From Solicola gregarius (GTDB lineage Bacteria > Actinomycetota > Actinomycetes > Propionibacteriales > Nocardioidaceae), in assembly GCF_025790165.1 (NCBI RefSeq), contig NZ_CP094970.1, positions 2,542,001 through 2,606,000 on the forward strand: DNA of 64,000 bases. The letters are read 5' to 3'. The notes under the pieces are model-generated. The model worked only from the letters and a program-made list of their open reading frames with translations. It did no database searches and was not told the origin of the DNA. The translations under genes and the position numbers were made by a program. Shown piece after piece: positions 1-64,000 of this stretch. Each line of letters begins with the position of its first letter. Position 1 is the stretch's first letter.

Positions 1-1037
1 TCCTCGCCGAGGGTGACCTGCGTGGACGTCACGTTGGTGACCGTCTCGTCGGTGCCGGCAGGAATGTCCGTGACGTTGCTACGGGTCTGTGTCTCGAGGA
101 CGATCGTGGACGACGCGTCGGGCGGGATCGTGGCGCCGTCCTCACTGATCCAGGTGATCCGCAGTCCGTGGATATCGGAGAGCGTGATCCCGTCGAGCAG
201 GGCGTTCGGATCGTCCGGGATCGCGGTCGGCGTGCCGTCGGTCCACGTACCGTCGGCGCTCTGCCAGTCGACCTGCACCTGGGTGGCGCCCTCGGGCGGA
301 GTGATCGACGAGATCCCGGTGACCTCGAGGTACTCGAACGGGTCATCGGCGCCGTCGGCCGGGTCCTGCACGACCATCGTGTCGACGGACGCATTGGAGG
401 CGTTCGAGGAGTCGATGGTGAACTCGACGGGTTCTCCCGGAATGCCGGGGACGCCGGCGGGAGTGATGGTCTTGTCGACCGTCGCCGCCAGTTCGAGCGG
501 AATGTCCAGGGTCACCGCGGCGGAGGCGTCGACGTTTTCGCCGTTGGTCTGGGTGGCGTCCGCCGTGTTGGTGACCGTGCCGCCGTAGTTGGCCTGTGCG
601 TCCTCGGGCACCATCACGTTCACGACGATCGTGATGTCGGTGCCCGACTCCATTCCGACGACACCGTCACCGAGGTCCTGGGTGAAGTCGATGGTGAACG
701 CGTCGCCGTCCTCGGTGACCGCGTACTCGTCGTTCGCGATGTTGCCGCTGACGCTGACGGCTGGGTTGCCATTGAGCACCAGCGGCTCAGGGAGCTCGTC
801 GGTCAGCTCCGCGTCGTCGCAGCCGGGACCGTCGACGCTGGAGCAGGAGAGCTCGATCTCGTACTGGAACGTGTCGCCCGGAGCGTACGACTCCTGCGGG
901 TTGATGACGCTCTTCGATATCTCGAGGACGCCCGTGCCCTGCGCCTGCGCCGGAGACAGCGCGAGGCCGCCGAGCGCAGTCGAGAGCGCGATGACCAGGG
1001 CGCTCAGAACGGACAGGACGATGCGGCCTCTGGACAC
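1..1037 (-). CDS. Secreted DUF11-like repeat surface protein, 3' part beyond the left edge
   Basis: A continuous minus-strand frame of 345 codons runs off the left edge. It begins at GTG 1037 with GGAGG four bases upstream. Residues 1-32 form a signal peptide (Arg near the N-terminus, a long Leu/Val/Ala core, then SPAQAQ). After it come Ser/Thr/Asp-rich beta-strand units, each opening with a sequence like ISKSVINPQESYAPGDTF or VDKTITPAGVPGIPGEPVEF and stressing tests such as VTNTADATQT. This is the pattern of DUF11 / isopeptide-forming surface repeats, which usually build wall-anchored stalks or fimbrial proteins. Any cell-wall anchor would lie outside the window. The product is probably exported and structural; no enzymatic motif is visible. 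Confidence 0.8.
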   Translation of the reverse strand, partial: MSRGRIVLSVLSALVIALSTALGGLALSPAQAQGTGVLEISKSVINPQESYAPGDTFQYEIELSCSSVDGPGCDDAELTDELPEPLVLNGNPAVSVSGNIANDEYAVTEDGDAFTIDFTQDLGDGVVGMESGTDITIVVNVMVPEDAQANYGGTVTNTADATQTNGENVDASAAVTLDIPLELAATVDKTITPAGVPGIPGEPVEFTIDSSNASNASVDTMVVQDPADGADDPFEYLEVTGISSITPPEGATQVQVDWQSADGTWTDGTPTAIPDDPNALLDGITLSDIHGLRITWISEDGATIPPDASSTIVLETQTRSNVTDIPAGTDETVTNVTSTQVTLGE

Positions 1038-1195
1038 GCTGCCTCCGAGGGTTCGACGTGCACAACCAACCGGCACCCGGACGTACCGGTCCTTTACTTT
1101 CTCCCGATCCGGGCGATTCCACAACCGCACGTAGCGGCGTGTTCACAGACGGCTCCCGGGTCGGTCGTGCGCCGGCCATCTGCAAGGGTGGAGGC

Positions 1196-2671
1196 ATGAT
1201 CGACGACCGGACTGCTGCCGAGCTGCGCGACGCACTCCTCGAGGCCGATTTCACCCCGCAATCGGTGGGCGAGCTGCTCGGGACGCCGGCGCATCGCGCG
1301 CTGCTGCGAAACGAGACCACGCCGGCGCTGCGGGCGACGGGGGACGGGAGCGCGCTGTCGACGCTGACCCGGCTGTTCTCGCTGCAGCGGCCGGTCGACG
1401 CGACCGCCGCAGACCATGCGCTGCCGGGCCTGGTCGATCGCCTCTGCCTTGCCGGGATGCTCGAGCGAACGGTCTCGGAGGTACGTGCGCGCGTCGACGT
1501 ACGCCCCTACGGCGACGAGGAGCACGACTGGTGGGTCGTCTGTGATCTGACACCCGGGCTCGACGGTGCCGACCGTGCCGTCCCGACCGATCACGTGCTG
1601 GGCATCAGCGAGGCGTCGATGACGCTCGCTCAGCTCACGATTCGCGACTCGGTCGACTCGGCGCTCGACCTGGGCGCCGGTTGTGGCGTGCAGTCCCTGC
1701 ACCTGGGCACGCACGCCGGCCGGGTCGTCGGCACCGACGTCAACCAGCGGGCGCTGAGCATGGCGCGGGCGACGGCACGGATCAATGGCATCGAGGTCGA
1801 CGTACGCGACGGCAGCCTGTTCACTCCCGTCGAGGGCGAGCAGTTCGACCTCATCGTGACGAACCCGCCGTTCGTGATCTCGCCCGGCACCGGTGAGCGC
1901 CTCGTCTATCGCGACTCAGGAATGCCCGGCGACGAGCTGGTGCGCAGGCTCGTCACCGATGCGCCCGCGTACCTCCGCCCGGGCGGGTGGCTGCAGCTCC
2001 TCGGCAACTGGGCGCATCGCGGCGGCCGCAGTTGGGACGACCGGCTCGAGGAGTGGCTCGATGACACCGGATGTGACGCCTGGGTGCTGCAGCGCGAGGT
2101 GGTCGACCTGCCGACGTACGTCGAGCTGTGGCTCGCCGACGCCGGACTGCACGGCACGCCCCAATATCGCGAGCGGTACGACACGTGGCTTTCGTGGTTC
2201 GATGACGAGGGCATCGAGGCGGTCGGTTTCGGGTGGATGTGTCTGCAGCGCACCGACCGCGACCAGCCCGTCGTACGCCTGGAGGACTGGCCGGCCGCGA
2301 TCGAGCAACCGGTGGCGCCCCAGGTGTCCGCGTGGTCGCGCGCGGTCGACGAGTCCGCCGCCCCGGACGACGAAGTGCTCGGCATGCGTCTCCGGCAGAG
2401 GGAACTCGTGCAGGAGCAGCAGTCGGCGCCGGGCGCGGACGATCCCGAGCGCATCGTCGTACGCCAGCTGCACGGGTTTCGCCGTGCACGTCAGGTCGAC
2501 ACGGTGACGGCGGGCCTGATCGGCGCGTGCGACGGCGAGCTCAGCGTCGGACAGATCCTTGATGCGCTTGCCCAGATACTCGACCGCGACTCGGTGGAGC
2601 TGCGCGCCGCGTACGCGGATGATGTGCGGTCGTTGCTCATGGATGGCTATCTGACGGCCGACCTCCGTTAA
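1196..2671 (+). CDS. Class I SAM-dependent methyltransferase (DUF7059-type N-terminus)
   Basis: This protein of 491 residues has a Rossmann methyltransferase core in its middle. Motif I is DLGAGCGVQSLHL at about residues 158-170, the acidic residue binding the SAM ribose follows in GTDVNQ (D181), and the catalytic NPPF lies at 223-226. NPPF is typical of enzymes that methylate planar nitrogen in nucleic acid bases or glutamine. The first 150 residues form a helical substrate domain and the last 200 a winged C-terminal region, an arrangement common in actinobacterial proteins of this kind. ATG 1196 is preferred because GGTGGAGG sits just upstream. A longer in-frame start at 1058 would add 46 residues of low-complexity sequence. 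The substrate is unknown. The gene stands apart from its neighbours and diverges from the surface-protein gene. Confidence 0.82.
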   Translation: MIDDRTAAELRDALLEADFTPQSVGELLGTPAHRALLRNETTPALRATGDGSALSTLTRLFSLQRPVDATAADHALPGLVDRLCLAGMLERTVSEVRARVDVRPYGDEEHDWWVVCDLTPGLDGADRAVPTDHVLGISEASMTLAQLTIRDSVDSALDLGAGCGVQSLHLGTHAGRVVGTDVNQRALSMARATARINGIEVDVRDGSLFTPVEGEQFDLIVTNPPFVISPGTGERLVYRDSGMPGDELVRRLVTDAPAYLRPGGWLQLLGNWAHRGGRSWDDRLEEWLDDTGCDAWVLQREVVDLPTYVELWLADAGLHGTPQYRERYDTWLSWFDDEGIEAVGFGWMCLQRTDRDQPVVRLEDWPAAIEQPVAPQVSAWSRAVDESAAPDDEVLGMRLRQRELVQEQQSAPGADDPERIVVRQLHGFRRARQVDTVTAGLIGACDGELSVGQILDALAQILDRDSVELRAAYADDVRSLLMDGYLTADLR

Positions 2672-2710
2672 TCCGTGGACGTCCTGCCGTCCGGCCGCGA
2701 CGATGGATTC

Positions 2711-3676
2711 ATGCAGCAGTCAGGCTTGGCGACGGGGGTCACGGTGCGTCGTCCCCGGCTGGACGACGACCGCCGGATCTTCGCGCTGGTTGCCGCGTAC
2801 GGAAACGCCGTGGTCGGCTTCCCGGACTTCACGCTCGACGAGGTACGCGACGAGCTGAATGAACCGGGCTTCGTGCTGGAGACCGATGGCTGGGTCGCGC
2901 ACGATGCCGCCGGTGAGCTCGTCGGGTATGCGACGGCCTTCTGCCGCCCGGGCAGCGACCAGGTCGCGGTCGATGTGATCTCGCTCGACGTGGGTGTCGC
3001 ACGCTGGATGCTCGATACGACCCTCGACCGTGCCCGCGAGATGGGCCGGGCGTCGGGTCACGAACGCGTGACCGTCGACAAGGGCACCTACCGTCAGGAC
3101 ACCACGATGCGTACGCTGCTTGCGGATCGAGGATTCGAGCCGGCGACGTCGTTCTACCGAATGCGCATCGACGGCCCTGCCGTGGAGCGCGATCCGCGGC
3201 TGCCGCCCGGCCTCGACCTGCGCTCGGCCGGCGCGGCCGAGTCGGTCCGCCGCGACGCGCATGCCGTACGCGAGGAGTCGTTCGTCGAGCACTTCGGCAC
3301 CGAGGCTCAGACCTATGACGACTGGACCGCCTTGCTGCAGAGCAAGGCGCGCTTCGACTGGGACAACCTACGTGTCGCGTACGTCGACGATGAGCCGGTC
3401 GCGATGATCCATGTCACCGACCAGTTCGTCGAGGACGAGCGCTGCGGCTACGTCGCGCAGATCGGTGTCGTCGAGCGGGCGCGTGGTCGGGGCATTGCGA
3501 AGGCGCTGCTGCGGAAGGCGTTCGCCGATGATGCGGCCCGCGACCTCGACGGCACGATTCTGCATGTCGACAGCAACAACACCACGCCCGCGCTCGGCTT
3601 GTACGAGTCCGTGGGCATGCGAACGGTGCTGGTGATCGACGTCTGGCGGTCCGAGGTCGCGACGGGCGGCACCTGA
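2711..3676 (+). CDS. Tandem GNAT-family N-acetyltransferase
   Basis: About 321 residues form two GNAT folds in tandem. The first half (VRRPRLDDDRRIFALV) is degenerate. The second carries the acetyl-CoA loop in QIGVVERARGRGIAKALLRK, followed by LHVDSNNTTPALGLYESVGM, the classic beta6-alpha4 signature. The double-GNAT layout resembles mycothiol synthase and related actinobacterial acetyltransferases, but the mycothiol-synthase signature is not clear, so the substrate is left open. ATG 2711 gives a start right before the first GNAT strand. A GTG at 2675, four bases after the preceding stop, is an alternative; neither has a strong ribosome site. The next gene is convergent. Confidence 0.82.
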   Translation: MQQSGLATGVTVRRPRLDDDRRIFALVAAYGNAVVGFPDFTLDEVRDELNEPGFVLETDGWVAHDAAGELVGYATAFCRPGSDQVAVDVISLDVGVARWMLDTTLDRAREMGRASGHERVTVDKGTYRQDTTMRTLLADRGFEPATSFYRMRIDGPAVERDPRLPPGLDLRSAGAAESVRRDAHAVREESFVEHFGTEAQTYDDWTALLQSKARFDWDNLRVAYVDDEPVAMIHVTDQFVEDERCGYVAQIGVVERARGRGIAKALLRKAFADDAARDLDGTILHVDSNNTTPALGLYESVGMRTVLVIDVWRSEVATGGT

Positions 3677-3728
3677 CATCCGGCGGCGTGCCGGTGCCCC
3701 GCCGCGGTGCTGCTTTCACGACGGGGAT

Positions 3729-5150
3729 TCAGGCGGCGTCGTGTTTTCGCCTGTGCTGGATGGTCTTGGCCACGCGGCCGGGGAGTTTGGTGGTGGTGCC
3801 GCCGGTGACGAGGTACGTGCGGCCGGCGGGTGATTGCCAGAGCCAGATCCCGGGTGCGGGTGATTGCACGGTCCATGCGGTGAAGGTTTTCGCGCGGTGA
3901 TGGTACCTACATAGTCGATGGCCGTTTCTCGAGTCGGTCGGGCCGCCGTCGGTGTGGTTGATGATGTGGTCGTAGTCGGCGACCCGGGCAGGTCGGTTGC
4001 AGTGCGGGAAGGTGCAGGTGCCGGCGTTCGTCAGCGCGAGCTGTTCCTTGAGCCGTGGTGGTGCGACGTAGCCGGTGGCCGAGATGGTGGTCTCGAGGTC
4101 GATGACGGGTTTGACGGTGATGTGGGAGTGGCCGAGGATCTCGGCGGCTTCGGAGCGGGTGATGGCGCCGACGTCTTCGAGGGACCAGGTGCCCCAGCAC
4201 CGGTCGAAATGGACGTACAGAACCGTCTGCCGCGAGCCGGAGCGTTGCGCCCGAGTTGCCCGTTCGGGTGACCCGCCGTCGCCGGGCAGGTCGGCCGACT
4301 GGTCGGCCGGCTCCGGGTCCGGCTTCGGCGCGGTGTCGCTGGCCTGGTCGGTCTGGTCGGCGGCGCCGGCGCGGGCTGCCTGGACGTGGTGGTAGAGGTC
4401 GTCGAGGCTGTCGGGTTCGTCCAACATGCCCAGTGCGACGGAGCGGAGGATGCCGTGAGGGCGGTTGTCGCCGAGGAAGCGGAGCGATTCGACGATCTGG
4501 TCGAGGCGTTGGTCGAGCCTCTTGCCGTCGTCGAGTGACAGGGTGCCGGAGATGCGGGCGAGTCCGTCGTCACCCCAGATCGACACACTCCGCCGAGCAC
4601 TGTTTTCGGTGCGCTGGTTTTCGGGGTCGTCGGGGTCTTCGACGATCCGGATCTGGTCCAGGATCTGGTTCACCCGCCCCATGCCGACCCGCGCGATCAA
4701 CGGCGTCCCATCCGCGTTCGCAGCTGCGAGTCGCCGGTCGGCGTCGGCGGCCTGGGCGATGGTGAATCGTCGGGTCTTGCGGGCGACTTTCCGGATCCGC
4801 CACGCATCGACAGAACCTTCGTGCAGACACGCGAACAGTTGCGGGAGGCGGTAGGTGAGATCCAGGGCGTCGGCGATGAGATCCCGGCCACCGGACGCGG
4901 ACAGCCCGAGCGCGGGGCCGACCTCACATGCGGCGTACTCCGACACGCTCGGGGTGCCCGACCCGCCGTAACGGGTCCACTCGTTGACACCACCGGCGCG
5001 GGCGAGGGGCGTACCTGCGGTGTCTTCGAGGTAGCCGAGGAGGGCGTCGTACTGGGCGGCCTCGGTCTGCGCCAGGTGGCGACGGGCGTCCAGGGCGATG
5101 TCGAGCCCGTCCTTGGACTCGGTGTCGGTGGTGAGTGTGGCCGCCCTCAT
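3729..5150 (-). CDS. DUF222 / 13E12-type protein with C-terminal HNH endonuclease domain
   Basis: The protein has 473 residues. The N-terminal two thirds are the helical DUF222 region of the 13E12 repeat family (LAQTEAAQYDALLGYLED, later GRVNQILDQIRIVED). A Pro/Asp/Ala-rich linker follows, then an HNH nuclease at about residues 377-422. The nuclease carries a Cys pair (CTFPHC), the DHI..H core, GGPT, an Asn and a final LCRYHH, so metal and zinc ligands look complete. These multicopy actinobacterial proteins are often linked to mobile DNA; their cellular role is not established. ATG 5150 is chosen because the DUF222 homology begins soon after it. The open frame continues upstream to 5912 only because the repeat block there lacks stops. 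Confidence 0.85.
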   Translation of the reverse strand: MRAATLTTDTESKDGLDIALDARRHLAQTEAAQYDALLGYLEDTAGTPLARAGGVNEWTRYGGSGTPSVSEYAACEVGPALGLSASGGRDLIADALDLTYRLPQLFACLHEGSVDAWRIRKVARKTRRFTIAQAADADRRLAAANADGTPLIARVGMGRVNQILDQIRIVEDPDDPENQRTENSARRSVSIWGDDGLARISGTLSLDDGKRLDQRLDQIVESLRFLGDNRPHGILRSVALGMLDEPDSLDDLYHHVQAARAGAADQTDQASDTAPKPDPEPADQSADLPGDGGSPERATRAQRSGSRQTVLYVHFDRCWGTWSLEDVGAITRSEAAEILGHSHITVKPVIDLETTISATGYVAPPRLKEQLALTNAGTCTFPHCNRPARVADYDHIINHTDGGPTDSRNGHRLCRYHHRAKTFTAWTVQSPAPGIWLWQSPAGRTYLVTGGTTTKLPGRVAKTIQHRRKHDAA

Positions 5151-5802
5151 AGAACATATTCTGCCAGCCGCCACTGACAGGATCGGGTGCTCAGAAGGCT
5201 TATCCACAAGGGAATATGAGAAATGTTCGAGAAGGGTTTCGAGAAGTGTGCGAGGTGTGATCGGCGGCGGGAGAGAATCTGCGTTTGAGTGCGAATGGCG
5301 CCCCAAACGCAGATTCCTTCGTCGCCGCCGGGCGGGCCGGGCGCACGGCAACGATGAAAGCGGAAGCAAAAAGCTGGGAAAGCCGACCAGCAACCTGAGC
5401 CACCCGGACACGGATCTCGTCGCCGCCATGCGGTCTGCACCGCCGCGAACCGGAAACGATGAAGGCCGGTAGCGAAGCGCACGGGAAACGGTGAAGGCAG
5501 AAGCCCAGCGAACGGCAAACGATGAAGGCCGGCACCGAAGCGCACGGGAAACGATGAAGGCCGGCACCGAAGCGCACGGGAAACGGTGAAGGCAGAAGCC
5601 CAGCGCACGGAAAGGCGAAAGACGGCAACCGAAGGCGAGGACCGACCACCAGGTCCACAGCCGGGCGTCGCCAACCCCGAGGCATCTCAGGGTAGGCATA
5701 ACCCCACCCCCAGACGGGTCGCAGAGCCACTGACCCCACGGGCGAATACCGGAAGGCTCATGGGTGGGCGAACAACCGCCCTCAGAGTCGAAGGGAAGCG
5801 CG
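5151..5802. other. Intergenic region with tandem repeats, no gene recognised
   Basis: This 650-base gap lies between divergent genes. No frame shows recognisable protein features. The long open minus-strand frames are stop-free mainly because of the repeat composition. The middle (5452-5608) is a tandem array described separately, and degenerate copies extend to about 5341. The last 20 bases before 5803 supply the ribosome site of the MMPL gene. Confidence 0.6.
5452..5608. repeat. Tandem array of five 31-32 bp units
   Basis: Units lie at 5452-5482, 5483-5513, 5514-5545, 5546-5577 and 5578-5608. They share GGGAAACGRTGAAGGC at the start and an AGCGCAC-type end. Two subtypes occur: three units continue as CGGCACCGAAG or a close variant, and two as AGAAGCCCAGC. 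Units 3 and 4 are almost identical. A weaker copy is visible near 5341-5371. No spacers separate the units, so this is a tandem repeat and not a CRISPR array. Confidence 0.9.
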
Positions 5803-7983
5803 ATGGCACGCACAGCCGTGACAGTACGAGCCGCCCGCTGGAGTGCCGAGCATCCGTGGCGAGCGATCCTGATGTGGGTCGTCTTCGTCGCCGCGGCCGT
5901 CGGCGTCAGCACGGTGGTTCCGAAGCAGGAGACGTCGGACGCCGACTACCGCACTGGCGAGTCGGGTACGGCCGCACAGATCATCGAGGACGCGGGTCTC
6001 GAGGAGCCGCCCTCGGAGAGCATCATCGTCACGTCCGACGCCGAACAGCTCGACCAGGCCACCGCGCAGTCGGCGGTCAAGGAGCTACGTACCGGCGTCG
6101 CGGACGTTGACGGAGTGGAGAGCGTCGGCAAGGCGATCCCGTCCGAGGACGGGAGCGCGCTGCTCGTACCGGTCACCATGGCCGGCGACGAGGACGACGC
6201 CGGCGAGCACGTCGACGGCGTGCTCGACGTGACGACGGAGGTTGCTGCGGCGCATCCCGACCTTCAGATCGGTGAGGCCGGCGACGCGTCGGTCGACGAC
6301 GCGATCATGGAACGCGTCGGCGAGGATCTCTCGTCGGCCGAGAGCATGAGCCTGCCCATCACGTTCGGGATCATGCTGATCGCGTTCGGCGCGTTGATCG
6401 CCGCGGGCATCCCCGTGCTGCTCGCGATCACGTCGGTCGTCGCGACGCTCGGGCTGTATGCGCCGCTGTCGTACCTCGCGCCCGACGACGGCACTGTCGC
6501 GAACGTCGTACTGCTGATCGGCATGGCCGTCGGAGTCGACTATTCGCTGTTCTACCTCAAGCGCGAGCGTGAGGAGCGCGCCAAGGGACGCAGCACGCTC
6601 GATGCCGTCGAGGTCGCGGCACGTACGTCGGGACACGCCGTCGTCGTGTCCGGGTTCGCCGTCATGGTTGCCATGTCGGGCCTGTTCATCGCCTCGGATG
6701 TCACGTTCGCCTCGCTGGCAGCGGGATCGATCCTCGTCGTGGGTGTCGCCGTCGTCGGCTCGCTGACCGTTCTGCCGGCGCTGCTCGTCAAGCTCGGCCG
6801 CTGGGTGGACCGCCCGCGCGTGCCGTTCCTGTGGCGCCTGAACCGCCGCATCGGCAAGGGTGGGATCGCGGGTCGCATCCTGGGTCCGGTCGTACGCCAC
6901 CCGAAGCGGTCGGCCATCGGCTCGATCGTTGTGCTCGCCGTGGCGGCGACGCCGCTGGTCGGCATGAAGCTCGAACAGGGCAGCCTGGAGACGCTTCCGA
7001 AGGACATTCCCGCGGTACAGACCCTGTCGCAGATCCAGGAGAAGTTCCCGCAGGACGCGGACACGGTGCAGGTCGCGGTCTCCGCCGACCCGGACACGAT
7101 CGATGCGGTCACCGGTGAGCTGCGCTCGATCGAGAAGGAAGCGCTCGCCGGCGACGACTTCGCCACGACCGGCGCCGACCAGCTCGACGTCGCCGAGGAC
7201 GGCTCCGGTGCCGTGCTCACCCTTCCCACCACGCATCCGGAGGGTTCGGACGCGAACGAGCAGGCGATGTTGGACATTCGTGACCAGGTCGGGCAGCAGC
7301 CCGGCGGCGATCTCGAGGGAACGGAATGGGCCGTCGGCGGCGGCGTCGGGCAGACGTACGACGCGAGCCACCATCTGTCCGAGCGGCTGCCGTGGGTCGT
7401 CGGCTTCGTGCTGGTCCTGACCCTGGTGATGATGCTGGTGATGTTCCGCAGCGCGGTGCTGGCACTGTTGACCACGCTGCTCAACCTGCTCTCGGTCGGT
7501 GCTGCGTTCGGCATCATGACGCTCGTCTTCCAGAACACCTGGGCGGAGTCGCTGCTCGACTTCGAGTCCAGTGGTTCGATCATCGACTGGACCCCGCTGT
7601 TCTGCTTCGTGGTGCTGGTCGGGCTGTCGATGGACTACCACGTGTTCGTTCTCAGCCGCGTACGTGAGGGGCTGCGCAACGGTCTCTCGCACCGCGCTGC
7701 CGTCGAGCGGGGCGTACGCGACACGGCGTCGGTCGTGACCAGCGCGGCGTTTGTGATGGTCTCGGTGTTCGCGGTGTTCGCGACGCTGTCGATGATCGAG
7801 ATGAAGATCATGGGCGTGGTACTGGCCACCGCGATCCTGATCGACGCGACGCTCGTACGGCTGGTGCTGCTGCCGTCGCTCTTGCTGGTCTGCGAGCCGC
7901 TGCTGCGCGGCTTCGGCCGCCGCGAGGCACGTCGGGGCTCGCCCGAGATCGAGACGGAGGAGCGCGTACCCGCGCTGGTCTGA
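5803..7983 (+). CDS. MMPL/RND-family membrane exporter
   Basis: The 727-residue protein shows the MMPL architecture. TM1 is at about 20-40, a soluble domain follows, and then a block of five TM helices (from LPITFGIMLIAFGALIAAGI). The second half repeats this plan with TM7 near residue 385 and a last block from WVVGFVLVLTLVMMLVMF. The signature GLSMDYHVFVLSRVRE and the earlier GMAVGVDYSLFYLKRERE place the proton-relay Asp residues of RND/MMPL pumps. Such proteins export lipids, siderophores or drugs across the inner membrane of actinobacteria. ATG 5803 has AAGGGAAG upstream. No biosynthetic partner is adjacent, so the substrate is unknown. It converges on the kinase gene across a long inverted repeat. 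Confidence 0.9.
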   Translation: MARTAVTVRAARWSAEHPWRAILMWVVFVAAAVGVSTVVPKQETSDADYRTGESGTAAQIIEDAGLEEPPSESIIVTSDAEQLDQATAQSAVKELRTGVADVDGVESVGKAIPSEDGSALLVPVTMAGDEDDAGEHVDGVLDVTTEVAAAHPDLQIGEAGDASVDDAIMERVGEDLSSAESMSLPITFGIMLIAFGALIAAGIPVLLAITSVVATLGLYAPLSYLAPDDGTVANVVLLIGMAVGVDYSLFYLKREREERAKGRSTLDAVEVAARTSGHAVVVSGFAVMVAMSGLFIASDVTFASLAAGSILVVGVAVVGSLTVLPALLVKLGRWVDRPRVPFLWRLNRRIGKGGIAGRILGPVVRHPKRSAIGSIVVLAVAATPLVGMKLEQGSLETLPKDIPAVQTLSQIQEKFPQDADTVQVAVSADPDTIDAVTGELRSIEKEALAGDDFATTGADQLDVAEDGSGAVLTLPTTHPEGSDANEQAMLDIRDQVGQQPGGDLEGTEWAVGGGVGQTYDASHHLSERLPWVVGFVLVLTLVMMLVMFRSAVLALLTTLLNLLSVGAAFGIMTLVFQNTWAESLLDFESSGSIIDWTPLFCFVVLVGLSMDYHVFVLSRVREGLRNGLSHRAAVERGVRDTASVVTSAAFVMVSVFAVFATLSMIEMKIMGVVLATAILIDATLVRLVLLPSLLLVCEPLLRGFGRREARRGSPEIETEERVPALV

Positions 7984-7994
7984 CCCCGGGGGGG

Positions 7995-8054
7995 AGAGTT
8001 CGGCGGGTTCTGCATGGTGCCTGAGGAGGCGCCACGCGGGACCCGCCGAACTCT
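7995..8054. terminator. Perfect 14-bp inverted repeat between convergent genes
   Basis: AGAGTTCGGCGGGT at 7995-8008 is matched exactly by its reverse complement at 8041-8054. The 32-base interior contains a smaller GGTGCC/GGCGCC pairing. It lies between the stop of the MMPL exporter and the stop of the kinase gene, so a bidirectional terminator is the simplest reading. No long T-run follows, as is usual in actinobacteria. Confidence 0.55.
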
Positions 8055-8134
8055 GTCGTGCGGCCGGGATCGTGGTGCGCCTCTGGCGGCACGCTCGAGA
8101 CGAGCAGGTGAGGAACTGCTCGGGTCCCGCTGTC

Positions 8135-9532
8135 CTACCCGATGTCTATCCGTCGGGGTACGAACCCGCAGCGCTCCCTGGTGTCGACGGCGGCGATCGC
8201 ATTCAGATCGACGCCGTCGAGCCGCTGCGAAAGGCGGTTCATCGCGCCGACCGCGCTGGCTCTGTCCTCGGCATCGAGCTCGTCGTCGGTGAGATCGTCC
8301 CAGCTGATGTCGAGCTCCTCGATGACGGTCCGGAAGTCCTGCAGCGGGTCGTCGACGGCCGCCCAGCGTTGCTCGACGCCGGTCGGCGCCGCCGTGCGGA
8401 TCCGGTGAACCGCGTCGGTGATCACGGCATAGTCGTCGGGCGCGGTGCCGCCGGTGGACGCGATGCGGTCCCAGTCCTCCTGCAGCACCGTGCAGTAGTC
8501 GCCAGGGTCGGCAGGCGTGCCGGCCTCCGGGTCGCCCCAGGGCCCGAGGAGATAGCCGCCGACGGCCACTGCGCCCACCAGTACGGCGACCAGCCCGGCC
8601 ACCAGCCATGCCTTGCGCGGGCGGTGTTTGAGGGGCGGCGTACTCGTGGGGGTCGACCTGGCCACCCGGATGGTCGTATCGGCGCCCGATGGCTGCCAGG
8701 TCGCCGACTCGGTTTCATCGGTTGTACCGACGGCGTCCCGCAGTGCCGCGGCGAACGACAGCGGATCGGGCCAGCGTTCGACAGGATCGAGGGCCACCGC
8801 GCGCAGCACGGCGTCGTCGAGAGCCTCGGGCACGTCGGCGACGGCGCTCGGTGGGTCGGGCGCCTCGGCGTCGCGTCGCCCGTAGAGCGTGCCTTCGCGC
8901 ACGACCCGACCGGTGAGCAGCTGGTACGCGACCGCCCCGAGCGCGTGCACGTCGGCGCGCGCGTCGACCGGACCGCCCGGCTCGGACTGTTCGGGCGCCA
9001 TGTACGCGGGCGTGCCGACGACCTGGGTCATGCCGGACGCGTACATCATCGCCTTGGCGACGCCGAGGTCGGCGACGAGCAGCCGCCTCCCACGCATCCG
9101 GTCAGAGCGCAGCAGCAGGTTCGACGGCTTGATGTCGCGATGGATGACACCGGTCGCGTGCAGGTCGGCGATGCCCTGTGCCGCTTGGTTGACCAGGTCG
9201 ACCGTCGTTGCGAGTGCCGGCGGCTCGTCGTGGATCAGGTCGGCGACCGTTCCCTTGTCCGCGAATCCCATGACGAAGTAGGGCGTCTGGTCGGGAAGCT
9301 CGCCGATGTCGTAGACCTGCACCACATGTGCGGAGTCGGTTGCGCGCAGCAGCTGTGCTTCGTTCAGGAACCGCTCGCGTACGTCGGCGCGCTGGGCCCA
9401 GTTGTCGGCGAGCGCCTTCACCGCGACGTGCGACTTGAGGTCAGTGTCGTGATAGAGCCATACGGATGCGAAGCCACCGACGCCGATGCGACGCACGCGG
9501 CGGAGGCGACCGAGGGCTTCCGGAGCAGACAC
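8135..9532 (-). CDS. Membrane-anchored Hanks-type serine/threonine protein kinase
   Basis: The 465-residue protein starts with a kinase domain at about residues 7-265. It has the Gly loop GVGGFASVW, the ATP-binding lysine in VAVKA (K39), the catalytic loop HRDIKPSN (from H131), the metal site as DLG (155-157, not the usual DFG) and APE at 179-181. A Pro/Thr-rich juxtamembrane stretch leads to one TM helix at about 308-329. The C-terminal 130 residues lie outside the cell, contain Cys346 and a late Cys, and show no PASTA repeats. It therefore looks like a sensor kinase with an unidentified extracellular domain. GTG 9532 is chosen because the Gly loop starts ten residues later; the open frame upstream is a shadow. 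Confidence 0.85.
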   Translation of the reverse strand: MSAPEALGRLRRVRRIGVGGFASVWLYHDTDLKSHVAVKALADNWAQRADVRERFLNEAQLLRATDSAHVVQVYDIGELPDQTPYFVMGFADKGTVADLIHDEPPALATTVDLVNQAAQGIADLHATGVIHRDIKPSNLLLRSDRMRGRRLLVADLGVAKAMMYASGMTQVVGTPAYMAPEQSEPGGPVDARADVHALGAVAYQLLTGRVVREGTLYGRRDAEAPDPPSAVADVPEALDDAVLRAVALDPVERWPDPLSFAAALRDAVGTTDETESATWQPSGADTTIRVARSTPTSTPPLKHRPRKAWLVAGLVAVLVGAVAVGGYLLGPWGDPEAGTPADPGDYCTVLQEDWDRIASTGGTAPDDYAVITDAVHRIRTAAPTGVEQRWAAVDDPLQDFRTVIEELDISWDDLTDDELDAEDRASAVGAMNRLSQRLDGVDLNAIAAVDTRERCGFVPRRIDIG

Positions 9533-9644
9533 GGTTGCATTGTGCCTCAGCGGTGACCGGCCGACCGGTAGGCGGACGGCGGTACGTCCGCCGGCACGGC
9601 CGCGACCGATCCGTGTAACAGTAGGTAGCCGGGAGGCAAACGGG

Positions 9645-11072
9645 GTGCATGGGTACGTACGAAAGCTCGCGGTTGCGGCGGCGGGACTGCTGGTAGCGGT
9701 CACGACGCTGGGCGAGCCGTCCGCGGGTGCAGCCGACGAGGACGACACCTGCAAGGGCAGGACGGTCACGCTTGCCGGGACCGAAGACGACGACGAGCTG
9801 ACGGGAACGCCCGGCGACGACGTGATCCGGGCGTACACCGGTGACGACGTCATCGACGGGCGTGGAGGCGACGACGTGCTGTGCGGAGACTCGGGCGCAG
9901 ACGAGCTGTACGGCGGCGCGGGCGACGACGCCCTCCACGGTGGCCCATACAAGCTGTACTCCGACGAGGGCAGCAACGCTGCCGAAGGCGACGTCTTGTC
10001 GGGCGGGAGCGGCAACGACCGGATATTCGGCGGTGGACGCTCATCGAACGAGGCGATCCACATCTCACCGGCGCACCACACCCCCGATCGGGTGGAGTTT
10101 CCCGAGGCGCGCGGCGGGATCACGGTCACGGAGAACGGTGTCGTCACCGGGAGCGGCATCGGACGGGACCTCGTCTTCGACGTACCGCATGTCGTCGGTA
10201 CCGACTGGCCGGACGACATCACGGTCCGCGGTCACGCGATCGTCTCCGCGGGAGGCGGCAATGACCGCGTTGCGGCGGTCGCCGGCGGACCGGACGAGTC
10301 GTTGTACCCAACGCTGCTCGGCGAGGACGGCGACGACCGACTCGATGCGTCGCGGAGCAATACGCCGGGCTACTGGTTGGACGGCGGCGAGGGCACCGAC
10401 ACCCTGATCGGTTCGAGGTACGACGACTCCATCGGCGACCACGACGACGACGGCGTGGTGACCGCAGGCGGAGGCGACGACCGGGTCGACGTCACATCGC
10501 AGATGACGGTGTCCGGCGGATCGGGCGCGGACGCGATCCAGGTCGCGCTCGAGGCCGGCCGACGCGGGGCGCTCGGCGGCGGGCCGGGCTACGACCATGC
10601 CGAGCTGCAGAACGGTACGTCGGCGCCGCTCACGATCGACGTACCGGGCGAGGTGGTGCGCGCGGACGGGAAGTCGTCGCCGCTCGCCGGGATCGAGGAC
10701 TTCGGTGCGTCCGCGCGTGAGGCGGACGTACGTTTCATCGGTGGCCCTGGGGATGAGCGGTTCGGCGTCGTCACCTGGGGCGGTCATACGGTGCGTGCCT
10801 CCATGGGCGAGGGCGACGACTACTTCGCGGCGTACGCGACCGTCGACGCGGACGACAACGGCTCGGCGGCGGCGTGGGGCGGTCCGGGCGACGACGTGTT
10901 CGACGGCGGAGAAGGCGACGACAGCCTGTTCGGCGACTCCGGTGACGATCTGATGTTCGGCGACTCCGGCAATGACGCACTGCGTGGTGGTCCGGGGGAC
11001 GACCGGGCGTACGGGACGCGGGGCGAGGCCGACTCGTGCAGAGCAGAGGTCGCGGAAGAATGCGAGCAATGA
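9645..11072 (+). CDS. Secreted protein with RTX-like calcium-binding nonapeptide repeats
   Basis: This 475-residue protein begins at GTG 9645, eight bases after GGGAGG. Residues 1-30 are a signal peptide ending near SAGA. Residues 40-110 and the last 60 residues hold the hemolysin-type motif GGxGDDxx (GDDVIDGRGGDDVLCG, then GGPGDDVFDGGEGDDSLFG). These form calcium-stabilised beta-rolls in secreted enzymes and adhesins. The central 300 residues have looser Asp/Gly repeats and no recognisable catalytic site. Secretion would be by Sec, since the protein has an N-terminal signal and no type I system is near. The function is unknown; a structural or calcium-dependent surface role is likely. The gene diverges from the kinase gene. 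Confidence 0.82.
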   Translation: MHGYVRKLAVAAAGLLVAVTTLGEPSAGAADEDDTCKGRTVTLAGTEDDDELTGTPGDDVIRAYTGDDVIDGRGGDDVLCGDSGADELYGGAGDDALHGGPYKLYSDEGSNAAEGDVLSGGSGNDRIFGGGRSSNEAIHISPAHHTPDRVEFPEARGGITVTENGVVTGSGIGRDLVFDVPHVVGTDWPDDITVRGHAIVSAGGGNDRVAAVAGGPDESLYPTLLGEDGDDRLDASRSNTPGYWLDGGEGTDTLIGSRYDDSIGDHDDDGVVTAGGGDDRVDVTSQMTVSGGSGADAIQVALEAGRRGALGGGPGYDHAELQNGTSAPLTIDVPGEVVRADGKSSPLAGIEDFGASAREADVRFIGGPGDERFGVVTWGGHTVRASMGEGDDYFAAYATVDADDNGSAAAWGGPGDDVFDGGEGDDSLFGDSGDDLMFGDSGNDALRGGPGDDRAYGTRGEADSCRAEVAEECEQ

Positions 11073-11176
11073 CGTGGGTGGGTCGTGCGTTGCGGCTTGA
11101 CAGGACGCGTTACCGTGTCCGTCGATTCACTTATTTCCCCGCAACTGCGGGATTCTCGTAGATCAGGAGCACTCTT

Positions 11177-13897
11177 GTGACCGCACTCGTCATCGTCGAG
11201 TCGCCCGCCAAGGCGCGTACGATCGCGGGTTACCTCGGCAAGGATTACGTTGTCGAGTCGTCGATCGGTCACATCCGCGACCTCCCTCACAACGCCGCCG
11301 AGGTGCCCGCGAAGTACAAGGGACTGTCATGGGCGCGACTCGGTGTCGACGTCGACAGTGGCTTCGAGCCCATCTACGTCGTGCCGGCCGACAAGAAGTC
11401 GCATATCGCCAAGCTGAAGAAGCTGCTCAAGGACGCCGACGAGCTCTACCTCGCGACGGACGAGGACCGCGAGGGCGAGGCCATCGCCTGGCACCTGCTC
11501 GACGAGCTGAAGCCGAAGGTCCCGGTCAAGCGGATGGTGTTCCACGAGATCACGCCGCAGGCGATCCGCGCCGCTGTCGAGAACCCGCGCGACATCGACG
11601 ACCATCTCGTCGACGCGCAGGAGACTCGTCGCATCCTCGACCGCCTCTACGGGTACGAGGTCAGCCCCGTGCTGTGGAAGAAGGTCATGAGCGGGCTGTC
11701 CGCCGGCCGCGTGCAGTCGGTCGCGACTCGCCTGGTCGTCGAGCGCGAGCGTGACCGGATGGCGTTCAAGATCGCGTCGTACTGGGATCTCGAGGCGACC
11801 TTCGATGCGGGCGCAGAGAAGGACCCGCGACAGTTCCCGGCGAAGCTGGTGGCCGTCGACGGTCACAAGGTCGCCCAGGGCCGCGACTTCACCAGCGATG
11901 GCGTTCTCAAGCAGGCGAGCGAGGTGCCGCTGCACATCGACGGCGAGCGTGCCGCTGCACTCGCCGGTGCCTTGCGTACGCAGACCTTCGACGTTCGCGC
12001 GGTCGACTCCAAGCCGTACACCCGCAAGCCGTACGCGCCGTTCCGTACGACCACCCTGCAGCAGGAGGCGTCGCGCAAGCTCGGCTACGGCTCGTCGCGC
12101 ACGATGCAGATCGCGCAGCGGTTGTACGAGAACGGGTTCATCACCTATATGCGTACCGACTCGGTGACGCTGTCGAGCACGGCGGTCAACGCCGCCCGGG
12201 CACAGGTGCGCGAGCTGTACGGCGGCGACTACCTTCCCGACGCGCCTCGTACGTACGCCAGCAAGGTCAAGAACGCCCAAGAGGCGCACGAGGCGATCCG
12301 CCCGGCAGGCGACTACTTCCGTACGCCTGCCGAGACCGGGCTGACCGGCGACGAGTTCCGTGTGTACGAGCTGATCTGGATGCGTACGGTCGCGTCGCAG
12401 ATGAACGACGCCAAGGGCAACTCCGTCACGGTGCGGCTCGGCGCACGAGCAACGAGCGGCGAGGACTGCGAGTTCACCGCAACCGGCCGCACCATTACGT
12501 TCTACGGGTTCCTCAAGGCGTACGTCGAGGGCGCCGACGACCCGAGCAAGGATCGCGACGACAAGCAGACCCGGCTGCCGAACGTCTCCGAGGGAGAGCG
12601 CGTCGACGTCGCCGCCCTCGAGCCGGCCGGACACGAGACGCGCCCGCCCGCGCGCTACACCGAGGCGACGCTGATCCGCGAGCTCGAGGAGCGCGAGATC
12701 GGTCGCCCCTCGACGTACGCGTCGATCGTGACGACGATCCAGAACCGCGGCTACGTCTACAAGAAGGGCACTGCGCTGGTGCCGGCGTGGCTCGCGTTCG
12801 CCGTCGTCCGACTGCTGGAGCGGCACTTCGGCAAGCTCGTCGACTACGAGTTCACGGCGATGCTCGAAGACGTACTCGATCGGGTCGCGCGCGGAGACCG
12901 GGATCGCCAGACGGTGCTGCGCGGCTTCTACTTCGGCGAGGAGGAAGGCGATACGGCGCTCAAGTCGCTGGTCGAGGACCTCGGCGACATCGACGCCCGC
13001 GGCCTCTCCACGTTCGAGATCGGCGACGGCATCGCCGCGCGGGTCGGCCGCTACGGGCCGTACGTCGAAGGCCCCGGCAACGACGGCGAGCCCGCCCGCG
13101 CCAATATCCCCGACGACCTGCCGCCCGACGAGCTGACGCTGGAGAAGGCGCGTGAGCTGCTGGCCAACCCGACGGGCGCGGAGACCGAGCTCGGCGTCGA
13201 CCCCAAGACCGGCTATCCGGTTGTCGCGAAGAACGGGCGGTACGGGCCGTACGTCACCGAGGTGCTGCCCGATGACGTGCCCACCAAGGGCAAGAACGCC
13301 GTCAAGCGCCGTACGGCAAGCCTGTTCAAAGACATGTCGCTCGACACGATCACGCTCGACGACGCGCTGAAGCTGTTGAGCCTGCCGCGCGTCATCGGCG
13401 CGGATCCCGAGTCGGGCGAGGACATCACGGCCCAGAACGGCCGGTACGGGCCGTACCTGAAGAAGGGTACGGACTCGCGCTCGATCGACTCCGAGGAGAA
13501 GCTCCTCACGATGACGCTCGACGAGGCGCTGGCCATCTATGCACAACCCAAGCAGCGCGGTCGCCGCGCTGCCGCTGCTCCGCTCAAGGAGCTGGGCGCC
13601 GATCCGGTGACCGGAAACCCGGTCGTCGTCAAGGACGGCCGCTTCGGGCCCTATGTCACCGACGGCGAGTACAACGCCACCTTGCGCAAGGACGACTCCG
13701 TCGAGGCGGTCACGCTGGAGCGGGCCTCGGACCTGCTCGTCGAGAAGCGAGCGAAGGGCCCGGCGAAGAAGACGGCCAAGAAGACGGCGAAGAAGACCAC
13801 CAAGAAGACGGCCAAGAAGACCCCGGCCAAGAAGTCGCCGGCGAAGAAGTCGGCCGCCAAGAAGAGCACCGCGAAAAGCACCTCGAAGAAGGCATAG
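11177..13897 (+). CDS. topA: DNA topoisomerase I
   Basis: This type IA topoisomerase of 906 residues relaxes negative supercoils. The Toprim domain opens with TALVIVESPAKARTI and contains ATDEDREGEAIAWHL. The nucleophilic tyrosine is Y324 in FITYMRTDS. The C-terminus lacks zinc fingers and instead carries repeated GRYGPYV units (near residues 615, 687, 755 and 823), the actinobacterial arrangement. The last 45 residues are a Lys/Ala tail of repeated KKTAKK type, known in mycobacterial and streptomycete enzymes to aid processivity. GTG 11177 follows AGGAGCACTCTT. A TTGACA at 11097-11102 could be part of its promoter. Confidence 0.98.
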   Translation: MTALVIVESPAKARTIAGYLGKDYVVESSIGHIRDLPHNAAEVPAKYKGLSWARLGVDVDSGFEPIYVVPADKKSHIAKLKKLLKDADELYLATDEDREGEAIAWHLLDELKPKVPVKRMVFHEITPQAIRAAVENPRDIDDHLVDAQETRRILDRLYGYEVSPVLWKKVMSGLSAGRVQSVATRLVVERERDRMAFKIASYWDLEATFDAGAEKDPRQFPAKLVAVDGHKVAQGRDFTSDGVLKQASEVPLHIDGERAAALAGALRTQTFDVRAVDSKPYTRKPYAPFRTTTLQQEASRKLGYGSSRTMQIAQRLYENGFITYMRTDSVTLSSTAVNAARAQVRELYGGDYLPDAPRTYASKVKNAQEAHEAIRPAGDYFRTPAETGLTGDEFRVYELIWMRTVASQMNDAKGNSVTVRLGARATSGEDCEFTATGRTITFYGFLKAYVEGADDPSKDRDDKQTRLPNVSEGERVDVAALEPAGHETRPPARYTEATLIRELEEREIGRPSTYASIVTTIQNRGYVYKKGTALVPAWLAFAVVRLLERHFGKLVDYEFTAMLEDVLDRVARGDRDRQTVLRGFYFGEEEGDTALKSLVEDLGDIDARGLSTFEIGDGIAARVGRYGPYVEGPGNDGEPARANIPDDLPPDELTLEKARELLANPTGAETELGVDPKTGYPVVAKNGRYGPYVTEVLPDDVPTKGKNAVKRRTASLFKDMSLDTITLDDALKLLSLPRVIGADPESGEDITAQNGRYGPYLKKGTDSRSIDSEEKLLTMTLDEALAIYAQPKQRGRRAAAAPLKELGADPVTGNPVVVKDGRFGPYVTDGEYNATLRKDDSVEAVTLERASDLLVEKRAKGPAKKTAKKTAKKTTKKTAKKTPAKKSPAKKSAAKKSTAKSTSKKA

Positions 13898-14026
13898 CCG
13901 CCGATTCGCAGCATTTCCACAGTCGGCGTACAGGCCGGTCTCGGGTCCGCGATCTACCGTCGAGCGCAGACACCCAATCGATGGAGATGCGCGTGAGACA
14001 ACGAATCTCGGCGGTCTGGGTCGGCA

Positions 14027-14104
14027 CACCTGGAGGACAACGTCGCGGCAGCGTCGCTACGACTCACTCCCGACGAGGTCGCTCGCCTCGACGGGCTCGG
14101 CTGA
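14027..14104 (+). pseudogene. C-terminal remnant of an aldo/keto reductase
   Basis: Reading from 14027 gives a 25-residue peptide beginning HLEDNVAAASLRLTPDEV, then ARLDGLG and a stop. It matches the conserved final helix of aldo/keto reductases (a Glu-Asn pair, alternating Ala, Leu-x-Pro-x-Glu). Upstream in the same frame there is a stop at 13994, and no reductase barrel or start codon is present. The fragment is therefore a decayed relic, probably left by a deletion between topA and the NTF2-like gene. Confidence 0.55.
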
Positions 14105-14121
14105 CCGCTCGCTGCTCCGGG

Positions 14122-14448
14122 TCAGTGGTCGGTGATGCGCATCTCGCGTACGGAGTCGCCGTCGACGACGAACACGAACCGGCTCGGGCCCGTGAAGTGG
14201 TTGCTCGCCCAGTCGCCGTCGACGGTGACCGTGTCGCCGTCCTGCTGCACCGAGGTGGGCGTCAGGGTGCCTTTCGCGCCGATGAACTCGCCGTCGCTCC
14301 AGCCGCGGATCGCGTCGTGACCGTGGAACTCACGGCCCCAGTCGTTGACGACACCGTCCGCCGGGAAGTAGCCGAGGAATCGGTCGGTGTCGCCGTCATT
14401 GACGGCTCCGATGAAGCCTCGTACGGGCTGCGGGACGTTCTCCAACAT
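14122..14448 (-). CDS. NTF2-like / SnoaL-type nuclear-fold protein
   Basis: This is a 108-residue protein with the alpha plus beta-barrel pattern of the NTF2-like superfamily: VRGFIGAVNDGDTDRFLGYF, then a central WGREFHGHDAIRGWSD and C-terminal beta strands. The length suits a single SnoaL-like domain. Members act as small-molecule isomerases, hydrolases or ligand-binding proteins, and catalytic residues vary, so no reaction is assigned. The start at 14448 is supported by GGAGG six bases upstream. It stands alone, divergent from the LtrA-like gene. Confidence 0.75.
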   Translation of the reverse strand: MLENVPQPVRGFIGAVNDGDTDRFLGYFPADGVVNDWGREFHGHDAIRGWSDGEFIGAKGTLTPTSVQQDGDTVTVDGDWASNHFTGPSRFVFVVDGDSVREMRITDH

Positions 14449-14544
14449 CGCTGACCTCCGGGTCGGTTCCGAGACATCGCTCCGGCGAGCGCCTGAGCGC
14501 CCACGCTAACCCTGAGACCGGCGTACTCGCACTACGATGCCGAC

Positions 14545-15723
14545 GTGCAGGAACGACGACTACGACTCGTACGCCCCGTCCGGCCGCGTGATCCCGACGA
14601 GGAGCACCGCGTCGCGACGCCGCTCGAGCTGTTCACCGACCTGTGTTTCGTGGTGGCGATCGCGCAGGCAGCGGCGTCGTTCCACCATGAGATCTCCCAC
14701 GGCCACATTCTCGAGGGCGCGCTGTTCTTCGCGATGGCGTTCTGGGCGATCTTCTGGGCATGGCTGAACTTCACCTGGTTCGCGTCGGCGTACGACAACG
14801 ACGACGTGACCTATCGCTGCCTCACCCTGCTGCAGATCGCGGGTTCACTCGTGCTCGCCGCCGGTATTTCGCAGTCGTTCGACGGCGACTTCACGCTCGT
14901 CGTGGTCGGGTACGTCATCATGCGCGTTGCGTTGGTCGTGCAGTGGGTACGCGCGGGCCGCAACGACCCGGACCACCGTACGACGGCGTACCGGTACGCC
15001 GTCGGCATCGTCATCATGCAGTGCTTCTGGATCGCGTTCCTGTTCTTCCCGGAGTCGATCGCTCTGCCCGCGTTCGTGCTCTTCGCCATCGGCGAGATGG
15101 CGGTTCCGGCGATCGCGGAGCGTGCGGGCGGAACCCCCTGGCACCCCGAGCACGTCGCCGAGCGGTACAGCCTGTTCTTCATCATCGTGCTCGGCGAGAC
15201 GATCCTGTCGTCGACGGTCGCGATCCAGGAGTCGATCGACGCGGGCAACGCCGCGAGCGAGCTCACCGAGGTCATCGTCGGCGGCATCCTGATCGTCTTC
15301 AGCCTGTGGTGGCTCTACTTCAGCCGCGGCGACGCCGAGGTGCTACGCGGGCGGAGCGACGCCGCCAACATGACTTGGGGCTTCGGCCACTACTTCATCT
15401 TCGCGTCGGCCGCTGCGATCGGCGCGGGCCTCGCCGCCCGTGTCGACTACTACACCGACCACAGCGAGTCCGGTGGCATCGAGACGGCGTACGTGCTCGC
15501 GGTGCCCGTCGCCGTGCTGCTGTGCGGTCTGTACGTCCTGCGGCTGCGCCAGCATGACCCGAGCTGGCGCACGGCGGCCCCGTTGTTCGTTGCGGCGGCG
15601 GCCGTCCTCGTCGCGGCGCTCACACCCGTACCCGAGGTCGTGATCGGGCTGATCCTTGCGGCAGCGGTCGCGGCCGAGCTACTCAACCCGGCGGGAGTCG
15701 GCGAGCAGTACGTCGACGGCTGA
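14545..15723 (+). CDS. Low-temperature-requirement A (LtrA) family membrane protein
   Basis: The 392-residue protein has about eleven hydrophobic segments. It opens with VATPLELFTDLCFVVAIAQA, the LtrA signature (E-L-F-x-D-L-x-F), and continues with FWAIFWAWLNFTWFASAYD and WHPEHVAERYSLFFIIVLGE, both hallmarks of the family. LtrA was named from a cold-sensitive Listeria mutant. Its transported substrate, if any, is unknown. GTG 14545 is the first start in frame and lies just before the conserved segment. The following gene is convergent, ten bases away. Confidence 0.88.
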   Translation: MQERRLRLVRPVRPRDPDEEHRVATPLELFTDLCFVVAIAQAAASFHHEISHGHILEGALFFAMAFWAIFWAWLNFTWFASAYDNDDVTYRCLTLLQIAGSLVLAAGISQSFDGDFTLVVVGYVIMRVALVVQWVRAGRNDPDHRTTAYRYAVGIVIMQCFWIAFLFFPESIALPAFVLFAIGEMAVPAIAERAGGTPWHPEHVAERYSLFFIIVLGETILSSTVAIQESIDAGNAASELTEVIVGGILIVFSLWWLYFSRGDAEVLRGRSDAANMTWGFGHYFIFASAAAIGAGLAARVDYYTDHSESGGIETAYVLAVPVAVLLCGLYVLRLRQHDPSWRTAAPLFVAAAAVLVAALTPVPEVVIGLILAAAVAAELLNPAGVGEQYVDG

Positions 15724-15732
15724 GCCGCGCGG

Positions 15733-16137
15733 TCATCGGACCACTGCCGCGATCGCCGCGATCTCGACCAGCGCGCCGGGCACGCCGAGCCCTGCGACCA
15801 TGGCGGCCGTCACCAGAGGGGGTTCGCCGCCCGTGTCGAGTGCGCCCGCGACGGCACCGTACGCCGCACCGACATCGACTCCGTCGACCAGCAGGATCGT
15901 GTAGGAGACGACGTCGGCCAGCGTCGCGTCGGCCGCCGCGAGGGCCGACTCGACGTTGGCAAGTGCACGTCTCGACTGTGCGGCGACGTCGTCGGGGTCG
16001 ATGAGTGATCCGGTCGAGTCGACGGCGTTCTGCCCGCCGACATGGATCGTGGTGGCATTCGGCGGGATGACCGCGACATGGCTGAACGCCGGACTGTTGA
16101 CCAACGCATCGGGGCTGAGGAGGGTGATCTCGTTCAT
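15733..16137 (-). CDS. RidA/YjgF/UK114-family protein
   Basis: The 134-residue protein shows RidA family features: GGQNAVDSTGSLIDPDDVAAQ in the middle (compare the family's GQ.A.D..G.l...D...Q), VESALAAADATLADVVS, and a C-terminal PGALVEIAAIAAV. Trimeric RidA proteins hydrolyse reactive enamine/imine intermediates from PLP enzymes. The usual substrate-binding Arg near the C-terminus is not obvious, so it may belong to a non-deaminating subgroup. Residue 1 is taken as the Met at 16137; an upstream in-frame Met at 16209 would add 24 residues of poor character. Confidence 0.8.
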   Translation of the reverse strand: MNEITLLSPDALVNSPAFSHVAVIPPNATTIHVGGQNAVDSTGSLIDPDDVAAQSRRALANVESALAAADATLADVVSYTILLVDGVDVGAAYGAVAGALDTGGEPPLVTAAMVAGLGVPGALVEIAAIAAVVR

Positions 16138-16348
16138 GACTGCCCAGCGTAGAAGCGAAACCGGTCGATTGGTGTCCGGGTTCGGAGGCGTCTTCCCGCC
16201 ACTGCTCATCCGAACCGAGTCAATCGAGGTCGAAGACGGTGCAGATCGCGTCGGTCAGGGCGTGCTTTGGTCTGCAAGCAAGAGACCAAACCCAGGCGGC
16301 GGGCAGAGCCGCGCCGACCTCGATGCGGCAGGGCATTAGGGTCGGTAC

Positions 16349-18361
16349 GTGAGCGGGTCCGCCATCGACGATGTGAGCGCGACGGGTCTCCGGGCAATCT
16401 TTCGCATCCGGGACTTCCGGCGCATGTGGACCGCGCTCGGACTCGCGTCGCTCGCCGACTGGATGGGACTGCTGGCGATCACCGCGTTCGCCAACGACAT
16501 CGCCGGAGGCGGGTACGCAGAGAAGAACTTCGCGATCGCTGGAGTGCTCTTCCTGCGGGTGCTCCCTGCCCTCGTGATCGGTCCGCTCGGCGGGTACATC
16601 GCAGACCGGCTCGACCGGCGTACGACCCTCGTGGTCGGCCTGGTGCTGCGGGGTGCCTGCTTCGCGAGCATCCCGCTGGTCGGCACCCTGTGGTGGCTGT
16701 TCGTCGCGACGGTGCTGATCGAGGCCGTCAATGCCGTGTGGCTGCCGACCAAGGACGCCACGATCCCCAACCTCGTACCCACCGAACGGCTCGAGGACGC
16801 CAACCGGGTCAACCTCGCCACGACATACGGCTCGGCGCTTCCCGCAGCCGCGCTGTTCATCATCGTCGCCGACATCACCGAGCTGCTCTCGACGTACGCC
16901 GGCTGGACGACGGGCACCTCGGCAGACCTGACGATGTACGTGATCGCCGTCGGATTCCTCGCCGGGGGCGCGGTGTGCCAGACGATGCGCGACATCCCGC
17001 GCGGGTCATCGATCGCCGCGGAGGACCAGGCCGGTCTCGTCCGCACCATCCTCGACGGGTGGGCGTACATCCGTGACACCGACGTCGTGCGCGGTCTCGT
17101 GGTCGGCATCGTCGGCGCGTTCGGCGCCGGCGGAGTGGTCATCGGGCTCGGTCGGGTGTACGCGACCGACCTCGGGGCGGACGACGCCGGTTATGGCGTG
17201 CTGTTCGGCTGCGTGTTCCTCGGACTCGGCACCGGGATGTGGCTCGGTCCGCGTACGCTGCCGCGAGTGTCGCGGCGTCGGCTGTTCGGGCTGGGGCTGA
17301 TCGCCGCCGGGGCGACCCTCGCCGTCATCTCGCTGATCGGCAACATGGTGCTCGCGGCCGTCCTCGTCGTCGTGCTCGGCTACTTCGCCGGCATCTCGTG
17401 GATCACCGGATACACGTTGCTCGGGCTCGAGGTGGCCGACGACGTACGCGGGCGGACGTTCGCGCTCGTACAGTCGCTGATCCGGATTGCGCTCGCGTTG
17501 GTGCTCGCGCTCGGCCCGGCGGTCGCCGGGTTGATCGGCGCCCACAGGTGGCGCATCACCGATCACGCGTCCCTCACGTACAGCGGCGCGCAGTTCACGT
17601 TCCTGATCGCGGCGGCCGTTGCGGTCGTTGTCGGGGTGAGCGCCTATCGTCGGATGAACGACCGACCAGGGGTGACGTTGCGAGAAGAACTGACCGGACC
17701 GCCGCCGCGTGGCCGATACAGCGAGCGGGGCACGTTCGTCGCGCTCGAGGGCGGCGAGGGTGCCGGCAAGTCGACGCAGGCGCGGCTGCTCGCGGATGCG
17801 CTGCGCGACGGCGGGTACGACGTGCTGCTCACCCACGAGCCGGGTGACACCCCCGTCGGCGCGACGCTGCGCAAGATCCTGCTCGACGTCGAGACCGGCA
17901 CGCTGTCGCATCGCACGGAGGCGTTGCTGTACGCCGCAGACAAGGCGGAGCACGTCGACACGGTCGTGCAGCCCGCGCTCGACGCGGGCAAGGTCGTCAT
18001 CACCGACCGCTATGTCGACTCCGCGCTCGCGTACCAGGGCGCCGGACGCGAGCTGACCCGTGACGAGGTCGAGGACGTGACGCGATGGGCGACCGCGCAG
18101 CTGCGTCCGCATCTGACGGTGCTCCTCGACGTCGAGCCCGACGTCGGGTTGGGGCGCTTCGACTCGCCCGACCGGCTGGAGTCCGAGCCGGTCGACTTCC
18201 ACACCCGCGTACGCGACTCGTTCCGCGAGCTGGCGGCCGCCGATCCCGAGCACTATCTCGTCGTCGACGCGCATGGCTCGCGCGACGAGATCGCCGCGGC
18301 CGTACGCGCCCGGCTGGAGCCGCATCTCGCACGTGCGGTGCGTCGGCAGGAGCAGTCGTGA
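16349..18361 (+). CDS. tmk: Thymidylate kinase with N-terminal MFS transporter domain
   Basis: The 670-residue product joins two proteins. Residues 15 to about 440 are a 12-helix major-facilitator domain (GGYIADRLDRRTTLVVGLVL is the loop 2-3 motif). From about 461 a thymidylate kinase follows with the P-loop GGEGAGKS (468-475), VITDRYVDSALAYQGAGRE and a late lid. dTMP kinase makes dTDP for DNA synthesis. This fusion recurs in Propionibacteriales and relatives; the transporter's substrate is unknown. GTG 16349 starts it. The stop overlaps the holB start by four bases (GTGA), implying co-translation of two replication-linked proteins. Confidence 0.93.
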   Translation: MSGSAIDDVSATGLRAIFRIRDFRRMWTALGLASLADWMGLLAITAFANDIAGGGYAEKNFAIAGVLFLRVLPALVIGPLGGYIADRLDRRTTLVVGLVLRGACFASIPLVGTLWWLFVATVLIEAVNAVWLPTKDATIPNLVPTERLEDANRVNLATTYGSALPAAALFIIVADITELLSTYAGWTTGTSADLTMYVIAVGFLAGGAVCQTMRDIPRGSSIAAEDQAGLVRTILDGWAYIRDTDVVRGLVVGIVGAFGAGGVVIGLGRVYATDLGADDAGYGVLFGCVFLGLGTGMWLGPRTLPRVSRRRLFGLGLIAAGATLAVISLIGNMVLAAVLVVVLGYFAGISWITGYTLLGLEVADDVRGRTFALVQSLIRIALALVLALGPAVAGLIGAHRWRITDHASLTYSGAQFTFLIAAAVAVVVGVSAYRRMNDRPGVTLREELTGPPPRGRYSERGTFVALEGGEGAGKSTQARLLADALRDGGYDVLLTHEPGDTPVGATLRKILLDVETGTLSHRTEALLYAADKAEHVDTVVQPALDAGKVVITDRYVDSALAYQGAGRELTRDEVEDVTRWATAQLRPHLTVLLDVEPDVGLGRFDSPDRLESEPVDFHTRVRDSFRELAAADPEHYLVVDAHGSRDEIAAAVRARLEPHLARAVRRQEQS

Positions 18362-19482
18362 GCGTCTGGGACAACCTCGTCGGGCAGGGCCCGATCGTCG
18401 AGCTGCTGCAACGCTCGATCGAGCGCGACATGACCCACGCCTGGCTGTTCACTGGCCCTCCGGGCTCGGGGCGGTCGAACGTCGCGCGTGCGTTCGCGGC
18501 CGCGCTGCAATGCGAGTCGGGCGGCTGCGGCGAGTGCAACGCCTGTCGTACGGCTCTGTCGGGCGCCCATCCCGACGTCACACTGGTCCGCACCGACCGG
18601 TTGAGCATCGAGGTCGACGAGGTCCGCGAGCACGTACGCAGCGCGGCGTTGCGGCCGTCGTCCGGGCATTGGCAGGTGCTGATCGTCGAAGATGCCGACC
18701 GGCTCACCGAGAAGGCCGCCGATGCGCTGCTCAAGACGCTCGAGGAGCCGCCGCCGCGTACGGTCTGGATGTTGTGCGCGCCGACGGCGGAGGACGTCAT
18801 CGTGACGATCCGCTCGCGGTCCCGCCAGATCGTGTTGCGTACGCCGCCGTCCCGGGAGGTCGCGGCGATGCTCGTCCGTCGTGACGGTGTCGAAGAGTCC
18901 GTGGCACTCGAGGCGGCCCGGGCCGCGCAGGGCCACGTCGGACGCGCACGCGCCCTTGCCACCAACGATGCCGTACGCGCGCGGCGGCGCGAGGTGCTGG
19001 CGATCCCGTCGTCGCTGTCCGGGCTCGGAGCGTGCTTGAGTGCCGCGCAGAACCTCAACGACGCGGCTCAGGCGCACGCCACCGAGCGGGCCGACGATCT
19101 CGATGGTCGCGAGCTTGCCGATCTCCGTACTGCTTGGGGGGTCGAGGACCGCGGGCGACGGCCCGCCGGCTACCAGGGAAACCTCTCGTCGCTCGAGAAG
19201 GACCAGAAACGGCGGCGTACGCGGATGGCCCGCGACGCGATCGACGGCGGGTTGATCGACCTGATGTCGCTGTACCGCGATGTCCTGTCGGTGCAGCTCG
19301 GCGCCGACACCGAGATGGTCAACGCCGACCTCGCCTCGTCGGTTGCCGAGCTGGCCGCGCGGGGCACGCCCGAGGCGACGCTCGCCCACCTCGACGCGAT
19401 CCTCGAGTGCCGCGAGGCGCTCACCGCGAACGCCGCCCCGCTGCTCGCCCTGGAGCGGCTGATGATCCGGCTGGCCCGCTGA
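18358..19482 (+). CDS. holB: DNA polymerase III subunit delta'
   Basis: The 374-residue clamp-loader subunit has an AAA+ fold. The nucleotide loop is GPPGSGRS (33-40), with Arg in place of the Walker lysine, which fits the known inability of delta' to use ATP. The zinc module has Cys 52, 57, 60 and 63 (CESGGCGECNAC). VIVEDADRLTEKAADALLKT and LEEPP are the family's Walker B region, followed by the switch segment TIRSRSRQI. Helical domain III occupies the rest and contains a basic linker. GTG 18358 overlaps the tmk stop, which fixes the start. Delta' works with gamma/tau and delta to load the beta sliding clamp. Confidence 0.93.
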   Translation: MSVWDNLVGQGPIVELLQRSIERDMTHAWLFTGPPGSGRSNVARAFAAALQCESGGCGECNACRTALSGAHPDVTLVRTDRLSIEVDEVREHVRSAALRPSSGHWQVLIVEDADRLTEKAADALLKTLEEPPPRTVWMLCAPTAEDVIVTIRSRSRQIVLRTPPSREVAAMLVRRDGVEESVALEAARAAQGHVGRARALATNDAVRARRREVLAIPSSLSGLGACLSAAQNLNDAAQAHATERADDLDGRELADLRTAWGVEDRGRRPAGYQGNLSSLEKDQKRRRTRMARDAIDGGLIDLMSLYRDVLSVQLGADTEMVNADLASSVAELAARGTPEATLAHLDAILECREALTANAAPLLALERLMIRLAR

Positions 19483-19573
19483 CGCCTGTGGATATCTCGA
19501 CCGAATTATTCGCGCCCACCTATGTTGTGAGACGCAGCCGCTTGTCTGGCTGAGCCCTATCTCGAGGAGACCG

Positions 19574-21124
19574 ATGCCTTCACGCCGCCGTGCCCGGATC
19601 GCCGCCGGGCTGTTGCTGGTGACCCTGGTCGCGGCTGGGTGCACCGACGACGACTCGCCGTCGGCCGACCCGTCGTCGGATCCGACGACCGCCGAGACCG
19701 AGACGCAGCCGGCCGACTCCGGCGTGCCGGCCGAGCTGCGCCCGTACTACCGGCAGCAGGTCGACTGGTCGTCCTGTTCACAAGGCGACTGCGCGACCGT
19801 GAAGGTGCCGGTCGACTACGCCGAGCCGGGCGGCGAGACCACCGAGCTGGCTCTTGCCCGACGTCCCGCCGACGATCCCGACAAGCGTCTCGGCACGCTG
19901 TTCATCAACCCCGGGGGGCCGGGCGGGTCCGGCATCGACTACCTCCAGACGTTCACCGACCAGGCCAGCGACGATGTGCTGGCGCGCTACGACATCATCG
20001 GATTCGACCCGCGGGGAGTGGGCACGAGCGACCCCGTCGAGTGTGTCGACGACGAGGAGCTCGACAAGATCGTCGCGGCCGACCCCGATCCGGACACGTC
20101 GGCGGAGACGAAGGCGTACGTCGACTCCGTCGTCTCGATGGGCAAGGGGTGTCTTGCCGGGTCCGGCGCGCTCGCCGAGAACATGTCCACGATCGACGTC
20201 GCGAAGGATCTCGACGTGCTGCGCGGGCTCGTCGGCGACGAGTTGCTGACGTACGCGGGTGCCTCGTACGGCACGTTCATCGGCTCGACGTACGCAGAAC
20301 TCTTCCCCAAGAAGGTGGGGCGCATGGTGCTCGACGGCGCGATCGACCCGAGCCTGTCGCTGCGGGAGGCGACGATGGCGCAGGCCGGTGGCTTCGAGGG
20401 TGCGCTGCGGGCGTACGCCGAAGACTGTGTGAGTGGAGGCGAGTCGTGTCCGCTCGGCGACGACGTCGACGCGGGCATGCAGAAGATCGGCGACTTCCTC
20501 GAGAAGCTCGATGACTCGCCGGTCGAGACCGGTGACACGAACCGCCCGCTCACCCGGTCGCTCGCGTTCTACGGCATCGCGCTCCCGCTCTACGACGAGC
20601 AGGCCTGGCCGGCGCTGAGCCAGGCGCTCGGCAACGCGTTCGGCGGTGACGGGGCGCTGCTGCTCCAGTACTCCGACCTCTACTTCGACCGCACCTCGGG
20701 CGGCTACGAGAGCAACCAGTTCGAGGCGCAGTCGGCGGTCAACTGCCTCGACACCTCCGAGGACGTCTCACCCGCCGATATCCGCAAGGCCGTGCCCGCG
20801 TACGAGAAGGCGGCCCCGGTGTTCGGCGAGATCTTCGCCTGGAGCGAGCTGACCTGCGGGCAGTGGCCGATCGAGTCGGCCCACAAGCCCCTCGATATCG
20901 ACGGCTCGGGCGCCGCGCCGATCCTCGTCGTCGGTACGACCCGCGACCCGGCCACACCGTACGAGCAGGCGGTGTCGCTGGCGAAGGAGCTCGACTCGGG
21001 CGTCCTGCTCAGCCGCGACGGCGACGGCCACACCGCCTACCACCGCGGCAACGCCTGCATCGACGAGACGATCGACGCGTACCTCCTCGACGGCGACGTA
21101 CCCGACGACGGCAAGGAATGCTGA
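19574..21124 (+). CDS. Secreted lipoprotein alpha/beta hydrolase, tripeptidyl aminopeptidase-like
   Basis: The 516-residue protein carries a lipoprotein signal (LVTLVAAGC, lipid-modified C23). An alpha/beta hydrolase follows with oxyanion region LFINPGGPGGSGIDYL, FDPRGVGTSDPV and the nucleophile elbow GASYGTF (S231). A TAP-like C-terminal segment holds CLDTSED, GTTRDPATPYEQAVSLAKEL and the catalytic His in DGDGHTAYH. This is the architecture of SlpD/SlpE and TAP peptidases of Streptomyces, which release N-terminal tripeptides outside the cell. GAGGAG lies five bases before ATG 19574. It stands downstream of holB, as in many actinobacteria. Confidence 0.9.
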   Translation: MPSRRRARIAAGLLLVTLVAAGCTDDDSPSADPSSDPTTAETETQPADSGVPAELRPYYRQQVDWSSCSQGDCATVKVPVDYAEPGGETTELALARRPADDPDKRLGTLFINPGGPGGSGIDYLQTFTDQASDDVLARYDIIGFDPRGVGTSDPVECVDDEELDKIVAADPDPDTSAETKAYVDSVVSMGKGCLAGSGALAENMSTIDVAKDLDVLRGLVGDELLTYAGASYGTFIGSTYAELFPKKVGRMVLDGAIDPSLSLREATMAQAGGFEGALRAYAEDCVSGGESCPLGDDVDAGMQKIGDFLEKLDDSPVETGDTNRPLTRSLAFYGIALPLYDEQAWPALSQALGNAFGGDGALLLQYSDLYFDRTSGGYESNQFEAQSAVNCLDTSEDVSPADIRKAVPAYEKAAPVFGEIFAWSELTCGQWPIESAHKPLDIDGSGAAPILVVGTTRDPATPYEQAVSLAKELDSGVLLSRDGDGHTAYHRGNACIDETIDAYLLDGDVPDDGKEC

Positions 21125-21153
21125 CCCGTTCGCCCTCCCCGCCTGCCCGCTGG

Positions 21154-21204
21154 GCCGCACGTTTCGGCCCCAGATTTCGCGATTTTGGGGCTGGAATGTG
21201 CGGC
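21154..21204. terminator. Long hairpin between convergent genes
   Basis: GCCGCAC at 21154-21160 pairs with GTGCGGC at 21198-21204, and GCCCCA at 21167-21172 pairs with TGGGGC at 21186-21191. The tip is TTTCGCGATTT. The hairpin lies just after the peptidase stop and just before the chorismate mutase stop, a position suited to a bidirectional terminator. Confidence 0.6.
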
Positions 21205-21215
21205 TCACGGGGCCG

Positions 21216-21509
21216 TCAGCCGCGGATCGCCTCGTGGTGGCGGATGACCTCGCCGATGATGAAGTTGAGGAACTTCTCCGCGAACGCCGGGTCGAGGTCG
21301 GCGTCGTGCGCCAGCTCGCGCAGCCGCGCGATCTGGCGCGCCTCCCGCTCGGGATCTGCGGGCGGCAGGTCGTGGTCGGCCTTCAGCCGGCCGACCCGCT
21401 TGGTGCACTTGAACCGCTCCGCGAGCAGGTGCACGAGGGCCGCGTCGATGTTGTCGATACTCGAGCGAATCTCCTCGAGCTCGGCGAGGGCGTCGTCGGG
21501 CTTTGTCAC
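21216..21509 (-). CDS. AroQ-type chorismate mutase
   Basis: The 97-residue all-helical protein has the AroQ pattern: EEIRSSIDNIDAALVHLLAERFK (short helix H1 start), VGRLKADHDLPPADPEREARQ and LDPAFAEKFLNFIIGEVIRHHE. The Arg in LAERF, the Lys in GRLK and the late Gln/Glu are the expected active-site positions. The enzyme converts chorismate to prephenate for Phe and Tyr synthesis, usually as a dimer. GTG 21509 is the start. It lies directly upstream of the tRNA-Thr gene on the opposite strand, a conserved position in relatives. Confidence 0.88.
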   Translation of the reverse strand: MTKPDDALAELEEIRSSIDNIDAALVHLLAERFKCTKRVGRLKADHDLPPADPEREARQIARLRELAHDADLDPAFAEKFLNFIIGEVIRHHEAIRG

Positions 21510-21598
21510 AGTACGTGAGTCTACGGGTCGTACTCAGGAGCCGATTTAGGTCTCCCGGACCGGCATGGGTATGATCGTGCGCTGTTGCTCGGCAACGC

Positions 21599-21674
21599 GC
21601 CGCCTTAGCTCAGTCGGCAGAGCGTCTCACTCGTAATGAGAAGGTCGTCGGTTCGATTCCGACAGGCGGCTCCA
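21599..21674 (+). tRNA. tRNA-Thr (anticodon CGT)
   Basis: Acceptor arms GCCGCCT (21599-21605) and AGGCGGC (21664-21670) pair fully. The D-stem is GCTC/GAGC, the anticodon stem TCTCA/TGAGA holds CGT in its loop, and the T-arm is GTCGG TTCGATT CCGAC. The discriminator T and an encoded CCA (21672-21674) end the gene. It is the integration site of the island to its right. Confidence 0.97.
21633..21655 (+). other. Left attachment site within the tRNA-Thr gene
   Basis: This part of the tRNA runs from the end of the anticodon loop, through the 3' anticodon stem and variable loop, into the T-loop. The 19 bases TGAGAAGGTCGTCGGTTCG at 21637-21655 recur exactly at 28827-28845, and the match extends leftward with one mismatch. 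Use of the anticodon-to-T-arm segment is typical for tyrosine integrases. Confidence 0.78.
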
Positions 21675-21699
21675 CGCCTTTGCGCAGGTCAGGAGCCTG

Positions 21700-21840
21700 T
21701 TTCCGCAGCGCCGCCGAGGCGTGTCCGAGGATGCGTTGTACGACCTTCGGATCGGCCCCGGCACCGAGCCACACGGATGCGGCGGTGTGGCGTAGGTCGT
21801 GAATGCGGACGCCGACGAGACCGGTGTTCTTCTTGGCTGT
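21700..21840 (-). pseudogene. Tyrosine recombinase (integrase) C-terminal remnant
   Basis: On the minus strand this stretch encodes KKNTGLVGVRIHDLRHTAAS followed by VWLGAGADPKVVQRILGHAS. These are the catalytic R-H-x-x-R box II and the LGH box III of phage-type integrases. Box I and the core-binding domain are absent upstream. Downstream, where the tyrosine motif should follow, the frame runs into the antisense of the tRNA. The gene is thus a truncated, inactive remnant adjoining its attachment site, as expected for a decayed tRNA-integrated element. Confidence 0.8.
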
Positions 21841-21885
21841 GGTAGGGCCTGGCGGAGTGACCGTGGAGCCCCGTCCCCGCATCGG

Positions 21886-21977
21886 TCCAGTCTTCGGGCT
21901 CCGCTCCACGCGTCAAGGGCGGCTTCGCCGTCACGGCGTGATCGAACAAATTCGACCCTTGACCCGCTCCGCTCCGA
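21886..21977 (+). repeat. 92-bp direct repeat, left copy
   Basis: Aligns without gaps to 26441-26532 with 74 of 92 identical bases (counted by hand). It begins TCCAGTCTTCGG, contains CTCCACGCGTCAAG, and ends CCGCTCCGCTCCGA. An inner inverted pair GTCAAGGG/CCCTTGAC is present. It sits between the integrase remnant and the first cargo gene. Confidence 0.85.
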
Positions 21978-22072
21978 CCTACGAGCGGTACCTATGCGGG
22001 GAAGGGGCAGGTGTGCTCGACGCAGGCGGGACCACGGGCGGTGCGGTGGCTCGACCTGCGAACATACGGCCC

Positions 22073-22864
22073 ATGGACTGGTCCGAATATCTGGCCGTTA
22101 CGACGGCTGCGGCTACCGTTGCGACCGCGATCGCTACCAGCGTGACACTCTGGCTTCGTCAGCGAGATCGACCAGAGGCCGAGTGGCAACTCCGCCAGAC
22201 CGGCGCATGGATCCCCGGCATGTACGAGGGCATAGCGCCGCAATACGCCGGGTTGTACGTCTCCGAGTTCGAAGTAACGAATACCGGCGATGGCGCTGCT
22301 TACAAGGTTCGGGCAACAGGGGAGAACTGCTACGTGAGGCTCCAGTATCCGGAACTCGACCGGCGCCGCATGGCGAACGTATCTCCGGTGCCCCACTTTG
22401 TTCCCGTGGTGCAGCCCGGTGACGTCTTCGGCATCGTTGTTATGACGCACGGTGCCATGTTCGAAGCGTCCTCTTGGCTAAGGACCGAAGCAGTTCAGGC
22501 GCCAACACGGCTAGGGCGCACGATCGTTGATGTAATCCCGTTTCGCGAAGTCCGACCAATGTCGATGCAAGACGCGGAGCCTGTGGGTGCCAATGACGCC
22601 GATGAGATTCGGTATCGAGAACTGCGGTGGTGGCAGCGAGGTCAGGCGCTACGTCAGCGGATGTCGAGGGGTGCAGGTAGGCAAGTCGTGCCCGTGCCAC
22701 GAAACGGCGACGAGCGATGGACCGATGGCTGGACGAGGTACAACAAGCCGCAGTGCGAGGATCAGGCGAGTAGGCGGAACTCCGGTTCGGTACGAAGGTA
22801 TAGAGATCGGGCGTGGTCGCGAGCACCCATTGAACGCGCACTGCCCCGGTCGAGGACTCCGTGA
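22073..22864 (+). CDS. Unknown membrane-anchored protein in the island
   Basis: I do not recognise this 263-residue protein. It starts MDWSEYLAVTTAAATVATAI, one N-terminal TM helix to about residue 26, so the rest should be cytoplasmic or external depending on orientation. The middle (LYVSEFEVTNTGDGAAYKV) resembles a small beta-rich domain with an Asn-Thr-Gly turn. The tail is rich in Arg, Trp and Gln. Base composition is A+T-richer than its neighbours and it lacks the CGTACG hexamer common elsewhere, which suggests a separate origin. ATG 22073 has no clear ribosome site. The longer in-frame start at 21803 would cross the 92-bp repeat and is not accepted. Confidence 0.55.
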   Translation: MDWSEYLAVTTAAATVATAIATSVTLWLRQRDRPEAEWQLRQTGAWIPGMYEGIAPQYAGLYVSEFEVTNTGDGAAYKVRATGENCYVRLQYPELDRRRMANVSPVPHFVPVVQPGDVFGIVVMTHGAMFEASSWLRTEAVQAPTRLGRTIVDVIPFREVRPMSMQDAEPVGANDADEIRYRELRWWQRGQALRQRMSRGAGRQVVPVPRNGDERWTDGWTRYNKPQCEDQASRRNSGSVRRYRDRAWSRAPIERALPRSRTP

Positions 22865-22869
22865 GCGGC

Positions 22870-23940
22870 TCAGCCTCCGACGACAGCGGAGGCGCCGCTG
22901 GCGTACGCGACCAGCGGCGGGACGACGTACGCGGCATCGGCGCCCACGCCGCGCAGCGTGTTGGACGCGAACGAACGTTGAAACTCCAGGCCGAGGTAGA
23001 CCAGACCCGGATGCGTTGTGGAGATTCCGCCGGTGTGGCGTGGCAGTCCGTTCTCGTCGAGCGCTCCCAGGTCGCGAAGGTATCCGAGGCTCGGTAGGTA
23101 GCCGGTCGCGAGGATGACCGTGTCGACCGGCTCGTGCGTGCCGTCGGGCCACACGACTCCGTCGTCGTCGAACCGCCCGAACATCTGTCGGCGCTGAAGT
23201 GCTCCGGAGGCGTACGCGGCGCCGTACACGCCGTCGTCGGAGACGAGCGGGCCGGAAACGATGCGGGCGAGCCACTCCGGTGGCAGCCGGTCGAAGCCGG
23301 TGACATCGGTCCAGTAATGCACGTCGTGCCCGTCGTGGACCTGGGGCAGGAACCGGACGGGCTCGAGGGTGGCGAGCGTGACGTCGGCGTGCTCGGTCAG
23401 CTCGTGCGCCACCTGGATCGCGGAGTTGCCGCCGCCGACCACGACGATGCGCTGCCCGGCGTACTTGGTCGGCTCGCGGTAGCCGGCGACGTGCAGCACC
23501 TCACCCGTGAACCGCTCGCGGCCAGGTATCGGCGGCTGGAACGGGTTCGAGAACGAGCCCGAGGCGGCGACTATGCCGCTGGCAGGCAGTGCTTCGCCGT
23601 CGGCGGTGTGCACGACGAACTCGCGACCATCGGACTCGACCCGCTCGACCCGAGTCCGCGTGCGGATCTCCACGTCCAGCGATGCGGCGAACCGCTCAAG
23701 GTACGCGACTACCTCGTCCCGATGCGGGTAGTGGTCAGGGTCGCCGGGGAATGCCGCCCCGTCGAGCGCGCTGTACTGTGCGGGTGAGAAGACCGAGAGG
23801 CTGTCGTAGTAGTCGGGCCAGGAGCCGACCGCACGAACTCCGGCTTCGAGGACGAGCGGCTGCAGGCCGCGGTCGCGAACATGGCGGGCGGCGACGAGGC
23901 CGGACTGGCCGCCGCCGACGATAACGATGGGTGTGTTCAT
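22870..23940 (-). CDS. arsO: ArsO-like flavin-dependent monooxygenase
   Basis: The 356-residue oxidoreductase has an N-terminal FAD loop (IVIVGGGQSGLVAARHV) and a second nucleotide loop (RIVVVGGGNSAIQVAHEL) near residue 167, with ILATGYLPSLGYL completing a class B flavin-monooxygenase layout. The family includes ArsO, found in arsenic operons of actinobacteria, whose exact reaction is not settled. The symbol rests on neighbours: it is divergent from an ArsR gene and separated by a clear operator, and ACR3 and ArsC follow. An ordinary FMO-type enzyme is the alternative. Sequence features of the FMO type are clear; the arsenic role is inferred. Confidence 0.75.
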   Translation of the reverse strand: MNTPIVIVGGGQSGLVAARHVRDRGLQPLVLEAGVRAVGSWPDYYDSLSVFSPAQYSALDGAAFPGDPDHYPHRDEVVAYLERFAASLDVEIRTRTRVERVESDGREFVVHTADGEALPASGIVAASGSFSNPFQPPIPGRERFTGEVLHVAGYREPTKYAGQRIVVVGGGNSAIQVAHELTEHADVTLATLEPVRFLPQVHDGHDVHYWTDVTGFDRLPPEWLARIVSGPLVSDDGVYGAAYASGALQRRQMFGRFDDDGVVWPDGTHEPVDTVILATGYLPSLGYLRDLGALDENGLPRHTGGISTTHPGLVYLGLEFQRSFASNTLRGVGADAAYVVPPLVAYASGASAVVGG

Positions 23941-23953
23941 GAGAGGAACATAT

Positions 23954-23981
23954 CGTCATTTCGTAATATGATCAAATGACG
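23954..23981. promoter_or_regulatory. Operator between arsO and the first arsR
   Basis: CGTCATTT at 23954-23961 and AAATGACG at 23974-23981 form an inverted repeat with a 12-base A+T-rich centre, in the 61-base gap of the divergent pair. On the minus strand TTGATC, 17 bases, TATGTT makes a plausible arsO promoter overlapping the repeat. The adjacent ArsR is the probable ligand. Confidence 0.7.
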
Positions 23982-24001
23982 TTCTGAGTTAGGATGGCCC
24001 C

Positions 24002-24301
24002 ATGAGCGAGGTAGGCGTCGAGTTGGAGGAGTCGACCAATGACTTCCTCAAGGCGCTCGCCAGTCCCGCGCGCCAGCAGGTGATGTTCCTGTTCGCGGGC
24101 GGGGCTGAGCTATCGGTCGGCGATGTGGCTGAGCGGGCCGGAATCGGACAGTCGACCGCATCGCAGCAACTCGCATTGCTTCGCCGCGGGCACATCCTCA
24201 CCTCGCGACGCGAAGGCAAGACGGTCTTCTACCGTGCCGACAGCCAGGGCACGGCCGCCGTGCTCGACAACCTGCAGGCGTATCTGCGGTCGTGTTGCTG
24301 A
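24002..24301 (+). CDS. arsR: ArsR-family repressor with a C-terminal Cys pair
   Basis: This 99-residue winged-helix protein of the ArsR/SmtB family has FLKALASPARQQVMFLF, then DVAERAGIGQSTASQQLALL as the recognition helix, and a beta-hairpin RREGKTVFYRAD. The usual alpha3 Cys motif (ELCVCDL) is missing; instead the protein ends RSCC. Metalloid binding could therefore use the terminal vicinal cysteines, which is an inference. It lies divergent from arsO with the inverted repeat between, so it likely represses that promoter and its own. ATG 24002 is chosen because the helix pattern begins within ten residues. Confidence 0.85.
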   Translation: MSEVGVELEESTNDFLKALASPARQQVMFLFAGGAELSVGDVAERAGIGQSTASQQLALLRRGHILTSRREGKTVFYRADSQGTAAVLDNLQAYLRSCC

Positions 24302-24305
24302 GCGG

Positions 24306-24659
24306 TCAGGCTTGGGTGCTGAGTACGCCGGCGAGCGTATCGAGGCGCTCGGGCACGACGGAATAGAACGCCCAGACGCCGCGCTGCTCGCGTTCCAGCA
24401 GGCCGGCGCCCACCAGCACCTTGAGGTGGTGCGACACCGTCGGCTGGCTCAGCCCGAGGGGTTCGTTCAGGTCGCACGCGCACGCTTCGCCGCCCTCATG
24501 TGACGCAATGATCGACAGCAGCCGCAACCGCGCCGGGTCGGCGACGGCCTTGAACGTGCGGGCGAGATCGGCCGCCTCGTCAGCGGCGATCGGTGTCGCG
24601 GTGAGCGACGTGGCGCACGTAGCTGAGTGATCCGTGATCTCGATGTCGACGGCGGGCAT
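24306..24659 (-). CDS. arsR: ArsR-family arsenite-responsive repressor with alpha3 CxC motif
   Basis: This is a 117-residue repressor with FKAVADPARLRLLSIIASHE, the metal-binding stretch EACACDLNEPLGLSQPTVSH and the wing LEREQRGVWAFYS. The CxC pair in the recognition-helix region is the arsenite site of classical ArsR. It diverges from the ACR3 gene. A longer start at 24731 exists, but it would bury one of the two operators in the coding region, and TGGAG precedes ATG 24659; hence the short form. Derepression by As(III) would open both directions. Confidence 0.88.
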   Translation of the reverse strand: MPAVDIEITDHSATCATSLTATPIAADEAADLARTFKAVADPARLRLLSIIASHEGGEACACDLNEPLGLSQPTVSHHLKVLVGAGLLEREQRGVWAFYSVVPERLDTLAGVLSTQA

Positions 24660-24677
24660 GTCTCCAGTATGCCCATC

Positions 24678-24734
24678 ACATTGACAGCCGTCGATGTCCC
24701 CGCTCATGCTGGACACATCGACGTCCATCAATGT
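24678..24734. promoter_or_regulatory. Twin ArsR operators between arsR and ACR3
   Basis: Two 20-bp inverted repeats of form ACATYGA-N6-TCRATGT lie at 24678-24697 and 24715-24734, centres 37 bases apart (about 3.5 helical turns). A weak ACR3 promoter (TGGACA at 24710, 16 bases, TGTAGC) overlaps the second. They lie between the divergent arsR and ACR3 genes and fit dimers of the CxC-type ArsR. Confidence 0.75.
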
Positions 24735-24751
24735 AGCGAGGTTTCCAGCCG

Positions 24752-25849
24752 ATGACCGATGCCCTGGACGCCGAGTATCCGCAGGCCGAGGTCATCGCAC
24801 GACTGTCCCGCCTCGACCGGCTCCTGCCCGTCTGGATCATCGCCGCGATGGCGCTCGGACTGGTCCTCGGGCGAGCCGTCCCCGGTCTCGACGCCGCACT
24901 CAACGCGATCGAGGTCGGCTCGGTCAGTCTGCCGATCGCGATCGGCCTGCTGCTGATGATGTACCCGGTCCTCGCGAAGGTCCGATACTCCGAGACGTCT
25001 CGCGTCACCGGCGACCGCAAGCTGCTCGCCGCGTCGCTGGTGTTGAACTGGCTGGCCGGTCCGGCGCTCATGTTCACGCTCGCCTGGCTCCTCCTTCCCG
25101 ATCTGCCGGAGTATCGCACCGGCCTGGTGATCGTCGGTCTCGCGCGGTGCATTGCGATGGTGCTGATCTGGAACGACCTCGCGTGCGGCGACCGCGAAGC
25201 CGCAGCCGTCCTCGTGGCGATCAACTCCGTCTTCCAGATCGTCGCGTTCGCCGCACTCGGCTGGTTCTACCTGCAGGTGCTTCCGGCCTGGCTCGGACTC
25301 GCCACCACCAGCGTCGAATTCTCCGCCGGCGCGATAGCCCTCAGCGTTCTCGTCTTCCTCGGCATCCCACTGCTCACCGGCTACCTCACCCGCACGATCG
25401 GCGAACGCGCCCGCGGACGCGAGTGGTACGAGAGCCGCTTCCTGCCACGTATCGGCCCAATTGCGCTGTACGGACTGCTGTTCACCATCGTCATGCTCTT
25501 CGCCCTGCAAGGCGACGCCATCACCAACCAGCCACTTGATGTCGTACGCATCGGATTGCCGCTGCTTGCGTACTTCGTCCTGATGTTCGCCACGTCCTGG
25601 GCGCTCGGCACACGCCTTCGCCTCGGCTACGCCAAGACCACTACGCTCGCGTTCACCGCGGCAGGCAACAACTTCGAACTCGCCATCGCGGTCGCCATCG
25701 GCACCTTCGGCGTTACCTCAGGCGAAGCACTCGCTGGCGTCGTCGGCCCACTCATCGAGGTGCCCGTCCTGGTCGCACTCGTCTACGTCGCCCTCTGGCT
25801 TCGCAACCGCGACACCCTCACCAGGTCAACGCAGAGGATCGACCAATGA
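24752..25849 (+). CDS. arsB: ACR3-family arsenite efflux transporter
   Basis: The 365-residue protein has ten predicted TM helices and belongs to the ACR3 (not the unrelated ArsB) group, although many annotations use arsB. It shows LPIAIGLLLMMYPVLAKVRY, the essential Cys in GLARCIAMVLIWNDLACGD, and the discontinuous TM9 segment LAFTAAGNNFELAIAVAIG. It carries As(III)OH3 or arsenite out against the proton gradient. The next reading frame overlaps the stop by ATGA, so arsenate reduction and efflux genes probably form one transcript driven from the twin-operator region. Confidence 0.93.
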   Translation: MTDALDAEYPQAEVIARLSRLDRLLPVWIIAAMALGLVLGRAVPGLDAALNAIEVGSVSLPIAIGLLLMMYPVLAKVRYSETSRVTGDRKLLAASLVLNWLAGPALMFTLAWLLLPDLPEYRTGLVIVGLARCIAMVLIWNDLACGDREAAAVLVAINSVFQIVAFAALGWFYLQVLPAWLGLATTSVEFSAGAIALSVLVFLGIPLLTGYLTRTIGERARGREWYESRFLPRIGPIALYGLLFTIVMLFALQGDAITNQPLDVVRIGLPLLAYFVLMFATSWALGTRLRLGYAKTTTLAFTAAGNNFELAIAVAIGTFGVTSGEALAGVVGPLIEVPVLVALVYVALWLRNRDTLTRSTQRIDQ

Positions 25850-26015
25850 CGACGCCCGATGAGTCACGTCGCGCGGAGTTGCCGGGTCTCCACAACCACC
25901 AAGCCTCGCTCACCGCGATCGTCGACGACCTCGCACCGCAACGTACCTGCCCGTGCTCGCCGGCCACTTCGCCCGCGAACGCCTCATCGCCATCGCTCAA
26001 GCCGAGGGAGCCATC
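25846..26015 (+). pseudogene. Decayed three-helix-bundle dimerization gene between ACR3 and arsC
   Basis: ATG 25846 overlaps the ACR3 stop (ATGA) and opens a frame MTTPDESRRAELPG.. ending in TAIVDDLAPQ. From 25941 the sequence continues in another frame as TYLPVLAGHFARERLIAIAQ. The second part is the last helix of the three-helix-bundle dimerization domain often encoded before actinobacterial LMW-phosphatase-like ArsC. The middle helix is missing and the frames no longer agree, so a deletion with frameshift has destroyed the gene. The remainder reads in frame into arsC without an intervening start. Confidence 0.6.
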
Positions 26016-26423
26016 ATGCCCACCATCCCCGAAGTCCTCTTCGTCTGCGTCCACAACGCAGGCCGCTCCCAGATGGCAGCGGCTCTGCTCGACCACCACG
26101 CACAGGGTCGGGTTCACGTACGCTCCGCAGGGTCACAACCGGCAGACCAGCTCAACCCCGCTGTCGTTGCAGCAATGGCCGAGATGGGTCTCGACATCTC
26201 CAAGGAGTTCCCCAAACCGCTCACCGACGACGTCGTCCGCGCCGCCGACGTCGTCATCACGATGGGCTGCGGCGACGCCTGCCCGATCTACCCCGGCAAG
26301 ACATACCTCGACTGGCAGCTCGACGACCCTGCCGGAAAGGACATCGATGACGTACGCCCGATCCGCGACCAGATCGAGGCGCGCGTCAAGGCCCTCATCG
26401 CCGAGCTGACAACCGGTACGTGA
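26016..26423 (+). CDS. arsC: Arsenate reductase of the LMW-phosphatase fold
   Basis: A 135-residue protein with the phosphatase P-loop CVHNAGRS (C11 to S18), DQLNPAVVAAMAEMGLDISKE and a DPAGKD loop bearing the general acid. It should reduce arsenate to arsenite for export by ACR3. Additional Cys85 and Cys89 in MGCGDACP could serve a thioredoxin-type relay, while actinobacterial relatives may use mycothiol and mycoredoxin; the sequence does not decide. ATG 26016 follows GAGGGAG by six bases. An in-frame Met at 25953 would add the decayed helix residues. Confidence 0.9.
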   Translation: MPTIPEVLFVCVHNAGRSQMAAALLDHHAQGRVHVRSAGSQPADQLNPAVVAAMAEMGLDISKEFPKPLTDDVVRAADVVITMGCGDACPIYPGKTYLDWQLDDPAGKDIDDVRPIRDQIEARVKALIAELTTGT

Positions 26424-26440
26424 GCCCGTCCGCGCAACGA

Positions 26441-26532
26441 TCCAGTCTTCGGCCTCCACTCCACGCGTCAAGAGCGCCCTCGGCGTCCCTTCGTGATGGC
26501 GCAAGCACCACCCTTGATCCGCTCCGCTTCGA
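26441..26532 (+). repeat. 92-bp direct repeat, right copy
   Basis: Partner of 21886-21977 (74 of 92 matches). Begins 18 bases after the arsC stop. Between 26533 and the next gene start there is no recognisable gene. The pair encloses the 4.5-kb arsenic module. Confidence 0.85.
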
Positions 26533-26649
26533 GACCGTCGTCGCCCGACCGTGCACCAGGGAAGCCGAACCGAGTCCCTTTCGTTGTTCGGCCGCGGTAC
26601 GCGGCTGGGGGGACGACACTGGGTGCTCCAAGGCGAAGGACGGCGCGGC

Positions 26650-27246
26650 ATGGAATCCCAGACCGGCGCAGCGGTACGGGCGGCACGCCGCTTGTGGCTC
26701 TGGCCGATCGCGATCCTGCTCGGGTTCCCGATTGGCGGGGGTGTCGCTGACCTGACCGTGGACGGTGTCGATTCGGTCGGCGCTGCACTGATTGCGGGCG
26801 TGATCGCGGGAGTGATCATCGGAGCAGCTGAATGGTTCGCGCTTCGGCGCTGGGTCTCGTGGCTCTGGCTTCCGGCCACGAGCGCGGGCATGGCCGTGGG
26901 CCTCGCCTCAGGCGCAGCGCTGGTCGACTACGGGATCGGCCGCGGCGATCTGGCCATCATGGGTGCCGTGACAGGACTTGGGGTGGGGGTACTTCAGATG
27001 ATGGCGCTCACATTGTCAGGGCATCCGATCTCGGGTGCAATCGCGTGGGCGGTGGCGAATCCTCCTGCCTGGGCGCTCGGTTGGTTCGTGTCGTCGTACG
27101 TCATCTCGAGAAACATAGATGAGCGGTTCCCGAACTTCGGCGCGAGCGGAGCGCTGGTATTCGGATTGCTGACCTGGCTGCTCCTCGCAGTGCTACTCAG
27201 TCGGTCATCCGCGGGTCGATCGGAATCGGGCACGGCGTCGCGGTGA
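26650..27246 (+). CDS. Unknown polytopic membrane protein
   Basis: The 198-residue protein has about six Gly/Ala-rich TM helices: AARRLWLWPIAILLGFPIGG, DSVGAALIAGVIAGVIIGAAE, then LWLPATSAGMAVGLASGAA, DLAIMGAVTGLGVGVLQMMA and two more, with small charged loops. No transporter signature is recognised. ATG 26650 has AAGGA about ten bases upstream. It overlaps the next gene by GTGA, so the two are probably co-translated and may form a complex. It follows the right 92-bp repeat, so it may have been part of the island before the arsenic module. Confidence 0.6.
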   Translation: MESQTGAAVRAARRLWLWPIAILLGFPIGGGVADLTVDGVDSVGAALIAGVIAGVIIGAAEWFALRRWVSWLWLPATSAGMAVGLASGAALVDYGIGRGDLAIMGAVTGLGVGVLQMMALTLSGHPISGAIAWAVANPPAWALGWFVSSYVISRNIDERFPNFGASGALVFGLLTWLLLAVLLSRSSAGRSESGTASR

Positions 27247-27935
27247 ACACCGAGCGCACAACCGGCACGCTCCTCGTGCTCTTGCCGCTCGCTTTCAACC
27301 TGTGCTTCTTCCTGCTCGCGCGTAGCTTCGACTACCCGGACGTCCTCCGCCGCCCCACCGCCGATGTTCTTACCCGATTTCGTGCCGGTGGCGCGCGTCT
27401 ACTGCTCTTGTGGTGGGTATTCGCGCTGACTGCGGTCCTGCTTGCTCCGGTGGCGGTTCTCCTCGCAGTCGCCATGGTCGGCGCCGATCGGGGCGTAGTC
27501 GCGGTCGCGGCGACAACAGGGGTGTTGGCGGGCACCGTGCAGTTCCTGGGTCTGGTTCGCTGGCCGTTCCTCGTTCCCTATCTCGCACGAGTCGACGGCG
27601 ACCCCGACGCCAGCCTTGCACGTCGCGAAGCCGTCGATGTCCTGTTCCAAGCTCTCAACCGCTATCTCGGCGTTGCGGTCGGTGAGCACCTCGGCTATCT
27701 CTTCACGGGCGGCTGGAGCGTTCTCTCCGGAGTCGCGCTAATTCAGTCCAGCAACGCACCAGGGTGGCTCGGCATCGCCGGGATCATCGTCGGCAGTCTG
27801 CTCATGATGTGCTCGGTGGAGTTCGTCGGCAGCTTCGAGCGACACGGCTGGAGAGTAGCCGCGGTAATGACCCCGATCGCGTACATCGCGTGGTCCCTAT
27901 GGCTAGTCGCCGTCGGAATCGCCCTACTCCTGTAG
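27243..27935 (+). CDS. DUF4386-like membrane protein
   Basis: The 230-residue protein starts at GTG 27243, four bases inside the preceding gene. About six to seven TM helices are visible (GTLLVLLPLAFNLCFFLLA; LLLLWWVFALTAVLLAPVAV; VAVAATTGVLAGTVQFLGLV; WSVLSGVALIQSS; WLGIAGIIVGSLLMMC; AYIAWSLWLVAVGIALLL). The order of helices and the C-terminal W-L-V-A-x-G-x-A-L-L resemble DUF4386 proteins such as the one encoded 130 bases downstream. Function unknown. Confidence 0.62.
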   Translation: MNTERTTGTLLVLLPLAFNLCFFLLARSFDYPDVLRRPTADVLTRFRAGGARLLLLWWVFALTAVLLAPVAVLLAVAMVGADRGVVAVAATTGVLAGTVQFLGLVRWPFLVPYLARVDGDPDASLARREAVDVLFQALNRYLGVAVGEHLGYLFTGGWSVLSGVALIQSSNAPGWLGIAGIIVGSLLMMCSVEFVGSFERHGWRVAAVMTPIAYIAWSLWLVAVGIALLL

Positions 27936-28066
27936 GTGGTCCAGGTGACCAACGGTCGGCCAAGAGCCACCCGACCGTGGCGGCGTCCAACAATCTGCAT
28001 TCCTGCCCCGGCTGAGAACGTCCCTGGGATCGTTGACGACAAGGCGCGACGTCAGAGGAGTCCGAT

Positions 28067-28804
28067 ATGAGCGCACACAGAAGGACCGCCCTTATCGCGG
28101 GAGTCTTCTTCGCCTTCACCTTCATCGCGTCCATCCCGGCGCTTCCGCTCTACGACTCAATCGTGAACGACACCGACTACATACTCGGTTCGGGCTACGA
28201 CACACGCGTGGCATTCGGGGCATTGGGCGAGATCGTCACGGCCATCGCCGGCGTCGGAACCGCCGTCGTGCTGTTCCCCATCGTCAAACGGCAAAGTGAA
28301 GCACTCGCGCTCGGGTACGTCGCCGTACGCATCGTCGAGTCCACGATCATCGTGGTCGGGCTGATGAGTCTCCTGGCAGTCGTCACGCTCCGAGACGAAC
28401 TCGGCGCCGGCGCAGGATCCGAAACAGTTGTCGTGGCGGGGCAATCGCTGGTCGCGTTACATGACGCAACGTTCCTTCTCGGGCCTGCGTTCTGCGCTGG
28501 CATCGGCAATGGCATTCTGCTCGGCTACCTGATGTACAAGTCCGGGCTCGTACCACGTCGAATGGCCCTGATCGGCCTCATTGGCGGCCCGTTAGCGTTG
28601 ATCACAGCAACAGCCGTGCTTTTCGGAGCGTGGGAGCAGCTATCCGGGATCTCCTTCTTGTTCACACTCCCAGAGATCGTCTGGGAAGCCTCGCTCACGA
28701 TCTGGCTCATAGCGAAGGGATTCCGGCCCTGCCCGATCCTCGATCAGGATGCGCCGCCCGAATCGCAGCCGACGTCACCGCCACGACGCGCATCCACCAC
28801 ATGA
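28067..28804 (+). CDS. DUF4386 domain membrane protein
   Basis: The 245-residue protein with seven predicted TM helices matches the DUF4386 pattern well: RTALIAGVFFAFTFIASIP, YDTRVAFGALGEIVTAIAGV, ALALGYVAVRIVESTIIVVG and PRRMALIGLIGGPLALITAT. The polar tail (DQDAPPESQPTSPPRRASTT) stays in the cytoplasm. The conserved Arg/Glu pair in VRIVES is typical. No molecular role is established for the family. It is the last intact gene before the right attachment site; its stop lies only 18 bases from the tRNA-like repeat. Confidence 0.85.
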   Translation: MSAHRRTALIAGVFFAFTFIASIPALPLYDSIVNDTDYILGSGYDTRVAFGALGEIVTAIAGVGTAVVLFPIVKRQSEALALGYVAVRIVESTIIVVGLMSLLAVVTLRDELGAGAGSETVVVAGQSLVALHDATFLLGPAFCAGIGNGILLGYLMYKSGLVPRRMALIGLIGGPLALITATAVLFGAWEQLSGISFLFTLPEIVWEASLTIWLIAKGFRPCPILDQDAPPESQPTSPPRRASTT

Positions 28805-28822
28805 CCCGGCGACCGCGACTGT

Positions 28823-28845
28823 GTAGTGAGAAGGTCGTCGGTTCG
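28823..28845 (+). other. Right attachment site, tRNA-Thr fragment
   Basis: Matches 21633-21655 in 22 of 23 bases (mismatch A/G at the fourth base). The sequence diverges right after GGTTCG. It ends 12 bases before the epoxide hydrolase stop. It lacks an acceptor stem, so it is not a tRNA gene. Confidence 0.75.
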
Positions 28846-28856
28846 GACCTCCTGGT

Positions 28857-30032
28857 TCACCGATCGGCCGCCAGCACCGCCGCGAGGCCAGCTTGTAGAT
28901 CCTTGACGAAGTACGCGGGAACCTCCAGCGACGGGAAGTGCCCTCCGCTTTCGGGCGACGTCCATCGGACGATCTGTCGGTACCGCTCCTGTGCCCATGC
29001 GCGCGGGGTGCGCGACTCGATGTCGCGGGGATACATGGTGATTGCCGACGGGACGTCGACCCGAAGCTCAGGGTCGAGCGAGTTGGGGCTTTCGTAGTAG
29101 ATGCGGGCCGCGGATGCGCCGGTCCGCGTCAGCCAGTACAGGGTGACGTCGTCGAGAATCCTGTCTCTGGAAATCGTCTCGAACGGGCTGTCGTCGGTGT
29201 CCGACCACTCGGCGAACTTGTCGAGGAGCCAGGCAAGAAGCCCGACCGGTGAGTCGACGAGCGAGTAGCCGATGGTCTGCGGTCGGGTCGCCTGCTGCTT
29301 CGCGTACGCCCGGTGGTGGCGCCAGAAGTCGCTGGTTTCCTCGGTCCGTTCGCGCTCGGCCGCCGTCAGCCCTTCCGTGGTCAACCCGGTCGGTGCCAGG
29401 GCGAACGTCGTGTGGATGCCGAGAACGTGCGCCGGGAATCTGCCGCCGAGGACGGTGGTGACGTTGCCTCCCCAGTCACCGCCGTGTGCCGCGAACTTCT
29501 GGTAGCCGAGCCTCCCCATCAGTTCCACCCATGCGGCCGCGATCTTCTCGATTCCCCACCCGGTGGTGGCGGGCTTGTCGCTGTAACCGAATCCCGGTAG
29601 CGACGGGACCACGACGTGGAACGCCGGCGCGTCGGCAGTTCTCGGATCTGCCAGCTCGTCCACGACATCGATGAACTCAGCAATGCTGCCCGGCCAGCCG
29701 TGCGTCAAGATCAGCGGAGTGGCGTCTGCGCGCGGGGATCGGCGGTGCAGGAAGTGGATTCCCAGACCGTCAATGGTCGTGCGGAACTGGCCGATTCGGT
29801 CAAGGCGCTTTTCGAACGACCGCCAGTTGTACTCGGTACGCCAGTAGTCCACGACGTCGACGAGGTCGGTGAGGGGAACGCCCTGGTCCCATCGGCGAGG
29901 GTCCGGCGCGGCGCGATAGACCGTCTCGGCTTCGGGCAGCCGCGCCGCGGCCAGTCGCGCGCGCAGATCGTCGAGGTCAGCGTCGGAGGCGTGGGCAACG
30001 AATGCTTGCACCTCGCTGGTGAGACGGGGCAT
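28857..30032 (-). CDS. Epoxide hydrolase (EHN-type alpha/beta hydrolase)
   Basis: The 391-residue protein has the N-terminal epoxide-hydrolase helix region (DLRARLAAARLPEAETVYRA, YWRTEYNWRSFEKRLDRI) followed by an alpha/beta hydrolase. The oxyanion motif is HGWPGS (111-116) and the nucleophile elbow GGDWGG (D186). FWRHHRAYAKQQATRPQTIG belongs to the lid, and the catalytic His is in GGHFPSLE near 365. The enzyme adds water to an epoxide by way of an aspartyl ester, acting on juvenile-hormone- or fatty-acid-like substrates in the family. ATG 30032 has GGAGG five bases upstream. It diverges from the CGNR gene; twin operators in the gap suggest repression. Confidence 0.9.
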   Translation of the reverse strand: MPRLTSEVQAFVAHASDADLDDLRARLAAARLPEAETVYRAAPDPRRWDQGVPLTDLVDVVDYWRTEYNWRSFEKRLDRIGQFRTTIDGLGIHFLHRRSPRADATPLILTHGWPGSIAEFIDVVDELADPRTADAPAFHVVVPSLPGFGYSDKPATTGWGIEKIAAAWVELMGRLGYQKFAAHGGDWGGNVTTVLGGRFPAHVLGIHTTFALAPTGLTTEGLTAAERERTEETSDFWRHHRAYAKQQATRPQTIGYSLVDSPVGLLAWLLDKFAEWSDTDDSPFETISRDRILDDVTLYWLTRTGASAARIYYESPNSLDPELRVDVPSAITMYPRDIESRTPRAWAQERYRQIVRWTSPESGGHFPSLEVPAYFVKDLQAGLAAVLAADR

Positions 30033-30072
30033 GAGACCTCCTGGCCATCGCGGATCCGGTGCGTACGGTTGC

Positions 30073-30133
30073 GAACCGGCTAAGACGGTTCTAACACACT
30101 GCCTCGCCGGCGTGCAACCGGCTAAGGTGGTTC
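30073..30133. promoter_or_regulatory. Twin operators in the epoxide hydrolase / CGNR divergent gap
   Basis: Two 19-bp elements of form SAACCGGCTAAGRYGGTTC occupy 30073-30091 and 30115-30133, spaced 42 bases (four helical turns). Each has AACC/GGTT dyad symmetry. The second ends one base before the CGNR start codon at 30135, suggesting autoregulation and joint control of the epoxide hydrolase. Confidence 0.72.
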
Positions 30134-30134
30134 C

Positions 30135-30710
30135 ATGCGTGCAGAGTTCCCTGACTTCCGACTCGGCAACGTGCTGGCGACCAGCTTCACGGCGACTCTG
30201 ACGGAGCGTCACGGCGACGCTGTGGAGCGCATTCCCACGCCGCAGCGACTCGTCGACTGGCTGGCAGTGAGCGGCCTCGCCGTGGACTCCTGCACCACCG
30301 CCCAGCTCGAACGCAGTTGGGAACTGAGGGAGTCGATTCACGCCGCCGCGACGGCGACCGCGACCCACGACTCACTCCCTGCGTCTGCCCTCCGCACCAT
30401 CAATGACTGCAGCATTCAGGGTGGGGCCGCGGCTGTCCTGACGCCCGAGAGACATCGGCAATGGCGACTGAGCTCGGCTTCCCGCGTAGAAGATGCCCTC
30501 AGCGTGATCGCCGCCGACGCGATCAGCATCATCGCGGGCGAGCGAGACGGAAGGATGGCCTTGTGCGCGTCGCCGACTTGCCAAGCCGCCTTCTTCGACA
30601 CCAGCCAGAGTCGCACCCGCAAATGGTGTGACATGAACACGTGCGGGAATCGTCAGAAGAAGGCGCGCTTCAATGCGAAGCAGCGCAAGAGCCCCGCATC
30701 GGCGCAGTGA
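30135..30710 (+). CDS. CGNR zinc-finger regulator (ABATE domain)
   Basis: The 191-residue protein has an N-terminal ABATE-type ligand-binding helical region (FRLGNVLATSFTATLTERHG, TPQRLVDWLAVSGL) and a C-terminal CGNR zinc finger: CASPTC and CDMNTCGNRQKKARF. The Cys ligands number four and the tail is basic, as in DNA-binding members thought to act as stress- or ligand-responsive regulators. It diverges from the epoxide hydrolase gene. The start at 30135 sits one base after the second operator, leaving almost no leader; a leaderless transcript is possible. Confidence 0.85.
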   Translation: MRAEFPDFRLGNVLATSFTATLTERHGDAVERIPTPQRLVDWLAVSGLAVDSCTTAQLERSWELRESIHAAATATATHDSLPASALRTINDCSIQGGAAAVLTPERHRQWRLSSASRVEDALSVIAADAISIIAGERDGRMALCASPTCQAAFFDTSQSRTRKWCDMNTCGNRQKKARFNAKQRKSPASAQ

Positions 30711-30765
30711 CCCTCTGATCATCCGGGTGTACGGTCCGGCCGAGTTCTGAGAGAAGGGTTGATGC

Positions 30766-31299
30766 ATGTCGGACACCGAGAGGGTCGTGGAGATTCGCGG
30801 GTCGCGCGTGACTCTTGCCCGGTTTCGGACGAGCGACTTCGACGCGGTGCACGCGTTCGCGTCGGACCCCGTGGTCTGCCAGTTCACGACATGGGGACCC
30901 AATACCGCCGAGGACACACACGCGTTTATAGCCGAGGCGACCGCACGGATGAACGACGGTTACCTCCTTGCGGTCGTCCTTGATGAGGACGTGGTCGGCT
31001 CGGCGGCCGTCTGGACTACCAGCCAAGGCGACCGGACAGGAGAGTTCGGGTACACAATTCGCCGCGACTGCTGGGGCCGCGGCTTGGGAACCGAAGCGGC
31101 GACGCTGCTGATGCGGCTCGGATTCGACCGCCTGGGATTGGAGCGCCTGGCTGCGACGTGCGCACCGGACAACATTGGTTCCATCCGGGTCCTGGAGAAG
31201 GCGGGCCTGCGCCGCGAGGGACTTCTCCGTGGACACGTCCTACTCCGGGGTCAACGGCGGGACTCTCTCGTCTTCGGGCGTCTCGTCACGGATACGTGA
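30766..31299 (+). CDS. RimJ/RimL-type GNAT acetyltransferase
   Basis: The 177-residue single GNAT domain opens with VEIRGSRVTLARFRTSDFDAV, has FGYTIRRDCWGRGLGTEAAT as the acetyl-CoA loop (R/Q-x-x-G-x-G/A), and ends with CAPDNIGSIRVLEKAGLRRE, a signature of ribosomal-protein alanine acetyltransferase-like enzymes. The substrate is open: protein N-termini, aminoglycosides and small amines are all known in the family. ATG 30766 is the first start. The downstream gene is convergent and 22 bases away. Confidence 0.85.
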   Translation: MSDTERVVEIRGSRVTLARFRTSDFDAVHAFASDPVVCQFTTWGPNTAEDTHAFIAEATARMNDGYLLAVVLDEDVVGSAAVWTTSQGDRTGEFGYTIRRDCWGRGLGTEAATLLMRLGFDRLGLERLAATCAPDNIGSIRVLEKAGLRREGLLRGHVLLRGQRRDSLVFGRLVTDT

Positions 31300-31321
31300 A
31301 GGTGCGCACGTCTGGACGCTG

Positions 31322-31906
31322 TCAATCGCCCCGCAGGTACGTCACCAGCACAACGCCGCTTGGAGAGGTATCGGTCTTTGCGAGGTCGAAGTGGGCGAGA
31401 TGCGCCTGGTCGTCGAACATGCGCTTTCCCGATCCGAGGATCACCGGAAACACGAGTAGCCGATACTCGTCGACCAGATCGCATGCAGCGAGCGACCCGA
31501 CGAGCGTTCCAGACCCAAGGACGAGCAGGTCACCCGATGCCTGCTCCTTCAGCTGCCGCACGCCCCGGTGCGTTTCGTCGTTCGCGATGCGCTCGGAGTT
31601 GTGCCAACGCAGCGTCGCAGAACGGGAGACGACGTACTTCGGCAGCCGGTTCATCGCCGCGACTGCAGGCTCACTCTCATCCGCGGTCGACCATGCCTCG
31701 GCGAGGATCGCGTAGGTTCGGCCACCGAGCAACAAGCCGCTGGCCGACACGGTTGCGCGCCGCATGAAGTCGGCAACCGAATCGTCGCTGTACGGCGTGA
31801 CCCATCCGCCGTTTGTGAAGCCGCCATCATCATCCTCATCGGCCGACAGCGGCGACTGGATAACACCATCGATACTCGTAAAGTTCGTGACCACTACCCG
31901 CGCCAT
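31322..31906 (-). CDS. Dihydrofolate-reductase-fold oxidoreductase (RibD C-terminal type)
   Basis: The 194-residue protein begins VVVTNFTSIDGVIQSP, the DHFR-like first strand. LLLGGRTYAILAEAW supplies the NADPH-binding turn, GDLLVLGSGTLVGSLAACDL the second binding loop, and RLLVFPVILGSGKRMF the hallmark of the RibD-C group. Length fits the family (180-210). In actinobacteria these proteins are mostly uncharacterised NADPH-dependent reductases. GGAGG lies six bases before ATG 31906. A second family member occurs at 47630-48235. Confidence 0.85.
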   Translation of the reverse strand: MARVVVTNFTSIDGVIQSPLSADEDDDGGFTNGGWVTPYSDDSVADFMRRATVSASGLLLGGRTYAILAEAWSTADESEPAVAAMNRLPKYVVSRSATLRWHNSERIANDETHRGVRQLKEQASGDLLVLGSGTLVGSLAACDLVDEYRLLVFPVILGSGKRMFDDQAHLAHFDLAKTDTSPSGVVLVTYLRGD

Positions 31907-31985
31907 GCATTACCTCCGTGCCAACGTTGCTTGGACAGAATCGAGACGGGTCGTAGGCGCCGATGTCATCGGGGTTTCGACGTCG

Positions 31986-32780
31986 TCAGGCGAGCAGGGC
32001 GCGTACGCGGCCGGGGGTGTGGCCGAGCTCGCGCCGCATCGTGCGGGTGAAGTGTGCTTGGTCGCTGAAGCCGAGGGCGTACGTGAGGTCGGCGAGGTTC
32101 GTTTCGCCGTCGTCGATTCGTTGCAGGGCGCGGCTGATCCGTACGCGATTACGGTATCGGCTCACGGTCATGCCCACGTGGTGCCGGAACGTGCGGCTCA
32201 GGTGGGACGGGGACGTCTCCAGCAGGTGCGCCAATGCGACCAGGTTGGTGCCGCCCTCATCCGCGAGCAATGCGTCCCTGGCGCGATCTGCGAGGTCGTG
32301 GCGCCCGGGCGCCGGTATCTCGTCGGGCTCGCGGCGAAGAGCCAGCCGCAGCAGCTCCACCACGGCCTCGACGCCGGCGAAGGACGGATCTGCGTCCGTA
32401 CGCAGGAGCGCGCGGTGCGCCAGCTCGAGTCGCGCGTCCACGCGGACTGCGGGAGAACGGACCGCCTCGACACCCGCGGTCAGAGCGTCGCCGGGCAGAG
32501 TGATCGACGTGCATACGTCGCCGCCTGCGGGGTGGGCGAAGCGGGCCTCCTGCCCCGGCTGGTTCAGATAGCCAGTGGTCGGGTCGGCCGTCATCCGCCG
32601 GCCGCGGGTATCGAGCCGGAACCTGCCTCGCCGGACCAGGATCATCTGGGTGGCGGACGTCGTCTCGGCAGGGGACCAGCGTGCGTGGTCATCGGAGCAT
32701 TCCACCGTCCGGACCACGAAGTGCCGATTCGCAACCACTCGTCTCGTCGTACGCACAGAGCCGAACCTACCGTCACGCAC
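31986..32780 (-). CDS. AraC-family transcriptional regulator
   Basis: The 264-residue protein has a cupin-like N-terminal half (MILVRRGRFRLDTRGRRMTA, DVCTSITLPGDAL) and an AraC DNA-binding pair of helix-turn-helices in the last 100 residues: LAHLLETSPSHLSRTFRHHV, then the second motif LTYALGFSDQAHFTRTMRRE. The GTG at 32780 is preferred because GGAG lies five bases upstream. The open frame continues to 33014, but that would cover the MFS gene's start. It diverges from the MFS exporter and probably controls it. Confidence 0.82.
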   Translation of the reverse strand: MRDGRFGSVRTTRRVVANRHFVVRTVECSDDHARWSPAETTSATQMILVRRGRFRLDTRGRRMTADPTTGYLNQPGQEARFAHPAGGDVCTSITLPGDALTAGVEAVRSPAVRVDARLELAHRALLRTDADPSFAGVEAVVELLRLALRREPDEIPAPGRHDLADRARDALLADEGGTNLVALAHLLETSPSHLSRTFRHHVGMTVSRYRNRVRISRALQRIDDGETNLADLTYALGFSDQAHFTRTMRRELGHTPGRVRALLA

Positions 32781-32861
32781 CGACACTCCACTGTCCACCG
32801 ACACTGTCCGTCGACCGGTGCACCCGCAGATTCGTTCAAGACTGCCAGTCGCGTTCGATCG

Positions 32862-34271
32862 ATGCTCGGAGGCGTGGTCAGTCACCCTCCGCTCGTCGCT
32901 ACCGCCACCCGTCGCGGCTCGATGTTGGCCGTATTGCTCACCGGGCAGGTCATGGTCTCCATGGACGGATCGATCGTGTCCGTTGCCGCGCCGACGATTC
33001 GTGCCGGGCTGCACGCGAGTGGTGCGGAGATCCAGTTGCTCGTGTCGAGTTATCTACTCACCACCGGCGTCCTGTTCGTCACCTGCGCGCGGCTCGGCGA
33101 CGTCATCGGATATCGACGCGCGTTCCTGATCGGTCTCGGCTGGTTCACCGGAGCCTCGCTGCTGTGCGGGGTGGCCCTCGACCCGACGATGTTGATGCTC
33201 GCCCGCGTGGCTCAAGCGATCGGCGCCGCATTACTGATGCCGCAGGTCTTCTCGCTCATCCACCGTCACTGGGAGGGCGCTGCGCGGCGGAGGGCGATCG
33301 GCGTCTACAGCATGGTCCTCGCCCTCGGCGTCGCGATCGGACAGCTGGTCGGCGGGCTGGTCGCCCAGGTTGACCTGTTCGGGCTCTCCTGGCGGCCGGT
33401 CTTCCTGATCAACGTTCCGGTCGGCGTGGTCGTGTTCTGGATCGGTTCGCGGGTTCTACCGCGCGCGCGTACGGACGGACAAGCTCGTCTCGACCTCGCC
33501 GGGGTCGCGCTGTTGACCGTGGCCATGACCGCGCTCACCCTCCCGCTCATCTTCGGCCCGGACCACGGGTGGCCGGCGTGGACCTGGCTCACTCTGGCGT
33601 TCGGAGCAGTGCTGTTGACCGTCTTCGTGCGGTACGAATCCACGGCACGGCAGCCGGTGTTCGACCTGGCGGCGCTGCGACCGAACGGGGTGAAGCCGGG
33701 GTTGGCCTCGTGTTGCATCGTCATGGGCTGCTACACCGTGTTCGTACTCACGCTGACCCTGCATCTGCAGTCCGAACTCGGATACACGCCGCTCCAGGCG
33801 GGACTCGCTTTCGTCCCGTACGCTCTCGGTTTCGGCACGCTCAGCCTGAGTTGGAACCACTGCCCACGCCGGCTGCAGAGCGCCATGCCGATCGTGGGTC
33901 CCTTGGCCTTCGCGGCAGGCACGACCGTGTCCGTGCTCCTCATCCGAGAGGATGCGCACCCGTCGATCTTCCTCCCGTTCCTGCTGATCGCCGGCGCCGG
34001 GCACGCGGCCGGGTACAGTCCGCTGATCGCGCAGGTCACCTCGTTGGTGGAGTCCCGATTCGCTTCGGCGATCTCGGCAATGAACGCCACTGGGCCTGTG
34101 CTCGCGGAGGTGCTCGCGGTCGCCGGACTCGGTACGGTCTACTTCGCGGCTTCGTCCTCCGCAGACGGCTTGCTCATGGTCGCTGCCGCGATCGCGGCGC
34201 TTCTGGTGATTGCGACGACGTGCGCCGCCCTGGCGACGAGGTCGCCTGGCCGCACGAGCACCCATAGGTGA
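32862..34271 (+). CDS. DHA2-type MFS drug exporter
   Basis: The 469-residue protein has 14 predicted TM helices, as in EmrB/QacA-like pumps. Motif A lies in VTCARLGDVIGYRRAFLIGL, and motif D1 early in SMDGSIVSVAAPTIRAGL with its Asp (D28). Motif C is implied by LVLALGVAIGQLVGGLVAQ in TM5. Exporters of this class carry drugs or dyes in exchange for protons. ATG 32862 or GTG 32874 (just after GGAGG) could be the start. It is divergent from AraC, an arrangement typical for inducible efflux. Confidence 0.88.
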   Translation: MLGGVVSHPPLVATATRRGSMLAVLLTGQVMVSMDGSIVSVAAPTIRAGLHASGAEIQLLVSSYLLTTGVLFVTCARLGDVIGYRRAFLIGLGWFTGASLLCGVALDPTMLMLARVAQAIGAALLMPQVFSLIHRHWEGAARRRAIGVYSMVLALGVAIGQLVGGLVAQVDLFGLSWRPVFLINVPVGVVVFWIGSRVLPRARTDGQARLDLAGVALLTVAMTALTLPLIFGPDHGWPAWTWLTLAFGAVLLTVFVRYESTARQPVFDLAALRPNGVKPGLASCCIVMGCYTVFVLTLTLHLQSELGYTPLQAGLAFVPYALGFGTLSLSWNHCPRRLQSAMPIVGPLAFAAGTTVSVLLIREDAHPSIFLPFLLIAGAGHAAGYSPLIAQVTSLVESRFASAISAMNATGPVLAEVLAVAGLGTVYFAASSSADGLLMVAAAIAALLVIATTCAALATRSPGRTSTHR

Positions 34272-34325
34272 TCCGGTCCTGCGGCGGCACGATTTCCTGG
34301 ATTCCTCGTACGACAGGTGCCGGCG

Positions 34326-35186
34326 TCAGCTCACTTCGCCGATGTCGAGTGCGGCGAGCACCTCGGGGTCGGCGAGCAGCTCGATCTCGGTGATCCGGCT
34401 TCCGTCGACGGTGAAGGCGAATGCGACCTTGAGCTCGCCGTGCGTCGACCAGGTGGCGCCGGCGTACCCGTCGATGGCGACCAGCCGCGCCCCCAGAGCG
34501 CGGCCGGAGAACGTTCGGGCGACCGCCGTCGCGCCGGTCGTGACGCGCGCAGACCCCATGGTGACGGCGGCGCCGTCCGCGCGGATGACGACATCGGGGT
34601 CGAGCAGGTCGACGAGCTGCTGAAGGTCGCCGTTTCGTGACGCGGAGAGGAATGCGTCGACGATCTTTTGCTGGGTACGCCGGTCGGCCGCGCTGCTCGT
34701 GGCCTCCGGCCGCTGCACGCGGCGCCGGCCCCGGCTGGCGAGCTGCCGGACCGCCGTATCCGAGCGACCCATGACGGAAGCGACCTCCTCGAACGGCATC
34801 GCGAACAGGTCATGCAGTACGAACGCCAACCGCTCCGCCGGCGACAGCGTGCTCAGCAGGATGTGCACCGCAGACCCGACCTGATCGGCGAGCACTGCGT
34901 CGGTCTCGGGGTCGGGGGTATCCGTGGGCAGGTCGGAGTGTCCCTCCATCGGGCCTTCGCGTCGGCTCGCCTGGGAGCGCAGGTAGTCGAGGCAGATCCG
35001 CGAAACGACCGTGGTGAGCCATCCGCCGAGGTTGGCGATCGTGCTCACGTCGGCGCGCTCCAGCCGCAGCCATGCCTCCTGCACGGCGTCGTCTGCCTCG
35101 TGCACGGAGCCGAGCATCCGGTACGCGACGGCGCGCAGGTGCGTGCGATGGCCCTCGAAGGCATCGGCGAGCTCCTCGTCGTTCAT
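34326..35186 (-). CDS. ECF sigma factor of the SigJ group with SnoaL-like C-terminus
   Basis: The 286-residue protein has sigma-2 (FEGHRTHLRAVAYRMLGSVH, DDAVQEAWLRLERAD) and sigma-4 (LSTLSPAERLAFVLHDLFAM, FEEVASVMGRSDTAVRQL) regions joined to a C-terminal NTF2/SnoaL-like domain (IVDAFLSASRNGDLQQLVDL). This is the ECF41/SigJ arrangement, where the extra domain regulates activity without a classical anti-sigma factor. Group members are often next to genes for carboxymuconolactone decarboxylases or oxidoreductases; here a VOC protein diverges from it. Met 35186 has GAGG nine bases upstream; Met 35195 is the alternative. Confidence 0.9.
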   Translation of the reverse strand: MNDEELADAFEGHRTHLRAVAYRMLGSVHEADDAVQEAWLRLERADVSTIANLGGWLTTVVSRICLDYLRSQASRREGPMEGHSDLPTDTPDPETDAVLADQVGSAVHILLSTLSPAERLAFVLHDLFAMPFEEVASVMGRSDTAVRQLASRGRRRVQRPEATSSAADRRTQQKIVDAFLSASRNGDLQQLVDLLDPDVVIRADGAAVTMGSARVTTGATAVARTFSGRALGARLVAIDGYAGATWSTHGELKVAFAFTVDGSRITEIELLADPEVLAALDIGEVS

Positions 35187-35301
35187 CTCACCCATCCTCG
35201 CGTCACACCGGCTCCATTCTCGTGTCACAACTGCCTGTCGGCATCCGTCATCTCCCTGACGCGCCACCTGGCGCGATCGTGACATCTCCAGGAGGAACCC
35301 C

Positions 35302-35643
35302 ATGACCATTGGACTCAAAACCGTGCTCTATCCGGTACGTGACCTCGCCGCCGCCAAGCCGGTCTTCATTGCGCTGCTCGGCGTCGAGCCGTCGATGGAT
35401 GCGTCGTACTACGTCGGCTTCGACGTCGCCGGCGAACACGTCGGCCTCGATCCGAACGGCCATGCCAAGGGAATGACCGGGCCGCAGGCATTCTGGCGCG
35501 TGCCCGACGCCGCCGCGTCGGTCGACGAGCTGGTCGCGGCCGGCGGCACGGTGCGCCAGCCCGCCCAGGACGTCGGTGGCGGCGCCATCACCGCTGTGAT
35601 CGACGACGTCGACGGCAATCCGATCGGCATCATCCAGGGCTGA
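35302..35643 (+). CDS. Glyoxalase/VOC-fold protein
   Basis: The 113-residue protein is a single vicinal-oxygen-chelate unit: GLKTVLYPVRDLAAAKPVFI, then YYVGFDVAGEHVGLD and a last strand AVIDDVDGNPIGIIQG, the common terminal motif of this superfamily. It would dimerise. Metal ligands are not certain, so the reaction (bleomycin binding, lyase, dioxygenase) is open. AGGAGG lies seven bases before ATG 35302. It diverges from the SigJ-type gene and could be a target. Confidence 0.85.
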   Translation: MTIGLKTVLYPVRDLAAAKPVFIALLGVEPSMDASYYVGFDVAGEHVGLDPNGHAKGMTGPQAFWRVPDAAASVDELVAAGGTVRQPAQDVGGGAITAVIDDVDGNPIGIIQG

Positions 35644-35782
35644 CGATCGGGTGAAGGGCACCGCGCCAGAAACCTGACCCGCGACAGTCACATCGGTCGT
35701 TCGCCGATCGTCAGGGCTGCAAGCGACGAGCTTCGTCGATCGGTCACCCGGGGGGTGGCCCACATTCGAGAGGATTTGGGAT

Positions 35783-37927
35783 ATGCGCCGTTGGGCGGAG
35801 TTCGTACTGACCCACCGTCGGTGGGTTGTCTCGTTCTGGGTACTCGTCGCCATCGTGGGAGCAACGGTTTCCGGTGCCGTCTCCGAGCGGCTCACGTACG
35901 ACTACTCGCTGCCGGGGGAGCCCGGAAGCGAGACGGCCGAGAAGATCGACGCGCACCTCGGGAACGGTGGCAAGAACGCGCCGTACCTCGTGTCGGTGAC
36001 GGTTGCCGACGGAGAAACGATCGACGCGAAGGCGGCCGCCGTTGCCGAAACATTCGACACGGTAGCGGCGGAGGTGCCCGACGTACGCGTGCTTGACGAG
36101 GCCAACACAGGCGACGATGCATTTCGTACGAAGGACGGCCAGACGTCATATGCGATGGTGTTCTGGCGGTTCGACACGTCGCCGGCGGCCGAGCGTCCGA
36201 CCGAGGCGATCCGTGCTGCCGCCGAAAGCGGGAAGCCGGCGGGTAGCACCGTCGGCGTGACCGGTATGGACGAGCTCGCTACCGGTGCCTCGGAAGAGGG
36301 CGGTGCCGGCGTGCTGGCGGAGACCCTGATCGGTGGTCTGGGCGCGCTTGCCGTACTGGCCTTCGTATTCGCATCGATGCTCGCGTTCCTGCCGCTGGTC
36401 GTTGCGGCAGTATCGATCCTGGCGACGTTCGTCATGCTGCTGCCGTTGACGTATCTGAGCGACTACTCGGCGTTGGTGCAGTTTCTCATCGCACTCGTCG
36501 GTCTCGGGGTCGCGATCGACTACTCGTTGCTGCTGGTGACGCGCTGGCGCGAGGAGCGCGATCACGGACTCGAGAATCACGACGCTGTACGAGCAGCCAT
36601 GCAGAGCGCGGGTCGCTCGGTGATGTTCAGCGGACTCACGGTCGCGATCGGCCTGCTGTCGTTGGTCGTTCTGCCGGTGCCGTTCATGCGAAGCGTGGGC
36701 ATCGGCGGTGCGCTGGTCCCACTCGCGAGCGTCGCTACGACGCTGAGCCTGACGCCGGCGATCCTCGCGGGCATCGGCCCACGGGTCGACTGGCCGAAGA
36801 TCCGGCGCGAGGACCGCGCGAGCAGGGCGTGGCAGGCGTGGGCGGCGAAGGTCGTCCGGGTACGTTGGGTCGCCGCCGGAGTCTCCATGGCCGTGTTGCT
36901 CGCGTTGCTCATCGGCCTGTTCGGCATGAAGATCGGCCAGTCGTCCAGCGACTCGCTTGCCAAGAGCGGCCCCGCGTACGAAACCCTGCAGACCCTCGAG
37001 GACGGCGGCGTGACAACGGGCAGCCTGACACCGATCGAGGTGCTCGTCGCGACCGATGACGCCCAGGCGGCGGCCGAAGAGCTCGCCCAGGTGGACGGCG
37101 TCGACCGTGCGCTTGTCTCGACCGACGAGTCGAGCAATCGCGATGGGAGCTCGGTCGTCGTCGTCGTTCCCGCAGAGGAGACCGTCAACTCGAAGAGTGT
37201 CGATGTCGTCGAGCGGGTGAAGGATCGGTCCGAAGGTCTACCCGGTGTTGTCGGCGTGGCCGGCGTCGGCGCCGCCCAGCTCGACTTCATGAGCGCGGTG
37301 TACGGCAACTTCCCGCTGATGCTCGCGCTCATCGCAATGCTCACGTTCGTACTGCTGGCCCGCGCCTTCCGCTCGCTGCTGCTGCCGCTGAAGGCCGTAC
37401 TTCTCAACCTGTTGTCGCTCGGCGCGACGTACGGGCTGACGGTGCTGTTCTGGCAATATGGCCTGGGTTCCGAGGCGCTGTTCGACATCTCCGAGACCGG
37501 GGCGATCACGTTCTGGATCCCGCTCGTCGTATTCGCGTTCCTGTTCGGCCTGTCGATGGACTACGAGGTGTTCATCCTGGCGCGGATGCGCGAGGAGTAC
37601 GACAAGACCGGCGACACCGATCGCGCCGTCATCGAGGGCATGGGGCGTACCGGCCGGCTCGTCACGAGTGCCGCGCTCATCCTGTTCCTCGCGTTCGCGG
37701 CGCTCGCGTCCGGGCCGGGCACCGACCTGAAGGTGATGGCGACCGCCCTGGGCTTCGGCATCCTGCTCGACGCGACGCTCATCCGTGCGGTACTGGTACC
37801 GGCGACCGTGTCGCTGTTCGGGAAATGGAACTGGTACCTCCCCGTATGGGCCGCGAGGCTGTTGCGGGTTCCTGCGTCATCGTCGCGCGCCGCGCCCGAG
37901 CAGGTTGACGCTCACGTCGGCGTCTGA
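35783..37927 (+). CDS. MMPL/RND-family membrane exporter
   Basis: The 714-residue protein repeats the MMPL plan: TM1 at about 13-32, a soluble domain with YDYSLPGEPGSETAEKI, helices from VLAETLIGGLGALAVLAFVF, the Asp signature GLGVAIDYSLLLVTRWREER, a second periplasmic domain and a final block with FGLSMDYEVFILARMREEYD. The two Asp-Tyr motifs are the proton-relay sites. It is the second such pump in the window and only distantly similar to the first. No regulatory gene is adjacent. Substrate unknown; lipid or drug export is possible. Confidence 0.9.
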   Translation: MRRWAEFVLTHRRWVVSFWVLVAIVGATVSGAVSERLTYDYSLPGEPGSETAEKIDAHLGNGGKNAPYLVSVTVADGETIDAKAAAVAETFDTVAAEVPDVRVLDEANTGDDAFRTKDGQTSYAMVFWRFDTSPAAERPTEAIRAAAESGKPAGSTVGVTGMDELATGASEEGGAGVLAETLIGGLGALAVLAFVFASMLAFLPLVVAAVSILATFVMLLPLTYLSDYSALVQFLIALVGLGVAIDYSLLLVTRWREERDHGLENHDAVRAAMQSAGRSVMFSGLTVAIGLLSLVVLPVPFMRSVGIGGALVPLASVATTLSLTPAILAGIGPRVDWPKIRREDRASRAWQAWAAKVVRVRWVAAGVSMAVLLALLIGLFGMKIGQSSSDSLAKSGPAYETLQTLEDGGVTTGSLTPIEVLVATDDAQAAAEELAQVDGVDRALVSTDESSNRDGSSVVVVVPAEETVNSKSVDVVERVKDRSEGLPGVVGVAGVGAAQLDFMSAVYGNFPLMLALIAMLTFVLLARAFRSLLLPLKAVLLNLLSLGATYGLTVLFWQYGLGSEALFDISETGAITFWIPLVVFAFLFGLSMDYEVFILARMREEYDKTGDTDRAVIEGMGRTGRLVTSAALILFLAFAALASGPGTDLKVMATALGFGILLDATLIRAVLVPATVSLFGKWNWYLPVWAARLLRVPASSSRAAPEQVDAHVGV

Positions 37928-38015
37928 CGGCGCATCGCACGCGGGAGCGACTCCGGCTACCTCGGTTCGGGCCCGGTACGCCCTGCCCGTCCGGTGGGAC
38001 GAAGGCGGCCCGACC

Positions 38016-39332
38016 CTAGCGCTCCAGGCAGGGCCGCTTCGGGTCGAATGTCCAGTCCGGTACGAGGTACCGCATCGCGGCGGCGTCGTCGCGATGCCCG
38101 AGTCCGTGCTCGACGTACAGCTCGTGGGACTCGGCGAGCCGGTCGCGGTCGAGCTCGATGCCCAGGCCCCCGGAGGTGGGGACGGCGATGTCACCGCCGT
38201 TGATGCGCAGCGGTTCGCGGGTGATGCCTTGGCCGTCCTGCCAGATCCAGTGCGTGTCGAGCGCGGTGATCTCGCCGGGCGCGGCCGCGCCGACATGGGT
38301 GAACATCGCCAAGGAGATGTCGAAGTGGCTGTTCGAGTGCGATCCCCAGGTGAGCCCGAAGTCGTTGCACAGTTGGGCAACGCGTACTGAACCCGTCATC
38401 GTCCAGAAGTGCGGGTCGGCGAGAGGGATGTCGACCGCGTTCGTACGCACCGCGTGCGCGAGCTGACGCCAGTCGGTAGCGATCATGTTGGTGGCGGTAC
38501 GCAGGCCGGTGAGCCGACGGAACTCCGCCATCACCTCGCGGCCCGAGAAGCCGACTTCGGCACCAACGGGGTCCTCCGCGTACGCGAGTACGTCGCCGAG
38601 GTCGCTGCACAGAGCAACGGCGTCATCGAGAAGCCATGCACCGTTGGGGTCGAGCGTGATCCGGGCATCGGGAAACCGCTCCGAGAGCGCGGTCACGGCC
38701 GCAATCTCCTGCTCGCCGGGGAGGACGCCGCCCTTGAGCTTGAAGTCCACGAACCCGTAACGCTGCTCTGCCGCCTCGGCCAGTCGTACGACCGCCTCCG
38801 GCGTCATCGCCTCTTCGCGACGAGCCGACTCCCACCCGCCGCCGCCCGGCTCACGAAGGTACGGCAGGTCCGTGCGGTCGGGATCGCCTACGTAGAAGAG
38901 ATAACCGAGCATCGGCACCCGGTCGCGCTGTTGACCGTCGCCGAGCAGCTCGGCGACGGGTACGCCCTGTGCCTGGCCGGCGAGGTCAAGTAGAGCGGAC
39001 TCGAGCGCGGTCACCGCATGCACGGTCGTACGCAGGTCGAACGTCTGCGTGCCGCGCCCGCCCGCATCGCGATCGGCGAACCGATCAGCGACGTCGCGCA
39101 GCAGCGATCGGTACCGCAGCACCGGCTCACCGGTCAGCAGGTCGCCCGCATCCTCGATCGTCCTGCGGATCGACTCGCCGCCCGGCACCTCGCCGAGCCC
39201 CGTTCGCCCATCGGTGTCGGTGACGATCGCGACGTTGCGAGTGAAGAAGGGGGCGTGGGCACCGGAGAGGTTGAGCAGCATCGAGTCGTGCCCTGCGACG
39301 GGTACGACCTCGATCCGCGCGATCGCCGTCAT
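38016..39332 (-). CDS. gudD: Glucarate dehydratase
   Basis: The 438-residue enolase-superfamily enzyme converts D-glucarate to 5-dehydro-4-deoxy-D-glucarate. It shows the catalytic KLK (K198, K200) in FVDFKLKGG, metal ligands D228, E253 and a third in TNMIATDW, and the His base at 332 in [16 protein letters not shown]. The N-terminal capping domain contains [14 protein letters not shown], the family hallmark. Met 39332 overlaps the stop of the upstream aldehyde dehydrogenase (ATGA), so the two are co-translated. It is the last gene in a six-gene same-strand cluster. Confidence 0.93.
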
Positions 39333-40927
39333 CGATCGCGTTCGCCGAGACTCAGAGTGCCGTCGATCCGCCGGGACAGGGCCCACGGGTTGTCGTCGCG
39401 CACGGCCTGGGGCAGCAGCTCATCGGGCACGTCCTGGTAGCACACCGGGCGCTGGAAGCGCTCGATCGCAAGGGACCCGACCGAGGTCGTACGCGCGTCC
39501 GACGTCGCGGGGTACGGCCCGCCGTGGACCATCGCGTGGCACACTTCGACGCCCGTCGGCCAACCGTTGAAGAGGATCCGCCCGACGCGGTCTTCGAGCA
39601 CCGGCAGCAGCCGCCGGGCCTCCTCGACATCCGAGGGCGCGTACTGGACCGTCGCCGTGAGCTGACCCTCGATCGCGGCCAGGGCGCTCGCGAGCTGGTC
39701 GACCCCGTCGTAGCGGACCACAACCGACGATGCGCCGAACACCTCGCGTTCCACCCGACCGACGTCGGACGCTGCGACCTCGTTCAGCACGGGCGCGGGG
39801 CGTCCGGGTCCGTCACCTGCCAGCCCATCGGCAACCCGCCGTACATCGTCCGTCGCAGCGAGATCGGCGACACCACGCGCGTACGCCTCGGCGATCTCGG
39901 GCGTGAGCATCAACTGGCCGATCGCCTCGCCGACGAGCCGCCCGGCCGCGGTGACGAAACGATCGCCGGTGTCACCGGTCGGCACGAACACCAGTCCGGG
40001 GTTCGTGCAGAACTGTCCGGCACCGAGCGTCAACGAGCCGACGTACGCGCTCGCGAGCCCGTCGACGTCGCCGTCGAGCGCCCCGGGGAGCACGACGACC
40101 GGGTTGATGGACGACATCTCCGCGTACACGGGGATCGGCTCGCGGCGCCGCTGCGCCACCTCGACGATGGCCTGGCCGCCGGCGCGGGATCCGGTGAAGC
40201 CGACGGCGCGGATCCGCGGATCGCTCACCAGCGCCCGCCCGAACTCGTTGCCGGCTCCGAGTACGAACGAAAATACTCCTGCGGGCATCCGAGTACGAGC
40301 GGCGGCGCGCGCAACCGCGCGCGCGACGAGCTCGCCGGTACCAGGGTGCGCCGGATGTCCCTTGACGACGACCGGGCAGCCGCCCGCGAGTGCCGAGGCC
40401 GTATCGCCGCCGGCCGTCGAGAACGCGAGGGGGAAGTTGCTGGCGCCGAACACCGCAACCGGCCCGAGCGGGATCATCCGCTGCCGCAGGTCAGGACGAG
40501 GGGCGGGCGTGCGGTCGGGCAGCGCCGGGTCGATGCGTACGCCGAGGTGGTCGCCCTGTGCGGCGACGTCGGCGAACATCCGCAGCTGACCTGTCGTGCG
40601 ACCGACCTCGCCACTCAACCGGGCTTCGGGGAGACCGCTCTCGAGAACGGCGCGCCCCACGATCTGGTCGCGGTCGGCCTCGATCTCCTCGGCGATCGCC
40701 TCGAGGAACGCCGCGCGTCGGCCTGGGCTCGTCTCGCGGTACGTCGCGAACGCGTCCGCAGCTGCCGCGACGGCCGCGTCGAGCTGGTCGAGGTCGAGCA
40801 GGCCGAAGGTGGGTTCGACGTCCTCGCCGGTGGCGGCTGTGCGGGCGCGAACGGAACCCGCACTGCCGATGACGTCCTTTCCAGCGACGATAGAAACACC
40901 CAGGACCTCTGCCGGGGAAACGCTCAT
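39329..40927 (-). CDS. alpha-Ketoglutaric semialdehyde dehydrogenase
   Basis: The 532-residue aldehyde dehydrogenase has the NADP+-binding [10 protein letters not shown] loop, the Glu in YAEMSSINP and the catalytic Cys in [11 protein letters not shown], with [16 protein letters not shown] upstream. Members of this clade oxidise 2,5-dioxopentanoate to alpha-ketoglutarate. In this cluster it would take the product of the 5-keto-4-deoxyglucarate dehydratase encoded upstream and hand alpha-ketoglutarate to the TCA cycle. It overlaps the genes on both sides by ATGA. The longer open frame to 41953 is a shadow of the upstream gene. Confidence 0.9.
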
Positions 40928-41850
40928 GCGTCGGCACCTCCGATGCGCTTGACGAGCTCGTCGAGATTCGCGAATTCGTGCTCGGTCAGGTCGGTGAGCG
41001 GTGGGCGTACCGGACCGGCCGAGCGGCCGACGACCCGCATGCCGGCCTTGACGATCGACACCGCGTACCCGCGCCGGCGATCGCGCACCTCCGTGTAGGG
41101 GATCACGAACGCGTTCAGCATGGCATAGACCTTCGCCTGGTCCTGGGCACGCACGGCGGCGTAGAAGTCGAGTGCGAACTCCGGCACGAAGTTGAAGATC
41201 GCCGACGAGTACGTCGTGACGCCGAGCTGAAGCAGCGGCAGCGCGAACACCTCGGCGGTCGGCAGACCGCCGATGTAGACGAGGCGGTCGCCCATGCGCG
41301 CGTACGTGCGGGTCATCTCCTCGATGCTGCCGATCCCGTCCTTGAACCCGATCAGTGACCGGTTGCGATCGCACGCCTCCTCGAGGGCGTCGGCCTGCAG
41401 CACCGCGTTCGCGCGGCTGTAGAAGATCACGCCGAGCGAGGTCGCCGAGCAGATCGCGCTGACGTGCTCGACGAGCCCCGCCTGACTCGCCTCGGTGAGG
41501 TACGGCGGCATCAGCAGGATGCCGTCGGCGCCGGCCTCCTCCGCTGCCCTCGCCTGCTGGATGGCGTTGGCCGTCGACCCGGTCGCCGGTGCCAGCACCG
41601 GCAGTGCGCCGTCGACCGCCGAAACGGCGGCGCGTACGACGCGGTCGGACTCGGGTGGGGTCAGCGAGAATCCCTCGCCGGTTCCCCCCGCGGCGAACAA
41701 GCCGGCCACCGGGTGATCGCTCAGCCACTGCAGGTGCTCCCGGTACGCGGGCTCGTCGAACTCCAGCTCGTCGGTGAAGTGGGTGACGGGGAAGGACAGG
41801 AGCCCCTCGCCAAGAGTCCCGGCGAGCTCGTCGGGGGTCAGGTTTGCCAC
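40924..41850 (-). CDS. kdgD: 5-Dehydro-4-deoxyglucarate dehydratase
   Basis: The 308-residue (beta/alpha)8 enzyme belongs to the DHDPS/NAL aldolase family. It has [20 protein letters not shown], the GxxGE-like [12 protein letters not shown], the Tyr in [12 protein letters not shown] and the Schiff-base Lys in [13 protein letters not shown]. It dehydrates and decarboxylates 5-keto-4-deoxyglucarate to alpha-ketoglutaric semialdehyde, linking gudD and the aldehyde dehydrogenase. GTG 41850 is chosen because family homology starts immediately afterwards; AGAGGA lies upstream. An in-frame Met at 41934 is possible but unsupported. Confidence 0.92.
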
Positions 41851-41949
41851 GGCGTGCGGTCCTCTCGGCACCAGGCGACGACCATCGTCGCTCGCGTACC
41901 ACGCTAGGAAGGAGGAGCGATGCTGGTCCAACACCAGTTCGGCATCCGC

Positions 41950-42885
41950 TCATGCATCCAGAGCATCGTCCATGACGTTCGCGGCGCGCTGGACCAGGTG
42001 CAGGACCAGGCGGACCATCGGCGTCAGGCCGCCGCGGGCCCAGATCGCGTGCAGTTCCACCGGGCGCGCGGGGTCACTGTCGGGGTGCCCACCCCCGAAG
42101 TCCATCAGGGTCTTGTAGACGACACCGGGTACGCCGAGCGCCGCCGTGCTCGCGGGCACGAACGCGACCCCCTCGCCGGCGGCGACCAGGAGCACCGCGG
42201 TGAGGATCTGTTGTACGTGCTGCTCGATCCGGGAATGGCCGTTGACCAGGAAGCGCACCGTCATCTCGTGGAAGTACCGCGCCTGGACCGGGTGGTAGCT
42301 GACGACCGGGAGTCCGTCGAAGTCCTCAGGCCCGAGCGGTCCCTGTGCCGCGGCGATCGGGTGCCCTTCCGGTACTACCGCGCGCAACGGCTCGCGCGCG
42401 ACGACCCGCGATGACAAGACGTTGGTGTCGAACGGGGGGCGGGCGAGTCCGAGGTCGATCTCGCCCCGGCGGATGCCGTCGACCTGCGTACCGGTCACCC
42501 GCTCGTGCAGGATCACCTCGATGTCGGGCTGCTCCTCGCCGAGCATGCCGAGGAGCGGGCCGAGGATGCCGATCGCCGAGCCCGCGGTGAAACCCAGGTG
42601 CAGCGTGCCGGCGGAGCCTCCCTCGACGCGCCGCGCGTGTGCGACCGACTGGTCGACGGTGTTGACCAGCCGATAGCAGTCCTCGAGGAACGAGGCGCCG
42701 GCCGGCGTGAGCTCGACGCGCCGATTGTCACGCGCGAGCAGCTGCGCGCCGACGACGCGCTCCAGCTTCTGGATCTGGCGCGACAGCGGTGGCTGGGTCA
42801 TCGCCAGCCGCTCGGCCGCTCGGCCGAAGTGCAGCTCCTCCGCAACGGCTATGAAGCTGCGTACCTGGTCGAAGGTGACGTCCAT
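41950..42885 (-). CDS. LysR-family regulator of the sugar-acid cluster
   Basis: The 311-residue regulator starts with the LysR helix-turn-helix: FDQVRSFIAVAEELHFGRAA, AMTQPPLSRQIQKLERVVGA. The C-terminal two thirds form the periplasmic-binding-like effector domain (LHLGFTAGSAIGILGPLLGM, VVLSSRVVAREPL-type strands). It lies 99 bases upstream of kdgD on the same strand, so it may control kdgD-aldH-gudD in response to a sugar acid. LysR genes usually diverge from their targets; here the same-strand order is less typical. Confidence 0.88.
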   Translation of the reverse strand: MDVTFDQVRSFIAVAEELHFGRAAERLAMTQPPLSRQIQKLERVVGAQLLARDNRRVELTPAGASFLEDCYRLVNTVDQSVAHARRVEGGSAGTLHLGFTAGSAIGILGPLLGMLGEEQPDIEVILHERVTGTQVDGIRRGEIDLGLARPPFDTNVLSSRVVAREPLRAVVPEGHPIAAAQGPLGPEDFDGLPVVSYHPVQARYFHEMTVRFLVNGHSRIEQHVQQILTAVLLVAAGEGVAFVPASTAALGVPGVVYKTLMDFGGGHPDSDPARPVELHAIWARGGLTPMVRLVLHLVQRAANVMDDALDA

Positions 42886-42961
42886 GCCCGGACGGTATCA
42901 AGTTGTGCCGGATTCCTCCTGGGCAAGCATCAATGAGCGCTCGTACGCCGGACGGCCGCGT

Positions 42962-43648
42962 TCACGGGTGTGGGGCGGCCAGGCGGCGGCGGGTGTTTCC
43001 GAGGTGGACGCGCATCGCAGCGCGAGCGGTCTCGGCGTCCCCGGCGGCAACGGCCGTCGCCACCTGCTCGTGCTCGCGTCGTACGCGCTCCACGTGTGCC
43101 GCGTCGGTCATCGAGTACTGCGTGTCGAGCCTCGTACGCGGCAGCATGATCATCATCGGCCCGAGGGCGTCGAGCAGGTCGACGTAGAACCTGTTGTCGG
43201 TCGCCACGGCAACGGCACGGTGGAATGCGAAGTCGGCCTCGACGGCGCCCTCGTCACCGCCAGCGCCCAGCTGCTCGAGCGCCTCGTCGATCGCTCGGGT
43301 GTTCTGGGGCGTGCTGTTGGCCGCGGCGAGCGCCGCGGCCTCGCTCTCGAACCCGAGTCGGAAGTCGACCATCGCGAGCACGTCACGGTGGGTGCGGATG
43401 GCCGACGACTCCAACGAGAACGTCGACGGCTCGGGCACCGCGAGCACGAACGACCCTCGGCCCTGGAACGTCTCGACCAGCCCCTCCGCCTGCAGCCGCG
43501 ACACTGCCTCGCGTACGACGGTGCGCGAGACGCCGTACGCGCCGATCAGCTCGGTCTCGGACGGGAGCTTGGCGCCCGGTACCAGGTCACCGGCCAGGAT
43601 CTGGTCCTTCAGTCCGTCGACAACCCGCTGGGCGAGTGAGGCGCTCAT
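42962..43648 (-). CDS. FadR-type GntR transcriptional regulator
   Basis: The 228-residue protein has the winged GntR motif (LAQRVVDGLKDQILAGDLVP, PSETELIGAYGVSRTVVREA) and the all-helical FCD ligand domain with metal ligands suggested by DFAFHRAVAVATDN and REHEQVATAVAAGD. FCD regulators commonly sense hexuronates, glucarate or related acids. It lies 12 bases after the dehydratase gene and 76 bases upstream of the LysR gene, all on one strand. The twin direct repeats at 44800-44834 are its best operator candidate. Confidence 0.88.
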   Translation of the reverse strand: MSASLAQRVVDGLKDQILAGDLVPGAKLPSETELIGAYGVSRTVVREAVSRLQAEGLVETFQGRGSFVLAVPEPSTFSLESSAIRTHRDVLAMVDFRLGFESEAAALAAANSTPQNTRAIDEALEQLGAGGDEGAVEADFAFHRAVAVATDNRFYVDLLDALGPMMIMLPRTRLDTQYSMTDAAHVERVRREHEQVATAVAAGDAETARAAMRVHLGNTRRRLAAPHP

Positions 43649-43660
43649 CCGTTCACCCCG

Positions 43661-44779
43661 TCACGGCCCGACCGTCGCGGTCTCGAGGGTCAGCGCGCGC
43701 ATCCGGTCGCTGAGCGTGAACCCGAGACCGGATCGCTCCGGCACCCACATCCGTCCCTCGCGGATGTCGACCCGCTCGTTGAACAAGGGGCTCAGCCACT
43801 CGAAGTGCTCGACCCACGGCTCGGTCGGGTACGTGGCGGCGAGATGGAGATGAATCTCCATCGCGTAGTGCGGTGCCAAGGCGAGGCCGGCATGTGATGC
43901 GAGGGTGGCGAAGCGCAGGAACGGGGTGATGCCACCGATCCGCGGAGCGTCGGGCTGCACGATGCCGCGGTAGCCGGCGTCGATGAGCGCCAGGTGCTCG
44001 GGCACCGAGGTCAGCATCTCCCCCGTGGCGATCGGGGTGTCGAAGGTTTGGCTCAGGTCGCTGTGCCCGACCGCGTCCCACGCGTCGAGCGGCTCTTCGA
44101 TCCAGCTCAGGTCGTACGCCTCGAGCTCGCGACACATCCGGCGCGCCCGGGCGCGGTCCCACTGCTGGTTGGCGTCGACCATCAGGGGTGTCGCGGCCAG
44201 GTGGTCGCGAACGGCTGACACGCGATCGAGATCGGTACGCCAGTCGGGCTGGCCGACCTTCATCTTGATGCCGCCGATGCCGGCCTCCAGCGATGCGCTC
44301 GCCCTCTCCTTGACCTCCTCGACCGACGCCTGGAGGAAGCCGCCCGAGGTGTTGTAGACCCGGCACGAGTCGCGGTGGGCGCCGATCAGCTTGGCCAGCG
44401 GCAGGTCCGCGCGCCGCGCCTTGAGATCCCACATTGCGACGTCGAGCGCGGCGATGGCCTGCGTTGCGACGCCGGAGCGTCCGACGGACGCGCCCGCCCA
44501 CAGCAGCGACTGGTAGATGCGGTCGATGTCGGAGGGGTCCCGCCCGATCGCGACGTCGGCGACCTCGCGAAGGTGGGCGAACTGCGCGGGGCCGCCGGCC
44601 CGCTTGGAGTAGCTGAATCCCATGCCCTGGTGGCCACCCGCCGTCGTCACCTCGACGAACAGCAGGACGATCTCGGTGAGCGGTCGTTGTCGTCCGGTGA
44701 GCACCTTCGCGTCGCTGACCGGGTTGGCCAGTGGGAGTACGACGTGGGAGAGCGTCAGCTGGCGGATCGAGTCTGACAT
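43661..44779 (-). CDS. Mandelate-racemase-type L-talarate/galactarate dehydratase
   Basis: The 372-residue enolase-superfamily protein has the KxK pair (K172, K174) in GIKMKVG, metal ligands D202, E228 and E254, and H304 in APHYAME as the His base. Motif spacing and GGFLQASVEEVKERA match L-talarate/galactarate dehydratases. It would convert galactarate or talarate to 5-keto-4-deoxy sugar acid, feeding the same kdgD step as gudD. It is the first gene of the six-gene strand; direct-repeat operators precede it. Fuconate or other sugar-acid activity cannot be excluded from the sequence. Confidence 0.85.
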   Translation of the reverse strand: MSDSIRQLTLSHVVLPLANPVSDAKVLTGRQRPLTEIVLLFVEVTTAGGHQGMGFSYSKRAGGPAQFAHLREVADVAIGRDPSDIDRIYQSLLWAGASVGRSGVATQAIAALDVAMWDLKARRADLPLAKLIGAHRDSCRVYNTSGGFLQASVEEVKERASASLEAGIGGIKMKVGQPDWRTDLDRVSAVRDHLAATPLMVDANQQWDRARARRMCRELEAYDLSWIEEPLDAWDAVGHSDLSQTFDTPIATGEMLTSVPEHLALIDAGYRGIVQPDAPRIGGITPFLRFATLASHAGLALAPHYAMEIHLHLAATYPTEPWVEHFEWLSPLFNERVDIREGRMWVPERSGLGFTLSDRMRALTLETATVGP

Positions 44780-44799
44780 GCGGGTCCTCGCGGCCGGGC

Positions 44800-44834
44800 C
44801 AACTTATGTGATGGGTGTGCAACTTATCGGATGG
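44800..44834. promoter_or_regulatory. Direct-repeat operator candidate upstream of the sugar-acid cluster
   Basis: CAACTTATGTGATGG (44800-44814) and CAACTTATCGGATGG (44820-44834) are two 15-base copies with two mismatches and a 20-base period. They lie 21-55 bases before the dehydratase start at 44779. The spacing of two helical turns suits a dimeric regulator such as the GntR or LysR product nearby. Confidence 0.62.
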
Positions 44835-44983
44835 CTACGGCGGAGGGACAACCGGCCCGACCCGGCAGGCCGGGTCGGACCGACGAATCCGGGAAATGCC
44901 GTGCGAGGCAACGTCGCGGTGCCTCTCGACGTCCTATCTAGTAGTGGATCACCGGGTAGGACGAGTCAGGGTGAGGAGTGGCC

Positions 44984-45109
44984 ATGAGTATCGAACCCCA
45001 GGGGCGCGCCGGTCGTCGGCGTGCCGATACCCCGGACGAGATGTCGGGGATCGTGATGATGCTCGGCCTGATGGCGATTCTGTGCATCCTCGCCGTGCTG
45101 TTCGTCTGA
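44984..45109 (+). CDS. 41-residue single-TM membrane peptide
   Basis: ATG 44984 has AGGAG six bases upstream and reads 41 codons: a polar start MSIEPQGRAGRRRADTPDEM followed by about 20 hydrophobic residues (GIVMMLGLMAILCILAVLFV). No family is recognised. It would sit in the membrane with the basic segment in the cytoplasm. It lies alone between the dehydratase and the ClC gene, convergent with the latter. Confidence 0.6.
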   Translation: MSIEPQGRAGRRRADTPDEMSGIVMMLGLMAILCILAVLFV

Positions 45110-45138
45110 CTCGAAACGTACCGACAGGCGCCGGGCGG

Positions 45139-46473
45139 TCAGGTCGTGGCGGGCGAGTCCGGATCCGACGCCGTCAGGCTGTTCAGCAGTTCGTCGACGA
45201 CGAGCGCGGTCACCGCCGACAGAATGATCACCGGCATCTGGCTCGCCGCGGCGTCGCCCATGAGCAGGACGACCAGCAGGATGCCGGTCACCGGGAGCTG
45301 GGTGGCGGCGGTTGCGGCGGCGGTTCCGATGGCGACGCCGGCAACCGGGTCGATGCCGGGTAGCGCGGTGCTGGCGAGGACTCCGGCGGCGGCGCCGAGG
45401 AAGACGGCCGGAAAGATCAGCCCACCTCGGAACGCGCCGAGGCAGACTCCGTAGCCGATGCCCTTGCACACGAGCAGCAGCACGAGCGCGCCAGCCGACC
45501 ACTGCTCGGGATGCAACGCCAGGTCCCCGAGCGTGGCCTGGCCCGACAGCACCACCTCCTCGGGGCCGTGGTCGGTCACCAGCGCGTAGATCGTCGCGCC
45601 GAGCCCGGTCACCAGGCCGGCAGCGACGGTGATCCGCATCCGGTACGCGGTGGCCAGCGAAGCGACCCGGCGCCCGCAGACGAGGGCCGCCCAGATGCCG
45701 GCCGCGATCGCGGCCGCGACCGGGAGCGTCCAGGCGACGGTTGCCGCATTCAGGGTCGACGACTCGAGATCCGGAATGGTGAGGGCGCCGATCTCCAGGC
45801 CGGTCCAGCTTCCGAGGCCGGTGAACACCACCGCGCCGACACCGCTCGCGACGAGGGCCGGCAGCACCAGCATCGTGGTCCGCCGCCGACCCATGTCGGC
45901 GACCTCGAGGAAGATGATGGCCGCGACCAGCGGGTTGCCGAAGACCGCGGAGATCGCGGCGGCCGATCCGGCTGCCCCGATCACGGCGGACACCTGCGGG
46001 CGATCGGCGGCGCGCGTACGACTCACCGCCAGCAGCGCCAGCCCGCTGCCCAGGGCCATCAGCGGAGCCTCGGGACCGAGTACCGCTCCGAGCGAGAGCC
46101 CGACCGCGGCGGCGATGATCGTTCCTGGCAGCTCGCGTGGGGGAGTGCCTCCCGCGCCCATCCCGTCGGCGGGCACGTGGCCGCCGTGTCCCGGGAGCCG
46201 CGAGATGGTGAGCCCGACGACTACGGCGGCCAGCCCCATCGTCACGATCGGCCACCACGCAGGAACCCCATCGAAGCCGAGCTGGTCGGGCAGCGTGTCC
46301 CATACCAGGTGCTCGAGCTCGTGGACGACGACGAGGAAGAAGAATGCGACGAACGAGAGCGGGATGCCGATGAGCGCGGCGACGAGCAGGATCGCAACGT
46401 AGCCGCGGCTGTGCAGGGCGATCACCAGCTCGGACTCCGATTGGGTCTGGCCTTGGTGAGCGTCCTGCTCCAT
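45139..46473 (-). CDS. ClC-type chloride channel/antiporter
   Basis: The 444-residue membrane protein has about ten to twelve helices. Selectivity motifs are partly changed: GSGxP appears as GMGAGGTPPREL, the usual GREGP as GPEAPLMALG, and GGLIFPAVFLG stands for GxFxP. ClC proteins move Cl- or F-, as channels or H+-coupled antiporters. The gating Glu position in GPEAP is one residue shifted from the classical E148, so the transport mode is unclear. No regulatory domain follows. The start at 46473 is the first in frame. Confidence 0.88.
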   Translation of the reverse strand: MEQDAHQGQTQSESELVIALHSRGYVAILLVAALIGIPLSFVAFFFLVVVHELEHLVWDTLPDQLGFDGVPAWWPIVTMGLAAVVVGLTISRLPGHGGHVPADGMGAGGTPPRELPGTIIAAAVGLSLGAVLGPEAPLMALGSGLALLAVSRTRAADRPQVSAVIGAAGSAAAISAVFGNPLVAAIIFLEVADMGRRRTTMLVLPALVASGVGAVVFTGLGSWTGLEIGALTIPDLESSTLNAATVAWTLPVAAAIAAGIWAALVCGRRVASLATAYRMRITVAAGLVTGLGATIYALVTDHGPEEVVLSGQATLGDLALHPEQWSAGALVLLLVCKGIGYGVCLGAFRGGLIFPAVFLGAAAGVLASTALPGIDPVAGVAIGTAAATAATQLPVTGILLVVLLMGDAAASQMPVIILSAVTALVVDELLNSLTASDPDSPATT

Positions 46474-46560
46474 GACCGAAGGCTAGCCAAGGCCGGGCAA
46501 GCGCGCGGCGACTTGCGCCGATCCGACCTTGCCACGGCCGTATAGTGAGGTCGCCCGCGA

Positions 46561-46604
46561 CAAATAGACATTTGTTGCGCCAGGGCATGACAAATGTCTA
46601 TTTG
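46561..46604. promoter_or_regulatory. Highly symmetric operator upstream of the dehydrogenase
   Basis: CAAATAGACATTTGT (46561-46575) is followed after 14 bases by its exact reverse complement (46590-46604). Each arm is itself CAAAT-N4-ATTTG. The structure sits 36-79 bases before the dehydrogenase start at 46640. It is A+T-rich against its surroundings and lacks a T-run, so an operator pair is favoured over a terminator. No regulator gene adjoins. Confidence 0.7.
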
Positions 46605-46639
46605 GTTCCGGCGCGACGTGCCCAGGAGAGGACACCGAT

Positions 46640-47605
46640 ATGCCCGACCGCGCGCGGCTGCTCGTGCTCGACGACGTCGAAGGTCTGATCGAAGCGTCGG
46701 CGTCGACGCGTCGGATGCGCGAGCTCGCGGACGTACGGTTCCTGCGCGGACGGCTGGCCGACGTCTCGGACGACGAGTTGGCCGACGTACGTGTCGTGCT
46801 GGCGATCCGGGAACGCACGGCCTTCGATTCGGCGACGCTCGACCGGCTACCGGCCCTCGAGCTGATCCTGCAGACCGGCGGTCATGCGTACCACGTCGAT
46901 GCGGACGCAGCGCGTGGTCGCGGCGTCCGGGTCGCGCTCGGTCGCGGAGGCACCGCCGCGAGTGCAGCGGTGCCCGAACTGACCTTCGGGTTGATCATCG
47001 GCTGCATGCGGCACCTGCCGGCGGCGCAACGCGCCATGGCCGGCGGCGAATGGCCGGGGCTGGTCGGGCGGACCCTGCGCGGCCGGCGACTCGGACTCCT
47101 CGGCGTCGGAAGGCACGGAAAGCAGGTCGCACGGGTCGCCGAGGCGTTCGGCATGGAGGTCGTCGCATGGCGACGACCGGGTTCGGCAGCGTCCGACGAC
47201 GGCGTTTCCCGCGTCGACCTCGACACGCTGCTGCGTACGTGCGATGTCGTGTCGGTCCATCTGCGGCTCTCGGACGAGTCGCGTGGTCTCCTGGGTGCAC
47301 GCGAGCTCGCACTTCTCAAGCCTGGCTCGATCCTCGTCAACACCGCCAGGGGAGCGATCGTCGACGAGGTGGCGTTGGTCGACGCGCTGCGCAACGGTCC
47401 GCTGGCCGGTGCCGGGCTCGATGTCTTCACGGCCGAGCCGCTGCCCGTCGACTCGCCCCTGCGGTCAATGCCGAACGTGGTCCTCACACCGCATGTCGGC
47501 TGGACCGTCGAGGAGGTCTTCGAGGAGTTCGCGGCGATCGCCACCCGGCAGCTCGAGGCGTACGTGAGCGGCACGCTCGATCCGACGGAGCTGCTCCATC
47601 CCTGA
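46640..47605 (+). CDS. D-2-hydroxyacid dehydrogenase
   Basis: The 321-residue enzyme has the substrate domain (VRVVLAIRERTAFDSATLDR), the NAD-binding loop RLGLLGVGRHGKQVARVAEA, catalytic Arg in LVNTARGAIVDE, Glu in DVFTAEPLP and His in LTPHVGW. It reduces 2-keto acids or oxidises D-2-hydroxyacids. The close relatives include glyoxylate/hydroxypyruvate and phosphoglycerate dehydrogenases, but no ACT domain is present. ATG 46640 lies 36 bases after the symmetric operator. It ends convergent with the second DHFR-like gene. Confidence 0.9.
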   Translation: MPDRARLLVLDDVEGLIEASASTRRMRELADVRFLRGRLADVSDDELADVRVVLAIRERTAFDSATLDRLPALELILQTGGHAYHVDADAARGRGVRVALGRGGTAASAAVPELTFGLIIGCMRHLPAAQRAMAGGEWPGLVGRTLRGRRLGLLGVGRHGKQVARVAEAFGMEVVAWRRPGSAASDDGVSRVDLDTLLRTCDVVSVHLRLSDESRGLLGARELALLKPGSILVNTARGAIVDEVALVDALRNGPLAGAGLDVFTAEPLPVDSPLRSMPNVVLTPHVGWTVEEVFEEFAAIATRQLEAYVSGTLDPTELLHP

Positions 47606-47638
47606 CGGCGTCGACCTGCAGTTCGGAGGTCAGCGCCG
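47606..47638. terminator. Hairpin overlapping the end of two convergent genes
   Basis: CGGCG (47606-47610) and GACCT (47613-47617) pair with AGGTC and CGCCG at 47627-47638, with a two-base mismatch. The minus-strand gene's stop at 47630 lies in the right arm. Plausible as a bidirectional terminator. Confidence 0.45.
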
Positions 47639-48235
47639 TACGCGGTAGCGCAGATGCGTGGCATCGCGGCCCTGCGCGACGCGGAGCGTCTCCAATTCGC
47701 GCTGCTCGACCCCGAGGTGCTCGAAGAGCCTGCGGCCCTCGCCGAGCAGCACCGGAACGAGATGGATCTGCAGTTCGTCCAGGAGCCCGGCGGTCAGCGC
47801 CCATTGCGGGATGGCCGATCCGTGGACGAGCACGTTCCGGTCGCCGGCAGCGCGTTTCGCTTGGTCAACGGCAGACTCCAGACTGCTCACGTACGTGACG
47901 TTGGGCCACCGGGCGAACTCGGGGGCGGGCTCGTTGCGGCTGAGAATGAAGATCGGCACGCCGTCGTGGTGATCGCCGTCCCAGCCGCCCGCGCCTTCGA
48001 ACGTGCCCCGGCCGGCGAGAACGGCGCCGGTGGACATGACCTCGTCCCAGATCTCGCGATCGGCGCCGGTCAGGCCGGGCGCCTCCCCGTGGTGGCCGGT
48101 CTCTCCGGACTCGCCGGTCTGAAACCACTCGTGGAGCCGAAGACCGCCATCGCCCATGGCGTTGTCGGGGCCCTCGTTCGGCCCGGTGACGAAGCCGTCG
48201 AGAGACATCGACATGTAGAGAACGGTTGACGACAT
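47630..48235 (-). CDS. DHFR-fold oxidoreductase, second copy
   Basis: The 201-residue protein begins VLYMSMSLDGFVTGPNEGPD, shares GAVLAGRGTFEGAGGWDGD and ends LDELQIHLVPVLLGEGRRLF, all hallmarks of the RibD-C reductase group. It is similar in plan to the copy at 31322-31906, but the sequences differ widely. Promoter elements (TTGACA, 17 bases, TATCGT) precede it inside an inverted repeat, so regulation is likely by a repressor encoded elsewhere. Function unknown; NADPH-dependent reduction is inferred from the family. Confidence 0.85.
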   Translation of the reverse strand: MSSTVLYMSMSLDGFVTGPNEGPDNAMGDGGLRLHEWFQTGESGETGHHGEAPGLTGADREIWDEVMSTGAVLAGRGTFEGAGGWDGDHHDGVPIFILSRNEPAPEFARWPNVTYVSSLESAVDQAKRAAGDRNVLVHGSAIPQWALTAGLLDELQIHLVPVLLGEGRRLFEHLGVEQRELETLRVAQGRDATHLRYRVRR

Positions 48236-48283
48236 GGCGGGCTCCGCTTCGCTCGATGTCAGTACGAGTCGGTTCGGCCAATG

Positions 48284-48324
48284 ACGATAGTTCGCATCAA
48301 TATTAGTGTCAAGATTGAACTATC
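48284..48324 (-). promoter_or_regulatory. Promoter enclosed by an inverted repeat
   Basis: On the minus strand TTGACA (48307-48312) and TATCGT (48284-48289) are 17 bases apart. GATAGTTC (48286-48293) and GAACTATC (48317-48324) form a perfect inverted repeat around the promoter. It lies 49-89 bases upstream of the DHFR-like gene start at 48235. Confidence 0.65.
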
Positions 48325-48483
48325 TGCAGTGGCCGTGGCCCCGCCCCGATCTCCGACGCCGGACGCGGCCGTCTCAAAAAGTAGGTCAAATGTCCCGGAC
48401 TATTGACTCAGACCGGTGTAAACGCCATTCTCACTCTGCAAGAGCCTCGCCGGAGGCGTCCCGAGGCGCAGGAGGATGCATCG

Positions 48484-50529
48484 ATGCGCAGTAGACGTAC
48501 CTTCGCCGCGCTCGCGGTCGTCGTGACGCTGGCCGTGATGGCGGCGCTGACGGGCGGCACTGCTTCGGCCGGGGCAAAGGACAAGTGGTGGGTGCCCGAT
48601 GACCGTCCGACACCCGATTCGCGGATCAACGTCAGCGGCGAGCCGTTCCGCGGCACGGACAAGAACGGTGACGTACGCGGGTTCATCGACGCGCATAACC
48701 ACGTGATGTCGAACGAAGGCTTCGGCGGGCGTCTCGTCTGCGGAAAGCCGTTCGACGAGGGTGGTGTCGAGGAGGCGCTGAAGGACTGTCCGGAGCACTA
48801 TCCCAACGGCATCGGCGCCTGGTTCGAGAACATCACCGGCGGGAGCAACGGTACGCACGACCCCGTCGGCTGGCCGACGTTCGAGGACTGGCCGTCGTAC
48901 AAGTCGCTCACCCATCAGCAGAACTACTACGCCTGGATCGAGCGAGCCTGGCGTTCGGGCCAGCGGGTGATGGTGAACAACCTGGTCAGCAACGGGGTCA
49001 TCTGCTCGCTGCTGCCGCGCGACCGCGGGTGCAACGAGATGGACGCGATCCGCCTCGAAGCCCGCAAGTCCTGGGAGATGCAGGCGTACATCGACGACAT
49101 GTACGGCGGGCCGGGCAAGGGCTGGTTCCGGATCGTCACGAACCCGGCGCAGGCGCGCAAGGTGATCGAGGACGGCAAGCTCGCCGTCGTGCTCGGCGTC
49201 GAGACGTCGGAGCCGTTCGGTTGCAAGCAGATCCTCGGTGTCGCCCAGTGCAGCAAGGACGACATCGACAAGGGCCTCGACGAGGTGCACGACCTCGGCG
49301 TACGCAGCATGTTCCTGTGCCACAAGTTCGACAACGCCCTCTGCGGTGTGCGGTTCGACCAAGGTGTCATCGGCACCGTGATCGACATCGGTCAGTTCCT
49401 GTCGACCGGTACGTTCTGGCAGACGGAGCAGTGCACCGGTCCTCAACACGACAACCCGATCGGCTTGGTGAGCCTCCCCAAGCTCGAGGCGAAGCTCCCG
49501 ATCGGCGTCAAGCTGCCGACGTACGATCCGGACGCTCGCTGCAACACCCGCGGACTCACCCGCCTGGGCGAGTACGCCCTGCACGAGATGATGAAACGCA
49601 ACATGATGGTCGAGATCGACCACATGGGCGTGACGGCGGCCGACCGCACGTTCGACGTGCTGGAGGCCGAGGACTATCCCGGCGTGATCTCGAGCCACAG
49701 CTGGATGGACGCCAACTGGACGAAGCGGCTGTACCGGCTCGGCGGGTTCAAGGCAGAGTACCCGGGGCAGCCGGAGAACTTCGCGAAGCAGGCCGCGAAC
49801 GGCCGGCACATCCGCGAGAAGTTCCATGTCGGCTTGGGCCTCGGGCTCGACATGAACGGGCTCGGCGGCTGGCCGGCGCCCGAGGGCAAGGACGGGAAGT
49901 ATGCGGTGCACTATCCGTACCGGAGCCTCGACGGTACGGACCGGATCAACCGCCAGGTGACCGGAGAACGCACCTGGGACGTGAACCTCGACGGCATGGC
50001 CCACTACGGTCTGTTGCCCGACTGGCTGGAGCAGGTACGCAAGGCGAGCGGTGGAAAGGCGACCGACGACCTCATGCACGGTGCCGAGTCGTACCTCGAG
50101 ACCTGGGGGGCGACAGTCTCGCACCGGCTCGCTCGCAACCTGGCCGTCGACAAGGCCGCAACGGCGAGCTCGTCGGAGTGGAACCCGATCACGAACTACG
50201 GTCCGGCGCAAGCGTTCGACGGCGACGCACACACGCGGTGGGCAAGCGACTGGAACGATGACCAGTGGCTGCAGACCGACCTCGGTAACACCCGCCGCAT
50301 CGGCAGGGTCACCCTCGACTGGCAGCGCGCGTACGGCCTCTCGTACCGCATCCAGGTCTCGACCGACGGTACGAAGTGGCGGACGGTGCGCACGACGTAC
50401 AACGCTGACGGCGGCATCGACACGGCTCGGTTCGCGAGCACGAAGGCACGGTACGTGCGCATCCGCGGCATCGATCGCGCCACGAAGTGGGGCTACTCGC
50501 TATACGAGGTGGGCGTCTACCGCCGGTGA
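48484..50529 (+). CDS. Secreted metal-dependent hydrolase with C-terminal F5/8 (discoidin) domain
   Basis: The 681-residue protein has a Sec signal peptide (VVTLAVMAALTGGTASAGA, residues 11-30). The N-terminal two thirds form a metal-hydrolase TIM barrel with the DAHNHVM motif (residue about 69) and EIDHMGVTAADRTFDVLE, in the style of amidohydrolases or membrane dipeptidases (M19). From about residue 560 a discoidin domain follows (SSSEWNPITNYGPAQAFDGD, WLQTDLGNTRRIGRVTLDWQ), a carbohydrate- or surface-binding fold. GGAGGA precedes ATG 48484. Substrate and cofactor are unknown. Confidence 0.8.
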   Translation: MRSRRTFAALAVVVTLAVMAALTGGTASAGAKDKWWVPDDRPTPDSRINVSGEPFRGTDKNGDVRGFIDAHNHVMSNEGFGGRLVCGKPFDEGGVEEALKDCPEHYPNGIGAWFENITGGSNGTHDPVGWPTFEDWPSYKSLTHQQNYYAWIERAWRSGQRVMVNNLVSNGVICSLLPRDRGCNEMDAIRLEARKSWEMQAYIDDMYGGPGKGWFRIVTNPAQARKVIEDGKLAVVLGVETSEPFGCKQILGVAQCSKDDIDKGLDEVHDLGVRSMFLCHKFDNALCGVRFDQGVIGTVIDIGQFLSTGTFWQTEQCTGPQHDNPIGLVSLPKLEAKLPIGVKLPTYDPDARCNTRGLTRLGEYALHEMMKRNMMVEIDHMGVTAADRTFDVLEAEDYPGVISSHSWMDANWTKRLYRLGGFKAEYPGQPENFAKQAANGRHIREKFHVGLGLGLDMNGLGGWPAPEGKDGKYAVHYPYRSLDGTDRINRQVTGERTWDVNLDGMAHYGLLPDWLEQVRKASGGKATDDLMHGAESYLETWGATVSHRLARNLAVDKAATASSSEWNPITNYGPAQAFDGDAHTRWASDWNDDQWLQTDLGNTRRIGRVTLDWQRAYGLSYRIQVSTDGTKWRTVRTTYNADGGIDTARFASTKARYVRIRGIDRATKWGYSLYEVGVYRR

Positions 50530-50546
50530 GCGGAACCCGCGTCCGC

Positions 50547-50617
50547 CGCCCCGTGAGCATGACGTTTGAGCGGCGACACGCCGTGCGACACGACCCAAAC
50601 GTCATGCTCACGGGGCG
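50547..50617. terminator. Perfect 22-bp inverted repeat with inner stem
   Basis: The left arm (50547-50568) starts CGCCCCGTGAGCATGACG and is matched exactly by the right arm (50596-50617). Inside lies CGGCG/CGCCG (50571-50583). It falls between the discoidin protein and the convergent MFS gene; the MFS stop codon (50608-50610) is inside the right arm. Confidence 0.6.
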
Positions 50618-51786
50618 TCGCGGGTGCGTACGCGCGGCTCGAACTGGTTCGCCATCAGGGGGATCAGCGTGACGATCACGAGCGGCAGCACGAACATGTA
50701 GCGCTCACCCCATTCGTGCGACGTGAACGCGATGGCGAATGCGGCCACCAGGTAGCCCACGTAGTTGGCGACGTTGACCCGGGCGATCGCGGTCGTCCCG
50801 CCCTCGGTGTCGAGATGGCCGGCAGCGACGTACGACAGCGGGGGGATCAACGAGAGTCCCCCGCCCAGCAACGCGAATCCGACCACGACCACGAGCACCG
50901 AGGGGGCGGCGACGATCACGGCGAGCGCGACAACCGCGAGCACGCCGCTGCCGCGAACCACCGCCGTCGCGCCATATCGGCCGACCAAACGGTCGCCGAC
51001 GAGACGTACGAGCAGCAGCACGGCCTGGTACGCGCCGTACGCTGCCGGCGCAGCGTACGCGGCGGCGTCGAGACCGTCCTGGAGGTAGATGCCGCTCCAG
51101 ACCGATGTCGCGGAGTCATTGACCCACATGGCGAACGTCGGCACGGCGATGAGCAGGATCGGCACCCACGGCACCCGGTGCATACGCGCCGGAGTCCGCG
51201 GATCTGCCGTCCCGCCGACGGCGACACCGGGCTCGGCGCGCAGGAGCTCGGAGCCGGTGAGCGCGTTGGCGATCAGCCCGACGACGCATACGACGACGAG
51301 CGACGCGAACAGCGACCAGTCGAGGCCGATCGTCAACGACGCGTACCCCGCACCGACGACCGCGGCGACGCTCCACATCGCGTGGAATCCGGTCATGATG
51401 CTGCGTCCGTAGCGGTCCTGTACCGCGACACCCTGCATGTTCAGCGTCGCGTCGACCGCGCCGACGAAGAAGCCGTAGACGCAGGTGCACGCGACCAGCG
51501 CGGGGAGCGAGTCCGCCAGCCCGGGGAGGACCGAGCCGAGGGAGACTCCGGCGAGTGCGATCCGCAGGGTCGGCGCGCTACCCCACCGGGCGGCGGCGTA
51601 CCCGGCGACGATGCTGCCGACCGCGGACAGCGCGGCCACGGCCGCCAGTAGCCACAGGATGTCGGTGTCGTCGAGATCGAACTCGTCCTTGATCGTCGCC
51701 AGCCGGGTGACGATCGACGAGAACGTCAGGCCCTGGATGGCGAAACCGGCAAAGACGGCTCGGCGTGCGGCGCGGTCGGGGCTCAT
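50608..51786 (-). CDS. MFS transporter
   Basis: The 392-residue protein has about twelve TM helices. VFAGFAIQGLTFSSIVTRLA forms TM1, GYAAARWGSAPTLRIALAGV the loop 2-3 motif, and TFAMWVNDSATSVWSGIYLQ the central TM7, a pattern of FucP/YbjJ-like MFS proteins. Its start at ATG 51786 overlaps the TetR gene stop by TCAT on this strand, so both are read from one transcript. The adjacent TetR suggests an inducible efflux or uptake role. The open frame to 52431 is a shadow of the TetR gene. Confidence 0.85.
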   Translation of the reverse strand: MSPDRAARRAVFAGFAIQGLTFSSIVTRLATIKDEFDLDDTDILWLLAAVAALSAVGSIVAGYAAARWGSAPTLRIALAGVSLGSVLPGLADSLPALVACTCVYGFFVGAVDATLNMQGVAVQDRYGRSIMTGFHAMWSVAAVVGAGYASLTIGLDWSLFASLVVVCVVGLIANALTGSELLRAEPGVAVGGTADPRTPARMHRVPWVPILLIAVPTFAMWVNDSATSVWSGIYLQDGLDAAAYAAPAAYGAYQAVLLLVRLVGDRLVGRYGATAVVRGSGVLAVVALAVIVAAPSVLVVVVGFALLGGGLSLIPPLSYVAAGHLDTEGGTTAIARVNVANYVGYLVAAFAIAFTSHEWGERYMFVLPLVIVTLIPLMANQFEPRVRTRDAP

Positions 51787-52391
51787 GCCCGGGTCGCGCG
51801 TACGTAGGTGACGACCTGGTCGGAGAGCGCATCGAGGATCCGCTCGGCCGACGCCTTGTTCCCGAGCACCAGATAGTTCAGGGTGAGACCGTCGAGCGTC
51901 GAGGCAAGGTAGCGGGCAAGGTCGCTGACCGAGATGGAGAGCTCGAACCCGAACTGCTTCTGCACCTGTTCCACGACGTCCCGGTTGGCCTTGACGTATT
52001 GGCGGTACTGCCGATGCGCGACGTCCTCGAGACCGGGTTGCCGCAGCACGTACTGGGTCAGCTCGTACGTCAGCATGTGCTCGTCGGGGTTGGCGACGAC
52101 GTGGTCCCAGTACGCCTGCAGGCTTGCGCGTACGGTGTCGCGAAGCGTCGCGTCGGGGCCGAGGTCGGCGGCCGCCATTGCGGGCGAGGCGGAGTGCTCG
52201 GTCAGCGTCGCGATGACGGCCTCGAACAGCTCCTGCTTCGACTCGAAGCAATAGTGGAACACGCTGAGCGAGACACCGGCCTCCGCCACGATCGCGCGCG
52301 TCGTGGCCTTCGCGATGCCCTCGCGGGTCATCACGCGGATCGCCGCGTCGACGAGCTGGACTCGTCGCTGGGCTGAGGACAGCCGAGCCAT
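51783..52391 (-). CDS. TetR-family transcriptional regulator
   Basis: The 202-residue protein has the TetR N-terminal HTH (RRVQLVDAAIRVMTREGIAK, ATTRAIVAEAGVSLSVFHYC) and a helical ligand domain. Its length and TetR_C pattern (DLARYLASTLDGLTLNYLVL) match regulators of efflux pumps. Met 52391 with GGAGCACCG upstream is chosen; an in-frame Met at 52442 would add 17 residues. It is overlapped by the MFS gene, which it probably controls together with itself. Confidence 0.87.
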   Translation of the reverse strand: MARLSSAQRRVQLVDAAIRVMTREGIAKATTRAIVAEAGVSLSVFHYCFESKQELFEAVIATLTEHSASPAMAAADLGPDATLRDTVRASLQAYWDHVVANPDEHMLTYELTQYVLRQPGLEDVAHRQYRQYVKANRDVVEQVQKQFGFELSISVSDLARYLASTLDGLTLNYLVLGNKASAERILDALSDQVVTYVRATRA

Positions 52392-52533
52392 CGGTGCTCC
52401 TTCGGTCGGACGCGCTTCGTTGACGGCCCAATATAGACCCAACGGGTCAGGTGTCCCGGACTCTTGACCTGCTCGCGGTGCAGACGGGATGCTCGGGAGT
52501 CACAGCCGATGTCATCACCATGAAAGGCGACGG

Positions 52534-53901
52534 ATGCCCGACCGCGTGCCGTTACCGTCCGACTTCCTGTACGGGGTGTCAACTGCGTCGTACCAGATCG
52601 AGGGCGCCGTCGACGAGGGCGGCCGAGGCCGTTCGATCTGGGACACCTTCTGCGCCGAACCCGGGCGGATCATGAACGGCGAGACCGGCGACGTCGCGTG
52701 CGACCACTTCCACCGGTACGCCGAGGACGTCGCGCTGATGCGGGAGCTCGGGGTCGATGCGTACAGGTTCTCGATCGCGTGGCCGCGCATCCAGCCGACG
52801 GGCCAGGGAGTGGCGAACCAGTCGGGTCTCGACTTCTACGACCGGCTGGTCGACGAGCTGGTCGGCGCAGGCATCAAGCCGGCGGTCACGTTGTATCACT
52901 GGGACCTGCCGCAAGCGCTGCAGGACAAGGGCGGTTGGCTCAACCGCGAGACCGCGCAACGCCTCGCGGAGTACGCCGGCATCGTCGCCGACCGGCTCGG
53001 CGACCGGGTGCACCTGTGGATGCCGATCAACGAGCCCGTCGTCGTGACGATGTTCGGGCATGCGCTCGGTGTCCACGCGCCCGGTGAGCGCCTCGGCTTC
53101 GAGGCGTTGCCGGTCGCACATCATCAGCTCCTCGGCCACGGTCTGGCGGTGCAGGCGCTGCGGGCCGCGGGGGCGACTAACATCGGTATCGCGTCCAATC
53201 ATCAGCCCAGCCGGCCCGCGAGCGAGTCCGCCGCAGACCAGGAAGCCACCGCGACGTACGACGCGCTGGTGAACTGGATGTTCGCGGACCCGGTGCTACG
53301 CGGTACGTACCCGAACGACATCGGCGACGGAATGCCCGGGCCCGTCGGCGACGACCTCGCGGTGATCTCGTCACCACTCGACTGGTACGGGATCAACTAC
53401 TACCAACCGACCGTCGTCGGCGCGCCCGGGAGCGCGACCGCGCCATCGCCCACCCTCGAAGGCGCGGAACCGCCCGTAGACCTGCCGTTCGAGCTCGGCC
53501 AGCTCGCGGGCGTACCGACCACGGACTTCGGCTGGGCGGTCGTCCCCGACGGTCTCACCGAGATGTTGACGACCTTTCGGGATCGCTACGGGGATGCGCT
53601 TCCGCCGCTGTACGTAACCGAGAGTGGCTGTTCGTACCACGATGTCGTCGGCCCCGATGGCGGCGTGCACGACCAGAAGCGGATCGCGTACCACGATGCC
53701 CATCTGCGCGCCGTGGCCGACGCGATCGACGCGGGCGTCGACGTACGCGGGTACTTCGCCTGGTCGCTGATCGACAACTTCGAATGGGCGGCCGGGTACG
53801 CCGAGAGGTTCGGGCTGGTGCACGTCGACTTCGAGACCCAGCGGCGTACGCCGAAAGACTCGTACCGCTGGTTCCAGGAGCTGATTGCCGCGCGTGGCTG
53901 A
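52534..53901 (+). CDS. GH1-family beta-glucosidase
   Basis: The 455-residue TIM-barrel glycosidase has the GH1 N-terminal signature FLYGVSTASYQIEGAVDEGG. The acid/base is E167 in INEPVV and the nucleophile is E363 in YVTESG, with AYRFSIAWPRIQP and YFAWSLIDNFEWAAGY as further family marks. It hydrolyses beta-glucosides, cytosolic as no signal is present. ATG 52534 is just before the conserved start. It lies divergent from the TetR gene. No PTS or ABC sugar-uptake genes adjoin. Confidence 0.93.
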   Translation: MPDRVPLPSDFLYGVSTASYQIEGAVDEGGRGRSIWDTFCAEPGRIMNGETGDVACDHFHRYAEDVALMRELGVDAYRFSIAWPRIQPTGQGVANQSGLDFYDRLVDELVGAGIKPAVTLYHWDLPQALQDKGGWLNRETAQRLAEYAGIVADRLGDRVHLWMPINEPVVVTMFGHALGVHAPGERLGFEALPVAHHQLLGHGLAVQALRAAGATNIGIASNHQPSRPASESAADQEATATYDALVNWMFADPVLRGTYPNDIGDGMPGPVGDDLAVISSPLDWYGINYYQPTVVGAPGSATAPSPTLEGAEPPVDLPFELGQLAGVPTTDFGWAVVPDGLTEMLTTFRDRYGDALPPLYVTESGCSYHDVVGPDGGVHDQKRIAYHDAHLRAVADAIDAGVDVRGYFAWSLIDNFEWAAGYAERFGLVHVDFETQRRTPKDSYRWFQELIAARG

Positions 53902-53985
53902 ATGCTACGAGGGCGATACGCTTCGTCGGAAGGTCGATTCCACACGGCGCCGAATCCACCGGGCCGATCTCACGACGGGGGAAAG

Positions 53986-54583
53986 ATGGACATCGCGGAA
54001 CTTCAGAAACAGCGGCTGTTCCACATGCACCAGAAGGTGACCATGATGGTCAACCGCTACCAGGTCTTCGCCGATGACGGCGGCGAGCCGGGCGAGCTCG
54101 TCGTGTTCGTCGAACAGAAGCGAATGAAGTTCAAGGAGGAGGTCACCCTCTTCACCGACAGCACGAAGTCGATCGTGCTCGGGGGGGTTCAAGGCCCGCA
54201 AGGCGATCGACATCTCAGGGTCGTACGACGTGACGGGCCCCGACGGCCGCCCGATCGGCTTGTTCACCAAGAAGTTCGGCAAGTCCTTGCTGCGGTCGAC
54301 CTGGCTGCTCGAACAACCCGGGCAGAGGTCGGTCTCGATCACCGAGCGCAGTGGCGGCATGGCGCTGTTCCGTCGGATCTGGGACTTCATTCCTTGGATC
54401 GGCGACTCGCCCTTCCCTTGGAAGTACCACTTCGAGTTCCAGCGGGACTCAGAGCACGTCGGCAGCTTCGAGAAGAAGACCCGGTTTCGCGATCACTACG
54501 TCATCAGCCTCGACGACGACTCGCTCGATCGGATCCTCGTACTCGCCCAGGCCATCGCCCTCGACGCCCTGCAGGCTCGCTGA
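53986..54583 (+). pseudogene. LURP-one-related gene split by one extra G in a 7-G run
   Basis: ATG 53986 starts MDIAELQKQRLFHMHQKVTM and runs to the run of seven G at 54181-54187. After it the frame must shift by one to continue ARKAIDISGSYDVTGPDGRP and end at 54583. With six G the gene would encode 198 residues in the LURP-one/tubby-like fold (KSIVLGGFK, WLLEQPGQRSV, TRFRDHYVISLDDDSLDRIL). The family's bacterial role is unknown. The lesion may be a real frameshift, a phase-variable tract or a sequencing error. Confidence 0.8.
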
Positions 54584-54592
54584 ACCGGTGCG

Positions 54593-55075
54593 TCAGCCGG
54601 CGTCCGCCAGCCAGTCGGCACCCACTCGCTGCTCCGCGCGCAGTGCCTTGCGGAGGAACCCGTCGACCAGCTCCTCGAGCTTGCCGCCGATGAGGGGCAC
54701 GCCGACCTTGAGGGTCCCCGAGATCGTTTGCAGGGTGCCGTCGCCGTCGGTCGTGAGCTCCGACGTGCCGACGAGCCGTCCGGGCTTGCCGGGAATCGTG
54801 AGCTGCAGAGTGGCCGTGGTCTCGTTGGACCAGGTCTCGACTTGGGCGATCCGGATCGAGTCACCGACGAATTTGCGCGCAAAGCCCGGCAGGTTCGGAG
54901 CGGCGTGGGAACGCTCGACCGTCACCTGAGTGCCGCCCGACGTCTCCACGACGTCGACATTCCAGTCGATCGCGCGGCTCCGATCGCAGACCCGCTCGCG
55001 GAACGACGGATCGGTCAGCATGGTGTACACGGCGGCCGGCTTCGCGTCGTACCGCAGCTCGTGGTTGACCTTCAT
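54593..55075 (-). CDS. DUF2505 domain protein
   Basis: The 160-residue protein starts MKVNHELRYDAKPAAVYTML and contains CDRSRAIDWNVDVVE and LVGTSELTTDGDGTLQTIS, which follow the DUF2505 pattern (a START/Bet v1-like fold in actinobacteria). GGAGGAG lies five bases before ATG 55075. The fold suggests binding of a hydrophobic ligand; no enzyme is known. It ends convergent with the frameshifted LURP-one gene. Confidence 0.85.
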   Translation of the reverse strand: MKVNHELRYDAKPAAVYTMLTDPSFRERVCDRSRAIDWNVDVVETSGGTQVTVERSHAAPNLPGFARKFVGDSIRIAQVETWSNETTATLQLTIPGKPGRLVGTSELTTDGDGTLQTISGTLKVGVPLIGGKLEELVDGFLRKALRAEQRVGADWLADAG

Positions 55076-55294
55076 CGGCTCTCCTCCGACGGCGGATGTC
55101 GGGATGACGCTACCGCTTGTGGCCGCGACGAGAGAATGTACCTTTGACCGCCCAGGACCGGCCAAAGGTCGATTCTTGCCACGAGGCCGCGTCGCTGAAC
55201 CTTGTCCGTGGCGACGCTTGGCCGACCGGCATGCCCGAAACGCCATTGACGTCGCGCGTACGCTCGGAGGAAGTGTGCCGACGAGAGGACGTGG

Positions 55295-56221
55295 ATGAGC
55301 GAGACCCGAGCCGACGCGGACTTCGCGCGCGGAGCCGCGTACGTCGACGGTGAGGTCGTTCCCGTCGATCAGGCACGGATCCCCTTGCTGGACACCGGTC
55401 TGACCCGCTCCGACGTGACGTACGACGTCGTGGGCGTGTGGGGTGGAGCGTTCTTCCGGCTCGACGACCACCTCGACCGATTCCTCCGCGGCTGCGAGCG
55501 ACTCCGGATGACCGTGCCGCTCGACCGATCCGAGATCACGGAGCTGCTCGACCGGCTCGTACGGGCCTCAGGGCTGCGGGAGGCGTACGTCGAGGTCATG
55601 TGCACCCGCGGAGTGCCGACCTCCGGGTCGCGCGACCCTCGCACGTATGACAACCGTCTTTACGCCTACGCGATCCCGTACGTATGGATCCTGCGGCCCG
55701 AAGAAGAGGCCGGCATGGATGCGGTTGTGGTGCGGTCGACGCGGCGCATTCCGCCCGACTCCGTCGACCCGACCGTGAAGAACTTCCACTGGGGCGACCT
55801 CACGAGGGGCCTGTTCGAGGCGTACGACCGCGGCGGCCGATACCCGATCCTGCTCGACCATCGCGGCTTCGTGACGGAAGGGCCCGGCTACAACGTGTTC
55901 GCGGTCGTCGACGGCGCGCTCGTCACGCCGGCGGTCGGTGTGCTCGAGGGCATCACCCGGCGCACCGTGCTCGAACTCGCAGCAGAGCATGGGCTTTCGA
56001 CAACGATCGACGACCTCGAGGAGCCGACACTGCGCCAAGCGTCGGAGCTGTTCGCGACCTCGACGGCCGGTGGCGTCATGGCGATCACCTCCGTAGACGA
56101 TTCGCCGGTCGGCGATGGCCGCGTCGGACACGTGACGGCGAACCTGCGCGACGCGTACTGGAAGGCGCACTCCGATCAGCGCTACGTGACGCCCGTCGAC
56201 TACGCGTCGAGGACGCAGTGA
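55295..56221 (+). CDS. Class IV PLP aminotransferase
   Basis: The 308-residue protein belongs to fold-type IV PLP enzymes: LLDTGLTRSDVTYDVVGVWG, the Schiff-base Lys K162 in TVKNFHWGDL, and the Glu-Gly phosphate loop EGPGYNVFAV. This clade covers branched-chain and D-amino acid aminotransferases and aminodeoxychorismate lyase. Missing sequence context prevents a choice. The GTGA overlap with the next gene makes a two-gene operon. ATG 55295 starts it. Confidence 0.88.
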   Translation: MSETRADADFARGAAYVDGEVVPVDQARIPLLDTGLTRSDVTYDVVGVWGGAFFRLDDHLDRFLRGCERLRMTVPLDRSEITELLDRLVRASGLREAYVEVMCTRGVPTSGSRDPRTYDNRLYAYAIPYVWILRPEEEAGMDAVVVRSTRRIPPDSVDPTVKNFHWGDLTRGLFEAYDRGGRYPILLDHRGFVTEGPGYNVFAVVDGALVTPAVGVLEGITRRTVLELAAEHGLSTTIDDLEEPTLRQASELFATSTAGGVMAITSVDDSPVGDGRVGHVTANLRDAYWKAHSDQRYVTPVDYASRTQ

Positions 56222-56985
56222 CCCAAGACGTCGTCGACGCATTGCGCAGTGCGGGCTGCGTGTTCGCCGAAGACGAAGCGCGGCTGCTGGTCGAGGCGGC
56301 AACGACCCCCGATGAACTCTCCGACCTCGTCGATGAGCGGGTCGCCGGAACGCCCCTGGAACACATCCTTGGCTGGGTCGAGTTCCACGGCCTGCGCATC
56401 TCGGTCGACCGGGGCCTCTTCGTGCCGCGCCGGCGTACCGAGGTGCTCGTCCGTGAGGCGGTGGCGCTCGCCGTCGGCGGCACGGTCGTCGTTGAGCTGT
56501 GCTGCGGAGTTGCGGCGGTGGCTACGGCGATCGCGTCCGACGTCGCAGGCGTCGAGGCGTACGCCGGGGATGTCGACCCGGCCGCCGTACGATTCGCCGC
56601 GCGCAACCTCGGCGCGTTCGGCGGCCACGCGTACGAGGGCGACCTGTTCGATGCGCTGCCGGAGACGTTGCGCGGTCGGATCGACATCATCGTCGCGAAC
56701 GCGCCGTACGTACCTACCGACGCGATCGCCACGATGCCCGTGGAAGCGCGTTCGTACGAACCGCGTGTCTCGCTCGACGGCGGCCCGGACGGGGTGCAGA
56801 TCCACCGACGCATCGCCGCAGACGCCGCCGCGTGGCTCGCGCCCGGCGGCCACCTGCTGATCGAGACGAGCGAGCGTCAGGCTCCGCTCACGGTCGACGC
56901 CTACGCACGAGGTGGGCTTGCCGCCCGCGTGATCCGTGCTGAAGACGTGGACGGCACAGCGGTCGCGGGTTCGACGCCGGCCTGA
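56218..56985 (+). CDS. PrmC-like N5-glutamine methyltransferase
   Basis: The 255-residue protein has the N-terminal helical bundle of HemK/PrmC enzymes (AGTPLEHILGWVEFHGLRIS) and a SAM-binding motif VVELCCGVAAVATAIA. The catalytic signature is NAPYVP, with Ala replacing the first Pro of NPPY, as in a known actinobacterial PrmC-related group. The substrate is uncertain: release factor methylation is usually done by a separate PrmC. GTG 56218 overlaps the aminotransferase stop (GTGA), which fixes the start. Confidence 0.87.
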   Translation: MTQDVVDALRSAGCVFAEDEARLLVEAATTPDELSDLVDERVAGTPLEHILGWVEFHGLRISVDRGLFVPRRRTEVLVREAVALAVGGTVVVELCCGVAAVATAIASDVAGVEAYAGDVDPAAVRFAARNLGAFGGHAYEGDLFDALPETLRGRIDIIVANAPYVPTDAIATMPVEARSYEPRVSLDGGPDGVQIHRRIAADAAAWLAPGGHLLIETSERQAPLTVDAYARGGLAARVIRAEDVDGTAVAGSTPA

Positions 56986-57004
56986 TATCCCTGGCGTTCT
57001 CGAG

Positions 57005-59173
57005 TCAGCGGGCGATGAGGTCGGTGGCCGCGCGCACGATGGTGTCCTCGTCAAGGAGTACGTGCCGGGTCGCGTCGCCGAGGGGGACGAAGCTGTCCTC
57101 GCTCGCGACCCGGGCCACCCGGCCCGCGAAGCCGCTGTCGACCAGGGCCGTCGTGACCTGCTCGGACACCCCGCCAGTACGCCGGGTCTCGTCGGCGACC
57201 AGCACGCGGCCGGTCGCCGCGGCCGCCTCCATCAGGTCTTCGACCGGCAGCGGTGCCAGCCACCGTAGGTCGACCACCCGCGCCGAGACTCCCCGCTCCG
57301 ACAGGCGGCGCGCCGCACGCATGCTCATGCGTACGCCGTTGCCGAACGTCACGATCGTGAGGTCGGTGCCGTCGCCATACGTACGCGCCCTGCCGAGCGG
57401 CACCTGCGTGGACGGATCGCCCGGGTCGGGGTACGCGGCGAGCCATCGTCCGTCGTCGTCGGCGTACAGGTCTTTGGTGTGGTAGAGCGCGATCGGTTCG
57501 AGGAACACGCACACGCGGCCGTCGACCGCGGCCGCGGCGAGGCAGGTGTGCATCATCGAGGCCGCGTCGTCCGGGCGCGACGGCGACGCGATCACGAGGC
57601 CCGGGATGTCACGCAGCGCTGCGATCCCGTTGTCGTTGTGGAAGTGTCCGCCGAACCCCTTCTGGTACGCGTACCCGGCGATGCGGATGACCATCGGGTT
57701 GCGATAGCGCCCGTTGGAGAAGAAGCTCAGCGTGCTTGCTTCACCCCGCAGCTGGTCGGACGCGTTGTGCAGGTACGCGAGGTACTGGATCTCCGGCACG
57801 GGCAGCAGTCCCGCCAGCCCCGACCCCAGCGCCGTACCGAGCACGCTCTGTTCGTCGAGCAGAGTGTCGAACACGCGCCGCGCGCCGAAGGCCTTCCGAA
57901 GCCCGCGGGTCACGCCGTACACGCCGCCCTTGCGACCGACGTCCTCGCCGAAGACGACGACCCGGTCGTCGTACGCGAGCTCGTCGGCGAGTGCGCGGTT
58001 GATCGACTGGGCGACCGTGAGTGGGGTTCCGTCGACTTCGGTGGAGATCTCCGAGACGCGCCTCGCGATCGCCTCGGTGGAGGTCGTCGCGATGGTCGCC
58101 ATCACCTCCGCGGTGCTGGTCAGGCGACGGCTACGGAGAACGGCGGCGGTGAGTTCGGCGACCTCCGATCGCTTGCTCTCATACAGGTCGATCACCTCGG
58201 CGGGCGTCGACGTGCCGGTCGCGACCAGTGCGCGCGCCGTACCGAGAAGCGGGTCGCGGCCGTAGTCGCCGGTGATCTCGGCCGGTGCGCGGTACGCGGA
58301 CTCGACGTCGGACCCCGCGTGGCCCATCAGGCGGATGGTGCGCAGGTGCAGGAATGCGGGTGACCGGCGCTCGCGTACCCACTCCGCGGCCTTTGTCGCG
58401 GCCTCCAGGCAGCCGACCGGGTCGGCGCCGTCGGCGGCGAAGTACGCGAGACCGTCGCGTTCGGCATACGTACGCTCGATCCAGTCTCGCGGTGTCGGCA
58501 CGCTGATGCCGATCTCGTTGTCCTCACACACCAGCAGCAACGGCATCGGCGCGCCCTGGTAGTTCGCGTGCAATGCGGCGTTGATGGCGCCGACCGCGGT
58601 GGAGTGGTTGGCCGAGGCATCGCCGAAGCTGCACACCACCACCGAATCCGCCGGCCACTCGGGCCGTACGCCGAGCTGGTACGCACGGCCCAGCGCGAAC
58701 GCCAGGCCGACGGAGCGGGGCAGGTGCGAGGCGATCGTCGACGTCTGCGGGATGACCGACAGGTCGGCGTTGCCGAACACCTTGTGCCGCCCGCCCGAGA
58801 TGGGGTCGTCGACCGAGGCGACGATTCCGTGCAGCATGTCGCGAAGCGGATGCTGGCCCGGCACCTGGCTCGCGCGTTCGACGTAGAACGCTCCCGACCG
58901 GTAGTGCAGGAGAGCGGGGTCGGTCGGCCGCAGGGCGGCCGCGACTGCCGCGTTCGACTCGTGGCCTGCCGACCCGATGCTGTAGTAGCCGAGGCCGCGA
59001 CGGCCGAGATCGCGCGCCGCGAGATCCACCTGGCGGCTACCCGCCTGCGCGTCGAACAACGCGAGCAGACGCTTGCCGTCGCCGGCGGAGTCGGTGACTC
59101 CGACCGGTGCGATGCGGCGGATTGCGTCGATCAGGTAGCTGTCGACTTCTGCGGCCGGGTCAGTACGCGCCAT
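57005..59173 (-). CDS. Fused alpha/beta 2-oxoacid dehydrogenase E1
   Basis: The 722-residue protein joins both E1 chains. Residues 1 to about 370 are alpha: GRRGLGYYSIGSAGHESNA, the ThDP motif VCSFGDASANHSTAVGAINA with a GD..N variant, and FLHLRTIRLMGHAGSDVES. Residues about 390-722 are beta: RVVVFGEDVGRKGGVYGVTR, the FGGHFHNDN loop and DLRWLAPLPVEDLMEA. E1 decarboxylates a branched-chain or other 2-oxoacid and passes the acyl group to a lipoyl E2. No E2 or E3 gene lies nearby. Met 59173 is preferred; Met 59182 is three codons upstream. Confidence 0.88.
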   Translation of the reverse strand: MARTDPAAEVDSYLIDAIRRIAPVGVTDSAGDGKRLLALFDAQAGSRQVDLAARDLGRRGLGYYSIGSAGHESNAAVAAALRPTDPALLHYRSGAFYVERASQVPGQHPLRDMLHGIVASVDDPISGGRHKVFGNADLSVIPQTSTIASHLPRSVGLAFALGRAYQLGVRPEWPADSVVVCSFGDASANHSTAVGAINAALHANYQGAPMPLLLVCEDNEIGISVPTPRDWIERTYAERDGLAYFAADGADPVGCLEAATKAAEWVRERRSPAFLHLRTIRLMGHAGSDVESAYRAPAEITGDYGRDPLLGTARALVATGTSTPAEVIDLYESKRSEVAELTAAVLRSRRLTSTAEVMATIATTSTEAIARRVSEISTEVDGTPLTVAQSINRALADELAYDDRVVVFGEDVGRKGGVYGVTRGLRKAFGARRVFDTLLDEQSVLGTALGSGLAGLLPVPEIQYLAYLHNASDQLRGEASTLSFFSNGRYRNPMVIRIAGYAYQKGFGGHFHNDNGIAALRDIPGLVIASPSRPDDAASMMHTCLAAAAVDGRVCVFLEPIALYHTKDLYADDDGRWLAAYPDPGDPSTQVPLGRARTYGDGTDLTIVTFGNGVRMSMRAARRLSERGVSARVVDLRWLAPLPVEDLMEAAAATGRVLVADETRRTGGVSEQVTTALVDSGFAGRVARVASEDSFVPLGDATRHVLLDEDTIVRAATDLIAR

Positions 59174-59218
59174 GCCGCCCATTCTTACGGGACGTACGTC
59201 GCGTTCGAACGACCCGGG

Positions 59219-59968
59219 TCAGTCGATCGTGTGGCCGCCGTTGACGGTGATCCGTTCTCCAGTGATGAAGCCGGCGGCGTCGGAGGCGATGAAGCTCACC
59301 GTTGCGGCGACATCACCCGGCATGCCCATGCGGGCGAGCGGCACGTCGGCCAGATACTCGGTCACCTGCTCCGGGGGTACGTCGCCGTGTCGCTCCACCG
59401 GGATCCAGCCGGGCGCGACCACGTTCACGGTGATCCCGAAAGGGCCCAGCTCGCGTGCCCAGGATCGGGTGAGGCCGAGTTGAGCTCCTTTGGCCGCGAC
59501 GTACGCGGACATGCCCGGGAGGGCGCGCTCGAAGATATCGGAACCGATCTGGATGACCCGGCCACTGCGACGCCGTTTCATGCTCGGTAGCACGGCTCGC
59601 AGCAGCAGTGTCGGACTCTTGACGAAGAACTCCAGTTGGTCCAGGTGCGCCTGCCACGTCAGGTCGTCGACCGGCACTCTCGGCTGCGGACCGGTCGCGT
59701 TGGCAACGAGGACCTCGATCTCGCCGAGATCGTTCGTGACTCGGTCGACCAGATCCGTCACCTGCGACTCGTCGGTGACGTCGGCCGCGAATGCTTCCGC
59801 GGCACCACCGGAGTTGCGGATGTCGTCGACCACCCGCTGCGCGCGCTCCGAACCTGACCGGTAGCCGACCGCCACTGCCCAGCCGTCAGCGGCCAGGGAC
59901 CGCGCAACAGCGGCTCCCAGTCCGCGGGACGCGCCAGTAACGAGAGCGACGTCGGCCCGGTTGCTCAT
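59219..59968 (-). CDS. SDR-family oxidoreductase
   Basis: The 249-residue short-chain dehydrogenase has VALVTGASRGLGAAVARSL (NADP-binding) and ANATGPQPRVPVDDL in place of the common NNAG. The catalytic Ser is near IQIGSDIFERALPGMSAYVA, with Tyr and Lys in the YVAAKG motif, and FITGERITVNGGHTID at the end. FabG-type 3-oxoacyl reductases end similarly, but the substrate is not decided. GGAGGTGGACA before ATG 59968 is a clear ribosome site. It diverges from the MBL gene. Confidence 0.9.
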   Translation of the reverse strand: MSNRADVALVTGASRGLGAAVARSLAADGWAVAVGYRSGSERAQRVVDDIRNSGGAAEAFAADVTDESQVTDLVDRVTNDLGEIEVLVANATGPQPRVPVDDLTWQAHLDQLEFFVKSPTLLLRAVLPSMKRRRSGRVIQIGSDIFERALPGMSAYVAAKGAQLGLTRSWARELGPFGITVNVVAPGWIPVERHGDVPPEQVTEYLADVPLARMGMPGDVAATVSFIASDAAGFITGERITVNGGHTID

Positions 59969-60057
59969 TGTCCACCTCCGATGCGGAAGACCAGGGAGAC
60001 TCAGTGTCCGAACATACTGCTGTTGCCACGTCGCGCGGTCTCGGACAATGTGGTGGC

Positions 60058-61017
60058 ATGTCCAAGCCGTTCGCATCGTCGGCCGACCTCGCCGACAAGA
60101 CCGAGACACTCGAGACACTGGCCGACGGCGTGTATGCGCTCACCGCCGAGGGCGATCCGAACGTCGGAGCCGTCGAGGGGAAGGACTTCGTGGTCGCGTT
60201 CGAGGCGAGGGCGACGCCGGTCGCGGCGCAGGCCTGGCTGCACCGGCTTCGCGAGCTGACCGACAAGCCGATCAGGTACCTCGTGCTCAGCCACTATCAC
60301 GCCGTACGCGTGCTCGGCGCGAGTGCGTTCGGGGCAGAGGTGACGATCACACACGAGCAGACGCGGCGGCTGATCGCCGACCGTGGACAGGCGGACTGGG
60401 ACAGCGAGCTGGGCAGGATGCCGCGACTCTTCCGGGATCCCGACTCGATCCCCGGTCTGACCTGGCCGGACATCACGTTCACCGACCGGCTGAGCATCGA
60501 CCTCGGCGGCGACCGAGGGCCGCTCGAGCTTGCGTACTGCGGTCGCGGGCACACCGCCGGTGACATCGTCGCGTGGCTTCCCGAGCACCGAATCCTGTTC
60601 GCCGGCGACCTTGTGGAGGCCGAGGCCGCTTTGTACACGGGCGATGCGTTCCACGCCGACTGGTCGACGGGCACACTCGACGCAATCGCCGCGTTCGGCG
60701 CCGAGTACCTCGTCGGCGGTCGGGGCTCGGTCGTACGCGGGCGCGAAGCCGTCGAGGCCGCCATCGAGCAGTCCCGCTCGTTCCTGACCGTCCTGCGAGA
60801 CGAGGTCGGTCGGGTCCATGCGCTGGGCGGTGGGGTACGAGAGGCGTTCGCGGCGGCGCATGCGGCGCTCGAGCCGACGTACGGACGATGGCCGATCTTC
60901 GAGCACTGCTTGCCGTTCGACGTTCAACGGTTGTGGGACGAGCTGTACGGTATCGACTGGCCGCAGATCTGGACGGCCGAACGCGACCGCGAGGTGTGGG
61001 AGGCGCTGCAGGCGTGA
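60058..61017 (+). CDS. MBL-fold metallohydrolase paired with a monooxygenase
   Basis: The 319-residue protein has the metallo-beta-lactamase fold, but the first motif is SHYHAVR where HxHxDH is usual, so one metal site may be altered or absent. Later motifs are intact: CGRGHTAGDIVAWLPEHRIL and FAGDLVEAEA. The same first motif is typical for a group of actinobacterial proteins linked to aromatic monooxygenases (from memory). The gene overlaps the monooxygenase by GTGA. ATG 60058 is chosen; GTG 60004 would extend it. Confidence 0.8.
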   Translation: MSKPFASSADLADKTETLETLADGVYALTAEGDPNVGAVEGKDFVVAFEARATPVAAQAWLHRLRELTDKPIRYLVLSHYHAVRVLGASAFGAEVTITHEQTRRLIADRGQADWDSELGRMPRLFRDPDSIPGLTWPDITFTDRLSIDLGGDRGPLELAYCGRGHTAGDIVAWLPEHRILFAGDLVEAEAALYTGDAFHADWSTGTLDAIAAFGAEYLVGGRGSVVRGREAVEAAIEQSRSFLTVLRDEVGRVHALGGGVREAFAAAHAALEPTYGRWPIFEHCLPFDVQRLWDELYGIDWPQIWTAERDREVWEALQA

Positions 61018-62615
61018 CCGATGGGCGGGCGCACGATGATGCCGTTGTCGTCGTCGGCAACGGCCCGGTGGGGCAGTCCGCATCGCTCCTGCTCGCGCGC
61101 TGGGGGCTGCGCGTCATCACATTCGACGAGCGACCCGAGCGCGACTACGTCGGCAGTAGGTCGATCTGTCAACAGCGAGACGTGCTTGACATCTGGGACT
61201 CGGTCGGCGCGGGTCGGCAGGTCGCCGACGAGGGTGTGACCTGGACGACGGCTCGTACCTTCCACCGTGATCTCGAGCTCTTTGCATTGACCTTCGAGGA
61301 CCGCGGGCGGTCGCGGTTTCCGCCGTTCGTCAACATCTCCCAGTCGCGTACCGAACGGATCCTCGACACAGCACTCGGCAGTCAGCCACTCGTCGACGCT
61401 CGGTGGGCACACTGCGTGACGGGGATCCGACCGGACGCCGGCGGTGTGACCGTCGTGGGTACGTCGCCGGTCGGTCCGTTCGAGCTGCGTGCGACGTACG
61501 TCGTCATGTGTGCGGGTGGCCACTGCGACGACCTGCGCGAGTCGCTGGGCATCGAGTTCTACGGGCACAGCTATGCCGACCGCTTCCTGATCTGCGATAT
61601 CCGCACGGAGCTTCCGGACTGGCGTACGGAGCGCAGGTTCTACTTCGACCCGCGGTGGAATCCCGGCAGGCAGGTACTGATCCATCCCTGTCCGGACTCG
61701 ACGTACCGCATCGACTGGCAGGTCGACGAGACGTACGACCTCGACGAGGAGCGCCGGTCGGGTGCGCTCGATCGGCGGATCCGACAGATCGTCGGCGACG
61801 CGGCGTACGAGATCGTCTGGTGCTCGGTTTACCGTGCGCACGAGCGAATCGCCGACCGGATGTCCGCTGGGCGCGTACTGCTCGCCGGCGACTGCGCGCA
61901 TCTGGTGACGCCGTTCGGCGCCCGCGGGCTCAACTCCGGCGTGCAGGACGCCGAGAACGCTGCCTGGAAAATCGCGTACGCATCGCGAGGCTACGCATCG
62001 CCCGCTCTCGTCCGCACGTACGACGACGAACGCCACGCCGCCGCCGTCGAGAACCTGACGATCACCTCGGCGACCATGGACTTCCTCGCGCCGGAGACTC
62101 CCGAGCAGATCGCGTACCGGCGGGTGACTCTCGACGACGCGGGCGCCGACCCCTCGGCGCGCGCACGGGTCGACTCGGGCCGCTTGGCGGAGCCGTTCTG
62201 GTACGTCGACTCGCCGCTCACCACGCTCGACCCGTCGCGGACGTTCGAGGGTCGGCCCCCGAAAGGCTTCACTCCCGCACCCGCACCGGGCATCCTGCTG
62301 CCCGACGTGCCCGCGAGGTACGACAGCGTCGCCATCCCGCTGCGCTCGTTGGCGCGCGAGCATCTGACAGTGCTGACCGGGGCCGACGTCGACGCGACGT
62401 CGGTCTCGAGGGCGGTACGCGCCATGGTGTCCGCACCCGTACGCGTGATGCCAGTCGCGGCGATCGAGGACTCGATGGCCGCGATCACCGTCTCCGAGGC
62501 TCTGGGGATCCAAGCGGACGAGATCTGGCTGCTTCGCCCGGATGCGTACGTCGCCGCGGTGGTGCGCGACGCCGAAGAGCTCCTGGCCGCCGCTGCGCGA
62601 CTGCTCGCTCGCTGA
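61014..62615 (+). CDS. FAD-dependent aromatic-ring monooxygenase
   Basis: The 533-residue flavoprotein has AVVVVGNGPVGQSASLLLAR at the N-terminus and GRVLLAGDCAHLVTPFGARG with LNSGVQDAENAAWKI at about residue 290, the class A hydroxylase layout of PHBH and MhpA. The C-terminal thioredoxin-like domain is present but short. It would hydroxylate a phenolic ring with NAD(P)H. The first base lies inside the MBL gene stop (GTGA), so they work together, perhaps on a ring-cleaved or hydroxylated aromatic. The pathway substrate is unknown. Confidence 0.88.
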   Translation: MTDGRAHDDAVVVVGNGPVGQSASLLLARWGLRVITFDERPERDYVGSRSICQQRDVLDIWDSVGAGRQVADEGVTWTTARTFHRDLELFALTFEDRGRSRFPPFVNISQSRTERILDTALGSQPLVDARWAHCVTGIRPDAGGVTVVGTSPVGPFELRATYVVMCAGGHCDDLRESLGIEFYGHSYADRFLICDIRTELPDWRTERRFYFDPRWNPGRQVLIHPCPDSTYRIDWQVDETYDLDEERRSGALDRRIRQIVGDAAYEIVWCSVYRAHERIADRMSAGRVLLAGDCAHLVTPFGARGLNSGVQDAENAAWKIAYASRGYASPALVRTYDDERHAAAVENLTITSATMDFLAPETPEQIAYRRVTLDDAGADPSARARVDSGRLAEPFWYVDSPLTTLDPSRTFEGRPPKGFTPAPAPGILLPDVPARYDSVAIPLRSLAREHLTVLTGADVDATSVSRAVRAMVSAPVRVMPVAAIEDSMAAITVSEALGIQADEIWLLRPDAYVAAVVRDAEELLAAAARLLAR

Positions 62616-62627
62616 TGGTACGTCGGC

Positions 62628-63212
62628 TCACTCGGCGCCGGACGGATGCAGGGCGAGGTCGAGTGCGATGCCGGCGGCGATCGCGAGCGTGCGCAGCGGG
62701 CCGGCGACCTCGGAGTCGAGCATGACCGAGCGGCTTCCGTCCCTCTCGTTCGGATCCTCGAACTCCTTGCGTACGCGCCCTACCTGGTTCTCCTCGCGAT
62801 CGAGGATGTCGAAGGAGCTGCCGCGGATGCTCCGGCCGCGCAGCTCGCCGATCGGCTTGCCCGTGTACGTGAGGCCGAACCGGATCTTGCCGTGGGAGTT
62901 GAGCTGGGTGATCTCGCCGATCTCGCGCCCGCTCGGCTCGGTGACGACCAGCCGCGACCGTACGAACCGCGCGGGTCGATCGAGGCGCAGCTGCACGGTG
63001 CCGGTGCGGTCGGTCACCTCGAAGGTGTGGCCGAGGTACGCGTCGATCCTCGCCACCAGGCGAAAGGCCTTGCGGGCAGCACTCTGCTCGACGGGCCGGA
63101 TCGCGCCGATCGTACTTCCGTCGGCATCGCGGATCTCGGAACCGACGTCGAGCTCGGATGCCTTGCCGCGCTGCTCGACGACGAACACCGGCTGTTTCAG
63201 CAGCGTGGACAT
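62628..63212 (-). CDS. Phospholipid scramblase-related (tubby-fold) protein
   Basis: The 194-residue protein starts STLLKQPVFVVEQRGKASEL and shows the strand-rich repeats of scramblase-related proteins (RPARFVRSRLVVTEPSGREI, SFDILDREENQVGRVRKEF, DSEVAGPLRTLAIAAGIALD). The fold is the same tubby-like barrel as LURP-one. Bacterial members have no established activity; the C-terminal helix could insert in the membrane. The start at 63212 gives standard length. Confidence 0.75.
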   Translation of the reverse strand: MSTLLKQPVFVVEQRGKASELDVGSEIRDADGSTIGAIRPVEQSAARKAFRLVARIDAYLGHTFEVTDRTGTVQLRLDRPARFVRSRLVVTEPSGREIGEITQLNSHGKIRFGLTYTGKPIGELRGRSIRGSSFDILDREENQVGRVRKEFEDPNERDGSRSVMLDSEVAGPLRTLAIAAGIALDLALHPSGAE

Positions 63213-63318
63213 GACGTTCCCTCCGGGGTTGACCTGTGGCGTGGGCGGCGGCTCGGGAGCCGAACGTGCCGTTGGATGCAGGCCACCCGCGTCGGGTTCC
63301 TCGTCGGGTCACATCGCT

Positions 63319-64000
63319 TTACGTGGAAGGAATATCGCGACCTCGCAGGGCCAGAGCAGACGCCGCGGCGAAGGCGCACACCACGACAAGCGCGACGACG
63401 AGTGCCCAGGTCTCCGCGGACTCCGTGGGCACCCTGCCGACCCAGTTCATCGGTGAGATGTTCATCGCCCAGTCCGGAAGCCGAAGCGTGTCACCGAGGA
63501 TCGCTACCACCGCGACGTACGCGTAGGCCGCCCATCCGATCGGCTGAAGCGACGGCTTCGCGGCGTACAAGAGCACCGCGAGCGCGGCGAGCACCAGCAT
63601 CGCGGGAAGGTACGCGAACGTCGCGCCGAGCATCCGCCCGAACTGGCTCCCGTCGCTCTCCGATGCGGCGACTCCCGCTCCGAGGGCGGCGCCGCCGGCC
63701 AGCGTCACGACCACTGCACCGACGCAGATCGCGATGCCGTGTCCGAGTAGCCAACGCAGGCGGCCGAGCGACCCGGCAAGAACGGGTTCGAGGCGGCCAC
63801 CGCGCTCCTCCTCGCTGATCCGACTCGCGCCTTCCATCGCGTACCCGCCGATGACGAGCGCGACGATCATCACGACGAAGGCGACGAATGCGTCGGCCTG
63901 GTCGGAGCCGCCGGCCATCACGTCCTGCAGGGTGTCGTTGTCGGACGCGACGTCTTCGATCGCGTCGATCACCGAGCCGAACGAGCCGCCGACGAGAACG
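63319..64000 (-). CDS. ABC-2 type exporter permease, start beyond the right edge
   Basis: The frame remains open to the last base and reads ..VLVGGSFGSVIDAIEDV upstream of a GTG at 63972, so the true start lies outside the window. At least 227 residues are visible with about six TM helices: AFVAFVVMIVALVIGGYAME, LLGHGIAICVGAVVVTLAGG, FAYLPAMLVLAALAVLLYAA, and a C-terminal VVALVVVCAFAAASALAL. SRISEEERGGRLEPVLAGSL is the family mark of exporters of the polyketide-antibiotic type (tandem permease). The ATP-binding partner is probably next to the missing part. Confidence 0.8.
   Translation of the reverse strand, partial: VLVGGSFGSVIDAIEDVASDNDTLQDVMAGGSDQADAFVAFVVMIVALVIGGYAMEGASRISEEERGGRLEPVLAGSLGRLRWLLGHGIAICVGAVVVTLAGGAALGAGVAASESDGSQFGRMLGATFAYLPAMLVLAALAVLLYAAKPSLQPIGWAAYAYVAVVAILGDTLRLPDWAMNISPMNWVGRVPTESAETWALVVALVVVCAFAAASALALRGRDIPST

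Follow-up and report, generated by a model that had tools for sequence, protein, structure and literature searches.

REPs, in the excerpted account of PMC3733652, are short extragenic palindromes found near the 3' ends of convergent or unidirectional ORFs, where they sometimes give the stop codon, and they are often lineage-specific, with several families present in one genome. The element described here resembles the REPs and REPINs (GTAG- and CGTC-tagged) in being extragenic, dispersed, placed next to 3' ends and restricted to one lineage, and in supplying one stop codon, whereas it comes without a RAYT gene and without an unpaired GTAG or CGTC foot tag, numbers just 21 copies, has neither singlets nor decayed copies, is palindromic inside each arm, and keeps more than half of its half-site columns invariant. 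The NBS and SBS arrays of Noc and SlmA, as outlined in the excerpts of PMC4726725, consist of tens of palindromic chromosomal sites that become scarcer towards the terminus, with NBS being 14-bp palindromes and SlmA binding as a dimer of dimers. The element is similar to these arrays in its number and its apparent origin bias, but it is 46 bp long, lies behind genes and has no extra ParB-family protein, while NBS and SBS are short and their proteins are known. NrdR boxes, located in nrd promoters, are pairs of 16-bp palindromes spaced by about three turns of the helix; the element shares the paired 16-bp palindromes and their spacing and differs in lying behind genes rather than in nrd promoters. 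Like the bidirectional intrinsic terminators, the element is a strong hairpin between convergent stop codons, and unlike them it conserves sequence beyond pairing, has no T-tract in the right flanks of the 21 copies, and occupies divergent gaps in three copies; actinobacterial terminators may lack a T-rich tract. A title and abstract search of a literature collection that leaves most subscription journals outside its coverage found no paper describing the element.

The window copy and its 21-copy family

The window is the whole stretch of 64,000 nucleotides analysed, positions 2,542,001 to 2,606,000 of the single 4,915,757-base contig, a chromosome of about 4.9 Mb. The first-pass annotation had noticed two CAAAT-N4-ATTTG boxes upstream of a hydroxyacid dehydrogenase gene, and both are present, CAAATAGACATTTG at 46561-46574 and CAAATGTCTATTTG at 46591-46604; with at most one mismatch, the box has two matches in the 64-kb window against 0.09 expected, and two matches were reached in 0 of 100 shuffles. 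The reverse complementarity over 15 bases that had been claimed for them holds at 15 of 16 positions once each box is extended by one base on either side, giving box 1, ACAAATAGACATTTGT, at 46560-46575 on the plus strand, and box 2, ACAAATGTCTATTTGG, its inverse, at 46590-46605 on the minus strand. The boxes are joined by the core TGCGCCAGGGCATG at 46576-46589 (YRB-GCC-NN-GGC-VYR, central dinucleotide AG), and the complete 46-bp double-palindromic element, the window member of the family, spans 46560-46605, where the R1 profile matches at 46552-46612 with 63.1 bits and where a purine at 46559 and a pyrimidine at 46606 prolong the consensus. This copy sits in a 166-bp divergent gap, 86 bp from the start of the gene for a ClC-type chloride channel (45139-46473, minus strand, 444 aa; PF00654, 3.6e-24) and 34 bp before the ATG of the gene for a D-2-hydroxyacid dehydrogenase (46640-47605, plus strand, 321 aa; PF02826, 8e-58). 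With these two neighbours, the statement that no regulator adjoins is true of the window copy. No terminator-like prediction was obtained in 46300-46800, and no sigma-70-like promoter match was found near this copy.

Chromosome-wide, the 14-base box occurs 37 times (reversed control, 0) and forms 17 exact box pairs, every one with a 30-bp period; conservation extends to the 14 bases that separate the boxes, and the unit is therefore a 46-bp element present in 21 copies. Allowing up to 3 mismatches, a relaxed pattern of the full length recovered these 21 full elements in the whole chromosome and 0 in the reversed control, and all 21 copies, 46-48 bp in length, were aligned with 10-bp flanks. 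The half-site is 23 bp long, includes the oriented 16-bp box, and has the consensus R-A-C-A-A-A-T-V-G-A-C-A-T-T-T-G-T-Y-R-B-G-C-C, followed by the central dinucleotide and then the inverse, with the boxes head to head and their centres 30 bp apart (about three helical turns). Over the 42 half-sites, 13 of 22 half-site columns are invariant, the 63 deviations cluster in half-site columns 1, 7, 17 and 19 (p < 1/20,000 against a uniform spread), and the element holds about 89 bits of information in all. The GAC in the middle of the box is invariant and its counterpart in the box varies, so the box appears to be read one way, unlike a simple symmetric dimer site. Nine copies have AG as their central dinucleotide and nine have CT, with CG, CA and TG occurring once each, meaning that one asymmetric centre (CT/AG, in either orientation) is common to 18 of the 21 copies. 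This centre makes CCWGG beside the middle of the element, a motif that a symmetric binder does not explain.

The flanks carry no GTAG or CGTC end tag in the 21-copy alignment, the only regularities being a purine at -1 (21 of 21) and a pyrimidine at +1 (20 of 21), and neither a target-site duplication nor shared flank homology was seen around the 21 copies. Solitary halves are essentially absent, as 42 of the 43 half-site matches obtained with one mismatch allowed lie inside the 21 elements. A reading as the terminal inverted repeats of insertion sequences was rejected, as the sole half-site outside the elements has a mismatch. Decayed copies are likewise absent in this genome, where the copies score 68.6-53.7 bits with the R1 profile and the next match scores 12.7.

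Placement, chromosomal distribution and lineage restriction

Genes were called by a simple codon-usage caller and tRNAs by ARAGORN, and flanking genes were named by reading their translations, with ten proteins confirmed by Pfam. All 21 copies are intergenic, one of them reaching 8 bp into the end of a CDS. Gaps between convergent genes hold 13 of them (one counting the tRNA-Arg at L006), five lie in tandem pairs behind one 3' end (L010, L015, L018 behind tRNA-Asp, L020 and L021), and only three occupy divergent gaps (L008, L011 and the window copy), so that in total 18 of the 21 follow a 3' end. In a background sample of 691 kb of the same genome, chosen independently of the element, convergent gaps account for 15% of the intergenic sequence, from which the 13 convergent copies depart with p 1e-6 (p 1e-5 for 12 of 21, when the L006 tRNA is left uncounted), and the centre lies at most 65 bp from a 3' end in 16 of 21 copies compared with 25% of intergenic bases (p 1e-6). 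At L016 the TAG stop codon of a HAD-hydrolase gene is provided by the element. The flanking genes, such as leuA, inositol-phosphate synthase, glmM, upp, transporters and regulators, have no common theme. Judged from this placement, transcript ends rather than starts would be suggested at 18 of the 21 copies.

Two exact parS sites together with parAB and dnaA (genes read from translations) put the origin near 2.007 Mb, and the GC skew changes sign near 2.0 and 4.4 Mb (45 stretches). The copies are nearer to the origin than random points (mean distance, p 0.005), and the origin half holds 16 of 21 (two-sided p 0.027); copies are nonetheless present 2.12 and 2.44 Mb from the origin, and one is found near the presumed terminus. 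An empty gap of 1.42 Mb (p 0.02) occurs on the right arm, at 3.02-4.44 Mb of the chromosome. Right of the origin, seven gaps in a row measure 104-152 kb (coefficient of variation 0.12; p 0.0005 from 4000 simulated sets, and p 0.011, 0.0015 and 0.0018 for runs of 5, 6 and 8 gaps), in a post hoc test of even spacing that was picked once the numbers were seen, and on the left arm the spacing of the copies is irregular.

Among other genomes of the genus, family and order, the exact double box was present in 0 of 57, and the exact pattern had no match in 84,980 GTDB species, a set that possibly leaves out the window's own genome. The inner core was detected in 1 of 340 other family genomes (G328), a match that was taken as chance because the outer arms are missing. 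The profile search turned up a single decayed copy in G001, the sister species (31 of 46 bases, 29 bits), and no convincing match in 56 other genomes, while the gap in this genome that corresponds to the sister's decayed copy has no trace of the element (18 of 46, the chance level). At 19 of the 21 loci, orthologues of the flanking genes were identified in G001, with gene order kept, and none of those G001 gaps has the element, as seen from the profile search over all of G001 and from gap alignments. Gaps of 34, 12, 5, 27 and 37 bp in the sister correspond to 94, 89, 42, 95 and 75 bp here, in a gap-alignment comparison that does not count L010, and gain by copying in this lineage is likely from these alignments, with size differences that are not one clean 46-48 bp. 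The sister gaps at L013 and L005 contain other palindromes instead, and at L014 and L022 a hairpin common to the sister species persists beside the element; replacement of an older terminator is possible at some loci, but L014 and L022 keep the sister-shared hairpin. In G001, the place of the element after the inositol-phosphate synthase gene is taken by a perfect 42-bp palindrome of different sequence (L185:1817-1858), which is single-copy in that genome. A phage origin was rejected, the exact core being missing from viral contigs, and the shorter 14-base pattern, searched for the same question, gave hits with a chance-like look among the matches listed.

Other palindromes were also observed in this genome. 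Within 515 kb, 25 intergenic palindromes with arms of at least 15 were counted, with 10 in convergent (80 gaps), 15 in tandem (294 gaps) and 0 in divergent (74 gaps) settings, and several of these belong to repeated families, including 90-103 bp types with internal direct repeats; another 240 kb of this genome added 4 convergent, 4 tandem and 1 divergent palindrome, and in 260 kb of the sister species the corresponding counts were 5, 4 and 3. The near-perfect palindromes of 90-103 bp (L183:15769-15858, L184:5232-5334, L231:11166-11261, L231:14902-14999 and L242:15443-15543) have in each arm a TGASGAGAGA box repeated directly at intervals of about 22 bp, and several lie between convergent genes. 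A family of perfect 49-bp palindromes with GACGTTCGGGTGGCGACACGC arms was recorded at L184:3127-3209, L226:7917-7965 and L226:9773-9821, with 4 genome copies and 0 in 19 relatives, and two more families with GTTTACCATG or GGATTACCATGG arms occur in tandem and convergent gaps (L216, L221, L222, L226, L229, L016, L017 and L240). Over 975 kb the other palindrome families form a graded series, clearest for B (4 copies in this genome, none in the 19 relatives searched) and C, with D and E differing little from the element, a comparison that is only indicative as the element's copies were gathered on purpose.

Proposed recognition of the element and rival explanations

All five copies that were folded as RNA form a long hairpin, with energies between -21 and -42 kcal/mol. 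Thirteen of the element's 23 possible pairs never vary, paired cells amount to 93.8% against 93.1% for shuffles (a share reached by 66 of the 500), and pair 29/38 is broken in 11 copies out of 21; the number of pair types (reached by 3 of 500 shuffles) and the covariation score (28 of 500) lean towards pairing. An RNA-structure element was rejected, with pairing on the main measure being no stronger than in column shuffles, though the two other measures show some covariation, and no Rfam family was found over the element at the 4 of 21 loci tried. The sequence is held tighter than the pairing and is therefore read here as recognised in double-stranded DNA; the invariant columns, the absent halves and decayed copies and the tolerated hairpin mismatches point to DNA that is recognised sequence-specifically, probably by a pair of dimers 30 bp from each other. 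The unlinked factor with strict symmetry proposed in the first-pass annotation gives the best reading of the conservation pattern; a role of the element as operator of the dehydrogenase and of the box as the mark of a regulon is not supported. In nucleoid-occlusion arrays of the Noc or SlmA type, a dedicated DNA-binding protein contacts FtsZ or the membrane. A Noc-like ParB paralogue was ruled out as the binder, with one ParB_N protein each in this genome (G000) and in G001.

We give about an even chance to the explanation that the element is a lineage-specific double palindrome of 46-48 bp, in 21 copies, read as double-stranded DNA by a putative sequence-specific protein; its copy number, sequence constraint, placement and absence in relatives are established, and from there we infer protein binding, the dimer-of-dimers geometry and an effect of binding. 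Two dimers would lie on one DNA face, about three helical turns apart, and could touch over the GCC-NN-GGC core, the copies would have been inserted mostly into the dead space behind gene ends in the fashion of REPs, and the bound protein would work at the site itself, by marking the chromosome, bridging it or handling the element, rather than as a dehydrogenase repressor. Several observations count against the binder reading. So long a site can hardly have originated de novo 21 times, and the copying that must have taken place speaks for a mobile repeat; the same genome has other palindrome families with the same placement; a symmetric dimer has no need of the asymmetric centre, which agrees with descent from a single ancestor; and two covariation measures lean towards pairing.

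Among the rival explanations, a selfish palindrome of the REP kind, a non-autonomous repeat copied behind genes by a transposase, with an RNA hairpin incidentally serving as bidirectional terminator or mRNA 3' end, is a possibility of some weight, although we lean away from it. The placement agrees with that of published REPs as far as the excerpts of PMC3733652 describe it (3' ends of convergent ORFs, termini as stop codons), including the TAG at L016, and the lineage restriction, the sister's decayed copy at a place that is empty here, the sister gaps of 34, 12 and 5 bp that are 94, 89 and 42 bp here, the strong hairpins in all five copies folded, and the different hairpins of the sister at some of the same convergent gaps are all in its favour. 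However, PF01797 (Y1/HUH RAYT) had 0 matches in G000 and G001 at E<=1, with 10 of 14 control genomes positive, and RAYT-driven mobilisation of the REP type was ruled out by this lack of a Y1 transposase; solitary and decayed copies are missing, compared with the common singlet remnants of REPINs in the excerpt of PMC3116915; no T-tract, no terminator-like prediction at the window copy and no target-site duplication or common flank were seen; and the sister-shared hairpin retained at L014 and L022 argues against terminator replacement there. A recombinase site made of two 23-bp half-sites flanking a mostly non-palindromic central dinucleotide is very improbable. Serine-integrase attachment sites resemble the element in half-site length and in their asymmetric central dinucleotide, conserved here as CT/AG in 18 of 21 copies, but 21 compatible sites in both orientations should rearrange the chromosome, and gene order is kept against the sister at 19 of 21 loci.

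A classical operator, with an unlinked repressor or activator acting on the promoter of the dehydrogenase (and of the ClC channel) and the other copies forming its regulon, has a small probability in our assessment. The window copy in its divergent gap just ahead of the dehydrogenase ATG, the two further divergent-gap copies at L008 (beside a MarR gene) and L011, and the strict symmetry of the element would suit an operator, yet convergent gaps hold neither neighbour's promoter, so that the operator reading fails for the family. The search of the genome for the same box, which had been expected to define a regulon, returned 13 convergent, 5 tandem 3'-end and 3 divergent settings with no common function, no sigma-70-like promoter match lies near the site, and the element is missing at all 32 dehydrogenase relatives' loci checked (of 80 fetched). 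The dehydrogenase-operator claim survives for the window copy alone, and there without support. The boldest reading, a system that organises the chromosome or resembles nucleoid occlusion, in which the 21 elements would serve as address tags for a dimer-of-dimers protein, is possible though rather unlikely; under it, the sites would be clear of promoters, enriched in the origin half and about 134 kb apart on the right arm near the origin. Neither Noc nor SlmA is known in this bacterial group.

We class the element as a new kind of REP-like palindromic family that is most likely maintained by a sequence-specific binder. The prediction of a lone 'orphan operator' can be overturned by a whole-genome view, and the element is a binding site or palindromic repeat that recurs across the chromosome, not a dehydrogenase switch. 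A 46-bp site is near letter-perfect at 21 places in this genome, and the sister species has one remnant only. This leaves two answers, a chromosome-wide binding system of recent date or a palindromic repeat spreading in the absence of the known REP-moving transposase. Either answer raises an easily tested question, namely what factor reads the sequence of the element.
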